Shown here piece after piece: positions 1 to 25,437 of a DNA stretch of 25,437 nucleotides; within the stretch, counting starts at the first letter, position 1, and each line of letters starts with the position of its first letter. Origin of the DNA: a virus; IMG/VR virus record IMGVR_UViG_3300040958_000002, positions 1-25,437 of that record; one strand, 5' to 3'. Made by a program: the position numbers and the translations under genes. A model generated the notes under the pieces. That model did not search any database. It was not told the DNA's origin and was given only the letters and a program-made list of their open reading frames with translations.

Positions 1-118
1 GGGGCGGGGATTGATTTCATCTTTAGGTTGCGTAGGAATATCGGCAGCTGATCAGGGCAAATTCCTCGCCCTTCGGTTAGGCGGTCTCACTCTGTGCCCA
101 GTTTGGGACCGCCACTCT
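1..118. other. Left-edge stretch without a supported gene
   Basis: This lies downstream of the last minus-strand gene. I see no convincing coding frame. A 7-base inverted repeat (80-86 with 107-113) could form a stem with a large, partly structured loop, but no T-tract follows it on either strand, so I do not call it a terminator. Confidence 0.4.
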
Positions 119-511
119 CTACCGCCACGGCAGAAGCCTGATCTTGGTCGGGTGCATCCACGCCTTCCAGATCGGCCAGTAGCGCCGTTCCTCCTCGGGG
201 ATCAGCATCTGCCGGCATTTCAGAGCGCAGAAGAACGATGCCATCTTCATCAGCCCGAAGACGATGTTAGCATAGCGTCCGACATGGTCCGCGAGCCAGG
301 CAGATGCCTCGGGCGCCCATAGCCTGAGCAGGGGCATAAACACATCCCAGTAGAGGCCGCGCAGGATGATGGCGCCAGCGAGGATCATGAAGCCGGTAGC
401 GAACCACCAGGTGGCAGAGCGCAGCTCGCGGAAGCTGGCGCGAAAGGCCCAGATCACGGCGAAATAGCCGAGCGCGTTGATGACGGCGATCAGCCCGATA
501 GTCAGTGCCAT
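119..511 (-). CDS. Small multi-pass membrane protein, holin-like candidate
   Basis: This 130-residue protein has about three hydrophobic segments: residues 1-24, about 33-60 and about 78-97. A basic, Trp-rich C-terminus follows. The ATG at 511 sits inside the end of the preceding small gene (10-base overlap). An AAGGA ribosome site lies 9 bases upstream. It is the last gene of the late operon in the window and follows another small one-segment membrane protein, the usual place of phage lysis genes. Small size, several membrane segments and position fit a holin or holin-associated protein, but I recognise no specific family. No endolysin lies next to it here, so the lysis role is inference from position and topology. 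It could also be an unrelated prophage membrane protein. Confidence 0.7.
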   Translation of the reverse strand: MALTIGLIAVINALGYFAVIWAFRASFRELRSATWWFATGFMILAGAIILRGLYWDVFMPLLRLWAPEASAWLADHVGRYANIVFGLMKMASFFCALKCRQMLIPEEERRYWPIWKAWMHPTKIRLLPWR

Positions 512-681
512 GTCTTGGTGTCCTTCTCCAGCTGCTCCACGAGGCGTTCGATTGCCCGCACTCGCGCCTTGATGGCCCGCTTCTCCGGGGCCGAGTCTGT
601 CATGTGTTCGCGCATGATCGTGTCGGCCTTCTCGGCCCTGCGCCCGTGGCCGGTCAGCTGTCGAATGAGCCGCCCCATCAT
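502..681 (-). CDS. Small charged helical protein in the lysis-like cassette
   Basis: This 59-residue ORF starts at 681 (ATG, directly followed by a second in-frame ATG at 678) and stops at TGA 502-504. The ATG at 681 overlaps the TGA of the upstream 81-residue gene as ATGA. Its 3' end overlaps the start of the following membrane-protein gene by 10 bases, so all three are probably translationally coupled. The product is rich in Arg, Lys and Glu, has no membrane segment, and its second half looks like a continuous amphipathic helix. No family is recognised. The tight coupling on both sides is the main reason to call it real. A regulator or cytosolic partner of the flanking membrane proteins is possible, but this is inference. 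Confidence 0.6.
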   Translation of the reverse strand: MMGRLIRQLTGHGRRAEKADTIMREHMTDSAPEKRAIKARVRAIERLVEQLEKDTKTWH

Positions 682-923
682 CGCCGATCCTCCAGAAGCC
701 GAACCGCCCGGCCCATGATTTCGGTGTTCGCCGCCGAGGTCTTGTTCGTGTCGGTGATAAGGTCGCGGCTTTCCTTCACCATCGCCTGCGCCATCTCCAG
801 CATCTTGTCCTGCAGCTCACCGTTGCGCTTGTACTGGATCCAGTTGGCCCAGCCCTGGACGACGATCACGACACCGGCGAGGCCGCCGCCCACCTCCCGG
901 ATAAGGGTCATCAGCTCGTTCAT
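678..923 (-). CDS. Single-pass membrane protein, holin/antiholin-like candidate
   Basis: This 81-residue protein has a short N-terminal helix, one hydrophobic segment around residues 12-30, and a charged helical C-terminal half rich in Met, Glu, Lys and Asp. That is the layout of many small phage lysis-cassette proteins, but I recognise no named family. The ATG at 921-923 has no good Shine-Dalgarno sequence. It overlaps the stop of a 15-codon leader ORF as ATGA, and the leader does have a strong ribosome site, so translation may be coupled. It lies downstream of the tailspike gene and its terminator. Holin or antiholin function is inferred from size, topology and position only. Confidence 0.65.
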   Translation of the reverse strand: MNELMTLIREVGGGLAGVVIVVQGWANWIQYKRNGELQDKMLEMAQAMVKESRDLITDTNKTSAANTEIMGRAVRLLEDRR

Positions 924-967
924 GGTAATGGCCCGGCCATACGATGGCGGGTGGTGTCATGAGCCAT
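920..967 (-). CDS. 15-codon leader ORF upstream of the holin-like gene
   Basis: ATG at 967-965 is preceded by GGAGG (973-977) with 5-base spacing. The frame runs 15 codons to TGA at 922-920, which overlaps the ATG of the 81-residue gene as ATGA. The peptide is short and His/Arg-rich with no recognisable domain. The downstream ATG lacks its own ribosome site, so this ORF may serve to load ribosomes by termination-reinitiation. This is read directly from sequence; that it is translated is inference. Confidence 0.35.
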   Translation of the reverse strand: MAHDTTRHRMAGPLP

Positions 968-998
968 CGCGGCCTCCGTAGATTGAGGTGGGATTCAC

Positions 999-1013
999 GC
1001 CCGGCGGCCGGGC
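999..1013. repeat. GC-rich inverted repeat beside the tailspike terminator
   Basis: A perfect 6-base stem (999-1004 with 1008-1013) with a 3-base loop lies directly after the T-tract of the tailspike terminator in the minus-strand sense. It has no T-tract of its own on either strand. It could be a second pause hairpin or part of the leader of the lysis-like cassette. Confidence 0.35.
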
Positions 1014-1016
1014 ATG

Positions 1017-1040
1017 AAAAAGCCCGCCGGTTAAGGCGGG
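1017..1040 (-). terminator. Intrinsic terminator after the tailspike gene
   Basis: On the minus strand a perfect 6-base GC stem (1035-1040 with 1023-1028) with a 6-base loop is followed by one C and five Ts (1021-1017). It begins about 20 bases after the tailspike stop codon. It would end or reduce transcription before the small membrane-protein genes. Confidence 0.8.
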
Positions 1041-1061
1041 GTGATCAGCCAAAAATTAGGA

Positions 1062-3923
1062 TTACGGGGTGCCGCGCAGCGCAACCGCGGTAGGCCTGAT
1101 GGCCGTCAACAACGCTTGCGATCCACCCGCGACAGCTTGTCCCGGGCTGGTAGGGGAAACGGAAAGGCTTGAACCGAAAGTAATGGCAGCACTGTCTGCG
1201 CGACGGATATCTGAGATCGGGAGGTATCCACGGGCCTTAACGCGACCGACTTTCGAGGGATAGATATCTTCCCACGCAACGCCCGCGAATATTGAGGGAT
1301 CGTCCGACGATGTCATCAGCCTTACATGCGTCCGGTTCGTGTCCCATGCCAGAAGCGATCCCATCGGGATGCCATAAGTTTGTCCGTTGGTAAGGGACAG
1401 CTCCTCATCTGTGAAGCGGGGACGGTAACGCTCTCCGACTGCATAAAGCGATGCCACGGCAATGCCGCCCAAGGCAGTATTGATCTGAGCAAGAAGATCA
1501 GCATTGCTGACGGCGGTATGGTTTGCGTTGAACGTCACCGTTCGCGTTTCAGCGCCAACAGTCACGCTTAGGCTGACAGGCGTGCTGGAGCGATTTCCCA
1601 ATCGCCTTCCCAAGCTGGTGATGGCCAAGTTGGCAGCGGGTCCAACCAGCTGTTCCGAAACATCAGCTGAACCGTGAACATAGCTCGCTAGATTAGTTGC
1701 ACCGGGATAGGAGCGCACTTGGCCCATCAAGATTGCAACAGCAGGCCCACTTACGCTCACGGGTGCCAACGAACCATCTGGCGCCGCAATTTTAAGCGCA
1801 CGACCAAAGTCGGTAATGCGGAACACCGCAGGGCTGTTTCCCTTCCCAGAGACCTTTATCTCGGAATGATCAGCAAGCTGCTTGTTTAGTTCAGAGGGAA
1901 ACCACCCGGTTACTGCATAGGAAATGTCACCGACAATCACGCAATCTTCAATGATGTGCTGATCACGCTGACCAGAGCCCAAAGGAAGAATGCGCAGAGC
2001 CGTTCCGTTGACCCCGCTACCACTTGACTGCGTTAATGCAACAAAGGTATCGCGCTCATTCCTGACAACGCAGGGCTTTGCGAAGTCCACGTTGTTGTGC
2101 CAAGCAAACGTCATGACTGGCGCAATGTACACGCTGTCCTTGCTCGTTACATGCCACCCGCTTGATGTTCCCATGCCAAGCGCATCTTGCGAGGCCCAGC
2201 TCCCAATCACGTTCCCAAGATGCTCCAGACGGCAATCTGAAATCTCGATAACTGCGTCAGGATTAGCCCCATTCGCTTCGATGTGAACCGCATAGCGTCC
2301 ATTTCGGACGCTGACATCCAGCCCGCGCAGACTTGCCGTATCAGTGACAAAGAACGGTTGGTGGCTAGCAGGATTTAGCGCCGATCCATCGGGCAACTCA
2401 TAGTGAATGCGAGGCCGAACAGCACTAGAGGCGCCCATTTCAACGTACTTTGGAAGTGTCCAGTTAAACTCGCTCGTGTACTCACCGGGCAAAACCCGCC
2501 ACCTTACCGGCGTGACCGGTGAGGCTCCTGCACTTGCTACAATCGCAGCTGCAAAAGTAAGTCCGCCCGTACCAACATCCAGATCTGTCGCGACTGGAGG
2601 TCTGGTCACTGCTGCGACAATGTCGCTGCGGTTCCTGGCCATCGCGTGCTGCAAAGTTGCTGTGGTGTCGCTCTCTCCGAACCGAGAAACCATAGCTTCA
2701 AGTGACTTGGCGATAAAATTTCTGGCCACGCTCGTATCGCCGCCGGCAGCAAGCTGGATGCAGGGACCAAGCATATACTCGTCGCCCTGCACAACATAAT
2801 CGGAGACCACTGTCAGGACTGTACCGTCCTGCACCATGCGACGCGCGGCCGTTCGATTGATCCCAGGCCCGTTCGGCGTTGTTCGGACATTGAAAACTAC
2901 CGGCCCGAGAGGCTGCCGCGACATAAATTCTGCCGAAACATCGTATTTTGCAGTAACGCGCAGCCGATCACCCGCCTGAAGACCAGCCGCCGAGAAAAGC
3001 CTGATGACATAGGAACTAGCGCCCGTTTGGCCGACAGGTGTATTGATCCCAATTCCAGCGCCGCGCTCATCATTGACCCGGGTCGCCCCATTCAAAGCTT
3101 GTGCCGATCCAACTGTGGGGTGTTCTGCATAAGGCAGCAGACCAGTATTAACGAACTGGAAACGGCTTTGGACGGATGCCTCGTCACCTCGGTCCGACAG
3201 GATCGTGTATTCGATCGACGACACTACTGCCTCTTGTACGCTGGACATGACAGCATTCGCGGACGCAACCTGTAGGGTCAACCCGGCTTGGGTCGCATTA
3301 CCTGGAATAGTTGCAATGCCGGAGATTTCCAGCATATCACCACGCTGTACGGCAGCCGGAGCCGACACCTCCAGAGGTGTGTATCCCGACCCCGTCGAAT
3401 ATTGAGCGCGTACGGGGCCGAGCGTCACAGATGCCAGAAACCCAGCAGAGGCTTTGAAGCGTGTACGGAAAAATATGGTCTGCCCGCGCATGGCTTCCAT
3501 ATTCATTACCAGCGATAGATAGGTCTGTGCCCCGGTCTGACCCGCAGGGATACGGATCCCCATCACGGTGGTTCCCGTCCCTGCCACGAGACTGGCACCG
3601 TTGAGAGCCTGCCCGATTGCGAGGTGCTGTCCGAACATGTCTCCCATGCTCAAGCTGGACAATACAGGCTTGAGCGCGCTCAATTCTGAGGCTTCAGCCT
3701 TATCATCGAGTTGAGCCAGAATGTTTGCCAGCGCCTCAGGATCCCCCTGCGTCTGCAGGATGGCGATCAGCAGCTCGCGGATCTCGAACTTGTCGAAGTT
3801 GTACATGCCGGAGCGTGGATCGCCACCGGGCAAGGGCGCCCCCACCGGCGCGTTCGGCTGCCCGTCGCCGGTGAAGCGGACGTGATCGCGGAACACCCGC
3901 AGGATATCGGTGACTGTGGGCAT
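1062..3923 (-). CDS. Tailspike/tail fibre protein with beta-helix-like region
   Basis: This 953-residue protein is probably the receptor-binding spike at the tail tip. The ATG at 3923 has GAGG 6 bases upstream; an in-frame extension to 4031 would run back through a terminator and into the preceding gene, so it is rejected. Residues about 1-100 form an adhesin-type N-terminus with a likely coiled coil (about 60-85). Two related modules follow (about 106-240 and 276-410), sharing ALNGA, GQTGA and LGPV motifs in the same order. Residues about 450-720 have short beta-rich turns like a right-handed beta-helix of the pectin-lyase type, often seen in polysaccharide-degrading spikes. Residues about 840-953 form a Gly/Ser/Thr-rich C-terminal domain. 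Base composition is visibly less GC-rich than its neighbours, suggesting separate acquisition. Catalytic residues cannot be assigned by eye, so enzyme activity is inference. Confidence 0.75.
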   Translation of the reverse strand: MPTVTDILRVFRDHVRFTGDGQPNAPVGAPLPGGDPRSGMYNFDKFEIRELLIAILQTQGDPEALANILAQLDDKAEASELSALKPVLSSLSMGDMFGQHLAIGQALNGASLVAGTGTTVMGIRIPAGQTGAQTYLSLVMNMEAMRGQTIFFRTRFKASAGFLASVTLGPVRAQYSTGSGYTPLEVSAPAAVQRGDMLEISGIATIPGNATQAGLTLQVASANAVMSSVQEAVVSSIEYTILSDRGDEASVQSRFQFVNTGLLPYAEHPTVGSAQALNGATRVNDERGAGIGINTPVGQTGASSYVIRLFSAAGLQAGDRLRVTAKYDVSAEFMSRQPLGPVVFNVRTTPNGPGINRTAARRMVQDGTVLTVVSDYVVQGDEYMLGPCIQLAAGGDTSVARNFIAKSLEAMVSRFGESDTTATLQHAMARNRSDIVAAVTRPPVATDLDVGTGGLTFAAAIVASAGASPVTPVRWRVLPGEYTSEFNWTLPKYVEMGASSAVRPRIHYELPDGSALNPASHQPFFVTDTASLRGLDVSVRNGRYAVHIEANGANPDAVIEISDCRLEHLGNVIGSWASQDALGMGTSSGWHVTSKDSVYIAPVMTFAWHNNVDFAKPCVVRNERDTFVALTQSSGSGVNGTALRILPLGSGQRDQHIIEDCVIVGDISYAVTGWFPSELNKQLADHSEIKVSGKGNSPAVFRITDFGRALKIAAPDGSLAPVSVSGPAVAILMGQVRSYPGATNLASYVHGSADVSEQLVGPAANLAITSLGRRLGNRSSTPVSLSVTVGAETRTVTFNANHTAVSNADLLAQINTALGGIAVASLYAVGERYRPRFTDEELSLTNGQTYGIPMGSLLAWDTNRTHVRLMTSSDDPSIFAGVAWEDIYPSKVGRVKARGYLPISDIRRADSAAITFGSSLSVSPTSPGQAVAGGSQALLTAIRPTAVALRGTP

Positions 3924-3939
3924 GCTTGACCTCAAATGC

Positions 3940-3961
3940 AAAAAGCCCGCGCAGGGCGGGC
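3940..3961 (-). terminator. Intrinsic terminator between tail-tip and tailspike genes
   Basis: On the minus strand a perfect 6-base stem (3956-3961 with 3945-3950) with a 5-base loop is followed by five Ts (3944-3940). It lies 26 bases after the stop of the tail-tip gene and just upstream of the tailspike ribosome site. It would lower spike transcription relative to the tail operon or be overcome by antitermination. Confidence 0.8.
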
Positions 3962-3987
3962 GGTCGTGAACGGATGGATGGGTGGCG

Positions 3988-6021
3988 TCAGAAGGTGGCG
4001 GAGATCGGCCCGATGGGATCGGACGGCACACCGGAGCGGTTCAAGGTGCGGACCCAGAAGCGGCGGGTGCCGGTGATCCCGGTCATGTCGTGAGTGTAGT
4101 TGTCCGGGCGGCCCGCGCTGCCCGCGACCGTGGCGATAATGGTCGCCGCGGCGACGTCGGTGGTGGCGCCCATCAACACCTGGGTGCGGAAATAGCCGGA
4201 GGGGGCGTTGATCCAGTCGATATAGGCGGTGTCCCCGGTCGCTACGACGCCGAGGCTGGAGGGCGCCGGCGGCGTTGTGGGGTTCGACAGCACCGTGACT
4301 GGCCCGGCCTTTTGCCACGTCCCATACCCGCGCCACATGTAGCGGACGGTGTACGGCTGGCCATCGTCCAGGACATCGCTTTGCGCACGCAGCTGGGCCG
4401 CTGTCATCTCATCCCACTGCGGCTGCGTTCCGCTCCAGGGGCCGACAGGGGCAAAGTCACCGCGCGCGATCTGTGCGCGCAGACGTAGCCCGTCGCGGTC
4501 CGGATCATCAACCGACAGCGACAGCTTCACACCCTGCACGTCGCCGGAGATCGACACCCGTTCCTGGACCAGCACCGCACCGGTCGGGACCGGGTCGGCC
4601 TCGTCCACCGTGCCGATCTGGGCCAGCGTCGGCGGCAGGGGCTGTTCCTCGGAAGGGGCGTGCCAGGCATAGGGGTTCACGATGCTGGCGATGCCGATCT
4701 CGCAGGTGGCGCGCGCGATGTCGAAGCTGTGGCTGGTAACCTCGAAGATGCCGTCCAGGCCGAACTCCTCGGAGATCACCCGGATGGTATGGATTCCATT
4801 ACCCTTCGGAAAGCGGGCCTTCAGCCCCACCAGGTTGGTGCGCAGCGTGCCGACATGCTCGCGGCGGTCCTTGGCCCGCTTGATCTTCATGAGCCGCTGC
4901 AGCTGCGTCCCGGAGGGGCACATGTCCACGTCCAGCATGTCGGTGCGGCGCGGCTGCGTGGCCAGCGCCGCCTCGTCGACCAGCTCGGCCACCTGCGTCG
5001 GCTGGTAGCCGTGATCGGGGCTGACGAAGCTGCCCTGCAGGACGTTGTAGTCGGTGAACGGATCGAAGCCGTCCGACATCTGGATCGACAGGATGTCCCG
5101 GTCGGTGATGGTGACGTCAGGGTCCGACCATGCCCCGCCGAGAATGCCGACCGTGCCGTCGGCGGTCTCGTAGATCTGCCCGTCGCAGGTGGCCAGCATC
5201 CGGGCGGTCACGTCCTTCAGCGGATCCTCGAGCGTGTAGTAGCCGCAGAGCCGATAGCGTTGTTCGGTGCTGCCATCGGCGCGCGGCACGGCCTCGCCGC
5301 AGAGCGCCGAGAAGGAGGCCCAGGAGGCCGTGTCGAGGCGCGCGAGCGGGATGCCCCAGCCCTCGGGATGGGTCATCAGATCGCGGATGCAAAGCCCTGC
5401 GGTCTCGGTATAGACCAGATCGCCCGCCATGTTGCGCACCCGCACGCCGCGGATCTCCGCCTGCACCTGCGTCTGCGATTGCTTGGGGAAGATCTTGCCG
5501 AAGTCCTCGTTCGAAGGATCGCCCCAGACCGACATGAACGTTGCCTGGCCCTGCAGACGATGGGCTGCGGTCCAGATTTCCGGAAAGGCCAGGCGGGCAG
5601 GCTCGTAATCCCCGCCCTGACCGGAGCCGTCGCGGAAGAACAGGTACTTGTAACGCTGGACCTCGCCCGTGTCCGCGTTCCAGCCGACCGGTTCGCCATC
5701 GATCCAGAAGCGCAGCAGCCCGTCGACCCGACCGTGGTGGATCACCACGACCTGGTACAGACGACCGTCGCGGGCCTGGAACAGCGCGCGCACCCCGCCC
5801 ATCAGGTTGCGGCCATAGGCGCGGCGGCGGGCGGCCTCGGTCTGGTTCAGCGTCGCCATCATCTCCTGACGGGACGCTGCAGGGCGGGAGAGTGCCATCG
5901 AGGCCAGCGACCAGGTGACTGCCTGGCCAGCCGCGATGATCGCGCTGGCCGCGGTCGTGCCAAGCGCAGTAGTGACGGACGCCCAGAAGGCCGTGGTGGC
6001 CAGGTACGTAAAGACGGCCAT
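3988..6021 (-). CDS. Tail tip/host specificity protein (gpJ-like)
   Basis: This 677-residue protein starts at an ATG directly abutting the TGA of the GNAT-like gene. The N-terminus is hydrophobic (about residues 1-48), as in tail-tip proteins that interact with the tape measure or the host envelope. The middle (about 70-450) is a beta-rich region like the hub domains of lambda J-type and gene transfer agent tip proteins. The C-terminus (about 475-677) has two beta-sandwich-like segments, the last resembling a fibronectin type III module. It follows the two minor tail proteins and precedes the tailspike, the normal place of the central tip protein that closes the tail and carries host-binding elements. 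It is shorter than lambda J (over 1100 residues), but many related tip proteins have this size. Role is assigned from order and domain character; the exact family was not verified. Confidence 0.8.
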   Translation of the reverse strand: MAVFTYLATTAFWASVTTALGTTAASAIIAAGQAVTWSLASMALSRPAASRQEMMATLNQTEAARRRAYGRNLMGGVRALFQARDGRLYQVVVIHHGRVDGLLRFWIDGEPVGWNADTGEVQRYKYLFFRDGSGQGGDYEPARLAFPEIWTAAHRLQGQATFMSVWGDPSNEDFGKIFPKQSQTQVQAEIRGVRVRNMAGDLVYTETAGLCIRDLMTHPEGWGIPLARLDTASWASFSALCGEAVPRADGSTEQRYRLCGYYTLEDPLKDVTARMLATCDGQIYETADGTVGILGGAWSDPDVTITDRDILSIQMSDGFDPFTDYNVLQGSFVSPDHGYQPTQVAELVDEAALATQPRRTDMLDVDMCPSGTQLQRLMKIKRAKDRREHVGTLRTNLVGLKARFPKGNGIHTIRVISEEFGLDGIFEVTSHSFDIARATCEIGIASIVNPYAWHAPSEEQPLPPTLAQIGTVDEADPVPTGAVLVQERVSISGDVQGVKLSLSVDDPDRDGLRLRAQIARGDFAPVGPWSGTQPQWDEMTAAQLRAQSDVLDDGQPYTVRYMWRGYGTWQKAGPVTVLSNPTTPPAPSSLGVVATGDTAYIDWINAPSGYFRTQVLMGATTDVAAATIIATVAGSAGRPDNYTHDMTGITGTRRFWVRTLNRSGVPSDPIGPISATF

Positions 6022-6411
6022 TCACTTCACCCATGCGCGTTCGGCCAGCCTGTAGCCGAGCCGTGTCAGATCCAGCCCCGTGGGGCCTGTCGAAAGTTGC
6101 GTCAGCAGCGCGCCGCGGTCCTGCGCCCAGGCCTCGAAGGCGCGCAGCAGGCGCAGACCGCTGCCATCGCGGGCCCACCAGCCATGCTCCATGGCGATCA
6201 GCGCCGGGCTGATGACCGTGGGCTGCAGCGATCCGGCGATGAACCCACCGCCCGACACCCAGACAGCCGCGTCCGGGCTGGTGATCAGCTTTGCGAGGAT
6301 GCCGGCCGTCCAGGACCGGTCCACCGGCACAGGACCGCCCACTGCGGCGCGCAGCTCCTCGATCATGTCCACGATCGGGAGGATGTCGTTTGCGCCCGCC
6401 AGTCGGATCAT
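6022..6411 (-). CDS. GNAT-like acetyltransferase encoded among tail genes
   Basis: This 129-residue protein begins with the MIRxAxxxDIxxI pattern typical of GNAT N-acetyltransferases. A central strand region follows, then a GSGLRLLRAFEAWA segment (about residues 84-97) that matches the acetyl-CoA-binding loop and helix of GNAT motif A. The C-terminal tail is a short 'GYRLAERAW' stretch. It is slightly shorter than standard GNAT proteins (about 140-160). The ATG overlaps the preceding stop as ATGA, and the stop directly abuts the next ATG, so it is fully embedded in the tail operon. In many alphaproteobacterial phages and gene transfer agents this interval holds an NlpC/P60 peptidase; here a GNAT-like gene fills it. 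Whether it modifies a tail protein, a host target, or is a catalytically dead structural protein cannot be told from sequence. Confidence 0.75.
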   Translation of the reverse strand: MIRLAGANDILPIVDMIEELRAAVGGPVPVDRSWTAGILAKLITSPDAAVWVSGGGFIAGSLQPTVISPALIAMEHGWWARDGSGLRLLRAFEAWAQDRGALLTQLSTGPTGLDLTRLGYRLAERAWVK

Positions 6412-7028
6412 CCGCTAATCCTCCAGCCAACCTCGTAGCCGTTTGCGTAAAGCGGCAGCCGCTCGAATCCGCGATCGCCTGCAAAGAGCGCCTGCTGATC
6501 CGGGTCGGTCCAGCGCCCGCGCGGCGGGGCGTTGCGGCGGAAGAACAGCCCCTCGGCTTCGACACTGATCTCTCGCCTTCCCGGACCTTCCGCAGACCAG
6601 GGCATTCGCTGCATGGTACCGTTGAAGAGCGAGATCGGCGCGCCCACTGGATCACCCGCCAGCAGCTCCCCACCCCCGGCCGTGAAGGCTGCCTGCCGGA
6701 TGTTCGAGAAGAGCTGCAGATAGACGGTTACCGCACGGTCCCGCACGCGGGCCTTGGCGTTCAGCGCCAGGGCGAACATCTGCGGCGTGGCCGCCACCTT
6801 GAACGTCACCTGCTTGGCCGAGACCTGGTAGGCGGTGCTGATCTTGCCGATGCTGACCAGGTCACCCACACCCTGCCAGCGGTGGCCGCCGACATCGAGA
6901 TCACCGAAGCCGGTCCACCAGCGCTTGGGCCCGTCCCGGAAGTCCATGAACACCAGCACCGCCTGGCCGATCCGGCCATCGCGCAGCACATCGTCGGGGA
7001 TGGCGATCAGATCATCGCGTGCCGGCAT
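6408..7028 (-). CDS. Minor tail protein (baseplate/distal tail candidate)
   Basis: This 206-residue, beta-rich protein begins at an ATG overlapping the previous stop (TGATG), with GGAG about 8 bases upstream. The C-terminal part holds a WTDPDQQ...GDRGFE segment (about residues 173-188), of a kind seen in small minor tail proteins of siphophages and gene transfer agents. It lies between the 223-residue tail protein and the GNAT-like gene, two genes after the tape measure. That is the position of proteins building the distal tail ring or hub adaptor. No enzymatic motif is visible. The structural role is inferred from position and that C-terminal pattern; the precise family is not established. 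Confidence 0.65.
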   Translation of the reverse strand: MPARDDLIAIPDDVLRDGRIGQAVLVFMDFRDGPKRWWTGFGDLDVGGHRWQGVGDLVSIGKISTAYQVSAKQVTFKVAATPQMFALALNAKARVRDRAVTVYLQLFSNIRQAAFTAGGGELLAGDPVGAPISLFNGTMQRMPWSAEGPGRREISVEAEGLFFRRNAPPRGRWTDPDQQALFAGDRGFERLPLYANGYEVGWRISG

Positions 7029-7699
7029 CAGAGAGACTCCATGAACGTGATCTGCGCCCGTGGCACGTAGGCCATGGACTGGTCGATCACACCGTCATCC
7101 TCTGCGCGCATCCGCATGAGGCAGACCGGACGCTCGATCTCCAGACGCGCGCCCGCCGGGGCAGCTGCCCGCAGCGGCGGCTCGATCATCACCCGATGGG
7201 TGGCGCCATTGGGCCGCCAATGCAGCTGGACCCGATGCAGCCGCGGGCCGATCGAGAAGAACTGCCCGGGCCGCAGGCCTGTCGTGTCGTTCAGCGTCAG
7301 GTCCAGTTCCGTCGCCCGCAGCGCCGCGGCCGAGGCCAGCGAAACCCGAGTTACTGTCGTGTTTTCGACGCCGAAGTGCCCGAAGGTCTGGGCGCCCGCA
7401 AAGCCACCCGTTTTCACGAACGGGAGGTCCAAGCCGTTCCTGTCCTTTGGCCGGTACCGGGATCGGCACGGCACCAGCGTGGTGCCGATCCGGCCCTGCA
7501 TCTGGGCAAGGAACGCCTGCCATTGGAGGGTCGCAGCCTCGCCCTTCATCGCGAAGTCTGCGACCCCGATCCAGCGCCCCCGCATCGTCGGAACGATCGT
7601 CTCGGTGCCGTTGATGCTTTCCTCCGGCTCCAGCGACTGACCAGCAAGATGGAACCGCACCTCTTGAAAGAGGGCGAGATGGGGGAAGGTGGCCTGCAT
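7028..7699 (-). CDS. Minor tail protein following the tape measure
   Basis: This 223-residue protein starts at an ATG overlapping the tape measure stop (TAATG). Its first 30 residues are hydrophobic/aromatic, then beta-rich sequence continues to the end. It is the first gene after the tape measure. Distal tail proteins such as RcGTA gp12 and lambda M occupy this place, contacting the tape measure C-terminus and starting tip assembly. I do not recognise a specific domain, so assignment as distal tail protein is by gene order. Codon use and GC content match its neighbours. Confidence 0.65.
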   Translation of the reverse strand: MQATFPHLALFQEVRFHLAGQSLEPEESINGTETIVPTMRGRWIGVADFAMKGEAATLQWQAFLAQMQGRIGTTLVPCRSRYRPKDRNGLDLPFVKTGGFAGAQTFGHFGVENTTVTRVSLASAAALRATELDLTLNDTTGLRPGQFFSIGPRLHRVQLHWRPNGATHRVMIEPPLRAAAPAGARLEIERPVCLMRMRAEDDGVIDQSMAYVPRAQITFMESL

Positions 7700-10533
7700 T
7701 ATCCGTCTCGCTTCTGATGGTCCTGCATGACCGAGGGCACACGTTCCAGCCAGGCTTCACCGGCACGCTGGAGCTTCGCATCCAGTTCGCGATCCCCGGT
7801 GGTGCCGCGCAGATCGATGGTGGCGTGGTAGCTCGTAGAACGACCGCCGCCCCGGTAGGCATCCTTGGCCTCGCCGGTGCTCAGGATGCGGCCTGCCACA
7901 GCCGGAATGAACGGCTCGGGGCCGCGCTCTCCGGTCATGTAGGCGTGCCCCGCCATGACGGGACCACCGTTCGCGCGCGCCGGCAGCCCGATCCCCTTGA
8001 GCACACCCGTGAGGGCATCACCGCCGGGGGTCAGCAGGTTGCCAATGACGTTCTGCGCCACGCCCATGCCCGGCATGCCCATGATCGCGTTCATCGCCTG
8101 AACCTTGGCAATCTCGGCGATCAGCTGCAGGACGGCGTCCTTTGCGCTGGCGCTGCCGGTGATCACGCTACCAAAGAGGTTCTCCAGCGCCTGTTTTCCG
8201 TTTTGAGAAACCTGCGCCAGCCGCTCCTTCGCCGCCTTCAGGGCATCGATCTCAGGGATGAGCCGCTGCACCTCGGCGACCTGCGCCGCAGTGGCGCCTG
8301 CGCCAAGCGACTGGACGGCCTGATACACCCGCTCCTCCTCGGCGGTCATGCCGATGGTGGCAGAGAGGTCGGTGTACTCCTGGCGCAGAGACTTCAGGCT
8401 GTCGCGCGCAGCCTCTGCCGCCTTCTGCGCATCGGTCAGCTTTGACGCAGCCTTGCTAGCACCGCCGCCCGCGCCAGAGCCTGTCTCGATGTCCGGAACA
8501 TCGAACTCCGGCAAGGTCAGGTCGATGGAAAGGCCAAGGTTCTCCGGGTGTGAGCCCATGCGATCCGAGGTGGCGGACGATGTCACTGCCCGCGTAACCC
8601 GGTCCCGTGCAGAATAGGCCTCGTTCAGCCGCTCATTGGCAGCGTCGAGGCGTGCCTGCGCTTCGTTCAGTTCGCGCAGGGCAGCCTGTGACCGATTGTC
8701 CGCAAGCGCCTCGCCAGCAGGGCCTCTGGGCGCACCACTTAGCTGCTCCTCATAGGCGGAGGTCAGCATGGCACGGCGCTTCTCCAGTTCGGCGCGCGCG
8801 GCGTCCCTGGCGCTGTGAGCCAGCTTGTAATTGTCGTTCGCCAAGTCGATCGCGGCCTTGCCGGCAGACGGTGCAGCGGTGGCGTAGAAGGTGCCCAGAG
8901 CAGCATTCAGCGCCGCTGTGGCTTTCTCCGCTTCCTGCATGGCTCCGTCGGCCGTTGCAGCGTTGTCCCCGAACACAAGCCACGCTGCCGCACCGGCGCC
9001 GATCAGGCCCCAGACCAGACCGAGAGGTCCGCCCAGTGCGATCGTGGCCGCCCGTGCGATGTTTGCGGCTGCGGTGAACGTACCCAAAGCCAACGTGGCG
9101 GCGCCGCCTCCGGCCACGAAGGTGTACATCGAGGCCGTCAGCGCAGGCACTTGCGTGAAAGCCAAAGCGGTGACCACCACGCCCGCGCCCTGGAAGGCGA
9201 ACTTCGCAGCGTCGATGGCGGGTGTCAGGTTGCCAGAAAGCCAGCGCGTCAGGTCCGTTGCGCCTTGAATGCTGGAGCGCATCGCGCCGGTCAGCCCCGC
9301 CTCTCCGAGGCCAATAACCAGACCGGAGATAGCCGAACCCAGTCCTTGCAGGTCGCCGCCAAGGTTGTCCCGCATGGTGTCGGCCATGCGCTGTGCTTCG
9401 CCCTCGACGGTGTTCAGTTCGTCGCCGAACTCGCGGACGCGGGCAGCCCCATCGACCAGGACCAGCGCGCCCGATGCTGCCTCGCGCCCGAAGATCGTCA
9501 TGGCCTGCGAAGCGGTCATCCCGGAGCCGCGCAGCTTGTCGAGGATGTCGGCCAGATCGTTGGTGGCCGGATCGACGTCGCGGATGGTCAGGCCCATCTG
9601 CTTGAGCGTGTCGGCAGCGGCCTTGGTCGGACCTGCGAGCGAGGCCAGCATGCCGCGCATTGCGGTACCAGCGCGCTCGCCCTGGATGCCGGCATCGGAC
9701 ATGACGCCGATGGCCGCCGCAGTGTCTTCCAAGCTGATGCCTAGCGTGGCTGAGATTGGCGCCACGGTGCTCATGGCCTGCCCGAGCTGCGACACGTCGG
9801 TGTTGGCCCGGCTGGAAGCCGCTGCCAGCACGTCGGCCACGTCGCCGGCGTTCTCGGCCGCGATCCCGAAGCCGCTCATAATGTTGGAGCTGATGTCGGC
9901 CGCGCTGGCCAGATCCATCTGCGCCGCCGTGGCGAGGTTCAGCACGTCCGGAATTGCTGCAATGGCATCGCGGGCGCTGAAGCCTGCCATGCCCAGGAAC
10001 TTGAGGCCGTCCGCCGCCTGCGCCGCACTGAACTCGGTGGTGTCGCCGAGGTCCTTGGCAACATCGCGCAGCGCTTCGAGCTCGGCCCCGGTGGCCCGAG
10101 TCACGGCTGCGACGGCGCTCATCGAGGTGTCGAACGTGGCAATCTCGCGGGTGACCGCACCGATGCCGAAAGCTGCTGCTGCCATGGGCAGAAGATAGGA
10201 AGACAGAGCCGAAGCTGCCCCAGCCATGGTGGTCATCGCAGCACTGGCCCGCACCGCGGCCACGCCCTGAGCATCGATGCCCTTGGCCGCTGCCGCCGCC
10301 GCTGCCGCGGCCTCAGTACCGGCCTTGATGTATCGGCCGTTAGCATCTCTAAACCGGCCAACCGGAGCGGCGGCTTTGTTTGCGGCAGTGCCCATCCCGA
10401 GGATCGCGGCGCCTGTCTTATCGGTCTGAGCCTCGGTCATGGCGCCAGCATCGGCGACAGCTTTCAGATCAGTGACTGCCGTCTTGAGCTGTCTGGTGTC
10501 GGCCGACAGGACCAGGGTGGCGAAATCAACCAT
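7699..10533 (-). CDS. Tail tape measure protein (TP901 type)
   Basis: This 944-residue protein sets tail length and is carried inside the tail tube. The N-terminus is helical with an Ala-rich run near residues 74-84. Residues about 135-340 match the TP901 tape measure core: a short FDTSM segment followed by repeated Ala/Gly/Ser-rich helices. Hydrophobic stretches lie near 440-530, and a long charged coiled-coil region at about 560-690 and 700-800. The C-terminus has the common ARANGGPVMAGHAYMTGERG signature of tape measure proteins. At roughly 1.5 angstrom per residue this would give a tail near 140 nm. The ATG at 10533 overlaps the end of the T frame by 8 bases and has an AGGAGG-type ribosome site. 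It follows the tail chaperone, as in nearly all siphophages. Confidence 0.93.
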   Translation of the reverse strand: MVDFATLVLSADTRQLKTAVTDLKAVADAGAMTEAQTDKTGAAILGMGTAANKAAAPVGRFRDANGRYIKAGTEAAAAAAAAAKGIDAQGVAAVRASAAMTTMAGAASALSSYLLPMAAAAFGIGAVTREIATFDTSMSAVAAVTRATGAELEALRDVAKDLGDTTEFSAAQAADGLKFLGMAGFSARDAIAAIPDVLNLATAAQMDLASAADISSNIMSGFGIAAENAGDVADVLAAASSRANTDVSQLGQAMSTVAPISATLGISLEDTAAAIGVMSDAGIQGERAGTAMRGMLASLAGPTKAAADTLKQMGLTIRDVDPATNDLADILDKLRGSGMTASQAMTIFGREAASGALVLVDGAARVREFGDELNTVEGEAQRMADTMRDNLGGDLQGLGSAISGLVIGLGEAGLTGAMRSSIQGATDLTRWLSGNLTPAIDAAKFAFQGAGVVVTALAFTQVPALTASMYTFVAGGGAATLALGTFTAAANIARAATIALGGPLGLVWGLIGAGAAAWLVFGDNAATADGAMQEAEKATAALNAALGTFYATAAPSAGKAAIDLANDNYKLAHSARDAARAELEKRRAMLTSAYEEQLSGAPRGPAGEALADNRSQAALRELNEAQARLDAANERLNEAYSARDRVTRAVTSSATSDRMGSHPENLGLSIDLTLPEFDVPDIETGSGAGGGASKAASKLTDAQKAAEAARDSLKSLRQEYTDLSATIGMTAEEERVYQAVQSLGAGATAAQVAEVQRLIPEIDALKAAKERLAQVSQNGKQALENLFGSVITGSASAKDAVLQLIAEIAKVQAMNAIMGMPGMGVAQNVIGNLLTPGGDALTGVLKGIGLPARANGGPVMAGHAYMTGERGPEPFIPAVAGRILSTGEAKDAYRGGGRSTSYHATIDLRGTTGDRELDAKLQRAGEAWLERVPSVMQDHQKRDG

Positions 10534-11349
10534 CGTCAGGCTCCTCCTGGTCGACTGGCGCGATGGCGAACGGGCTTTCTCCGTCCCGCATTGCGCTGCA
10601 ATAGCCCCGGCACATCTCGGCCAGGATCTCGGTGTCTTCGGCGTCGAGCATCTGATTGCCCGCGAAGGCCACCAGCACAGGCCAGTCCGTTGCGACCATG
10701 CCTTCGCCGATCGCGCGCAGCGGACCGACCCTGAACATCATGTCGTGGAGATATTCCCCGGCCATGAGATCAGGCAGCTCGAGGAACTCAGGGGCGATCA
10801 TCGCGGACCGTGGCTCGGATGACCCCTTAGGCTTTGCCGCGAGCCATCCGACCTGGCGTGCCCAGAGGATCAGCCCTGCGCGGCGTCCGGCAAAAAACGG
10901 TCCTGCTCTCCCGCTGCCTCGGCGATCTGGACGGCGAAGGGCCGGTTGACCATCACCCACTTCTCGCCGGTCTGCATCACGTGGGCACGGTCAGCCTTCT
11001 GCATGATCGGGAAGGTCAGGTCGAGCAGCCAGCGGACATCCTCCGCCGAGCCGGTCAGGGGCTCGCCGTTCCGCTCGACGTTGATGAAGCCGACCACCAG
11101 CGACAGCGCGGATTCGATCAGGTCGGCATGCACCTCTTCCATCACGTCCAGCTTCGGCTGCGTGACCTTGGCACGGGCCAGCGCGCGCTTGCGCATGTCG
11201 GCCTGCACCGTCCGGGATGCCACGCCGCGCACGATCACGCAGGCGGGGCCATCGTCCCCCTCGATCGGCTCGCCGGTGATCGGGTCCACCAGCGGAACCT
11301 TGACGCCTTCCTCGGCCGGGCCGCGGTTGTCGAATTTGCTGAAATCCAT
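10526..11349 (-). CDS. Tail assembly chaperone, frameshifted G-T fusion
   Basis: Known siphophages make two tail chaperones from overlapping frames, G and a -1 frameshifted GT. Here the T frame (stop 10526-10528) has no convincing start of its own near its beginning and overlaps the 3' end of G in exactly the -1 frame. Slippage at T_TTT_TTG (10897-10891) would join G residues 1-153 to 121 residues of T, giving about 274 residues. The T part is helical with charged and aromatic residues. It ends 8 bases inside the tape measure gene, matching lambda G/GT and its position before H. GT recruits tail tube subunits to the tape measure in lambda; the same role is inferred here. Downstream internal ATGs in the T frame could allow a separate product. 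Confidence 0.75.
10870..11349 (-). CDS. Tail assembly chaperone G
   Basis: This is the 159-residue in-frame product, located between tail tube and tape measure. The ATG at 11349 has AGGA 6 bases upstream. The N-terminus (about 1-45) is a beta-rich segment with PITGEP and the rest is mainly helical, as in gpG-like chaperones. Termination at 10870 occurs only 6 codons after the slippery heptamer. G and GT together hold the tape measure in an assembly-ready state in known phages and are absent from the virion. Assignment rests on gene order, size and the frameshift arrangement rather than clear sequence similarity. Confidence 0.8.
   Translation of the reverse strand: MDFSKFDNRGPAEEGVKVPLVDPITGEPIEGDDGPACVIVRGVASRTVQADMRKRALARAKVTQPKLDVMEEVHADLIESALSLVVGFINVERNGEPLTGSAEDVRWLLDLTFPIMQKADRAHVMQTGEKWVMVNRPFAVQIAEAAGEQDRFLPDAAQG
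10891..10897 (-). promoter_or_regulatory. -1 ribosomal frameshift site (T_TTT_TTG) with upstream SD-like element
   Basis: In the G frame the codons are CGT TTT TTG, so the heptamer T TTT TTG fits X_XXY_YYZ exactly. A GGGAG sequence (10912-10908) lies 10 bases upstream, the spacing of the frameshift-stimulating Shine-Dalgarno element known from E. coli dnaX. The downstream T frame is in the required -1 phase. Confidence 0.8.
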
Positions 11350-11432
11350 GTTCTGTCCTGAGGCTTCTCGGTTTCATGCGGGGCTGGTGGCCGAAACCAC
11401 TCTCCACCAGCCCCTTCCGCCGGAGCGGAGGC

Positions 11433-11906
11433 TTACGGCGCGGACGGTGCTTCCACGGTCGGCGCGTTTTGCTTGAAGTTCGCGGTGAAGCCCTTGTGGG
11501 CCGACACGTTGCCCTGGTTCTCCAGATAGCTGTGTGCGTAGCCCTGGGCGTACTTCACGGGCGTGGTGGTATCGCCTGCCTTGGGCGTGATCCGGATCGA
11601 GATATCACCACCGGCGCCCTCGGCGGCCGTCTTGACGATCAGCTGACCAGGATCACGCACAGCCGTGCCCAGATCGCGGAATGCCATCTGGCTGTCGTTG
11701 CCAGTGCCGGCGCCTTTGACGCCCGCGGTGAAGCCGCTCTCCAGATCCTCGACGTCGGTGTTGGCGTGGCTGACGCCCAACTGCGGCAGCTGCTGAACGC
11801 CTGCGGCCTTGGTCCAGTCCAGCGCGGCGAAGCCTGCGGCGGTATTGGTCTCAGGAAGCCCGGCGAAGACATGGATCGTCTCGCCGATATAATTCTTGGT
11901 GGCCAT
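11433..11906 (-). CDS. Major tail tube protein
   Basis: This 157-residue protein is likely the tail tube subunit that polymerises around the tape measure. It lies between the tail terminator candidate and the G/GT chaperones, the standard place. The sequence is beta-rich with Gly/Ala-rich turns, has a 'GVSHANTDVEDLESGFTAG' segment (about residues 43-61) like other small tail tube proteins, and no Cys. It begins at ATG 11906 with only a weak ribosome site (AAAGGG, long spacing). It is flanked by non-coding gaps of about 110 and 80 bases, unlike the tightly packed genes around it, suggesting separate control of this abundant product. A small hairpin (11416-11429) follows the stop. The specific Pfam family is uncertain. 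Confidence 0.85.
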   Translation of the reverse strand: MATKNYIGETIHVFAGLPETNTAAGFAALDWTKAAGVQQLPQLGVSHANTDVEDLESGFTAGVKGAGTGNDSQMAFRDLGTAVRDPGQLIVKTAAEGAGGDISIRITPKAGDTTTPVKYAQGYAHSYLENQGNVSAHKGFTANFKQNAPTVEAPSAP

Positions 11907-12018
11907 GTGGTGTGCCCTTTCGCGGCAAAGCGAAGCGGCCCGCTATTGCGAGTGATGCGCTTCGGTTCTGAGGAATGCCCGCTGTTCGACCCAGAGGTCA
12001 GCCCGCAGGGCGGGGCAA
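11907..12018. other. Non-coding gap upstream of the tail tube gene
   Basis: This 112-base gap is the longest within the head-to-tail block. It holds a short GC hairpin (12002-12006 with 12010-12014, 3-base loop) without a T-tract. I see no confident promoter by eye. Confidence 0.35.
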
Positions 12019-12426
12019 TCAGGTGTCGAGCGAGATCTCGATCGGGACGGACACCGGCACCCGCCAGTAGGCCCCGTCCGACATGCCCTCGCGGATGTGC
12101 GGGGGCTGGATGACGTCCGTCACGAAGCCCGGCGCGGTGATCTGCGCGCCCATCGGGAACAGCGCAGCGACCTGCTCGGCGATGTCATTGGCGCGGCCTT
12201 CTCCGCTGCCCCTGAGGACCACGACGGTGGCGATGAGGCGACCGACGACAATCGGCGCGACACTGTCCAGCGTATCGTCGCTGGTCCCGGCCCGAACGAT
12301 GGTACACGCGATGTACGGCACATTGCCTGGCGCCTTCGGGTCGAAGTCCTGATTGGGCCATGTCTTCGGGATGCCAGGGATGGCCGCTAGCCGCGCCTTG
12401 AGCGCCAGCTCAGGGACATGCTTCAT
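12019..12426 (-). CDS. Tail terminator/tail completion protein candidate
   Basis: This 135-residue protein starts at ATG 12426 overlapping the upstream stop as ATGA. It has an N-terminal helix with a RLAAIPGIP segment, central hydrophobic strands, and a C-terminus ending in alternating strands ('VPVSVPIEISLDT'). This alpha/beta pattern and its place directly before the tail tube match tail terminator proteins of the lambda U/DUF4128 kind, which cap the finished tail and join it to the head. A longer frame reaches 12465, but the ATGA junction favours 12426. Family-level identity is inferred from order and secondary structure pattern. Confidence 0.7.
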   Translation of the reverse strand: MKHVPELALKARLAAIPGIPKTWPNQDFDPKAPGNVPYIACTIVRAGTSDDTLDSVAPIVVGRLIATVVVLRGSGEGRANDIAEQVAALFPMGAQITAPGFVTDVIQPPHIREGMSDGAYWRVPVSVPIEISLDT

Positions 12427-12875
12427 TTGAGCCTCCCGACATTGCGCGCAATGATCTGTGGCCACTGGGCGGCCGCCCCATCGATCCAGAACTTGCCTTC
12501 CTGGTTGAAGGACCGACCAAGGGCGTCCTCACCCACGAAGCCCTCATGCTGGCGCATGGCATGGGCGGCGGACCATCCGATCCGCGCCACGTCCCCGATC
12601 TTCATTTGGGTGACCAGCAGCGCGATGTTGGCGGTTGAACTGGCACCGCCCTTGTCTGCCGCCTCGCTGGCCCGGCCGATCTGTGAGCCGTTCAGCTCGG
12701 TGACCACGCTGTTGATCAGGTGGCCGTCATCCACCGGCATCCGACCACCGTTGGCGACCGGGGTCTGCATGATGTCCATGGCATCCTGGATGCTCTCGGA
12801 CATCACCGCCTGCATCTGGGCCTCGGTCTTTTCGGCGAAAGCCTCGATCGAGGCGGCGAAGGATCGGTTGGCCAT
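12423..12875 (-). CDS. HK97 gp10-like neck/tail completion protein
   Basis: This 150-residue protein begins with a long N-terminal helix (about residues 1-40) followed by a 'TPVANGGRMPVDDGHLINSV' segment (about 37-56). That is the pattern of HK97 gp10/phage tail-completion proteins, in which a helix is followed by a TPVdTG.L..S motif. It sits directly before the tail terminator candidate, as gp10 homologues normally do. The ATG at 12875 overlaps the upstream TGA (TGATG) with GAGG close by. An upstream extension to 12935 is rejected because it lies in the preceding gene. It probably forms part of the head-tail interface. Confidence 0.75.
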   Translation of the reverse strand: MANRSFAASIEAFAEKTEAQMQAVMSESIQDAMDIMQTPVANGGRMPVDDGHLINSVVTELNGSQIGRASEAADKGGASSTANIALLVTQMKIGDVARIGWSAAHAMRQHEGFVGEDALGRSFNQEGKFWIDGAAAQWPQIIARNVGRLK

Positions 12876-13960
12876 CAGTCGTCCTCGTATCGCAGGAGGT
12901 CGTTGCGCACTCTGTAGACAGCCAAACATCGGCACTGGATGACGTTGGCCGCCAGCCCCTTCGGGTTGCCAGGGCTGTGCAGCAGGTCGCCGGGGTACTG
13001 CATGAACACGCCCGGGGCGGGGTTGAAGAACTCCCCCAACTTGACCGTCTCGCCATGCAGATGCCGGTGACTGTCCCGCACTCTCCCGTCCAAGGTCGCC
13101 TGCCAGCGGATGCGCACCTGGTCCTGTCTGACATAGCCGCTTTCAACCAACTGCTCGAAGCCCTCATGCCGCCCGGCGCGCAGGCCGTTCAGCGCCTCGG
13201 TTCGCCCGATGGTGTCGCCGCGATCCTTCAGCAGCTTGTTCTTGAGCTGCTTTCGGCTGATCGCGATGTCCGCGTCGCTCACAGCCTCCCCGGCGCGGTA
13301 GGCGCGCAGGATGCGCTGCTTGGTGGCCTCGTTCACGCTCTCCAAGGTCACGTAGGGCGGCTTGCCATCGCGCGGAACAGTGACCAGGTCGCGGACCCCC
13401 TCCGGCGTCGTCATGCCGTCCATGACCTTGCTGAACACGCTCTGGCGGCGCCGGTCGAGGCCGATAAAGCCGCCCTCGCGCTTGCCGGTAGTCCGGTCGA
13501 CGCGGCCGACGATGGCCCGGGCGGTGTCGCGCGGGTGCTGGCCTGCCTCGGCCGCCTCGCGGATGATGATGCGGGCCTGCTCCTTCTGCTCCTCGATCAC
13601 CTCGGTGATGAGGCGCGACGACTGCTCCCGAATCCATCGCTCGGCCCGGTCGTGCCGCCCGTCGAAGCTAAAGACGAAGCTGCTGCCGTCGTATGGGTCG
13701 CGGATGCGCGTCTGCGCCACGACCATCGGTCCGCCTATCATGAATGAACCGCGCTGCGCCTCGTAGAGCGGGCTGAAGAAGCCTTGCTCCAGCCGCAGTG
13801 CCTTGATGGCGCCCTCGATGTCGCCTTCGCGGATCATGTCCTCGACCTGCTTGAGGCGGATAGCGCTGGTGATCTGATCGACGGCGGCAATGAAGGCGTC
13901 GCGGATAGCGGGCTCCAGCTTGTCCAGAGCGTCCTGAATGTCAGCTGGCAGTATTGCCAT
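12875..13960 (-). CDS. Minor head protein, SPP1 gp7/Mu F-like
   Basis: This 361-residue protein is mostly helical and basic in its middle. Its C-terminal region (about residues 280-345) carries the phage head morphogenesis signature: RIRWQATLDGRVRDSHRHLHG followed by an FNPAPGVF.QYPGD segment and a final NVIQCRC motif, as in SPP1 gp7 and Mu gpF. Such proteins are minor components inside or beside the portal and affect DNA delivery or procapsid assembly. The ATG at 13960 has GAGG 7 bases upstream, one base from the previous stop. In most phages this gene follows the portal directly; here it lies after the capsid and connector genes, which is an uncommon order. Family assignment is strong from the C-terminal motif. 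Confidence 0.88.
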   Translation of the reverse strand: MAILPADIQDALDKLEPAIRDAFIAAVDQITSAIRLKQVEDMIREGDIEGAIKALRLEQGFFSPLYEAQRGSFMIGGPMVVAQTRIRDPYDGSSFVFSFDGRHDRAERWIREQSSRLITEVIEEQKEQARIIIREAAEAGQHPRDTARAIVGRVDRTTGKREGGFIGLDRRRQSVFSKVMDGMTTPEGVRDLVTVPRDGKPPYVTLESVNEATKQRILRAYRAGEAVSDADIAISRKQLKNKLLKDRGDTIGRTEALNGLRAGRHEGFEQLVESGYVRQDQVRIRWQATLDGRVRDSHRHLHGETVKLGEFFNPAPGVFMQYPGDLLHSPGNPKGLAANVIQCRCLAVYRVRNDLLRYEDD

Positions 13961-13961
13961 G

Positions 13962-14312
13962 TCAGGCCCTCAGGATCAGGTCATAGTACAGCGCGACCCC
14001 GCCCGGTGCGAAAGGCTCGGCGCGGACGATTGCATAGCTGGTGGTGCCGATGCGTAGGCGGTCGGCGGGCGTGGGCGTGGTGCCCTCTGCTGCCATCATC
14101 TCGCGCCGGTCACCCGCCTGGATGGCAGTGCCGTTCACCAGCCCAAGGGACAATGTGTCGCCCAGCAGCCTGACCGGGATCGGTAGATCGGGCCCGGGCT
14201 GCCGGTCATGATCGGGGCCCGTGAAGGTCGGTCGCAGGAGGGTGGCGGTGTGTCCGACGTCTCCAAGCGCCTCCGCTACCTCGGCTGCGATGGCTTGCCA
14301 GTCCTGGGCCAT
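13962..14312 (-). CDS. Head closure/head-tail joining protein candidate
   Basis: This 116-residue, beta-rich protein has a helical start (about residues 1-20), a TATLLRPTFTG segment, a central 'GDTLSLGLVNGTAIQAGDRR' segment (about 51-70), and C-terminal strands. This layout resembles small head-completion or stopper proteins (lambda FII/SPP1 gp16 class) that bind under the portal adaptor. ATG 14312 has GGAGG 6 bases upstream. It lies between the DnaT-like connector candidate and the minor head protein. Function is inferred from position, size and fold type; no diagnostic motif is present. Confidence 0.6.
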   Translation of the reverse strand: MAQDWQAIAAEVAEALGDVGHTATLLRPTFTGPDHDRQPGPDLPIPVRLLGDTLSLGLVNGTAIQAGDRREMMAAEGTTPTPADRLRIGTTSYAIVRAEPFAPGGVALYYDLILRA

Positions 14313-14342
14313 GAGCTGCCTCCAAATGTGAGAGAAACCGAG

Positions 14343-14759
14343 TCAGCCCACCGACCTGAGAAACAGCCCCGACACGGTGACGCGGATCAGCGGCGCCAGC
14401 AGCCCTTCAACTACCGGCAGCCGTGGCAGGTAGGCATCTGGGGCGCTGGCGTCGCCGACCCGCTCCCATGTCAGCTTGCCCGCGCCGACCAGCACCTTGT
14501 CGGTGGCCGGGGTCGATACAGGCGACAGGCTGCCGGGGTTCTGCGCCTCTACAATCCCCGCCTCGATGATGGCCAGCTTGACGTGATCCGGCACCTCGTT
14601 CTCTGGCCATGGGGCCCGCCACCGGCCGTTGTATCGGGCTGCGATGAAACGCTGACCCCGCATCAGGTCCGGCGCGGTCGGCTGTACCGAAATGCCGCCG
14701 GCGGTGGCGTAGGCCGCAGCCTCTTCCACAGTGACAGCGAGTTGAGTGTAGCTGAGCAT
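14343..14759 (-). CDS. Head-tail connector (DnaT-like phage family) candidate
   Basis: This 138-residue protein starts at ATG 14759 with GGAG 6 bases upstream; a longer frame to 15089 covers another gene and is rejected. The N-terminal half has helices separated by 'AYATAGGISVQPTAPDLMRG' (about residues 16-35), then RFIAARYNGRWRAPWPENEVPDHVK, a pattern typical of phage proteins annotated as 'DnaT-like' that in practice serve as head-tail adaptors: a short helix, an aromatic-Arg stretch, a W-P element and a Pro-Val before a helix. It is placed between capsid and tail genes like lambda gpW/HK97 gp6-type adaptors. The adaptor role is inferred; it is not thought to act in replication. Confidence 0.6.
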   Translation of the reverse strand: MLSYTQLAVTVEEAAAYATAGGISVQPTAPDLMRGQRFIAARYNGRWRAPWPENEVPDHVKLAIIEAGIVEAQNPGSLSPVSTPATDKVLVGAGKLTWERVGDASAPDAYLPRLPVVEGLLAPLIRVTVSGLFLRSVG

Positions 14760-14815
14760 GGTTCGTCTCCGCTGGACTTGGAATTGGGGCCGCCGTGGCA
14801 GCCCCGCATCAAAGG

Positions 14816-14998
14816 TCAGCCCTTCTTGTCGGCCGGGTTGGTGATCGGCTCCTTGCCATCCGTGTCGCCGTCCAGGACCTCGCACTTGTTCAGCAGCGAG
14901 GCGGGCACCTTGTCGCCCTGCACGGTGATGATGGTGCCGACCTCGACGGGCTTGCCCTTCTGGTCGTGATAGCCGGGCTTCGTAATCTTCAGTTTCAT
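14816..14998 (-). CDS. Small basic protein between capsid and connector genes
   Basis: This 60-residue protein has KITKPGYHDQKG at the start, then a short strand-rich middle and an acidic/basic C-terminus. Proteins of this size and pattern commonly sit just after the major capsid gene in siphophages and have no assigned role. The ATG at 14998 has an AGGGA-like ribosome site. A roughly 50-base gap with a stem-loop separates it from the capsid gene. The product might be a head accessory protein, but I cannot support a function. Confidence 0.65.
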   Translation of the reverse strand: MKLKITKPGYHDQKGKPVEVGTIITVQGDKVPASLLNKCEVLDGDTDGKEPITNPADKKG

Positions 14999-15023
14999 GG
15001 GTCCATTCCCTGAATGAGGGGCA

Positions 15024-15038
15024 GGGCCTCAGAGGCCC
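15024..15038 (-). terminator. Stem-loop after the major capsid gene
   Basis: A perfect 6-base stem (15024-15029 with 15033-15038) with a 3-base loop lies 11 bases after the capsid stop codon. No T-tract follows, so it is more likely an mRNA-stabilising or pausing hairpin than a full terminator. Such stem-loops often follow abundant structural genes. Confidence 0.4.
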
Positions 15039-15048
15039 CGCCGGTTGA

Positions 15049-16044
15049 TCAAGGCGTCGAGACCGCGACGGCGAGGTTGCCCTCGGCATCGGGCTTCATC
15101 TCGACTGCGGCGGCCGCCAGGGTGACGAAGTTGTAATCGTCCTCCGGGTTGGCGCGGAACTGCGCACGGGTCGTGACCGGCATGGCGTTCAGGACCTGGA
15201 TCACGCGGCGGTCCTTGACGAACGCGATGATCTGTCCCGAGGCCAGCGTGGGCGCGGGCAGGATCGCAGCAATGCCCTCGATCTCGCGGATGCGCTGCGC
15301 GATGGTCTTAGAATAGTTCGCCGCGTAGTCGGTGTTGCTGGCATAGAACCAGTCAGCCGCGTTCAGGTAGACCGTCACCGGTGCCCAGATGTTCGCGTCG
15401 CGCAGCAGCTTCACGGTCGCGGTGATCTCGGCCAGCCACTGGGCGCCGGTCGCGCCGGACATCGGCTGGCCCGTGGTGCGCGTCTTGCGGTTGGGGTGGG
15501 TGCGCATGCCGTAAAGCGGCTGGCCGCCCACGACGATGTTCACGTCACCGTCCAGCGCCAGGCTTTCCAGCTTCTTCGAGACCTTGTCGGTGGCGTTGAC
15601 CCGGCCTGCGTCATCCAGCGCGAAGCCCTCGCTCTCGGCCGCCGCCATCTCGCGCCAGCCGAAGCCGAAGGTGCTGTCGATGATCGGGACCGGGGTGCCC
15701 TGGTAGTCGAACACGGGCTTGTCGAGGTTGGCTTTGGAGCGGCCATCCAGCGACACGTTGACCGACCCGCTGTCCGACACCGTCTTGAAGTAGTGGATCA
15801 GCTTGCCGATCGGCATGGGCCGGGCCAGCGTCGCGGCGAGGTCGTTGAAGATCAGCATCTCCTGACGCTGGATCTGGACGGCCTCGGTGTCCCACTCGCC
15901 CCAGACATCACGCGGCAGCGACAGCGCGTTGCCGATGATCTCGCCGGTGGCGGCGAGCTGGTTGGCGAGCAGGGCGGCCTGTGCGGCCATGGTGCGGCGG
16001 TTCGCGATGACCGCCGCCTGCTGCTCGGGAGAAAATCGAAGCAT
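15049..16044 (-). CDS. Major capsid protein
   Basis: This 331-residue protein is likely the HK97-fold capsid subunit. The N-terminal 75 residues are helical and charged. A beta-rich part follows with 'FKTVSDSGSVNVSLDGRSK' (about 86-104), resembling the E-loop/P-domain start. The central region has AEITATVKLLRDANIWAPVTVYLNAADW, a spine helix/A-domain pattern. Near the end, 'APTLASGQIIAFVKDRRVIQ' (about 263-282) is typical of capsid A-domains of the linocin/DUF6260-like kind. ATG 16044 has an AAGGAGG ribosome site with 8-base spacing, one of the strongest here and fitting high expression. It directly follows the decoration protein, as in lambda D-E. The exact family name is not verified. Confidence 0.85.
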   Translation of the reverse strand: MLRFSPEQQAAVIANRRTMAAQAALLANQLAATGEIIGNALSLPRDVWGEWDTEAVQIQRQEMLIFNDLAATLARPMPIGKLIHYFKTVSDSGSVNVSLDGRSKANLDKPVFDYQGTPVPIIDSTFGFGWREMAAAESEGFALDDAGRVNATDKVSKKLESLALDGDVNIVVGGQPLYGMRTHPNRKTRTTGQPMSGATGAQWLAEITATVKLLRDANIWAPVTVYLNAADWFYASNTDYAANYSKTIAQRIREIEGIAAILPAPTLASGQIIAFVKDRRVIQVLNAMPVTTRAQFRANPEDDYNFVTLAAAAVEMKPDAEGNLAVAVSTP

Positions 16045-16058
16045 TGGCGTGGCCCTCC

Positions 16059-16499
16059 TTAGGCCGCAGTGTACGAGTTGGCGACGCGCACGTCGGCGCG
16101 CGCGCCAGCCGCGAAGGCACCCGGGACATCATCGAAGAAAGCGACGACGACCGAGCCCGCCCCTGCTGCGGCCAGACGGCCTGCTGCGGCGACGGTCAGC
16201 GGGGCATTGGCGGCATAGGTCCCGGCGGCCAGGCGGCAGCTGTAGACCTCGTTGGGGTTCGGCTCGTAGGCCACGCCCGTGTCGCCCGCCGTGTAGGCGG
16301 TGTCGGGGTGCTGGCCGACATAGTCCTGGATGCCCAGAACCAGGGGGCGCTTAGCGACCGCCGTGGTCAGCTGCACCAGGTTGGTGCCGTTGTCCTCGAC
16401 AAAGGTGCCGGGCAGCAGCGCGCCGGAGACGCGACGGTCGTTGACCGTCTTCGGGGTGCGGTCCGCGGGACCGCGATAGACCACGTTCGGACCGGCCAT
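16059..16499 (-). CDS. Head decoration/structural cement protein
   Basis: This 146-residue, beta-rich, Gly/Ala-rich protein lies immediately before the major capsid gene, the usual place of decoration (lambda D-like) or cement proteins that stabilise the expanded head. Its sequence of small beta segments, such as LPGTFVEDNGTN and VLGIQDYVGQ, followed by a C-terminal 'GAFAAGARADVRVANS' stretch fits small capsid-accessory proteins. ATG 16499 overlaps the upstream TAA (TAATG) with GGAGG at 8-base spacing, which decides this start over a longer frame to 16541. No enzymatic motif is present. Role is inferred from position, size and composition. Confidence 0.75.
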   Translation of the reverse strand: MAGPNVVYRGPADRTPKTVNDRRVSGALLPGTFVEDNGTNLVQLTTAVAKRPLVLGIQDYVGQHPDTAYTAGDTGVAYEPNPNEVYSCRLAAGTYAANAPLTVAAAGRLAAAGAGSVVVAFFDDVPGAFAAGARADVRVANSYTAA

Positions 16500-16870
16500 T
16501 ATTTCGCCTCCAGATTGGCGTTCAGGTCGTAGCCTGCCCACGCGTCGACATCGCCGGTACCGCCGGCGCCGTTCAGCGCAGCGGCCTTGCCGGGCTCGCC
16601 CTTGGGGGCCAGCTCACGCAGGGCGTCCAGGGTCAGGGCGTTCGCCACCGGCTCGGTCAGCAGGTTGGCTTTCACCACCTTGTTGACCAGCGTGGTCTTC
16701 TCGGCGTCGTCCTTGGCCTTCTGGTTCGCGACCTGCTCGGCGTGAGCGTCGGTCACTGGCTTCAGGGCATCGGCGATCGCGTTCGCGATGGTGGTGCCGA
16801 GGCCCTTCATGCCCTCTTCGATGGCGTTCACTTTCAGCGAAAGATCGGCCAGCGCTTTGTCATCTGCCAT
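16499..16870 (-). CDS. Nested in-frame scaffold protein (Nu3-like), internal start
   Basis: The C-terminal 123 residues of the protease gene can be made separately from ATG 16870 (residue 246 of the long form). That ATG has GAGGA (16882-16878) with ideal 7-base spacing. The short product is acidic and helical, with a likely coiled coil (about residues 5-80) and a Gly-rich tail, the usual look of phage scaffolds. In lambda the scaffold Nu3 is made from an internal start within the protease gene C in just this way. No separate scaffold gene exists elsewhere in the head block. The internal site is seen in sequence; independent translation is inference. Confidence 0.65.
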   Translation of the reverse strand: MADDKALADLSLKVNAIEEGMKGLGTTIANAIADALKPVTDAHAEQVANQKAKDDAEKTTLVNKVVKANLLTEPVANALTLDALRELAPKGEPGKAAALNGAGGTGDVDAWAGYDLNANLEAK

Positions 16871-17605
16871 GACAGTTTCCTCTTGCTTTTGAGGCTTCCG
16901 CAGGCCGGAAAACGCCTCGACCATGAGAGACTTGAAGGCATCCACCAGCCCGGCACGCTCGCGCCGCTCCAGTGCGCCCAGGGCGCTCTCTGCTGCCCAT
17001 TCCAGATCGCGCTCGGCCCATTCGACGGCCGAGTTGATCACTTCGACCTGCTGGCCGTTCACCAGCATGCCGACGCCCTGATCGGGGGTGGCTGCGCCAT
17101 CCTCGTTCAGCAGGATGGCGTCGTGGTCAAAGACGATGCCGCGGGCTATCCGCTCGTAGCCTTCGCCCTTGGTGTTCTCGATGTTGGCCAGGAGGCCGGT
17201 GGAGGTGTGGATCGGGCCGCCGCTCTCGATCGCCTTCAGAACGGCCCGGCCGCCCTCGGATCGGTTGGCGACCTCGACGTCGATCACCTTGTCGAGCAGC
17301 ACGCGGCCATCTTCGCGGCGCACGTTCTCGTTCCAGGCGCCGATGTACCCGATGTTGATGCCCTCGGGATCAAGCGCCGAGACGAACTTGCCGTTGACCG
17401 TCGGATGGCCGAGCGGCGCAGGGGTCCTCTCCAGGCTGGCGAAGGATGCCTCGATTTCGCTGCCGGGATAGAGGATCCCGTTCATGACGACGTCGTCGGG
17501 CAGGGTGACGCTCGGGACGATCTTCAGGGTGCGCCCGTTGCGCACGACCTCTTTCACCGCAGCCGCATTCGCGATGCTGCGGACGTTCACGCGCACTTGC
17601 GGCAT
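16499..17605 (-). CDS. Prohead protease (DUF2213-type) with C-terminal scaffold region
   Basis: This 368-residue protein has an N-terminal DUF2213-like domain (about residues 1-195). Motifs include 'APLGHPTVNGKFVS' (His67) and 'ESGGPIHTSTGLLA' (Ser135), consistent with the His and Ser of phage prohead proteases, then 'RIARGIVFDHDAIL' (about 152-165). A charged linker (about 195-245) leads to an acidic helical scaffold-like segment. It lies between portal and decoration genes, as capsid maturation proteases do. The ATG at 17605 is 2 bases from the portal stop and has GAGG with 7-base spacing. It would cleave scaffold and possibly capsid during head maturation. Which residues complete the active site cannot be fixed by eye. 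Confidence 0.85.
   Translation of the reverse strand: MPQVRVNVRSIANAAAVKEVVRNGRTLKIVPSVTLPDDVVMNGILYPGSEIEASFASLERTPAPLGHPTVNGKFVSALDPEGINIGYIGAWNENVRREDGRVLLDKVIDVEVANRSEGGRAVLKAIESGGPIHTSTGLLANIENTKGEGYERIARGIVFDHDAILLNEDGAATPDQGVGMLVNGQQVEVINSAVEWAERDLEWAAESALGALERRERAGLVDAFKSLMVEAFSGLRKPQKQEETVMADDKALADLSLKVNAIEEGMKGLGTTIANAIADALKPVTDAHAEQVANQKAKDDAEKTTLVNKVVKANLLTEPVANALTLDALRELAPKGEPGKAAALNGAGGTGDVDAWAGYDLNANLEAK
16878..16882 (-). promoter_or_regulatory. Internal ribosome binding site for the nested scaffold
   Basis: GAGGA lies 7 bases before the internal ATG at 16870, inside the protease reading frame. It decides the proposed internal start and is as good as the sites of neighbouring genes. 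Confidence 0.65.
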
Positions 17606-17607
17606 GG

Positions 17608-18909
17608 TCAGTCCTCGATGGTGATGCGGCCGCCGGTGACGGGTGGCGGCGCGGTTGCCGGGTCGAAGCCCGCTTCTTCGCGGATCTCTCCCGCGGTGAA
17701 TGCCGGTTCATCACGCTGCGACGAGTTGATGGTGGCCATCTTGGCCGCCCGGTCGATCTTCTCACCGGGGCTCGCCTCGGTCAGGTCGGACCACCCGACG
17801 TACCAGTCCTTTGCGGGCAGCACCTTGAACCGCACCAGCTTGTCAGCCAGCGCCTTGATTCGCGGCTTGGCGATGCTTTCGCGTCGCGCGTTGCAGGTCT
17901 GGCTCCATTCGTCGGCATCCTCGGTCGATGCGCGCTCGCCGGTCTGAGAGCCGATCAGGATCTTGGCCGGAATGCCGAGCGAGGCCGCAAAGCTCAACAG
18001 CGGAATGCCATGGAAATGCTCAGGGCTGGGCAGAACAACCCCGAGGGTCTTTGCCTGCATGCCCTGCAGCATAAGCAGCTTGTCGAAACCCTTTTGCCAG
18101 TCCTCGACCTGCTCATTCATGGCGTCGGCGACTTCATCGTCCTCGACGCCCATGGCCTTGGCCATGTCATGCAGCTTGGCCTCTTTGTCGATCTCCAGGA
18201 TCGGCGCGGACTTAGCGTTCTTCCAGAAGCCCTCGCCGCCGGCACCCTTGACCTTCTCCATGTCCAGCAGGTCGTTGTAGCCCGGCTCCAGCTCGGACGT
18301 CGGGCTGACTGTGCCATCGGACGACCAGATCAGGACCCGGTCCGGGTGGACGTCGAAGGACCGCCCGGCCGTGCCACCTATAGCTGCCTCGTTGAAGGTG
18401 AAACGCTTGGGCTTTCCATAGTCCGGGCTGGTGGTGTCGGTGATCCACTCGGCGACCATGATCTGGTTGCACCACAGCGGCACCAGCTCGACCAGACCGT
18501 CGGTCCCGCCCGGAACCACCCCGACCGGCTGGTCAAAGCTCTTTCCATCGGCGAGGCGCAGGATGACGCCGGCATAACCGCCCACGATGGCCCGGCGGTC
18601 TGCCTCGGCCAGCGCGCGCCACACCCCGATCTTGCGGAAATGGACGGCAATCGCCTTCTCATCGGTCGTGTCCCCGGCCTTCTCGGTCTCCCACAGGGAG
18701 GGGAAGTCCTGCCAGGTCTTCAGGACCGTCTTGTTGACCCCCGCCCGCGCGATGCTGTTGCGCTTGTACATGCGCAGCGCGTCCTTGAACTCGACGTTCT
18801 CAGGCCAGCCGAAGTCCCGGTAGTGCTGGTGCTTCGTCGTCGGGAAGTAGCCGGGGAACAGCCCCTCCAGGCGGCGGGCGGCGTTCACCATCATCTGCAT
18901 AGGGTTCAT
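17608..18909 (-). CDS. Portal protein (DUF1073 type)
   Basis: This 433-residue protein is the dodecameric portal candidate through which DNA enters and leaves the head. Sequence features match the DUF1073 portal group: an N-terminal NARRLEGLFPGYFPTTKH region, YKRNSIARAGVNKTVLKTW (about residues 49-67), then VHPDRVLIWSSDG (about 191-203) and a long helix rich in Asp/Glu, and 'SFAASLGIPAKILIGSQTGE' (about 311-330) with 'ASTEDADEW', the conserved portal motif near the wing/stem. Length is usual for the group. The ATG at 18909 overlaps the terminase stop as ATGA. It follows the terminase and precedes the protease, the canonical order. Confidence 0.9.
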   Translation of the reverse strand: MNPMQMMVNAARRLEGLFPGYFPTTKHQHYRDFGWPENVEFKDALRMYKRNSIARAGVNKTVLKTWQDFPSLWETEKAGDTTDEKAIAVHFRKIGVWRALAEADRRAIVGGYAGVILRLADGKSFDQPVGVVPGGTDGLVELVPLWCNQIMVAEWITDTTSPDYGKPKRFTFNEAAIGGTAGRSFDVHPDRVLIWSSDGTVSPTSELEPGYNDLLDMEKVKGAGGEGFWKNAKSAPILEIDKEAKLHDMAKAMGVEDDEVADAMNEQVEDWQKGFDKLLMLQGMQAKTLGVVLPSPEHFHGIPLLSFAASLGIPAKILIGSQTGERASTEDADEWSQTCNARRESIAKPRIKALADKLVRFKVLPAKDWYVGWSDLTEASPGEKIDRAAKMATINSSQRDEPAFTAGEIREEAGFDPATAPPPVTGGRITIED

Positions 18910-20315
18910 CGCCGGTTCTTTCTCAGGATCATGGCCACCTGCGGCGCAGCTGCGCGTGGCGCGTTCGCCATGACGAAGCCGTCGGCAAGGTTCGGGGATT
19001 CGATCTTGCGCTTGCTCAGGTCTGTCTTGCTCTCGACCTTGACCCGGCCCGCGTTGTCGAAGTCGCGGCGGGGTGTCGAAAGCTCATCGATCAGCCTGTC
19101 CAGGTGGTCGCAGTCCGGGCTGATCGAGATAAGGTCGTGCGGGTCATAGGTCATCCCACGCTCGACGGCATTGAAGGTGTTGCGGAAGCGGCGCGCGACG
19201 TCCCACCAGGTCTGCGCCTTCAGGTTGGCATAGTAATCGCCGTTGGTCCGCGACTGCGGGTCGTTGGGGTCGATCTTGTCATCGGGATTGATGACCCCAT
19301 CGCTTGCGTTGAAGCGCCGGTACTCAAGGCTGACCTTGAACTCGGCATTGAGGGCCTGAAAGTGCGCCCCGGCAAAGGCACCGACGCCGATGCTGTCATA
19401 GTCGATTTCGGCGCCGGTCTCGCGCGCCTTCATATGGACACGCCCGGCAGACTTCAGCAGCTCGTCCTCGCGGCCCTTCCATTCCTCCACAAAGGTCGCC
19501 TCAATGCCTTCCATCAGCACCTGGGCGTTCTTGTCGTTGCCGCTGTCGGCCACGTCGAAGCCGATGCGCCGACGCGGACCTCTGGCGATGCCGAGGCGCT
19601 TGCACGCATCCAGCGAGGCCATGATCCACGACCGCTTGATCACGACGGCGTCGTCATCCTCGCGCGGCTGGCCCAGGTAAATGTGGGCGAACTCTTCGGC
19701 GTCCTCGTCTTCCTTCGCCTTGATGATCCGCAGCATCGTCTCCGAGAGGAAAGGGTTCTCGGTGTAGTTGATGTGCCGCTTGATCGTGTCCGGCGGGGTA
19801 TTGGCAACGAACCGGCGCCAGACGAAGTCCGTGACCAGGCGAGGGTTGAAGAGGATCCAGACTTGCGACCCTTCCTTGCGGATCGTCGGCTCCAGGATCT
19901 CCCATTGCTCTGCGGTCAGGTTGTGCGCTTCCTCCAGCCAGAGGATGTCGATCCCTTCGAGCGACTTGATCTCGTCGATGTGCCGCCAGAGGCCGTAGAA
20001 CAAGAACTCGGCACCGGTCACGTTGTGCCGGATCGCGTTGTCGGTGATCGTGAACTGCGACTGCAGCCCGAACCGCTCGATCTGGATCTTGAGCAGCGTG
20101 TAGACCGATTCAGCGATCTTGTTTTGGAACTGCCGAGCGCACAGCATGCGGATGCGGCACTTGGTGGCGAGGAACACCGCGAAGCCCGCGGCGTCCCATG
20201 ATTTCGACGACGCCCGGCCGCCGTAAAGTACCCGGTTACGGGCTGGCTTCAGCCAGAACTCACGAAGCGCGGGATTGAGGGTTGGACCCTGTAAGGTCTG
20301 CGTAGAAGTCGGCAA
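18906..20315 (-). CDS. terL: Terminase large subunit, ATPase/nuclease
   Basis: This 469-residue protein is the packaging motor. Residues 32-39 are GGRASSKS, the Walker A loop; IDILWLEEAH (122-131) is Walker B with the catalytic acidic pair. The C-terminal nuclease half has 'RIGFDVADSGNDKNA' (Asp254, Asp257) and 'IDYDSIGVGAFAG' (about 304-316), matching the acidic RNase H-like motifs of PBSX-type large terminases. The start is TTG at 20315, 56 bases inside the small subunit gene. It is preceded by GGAGGTG (20329-20323), a near-perfect ribosome site, so TTG is preferred; no ATG lies near the expected N-terminus. It docks on the portal and cleaves concatemers together with the small subunit. Confidence 0.95.
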   Translation of the reverse strand: MPTSTQTLQGPTLNPALREFWLKPARNRVLYGGRASSKSWDAAGFAVFLATKCRIRMLCARQFQNKIAESVYTLLKIQIERFGLQSQFTITDNAIRHNVTGAEFLFYGLWRHIDEIKSLEGIDILWLEEAHNLTAEQWEILEPTIRKEGSQVWILFNPRLVTDFVWRRFVANTPPDTIKRHINYTENPFLSETMLRIIKAKEDEDAEEFAHIYLGQPREDDDAVVIKRSWIMASLDACKRLGIARGPRRRIGFDVADSGNDKNAQVLMEGIEATFVEEWKGREDELLKSAGRVHMKARETGAEIDYDSIGVGAFAGAHFQALNAEFKVSLEYRRFNASDGVINPDDKIDPNDPQSRTNGDYYANLKAQTWWDVARRFRNTFNAVERGMTYDPHDLISISPDCDHLDRLIDELSTPRRDFDNAGRVKVESKTDLSKRKIESPNLADGFVMANAPRAAAPQVAMILRKNRR

Positions 20316-20736
20316 GGCTCTTCACCTCCACGGCCCCGCCGTCCTTTCCCGTCAGTTCGCGACGATTGGTGAACGCTCCGCCCATCTCCTTGGCGGCCTG
20401 CTCCAGCAGCGAAGACGCCAAGACCATGTTGCCCTGCGCTTCGGCCTTCTCGGCCATACGCTGCAGCCCTCGGAGGCGCACAGCGCGGTGGCTGATGCCG
20501 ATCTTGCTGGTGTCCTCCAGAAAGGCGGCACGGGTTTCCTCGAAGATGGCGCACCACTTCGGCGCCAGGCCCTTTCCCGCCCGCTTGGTCGGGTCATAGG
20601 TCTCGATCGACTGGCGGGTGACGGTGATCCCGAACTCGTCCTGGACCGCCTTCACGACGGTCGACGGGCCATCGAAGCAGGCGAGAGACTGGACGATGAA
20701 GGTCCTGATCTCGGTATTCAACTTGGCGCCTGCCAT
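20260..20736 (-). CDS. terS: Terminase small subunit (DUF2280-like)
   Basis: This 158-residue protein begins with a helix-turn-helix-like N-terminus. The segment 'FIVQSLACFDGPSTVVKAVQ' (about residues 13-32) and the following YDPTKRAGKGLAPKW closely match the DUF2280 family, found next to large terminases in many proteobacterial phages. Further hallmarks are FEETRAAFLEDTSKIGISHRAVRLRGLQRMAEKAE. The N-terminal half should bind the packaging (cos or pac) site and the C-terminal half the large subunit. ATG 20736 has GAGG 8 bases upstream. It lies directly before terL and overlaps its start. Family match is confident from memory; the terminase role follows from position. Confidence 0.85.
   Translation of the reverse strand: MAGAKLNTEIRTFIVQSLACFDGPSTVVKAVQDEFGITVTRQSIETYDPTKRAGKGLAPKWCAIFEETRAAFLEDTSKIGISHRAVRLRGLQRMAEKAEAQGNMVLASSLLEQAAKEMGGAFTNRRELTGKDGGAVEVKSLADFYADLTGSNPQSRAS
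20323..20329 (-). promoter_or_regulatory. Ribosome binding site deciding the TTG start of terL
   Basis: GGAGGTG lies 7 bases before TTG at 20315, within the 3' part of terS. Its strength supports a rare TTG start for the large subunit. Confidence 0.75.
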
Positions 20737-20750
20737 TGCTCAGTCCTCAC

Positions 20751-21374
20751 TCACGCCCTCAGGCACGTCCCGCAGCACTGTGCGATGCTCGCGGCAGCGA
20801 TCTCCGGACCGGCCTCTGCGGCCTCGATCAGTTCCCGAATCCCCGCGGCGTCCGCGCCATACCGCCGGACCACGCCAACGAACTCCTCGACGTCGTGGCC
20901 CCGCATCGTGAAGACGGGCTGCCCAGTCTGACGATTGAACTTCGGCGCGCCGTACTCGTCCCGGTCCTGGGCGCAATGGTATAGCTCGTGTTCTATGAGC
21001 GCACAGGCCTCGGCGTCGGATGCGAGGAGCCACCAGGCAGCGTCGATGGTGATAATGAAATCCGGGACCATCCCGAACCACCCAGTCACCTGCAGCGTGG
21101 CCTTGGCGCGTCCCCATTTGCCCATCGCACCTTGCGGGGCGCCCGGCTCGGCCGTGCCGATCACCATGCGGCCCTTCTTGGCGTTGGACACGTTGGTCCA
21201 GAGAAAGCCGATCGAGGCTGAGCGCAGATGCTCATGATCCGGGTTCCGCAGCGGCGCGGCGTCGTCGATGAACGAGGCCGAGGCCCATTTGGCAAGATCG
21301 GGCGCGGTGCCGAACCATGCCTCGAAGCCTTCGACCTGATCCGCAGGAGGCATGGGCCGCTTAGGTGCGTCCAT
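20751..21374 (-). CDS. Putative phage metallopeptidase
   Basis: This protein (207 residues from ATG 21374) matches the putative phage metallopeptidase family often encoded next to terminase genes. Residues 129-133 are HELYH, an HExxH zinc-binding motif with general-base Glu, followed by 'FTMRGHDVEEFVGVVRRYG' (about 155-173), which supplies a third ligand candidate. Earlier conserved parts include 'SFIDDAAPLRNPDHEHL' (about 34-50). Upstream in-frame ATGs at 21386 and 21407 are possible; 21374 has a G-rich upstream site and the smallest overlap with the preceding gene, but the start is uncertain. Substrate is unknown: in such phages it could act on a host or head protein. It ends 15 bases before terS. 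Confidence 0.8.
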   Translation of the reverse strand: MDAPKRPMPPADQVEGFEAWFGTAPDLAKWASASFIDDAAPLRNPDHEHLRSASIGFLWTNVSNAKKGRMVIGTAEPGAPQGAMGKWGRAKATLQVTGWFGMVPDFIITIDAAWWLLASDAEACALIEHELYHCAQDRDEYGAPKFNRQTGQPVFTMRGHDVEEFVGVVRRYGADAAGIRELIEAAEAGPEIAAASIAQCCGTCLRA

Positions 21375-21525
21375 CCCGGCCCCCATCGTCCGTCTCGCCC
21401 GTACCATCGCAGCTAGGACAAGTCCGCGCGCCCTCGGCGAACCAGAAGCACGGCAGGTCGCGCCGGGACGGGTAGGGCGCAGGCTTCACCGCGCCCTTGC
21501 CCTGGCATTTCTTGCAGACGGTCAT
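21361..21525 (-). CDS. Small zinc-ribbon protein (DnaJ-like CxxCxGxG repeats)
   Basis: This 54-residue protein has CKKCQGKG near the start (residues 4-11) and CPSCDGTG near the end (about 37-44). Two CxxCxGxG elements of the DnaJ zinc-finger type can bind one zinc ion. ATG 21525 has GAGG 5 bases upstream, and its 3' end overlaps the metallopeptidase gene. Longer in-frame starts upstream (to 21735) run through non-coding-like sequence and are rejected. Such mini zinc fingers recur in phage packaging-adjacent regions, but their function is unknown. Confidence 0.75.
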   Translation of the reverse strand: MTVCKKCQGKGAVKPAPYPSRRDLPCFWFAEGARTCPSCDGTGETDDGGRDGRT

Positions 21526-21579
21526 GCTGGCCTCGTTGATTTCGGAGGGGGTCCGCACGGCGAGGGGCCGGGACCACGC

Positions 21580-21596
21580 CCTCCCCGCCCGGGAGG
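21580..21596. repeat. Inverted repeat in the gap upstream of the zinc-ribbon gene
   Basis: A perfect 6-base GC stem (21580-21585 with 21591-21596) with a 5-base loop and no T-tract. The gap 21526-21710 also holds two copies of gtggttca (21637-21644, 21648-21655). Possible operator or packaging-site elements, but there is no direct support. Confidence 0.3.
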
Positions 21597-21710
21597 ACCA
21601 GGGCGGATGGGGATGATTTGCGTGGATGGGGCAGGCGTGGTTCAGTGGTGGTTCAACAGCCAGAGGATCTGACGTTGGGCAGAGTAAGAGTGGACGACAA
21701 AAAGGGGCAA

Positions 21711-21878
21711 ATGCACATAATGGATGTCCCGCCATGGTACATCAGTGAAAGCAGACGAGGCCTTTCAAACGTGATTGTCTTCCGTAATCAGGAGAACGGT
21801 GACCGGAAGCAGATTGAAACTGATGAAGAGATAGAAATCATTCGGCAAAGGTTCAGAACTGCCGAGACATGGGACTGA
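21711..21878 (+). CDS. Small plus-strand gene of unknown function (moron candidate)
   Basis: This 55-residue acidic protein is the only gene I accept on the plus strand. From ATG 21711 it has AAGG 5 bases upstream; the frame is open further upstream (to TTG 21618), so the start is uncertain. The product has a Pro-Pro-Trp-Tyr segment, hydrophobic NVIVF, and a charged helix with EEIEIIRQRF at the C-terminus. Codons are clearly less GC-rich than in surrounding genes, and it stands alone against the operon direction, as phage 'morons' often do. It is convergent with the next minus-strand gene, with a terminator-like hairpin between. No family is recognised; a small regulator or anti-host protein is possible. 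Confidence 0.5.
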   Translation: MHIMDVPPWYISESRRGLSNVIVFRNQENGDRKQIETDEEIEIIRQRFRTAETWD

Positions 21879-21897
21879 ACATCCGTGCCTCAAATGC

Positions 21898-21928
21898 AAA
21901 ATGCGCCGTAGGGTTTCCCCTCGGCGCA
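21898..21928 (-). terminator. Strong intrinsic terminator between convergent genes
   Basis: On the minus strand a 7-base outer stem (21922-21928 with 21902-21908) and a 4-base inner stem (21918-21921 with 21910-21913), separated by one bulged base, enclose a GAAA tetraloop and lead into TTTTGC (21901-21896). It would end transcription of the 22295-22026 gene. The plus-strand side lacks a real T-run. Confidence 0.75.
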
Positions 21929-22025
21929 CGTATCTCCTCTGGCATCAATGCAAGTTTTTAGCGCGCACCGCAAGAGCCTTCTTCATTCCGACCCGTCGAT
22001 CGGTGCGAAAACGTCCTGCTGCGCC

Positions 22026-22295
22026 TTACTCCGCGAAGTGGATCGGCGGTGCGTCATGGGTTTCCTGACACGTCCAGCTGTGGTCATACCCACGCACCAC
22101 GTAGTTCGGCAGGTCTCGATGGTGGAGGCTCGGCGCTTGGCGCTCGGGCACACTACGGCTGCGGTTGGCGATTGATGCCTGGGCGATGGCAGCGGAAAGC
22201 TGGCCCCATACCTTCGCTTTGTCTGGCGATGGTACCACCTTTGTAGAGCTCTTCCAGAAGCCAAGGCGGTGCGGATCGTAGATAACATACTGCAT
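22026..22295 (-). CDS. Isolated hypothetical gene with its own terminator
   Basis: This 89-residue protein starts at ATG 22295; a TTG at 22328 extends the frame by 11 residues but is less convincing. The sequence has aromatic-rich ends (YVIYDPHRLGFWKSS; YVVRGYDHSW) and a Ser/Arg-rich centre. Composition is somewhat lower in GC than the head genes. It stands alone with gaps on both sides and is followed by a strong terminator, so it may have its own promoter; I see no clear -35/-10 by eye. Two competing frames lie across it, but this one has the most protein-like composition. No family is recognised. It looks like an accessory (moron-type) gene. Confidence 0.55.
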   Translation of the reverse strand: MQYVIYDPHRLGFWKSSTKVVPSPDKAKVWGQLSAAIAQASIANRSRSVPERQAPSLHHRDLPNYVVRGYDHSWTCQETHDAPPIHFAE

Positions 22296-22379
22296 GGCGA
22301 AGGTCGGCCTTAGGATGAGACATGCCAATCCCCGGCTACGCCAAACAGTTCCCGAGTCATAATCCCGGTTACTGGTCGC

Positions 22380-22454
22380 TTAGAACCCAGCCCACGACAG
22401 CACCACGACCAGCACGGCGAACGCGGCCACCAGCTCGCACAGGTCACGGATCAG
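22380..22454 (-). CDS. Possible 24-residue membrane mini-protein
   Basis: After the 63-residue gene, one frame encodes a strongly hydrophobic stretch (ELVAAFAVLVVVLSWAGF) ending at TAA 22380-22382. No ATG exists in the frame; a CTG at 22454 has AGGAG with 7-base spacing, and GTGs lie further in. Unusual start and tiny size make it doubtful. Confidence 0.2.
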   Translation of the reverse strand: MIRDLCELVAAFAVLVVVLSWAGF

Positions 22455-22635
22455 GGGCCCGCTCCTGCCCGGCTCCGGCCTGCTGATAGGCGAAGTCGAT
22501 GTGCTCCTCGACCTTGTCCCACGCTGCCTGAACGCGCGGACTGCCCTCGGCCGCGATAGCCTGCCGCAGCTCGTTAACCTGGGCGTACATTTTCGGGACG
22601 CGGCGGTTGCCGTAGCGGGCAGGCTCTGCGCTCAC
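22444..22635 (-). CDS. Small hypothetical protein (GTG start)
   Basis: This 63-residue protein starts at GTG 22635, which overlaps the upstream TGA as GTGA and has AGGAGGGG 5 bases before it; this strong site decides the start over a longer frame to 22677. The product has a basic N-terminus, then a helical part (about 16-55) with 'MYAQVNELRQAIAAEG' and a WDKVEEHIDFAYQQAG segment, and an acidic tail. No domain is recognised. It is the last of the upstream small-gene train. Confidence 0.65.
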   Translation of the reverse strand: MSAEPARYGNRRVPKMYAQVNELRQAIAAEGSPRVQAAWDKVEEHIDFAYQQAGAGQERAPDP

Positions 22636-22832
22636 TGCTGCCCCTCCTGTGCAACGATCTGCCCACAGTGGGGGCAACGCTCCACGCCGTCGGCATCGTC
22701 ATTAAAGCTGATGGTTTCGCATTGGCATTCGGCGTCATCGCCATAGATCGCGCGATTTGCGCAGCCGGGCACAAGGAACCGCCCACCCGGAACATCGGCG
22801 TCCTTGATCCAGCGGCAGGGTTCTGCGCTCAT
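22632..22832 (-). CDS. Small Cys-rich zinc-binding protein
   Basis: This 66-residue protein has Cys residues at about 6, 24, 36 and 38, and a C-terminal CPHCGQ (about 53-58), so it probably binds zinc. ATG 22832 overlaps the upstream stop as ATGA and has a GGAGG-rich ribosome site. The first codons (MSAEP) are nearly the same as the start of the following gene. No family is recognised. Zinc binding is inferred from CxC/CxxC spacing only. Confidence 0.65.
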   Translation of the reverse strand: MSAEPCRWIKDADVPGGRFLVPGCANRAIYGDDAECQCETISFNDDADGVERCPHCGQIVAQEGQQ

Positions 22833-23200
22833 GCCTCTCCCTCCGTGGGGGCAGCGCGGCGAAGGGCGCGCAGCGTATAGTCCGCCCTCGAACCATTCTC
22901 AACTCTCAGCGCCTTACGAACCGCCTCAATCGCATCGTTCCACGCAGCATCCTCGGCGCGACGGGCGGCGGTGAGTTGCACCTGCCCGGATGCGTATCTG
23001 TGCCGCAATTCGGTGATTAGGCTGTCCGCCGCTTCCGCCCGCTCACGCAGGGCGGCGTAGTCGGCCCATCGAACGAACCTTCCGCCCTCCTGCTGCTCAA
23101 TCCGCTTTACGTATTCGCCCAGATCATAAGCTACATTGACAAGATCGAACCGCTCCACCTCGGCGCGGGTCGGGGTCGGGGTCGGGGTCGGGTCAGTCAT
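22829..23200 (-). CDS. Hypothetical helical protein with N-terminal Pro-Thr repeat
   Basis: This 123-residue protein begins with a Pro-Thr repeat encoded by a 6-base tandem repeat, then an all-helical charged part (about 14-115) rich in Arg, Glu and Ala, likely coiled coil. Two Trp residues flank the helices. ATG 23200 lies 8 bases inside the end of the upstream 51-residue gene. Similar helical proteins occur in phage early operons of high-GC hosts, but I cannot name a function. Confidence 0.6.
   Translation of the reverse strand: MTDPTPTPTPTRAEVERFDLVNVAYDLGEYVKRIEQQEGGRFVRWADYAALRERAEAADSLITELRHRYASGQVQLTAARRAEDAAWNDAIEAVRKALRVENGSRADYTLRALRRAAPTEGEA
23167..23194. repeat. Hexamer tandem repeat (tcgggg) encoding Pro-Thr repeats
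   Basis: About four units of tcgggg (last one short by a base) encode PTPTPTPT at the N-terminus of the 123-residue protein. Length change by whole units would keep the frame and only vary the Pro-Thr count. Confidence 0.85.
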
Positions 23201-23348
23201 TGTCGCGCCTCATTCCGCATTTGGGGCATTGGAGATAGGCGGTCGTTCCGATGACCGACTTGAACACATGCGAGCATGTCGCCTGCTTCCGTTCTCGCTC
23301 GGATAGTTGCCGCAGTTGTTCTGCGCGCTGTGCTGCCATCTGCGCCAT
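23193..23348 (-). CDS. 51-residue zinc-binding protein
   Basis: ATG 23348 overlaps the upstream TGA (TGATG) with GGGGGG-rich sequence upstream; the frame stops at TGA 23193-23195, 8 bases inside the next gene. The protein has a helical, Gln/Arg/Glu-rich N-terminal half (about residues 1-22), then CSH (25-27) and a C-terminal CPKCG (about 41-45), giving a C-H-C-C set of zinc ligand candidates. The product fits a compact zinc ribbon with an N-terminal helix. Junctions on both sides follow the pattern of this operon, which supports it being real although short. No family is recognised. Confidence 0.65.
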   Translation of the reverse strand: MAQMAAQRAEQLRQLSERERKQATCSHVFKSVIGTTAYLQCPKCGMRRDND

Positions 23349-23719
23349 CACTCGCCCCCCTCTTGCGCGGGTGATGCGGAGAGGGCGGCGCGGGCGGCGA
23401 TGATAGCCGCTCCCATCTCCGCCACCGCAAACCCAATGCCGCCCCTACGAGCATGCGCGCTAGATACAGCAGACGCCTTCGCCTCCAGACGCTCCAGCGC
23501 CTCCCGCAGCCCATCAGACGGGGCGGGGGCAGCCTGCGACGCGCGGCGGCGGGCGAGCAGTTCGCGCAGCAGGCCCTCAAGGTCGAGCATGCGAACAGTG
23601 CTGCCATCTCGAAAATATACGCACCCGTCGCCTTTGTGAACGGTCCAGCCCTCGGGCAGTGGCTCGTTGGTGAGCCCCAGCATCACAGCGTATTCCGTCA
23701 GCCTATCCATCCCGCTCAT
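23348..23719 (-). CDS. Hypothetical phage protein
   Basis: This 123-residue protein begins at ATG 23719, overlapping the upstream stop as ATGA, with GGAG 8 bases before; a longer frame to 23788 is rejected for that reason. The N-terminal part (about 1-50) has 'LPEGWTVHKGDGCVYFRDGS' (about 21-40), a beta-rich segment; the remainder is helical and Ala/Arg/Glu-rich with a Gly-rich turn. Proteins with an EGWxVHKG/YFRDGS pattern occur in phage genomes as unassigned small genes. I cannot give a function. Confidence 0.6.
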   Translation of the reverse strand: MSGMDRLTEYAVMLGLTNEPLPEGWTVHKGDGCVYFRDGSTVRMLDLEGLLRELLARRRASQAAPAPSDGLREALERLEAKASAVSSAHARRGGIGFAVAEMGAAIIAARAALSASPAQEGGE

Positions 23720-23940
23720 TTCCGCTGCTCCATTTCCTCGCAGGCCGTGACCCACTGATAAATCTTCATGTCGTTCATTGCTTGCCATGTCTCAGCGTAA
23801 ACGGTGGCGACACAGGGCTCTTGCGTTCCCATGGTCAGCATCAGCGGCTCGACCTTTTGGCGGGGTACGAAGGTCAGCATCACCGCGATGCCGCCAATGA
23901 CGCCTGCGCCGAACAAGGAGAGCGTGGTGCGCGCGCTCAT
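23716..23940 (-). CDS. Small membrane-anchored protein
   Basis: This 74-residue protein has an N-terminal membrane segment (about residues 8-26) after a short basic start, then a periplasmic-like tail with two Cys residues (about 43 and 67) that could form a disulphide. No signal peptidase site is clear, so it is probably an N-terminally anchored inner-membrane protein. ATG 23940 overlaps the upstream stop as ATGA. Could be a superinfection-exclusion or accessory membrane protein; this is speculation from topology only. Confidence 0.6.
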   Translation of the reverse strand: MSARTTLSLFGAGVIGGIAVMLTFVPRQKVEPLMLTMGTQEPCVATVYAETWQAMNDMKIYQWVTACEEMEQRK

Positions 23941-24617
23941 TTCCTTGCATCCCCCTCAATGATGGTTTCCCGCCACGGCGCCAGTGCCGGCAGCGCCCCC
24001 GTGATCTCGATCGTGTCCAGCATCCCCGGCCTGCTCAGCACGGCCCAGAGGTCCAGCAGCGCCCCGCACCAAGCCAAATAGTTCCGGCGCTTGGCGGCGA
24101 TCATGCTGGCAGTGCCGGTGTAGCTGATGGCGCAGACCTGCCCGACGTGTTCACGCCTGTGGCGGCGGTGATCGCGCCAGACCCACAGGCTGCCGATCTG
24201 CGCAGTACCGGCCACGAAGAACCCCTCCTCGTCGCTCCAGTCCCATCCGCAGGGCGTGATGCTGATGCGATCCCCCTGCCCCCAGTCCGGCGCGCTGCGG
24301 GCGCGTGCCAGTTCCGCGATCTGCGTGGCCATGCGACGGCCGCCCACTTGATCCGGCAACGCCTCGACCACGGCGGCGATGACCTGCGCATCCCGGTGCG
24401 GGTCGCTGGTCCCTCCCCCGTCGACGGTGACGCCGACCTTGTGCCGTTCCCCCATGATCCAGAGCGTGTCGACGCCCGGCCGGTCGAACTCGTGGGCGCC
24501 GTATTGGTCGAAGTCGAGGACGGCCTTCTCGGTCAGGAAGGCCCACGCCAAGGCGTCGGTGATCGACATGGCGCGGGTGAGGCGGGATCCGGTCTTGATC
24601 GGGTCGTGCAGGCTCAT
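23937..24617 (-). CDS. Hypothetical phage protein, 226 residues
   Basis: This is the largest gene of the upstream train. ATG 24617 overlaps the upstream TGA as ATGA; a start at 24623 is two codons longer. The protein has 'DALAWAFLTEKAVLDFDQYG' (about residues 21-40), a Gly-rich DGGGTSDPHRDA segment, an acidic WDWSDEEGFFVAG patch and a C-terminal helical region with Trp residues. It has no transmembrane segment. I do not recognise a domain. Its composition matches the phage backbone, so it is probably long established here. Confidence 0.65.
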   Translation of the reverse strand: MSLHDPIKTGSRLTRAMSITDALAWAFLTEKAVLDFDQYGAHEFDRPGVDTLWIMGERHKVGVTVDGGGTSDPHRDAQVIAAVVEALPDQVGGRRMATQIAELARARSAPDWGQGDRISITPCGWDWSDEEGFFVAGTAQIGSLWVWRDHRRHRREHVGQVCAISYTGTASMIAAKRRNYLAWCGALLDLWAVLSRPGMLDTIEITGALPALAPWRETIIEGDARK

Positions 24618-24973
24618 GCCCACCCCGACTGATCAAGTTCAGCTGCCAGACGTTCGTCAGAGCGACCAGCGCAGCCGCCGCAGACCCGATAGACTGGCCC
24701 GCGCATGCCCTCGTCATAATCCCTACGATCCCTAAGATCATCGGCATCGGTGCGGCACCAATCGCAGCGGCCAACGCGTGCTAGCTTCGCTTCTTCGCGC
24801 AGCTGGCGAATGCACTCCGCACAGCAGTCGATCATTTCCGACCCAAACGAATCCGTCTCACCCTGAATGCGGGCGACCGCCGGGCCGTCGGGGTGGAGGT
24901 CGCACACTGCACCAACAGGCAGGCTGTGAAAGCTGCCAGGCAGCGTGGAGATAGGTCCAGTCACGTCGCTCAT
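24614..24973 (-). CDS. Cys-rich zinc-binding hypothetical protein
   Basis: This 119-residue protein (ATG 24973; GTG 24985 is possible) has Cys pairs: CDLH near residue 24, CCAEC (about 49-53), CDWC (about 69-72) and CGGC (about 97-100). The last two CxxC pairs are spaced like a treble-clef or zinc-ribbon finger. The rest is charged and helical, with DDLRDRRDYDEG between the fingers. The gene lies between the edge gene and the 226-residue gene, whose start overlaps its stop as ATGA. Nucleic-acid or protein binding is possible; no function is assigned. Confidence 0.65.
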   Translation of the reverse strand: MSDVTGPISTLPGSFHSLPVGAVCDLHPDGPAVARIQGETDSFGSEMIDCCAECIRQLREEAKLARVGRCDWCRTDADDLRDRRDYDEGMRGPVYRVCGGCAGRSDERLAAELDQSGWA

Positions 24974-25009
24974 GCCGCCGCCCACCGTTTTATAGCGTCC
25001 GAAAACCCC

Positions 25010-25437
25010 TCACGCATTGGCATGGTCCTTCCGGTACCGCAGCGCGGCCAGGAGCCGCTGCTGGCCATCCATCGAGGGCTTGCCGTTCTCGCCCAGCACC
25101 TCGGCGCACAGGAACGCCTTCCAGCGAGCCAGAGCCATGGAGGCCTGGACCTCCAGCTGCAGCGCGACGGCCTCGATCTTGTTGCCGCTGATCAACAGCT
25201 CCGCGATGGTCAGGTCCTCTGCCGGAGAGAAGGCCGGGGCCATCTTCTCCAGGTGCTTCACGATGGCCCGCTCGGGCAGGCTCAGCGCGCCCCAGGGGCG
25301 GTCGGTAGTCTGCGCCTTGGCAGCGGCCGGAGTTGCGAAGGGCCGTGCTGCGGGCTTCTTGATCGGGGTTTGAGCGGGGGTGGGTTTCGGGGGCACGGGC
25401 CTAGCGTTTGCTGGCGCTGCGTTCTTGATCGGCTTCG
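25010..25437 (-). CDS. Partial gene, Pro/Lys/Ala-rich N-terminus with helical C-terminal domain
   Basis: The frame is open to the right window edge, so the start may lie outside; a GTG at 25396 is an internal option giving 128 residues. The N-terminal part is a low-complexity Lys/Pro/Ala tail with repeating 'KPIKN' and 'TPIKK' units, like basic DNA-binding tails. The C-terminal part (about residues 35-128 from the GTG) is helical, with 'TIAELLISGNKIEAVALQLE' (about 62-81), which has the look of a helix-turn-helix. It precedes the small-gene train. It might be a DNA-binding regulator or a packaging-related protein; nothing firm can be said. Confidence 0.55.
   Translation of the reverse strand, partial: KPIKNAAPANARPVPPKPTPAQTPIKKPAARPFATPAAAKAQTTDRPWGALSLPERAIVKHLEKMAPAFSPAEDLTIAELLISGNKIEAVALQLEVQASMALARWKAFLCAEVLGENGKPSMDGQQRLLAALRYRKDHANA

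Follow-up and report, generated by a model that had tools for sequence, protein, structure and literature searches.

The minus strand of the analysed DNA, a window of 25,437 nt (64.5% GC) from the virus record IMGVR_UViG_3300040958_000002, contains two overlapping open reading frames, G and T, between the genes for a major tail protein and a tape measure protein. The question raised by this locus is whether G and T are translated as separate proteins or joined by a programmed -1 frameshift, and which sequence elements would direct such a shift. Profile searches with Pfam and PHROG place both frames within an operon of siphovirus-like head and tail genes on this strand. It includes genes for terminase, portal, head, connector, tail terminator, the major tail protein, G, T and the tape measure protein, as well as distal tail and fibre genes. 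Locally, the tail terminator and then the major tail protein gene precede G, and the tape measure gene follows T; the overlapping frames thus occupy the position that characterizes the lambda-type G/GT pair. The two genes that flank the pair are:

11433-11906, minus strand: major tail protein gene, upstream of G (PHROG 158, E 1.8e-6)
7699-10533, minus strand: tape measure protein gene, downstream of T (PhageMin_Tail, E 5e-49; PHROG 1533, E 1e-86)

Elsewhere in the run of tail genes, a small ORF (6022-6411, minus strand) gave a weak acetyltransferase match (PHROG 1249, E 8e-5), and a 989-codon ORF beside the tail fibre gene (1062-4031, minus strand) has no PHROG match at E 0.001.

The elements of the overlap are the following:

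10870-11349, minus strand: G ORF, the predicted short form of the tail assembly chaperone, 159 aa, based on the open frame, homologues and a fold match
10891-10897, minus strand: T_TTT_TTG, a predicted slippery heptamer read in frame by G, with six codons left before the G stop, based on the sequence and homologues
10526-10894, minus strand: T region in the -1 frame, from the slip site to the stop, 122 aa including the slip-site Phe; the C-terminal part of the predicted GT

From the heptamer onwards, the G frame reads CGT TTT TTG CCG GAC GCC GCG CAG GGC TGA and ends at the stop codon 10872-10870, with the TTG of the heptamer encoding Leu153. The -1 frame is open from 10990 to 10526, where it terminates (stop codon 10528-10526), and past Leu153 it continues as A-G-R-R-A-G-L-I-L-W. 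An earlier, sequence-only reading of this DNA had reported an in-frame T_TTT_TTG 6 codons before the G stop, an open T frame in -1 phase and a fusion of about 274 residues. On re-reading the sequence, all of its coordinates and counts were correct: the heptamer lies at 10897-10891 of the minus strand, T is open down to its stop, and the predicted GT fusion amounts to 153 + 121 = 274 aa. The T6 run of the heptamer is the only T6 or A6 run on either strand of the window. The probability that Arg-Phe-Leu is spelled CGT TTT TTG is about 0.0017 given the codon usage of the window, and shuffling of the codons of G brought a heptamer into its last 13 codons in 0.4% of the trials.

A search with G of the window alone, run directly against viral and genome contigs, found no relatives, and their retrieval from the contigs required alignments of four distant members as the query. 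G matches a protein of Paracoccus phage Pkon1 (L001) with 32% identity, and further relatives of G were found in plasmid-borne prophage-like elements of Sulfitobacter and Thioclava. The search with the T alignment yielded 40 viral contigs and two bacterial genomes, and phages of Salicola, Vibrio and Pasteurella were added to the set (loci L001-L057). The nearest relative, L004, was reached via the major tail protein and is 47% identical to the window in both G and T. For each homologue, the stop-to-stop frame of T was determined, followed by which of the other frames holds the longer upstream ORF, a procedure that allows for a +1 outcome.

In every one of the 40 distinct homologous loci, the T frame is -1 with respect to G, and 32 of these loci contain a perfect in-frame X_XXY_YYZ heptamer within the G/T overlap. 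Among 18 representatives sharing less than 70% T identity, 16 carry such a heptamer within the final 13 codons of G, compared with an expectation of 0.54 by codon shuffling and 2.98 by synonymous shuffling (tail probabilities of 3e-25 and 5e-15, respectively). In a 17th representative, Pkon1, the aligned position is occupied by GGGAAAG, 29 codons ahead of a stop that comes later; counting it gives 17/18. The type of heptamer varies between lineages while its position remains constant: TTTTTTG is found in the window, L004, L013 and L014; TTTTTTC in L007 and L048; GGGAAAC in L045, L019, L011, L006, L054, L055, L012 and L053; GGGAAAG in L001; and AAATTTT in L003 and the L016 group. The occurrence of different heptamers at one position implies that the ability to shift has been maintained rather than a particular sequence.

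The perfect heptamer is not universal, because four loci have G_AAT_TTT and four others have only T_TTT. The G_AAT_TTT loci (L021, L037, L040 and L041) are close relatives of the AAATTTT-bearing contigs of the L016 group; the change is a natural one-base variant of a slippery site that could show how much re-pairing in the P site matters. The T_TTT loci are Vibrio phages (L049-L052) with the tetramer (ACT/GCT TTT A..) near the G stop (locus position 2514-2516), and this group keeps T in the -1 frame despite the loss of the perfect heptamer. Tetramers can shift in E. coli but require a strong stimulator (PMC4066793). Homologues that lack the heptamer and give T its own start, which according to the sequence-only reading would refute the frameshift, were looked for; apart from this one distant Vibrio group, which approaches that description weakly, the homologues do not show this combination. 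In at least two of its four phages, the annotators start T at a TTG inside a conserved helix. A gene for an HNH endonuclease adjoins G/T in two of the loci, just upstream of G in a Sulfitobacter plasmid (L054, 1953-2477) and separating T from the tape measure gene in Vibrio phage F89 g1 (L049, 3475-4167).

The recurrence of the -1 arrangement bears on two explanations that dispense with ribosomal slippage. The frame break could stem from misassembly of the metagenome contig, or from an indel error in it, that splits what is really one ORF. Errors typically arise at homopolymers, and no tool result obtained here points to one. The same -1 architecture is present in isolates (Pkon1, Salicola CGphi29 and the Vibrio phages) and in bacterial genomes, which refutes an indel error for the homologue family and leaves it with next to no credibility for the window. 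The second explanation, slippage of RNA polymerase on the T6 run as the event that joins the frames, has the homopolymer in its favor and is very improbable nonetheless: T6 is short compared with the runs of about 9 in known bacterial cases (PMC5009743), and homologues have GGGAAAC or AAATTTT, which are not homopolymers, at the same place. Transcriptional slippage was rejected on the basis of these non-homopolymeric heptamers.

The sequence-only reading had also held that T lacks a good start of its own. That part stands insofar as the only upstream start in the T frame has no well-spaced Shine-Dalgarno (SD) sequence, and it needs correction in that this start, a GTG, does exist. The relevant elements are:

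10844-10861, minus strand: A-R-Q-V-G-W (AxQxGW), a motif conserved in T, shortly after the G stop and upstream of any downstream T start
10958-10960, minus strand: GTG, the only upstream start in the T frame, 21 codons before the slip site; probably unused

The GTG at 10960-10958 has no properly spaced SD, its counterpart is missing in most homologues, and initiation there would add 21 residues that show no conservation. ATG 10801-10799, the next start in the T frame, falls beyond the conserved motif. Of 39 pairs with a recognizable motif, 26 lack any ATG, GTG or TTG in the stretch from the T-frame stop to AxQxGW; the window belongs to the minority that has one. According to the homologue alignments, conservation of the G frame ends at the slip site, and conservation of the T frame begins there, with L-x-L-[WY]-A-x-Q-x-G-W. 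In the predicted structure of T (AlphaFold2, pLDDT 91.6), an 18-residue helix begins at the slip site and carries the motif.

These features weigh against T being a separate protein that is translated from GTG 10960 or ATG 10801 by translational coupling, with no frameshift. Both codons are present in the T frame and the annotators of Vibrio phages assigned T a start of its own. A start before the conserved motif is missing in most homologues, initiation at the ATG would delete the predicted motif helix, initiation at the GTG would add the non-conserved residues, and the recurrent heptamer would be left unexplained. We consider separate translation of T unlikely to a high degree, if somewhat less so than slippage of the polymerase. 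In the public annotation of Pkon1 (L001, 5001-5806), G and T are separate hypothetical proteins with T truncated at TTG 5588; the overlap has the GGGAAAG of lambda in frame despite this two-protein annotation.

The identity of the pair as a tail chaperone was upheld by profiles of the homologues, by the position in the genome and by predicted folds. PHROG 313, 'Tail assembly chaperone', is matched by 7 of the 15 aligned G homologues (best 3e-9), and Pfam Phage_TAC_18 by 11 of the 15 aligned T homologues (best 1.3e-6). G of the window has no match in the Pfam and PHROG scans, and T of the window falls below the Phage_TAC_18 threshold, its sole profile match being PHROG 18915 (E 0.0015). The naming of the family rests on the homologues, since both proteins of the window miss the thresholds of the chaperone profiles. 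The model of G (pLDDT 86.7) matches the predicted structure of the tape-measure chaperone of Caulobacter phage Sansa (E 1e-6) and other named tail chaperones in BFVD. The G model is also matched by several entries of fusion length, including the 268-residue chaperone of Seurat; their match to the T model is weaker. Searches of solved structures by sequence and by fold gave no meaningful match.

The sequence-only reading had further described a dnaX-like stimulator upstream of the heptamer. The element concerned is:

10908-10912, minus strand: GGGAG, SD-like, a putative stimulator at a distance of 10 nt upstream from the heptamer, not conserved among homologues

Its geometry was confirmed, with the ten bases AGCAGGACCG separating GGGAG (10912-10908) from TTTTTTG (10897-10891). 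As a functional stimulator of the dnaX type, GGGAG would pair with the anti-SD of the 16S rRNA, pause the ribosome and place it under tension, and raise the share of GT. The element satisfies the published, experimentally based rule for stimulatory SD sequences (GAGG, GGAG, AGGA and similar, 6-17 nt before the motif; PMC4066793), and its anti-SD duplex energy of -7.4 kcal/mol is close to the -7.3 of a dnaX-like control. At the same spacing, the closest relative, L004, has AGGGA, whose purines also encode a conserved Gly, so that codon constraint explains them equally well. A duplex as strong occurs in 10% of codon shuffles of G (P = 0.10), and a motif that qualifies under the published rule is expected in G by chance with P = 0.31. 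Among the homologues, 5 of 17 G/T members satisfy the rule against 3.4 expected, and duplex energies are likewise not enriched (Fisher P 0.33); an SD as a conserved element is therefore unsupported. The comparison of homologous phages that had been proposed for both elements thus bears out the heptamer (16/18 representatives) and not GGGAG.

The downstream RNA (56-80 nt) is not significantly structured in the window (fold z = -1.3 to -1.8), and the value for L004 is -0.1, which leaves a downstream structure unsupported as a stimulator. With a chance-level occurrence in G, no conservation and a heptamer that is not that of dnaX, the case for a dnaX-like stimulator is weak. GGGAG may act in the phage of the window, but it lies outside what the homologues conserve, and we regard a stimulatory function as possible and rather doubtful.

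E. coli dnaX shares with the window a homopolymeric heptamer and an SD-like element 10 nt upstream. It differs in that its heptamer is A_AAA_AAG, the window having a T-run that is not a dnaX-type slippery site; a clear stem-loop is missing in the window, the SD is not conserved among the homologues, and the shift gives the long product in the window and the short one in dnaX. The resemblance to lambda G/GT (PMC5009743) extends to the position before the tape measure gene, the overlapping ORFs, a -1 shift near the end of G and an X_XXY_YYZ motif, and the GGGAAAG of lambda itself occurs at the aligned position in the homologue Pkon1. The window has T_TTT_TTG instead of G_GGA_AAG, and profile searches gave its proteins no sequence similarity to named lambda families. 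The predicted folds of both halves match the fusion protein of Escherichia phage Seurat (KM236243), and the predicted fold of G matches that of Sansa (KT001913). Both chaperones are annotated with ribosomal slippage in GenBank and have in-frame heptamers, TTTTTTC at the very end of G in Seurat and GGGAAAA in Sansa. Sequence identity to the window is low (11-23% in fold alignments), and the stop of Seurat directly follows the heptamer, whereas that of the window comes six codons later. No report of TTTTTTG in tail chaperones was found in the openly accessible literature; phage tail frameshifts are said to have been surveyed by Xu et al. (as cited in PMC10885494).

We hold with high confidence that the locus encodes a lambda-type tail assembly chaperone pair, G and GT, produced by a -1 frameshift at T_TTT_TTG. 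Judged from the sequence and its relatives, one gene very probably gives the phage two forms of the tail-assembly chaperone. Most ribosomes would read G to its stop and release the 159-aa G protein. At T_TTT_TTG, a minority would slip back by one base, with the tRNAs paired to TTT and TTG re-pairing with TTT and TTT, and would continue in the T frame to yield a GT fusion of 274 aa. If the proteins act as in lambda, the tape measure protein would be coated by G and by the G portion of GT, the T portion would recruit the major tail protein, and neither G nor GT would be retained in the virion. The heptamer would be the main signal, to which GGGAG may add slightly in rate without being a conserved requirement. 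We infer that slippage occurs and at what rate, and, as in lambda, that GT bridges the tape measure and tail tube proteins.

Lambda-type chaperones need only a few percent frameshifting. Neither U_UUU_UUG nor G_GGA_AAC ranks among the heptamers of highest efficiency in E. coli, whereas a eukaryotic system uses U_UUU_UUG efficiently (PMC4066793); in the phage studied here the rate could be low, because U_UUU_UUG is absent from the E. coli list of the most efficient motifs. Since the G:GT ratio of lambda is near 30:1 (PMC5009743), we infer that such a gene would need a weak motif with no strong stimulators. It is possible, and we propose it tentatively, that this family has retained its frameshift with no conserved stimulators and has exchanged one heptamer type for another (T-run, GGGAAA and AAATTT) in the course of evolution, and that the ratio is set by a deliberately weak motif together with the tRNAs of the host.

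Lambda-type G/GT frameshifting is widely conserved (PMC5009743), and the present case appears ordinary in kind. Sequence comparison makes it a well-supported new instance in a chaperone family that is mostly annotated without a frameshift. In public records, the relatives are mostly labelled as two unrelated hypothetical proteins, with the consequence that annotations of the T half are often incorrect or cut short. The natural heptamers found at one fixed position across the family offer a ready test of interchangeable slippery motifs in bacteria beyond E. coli.
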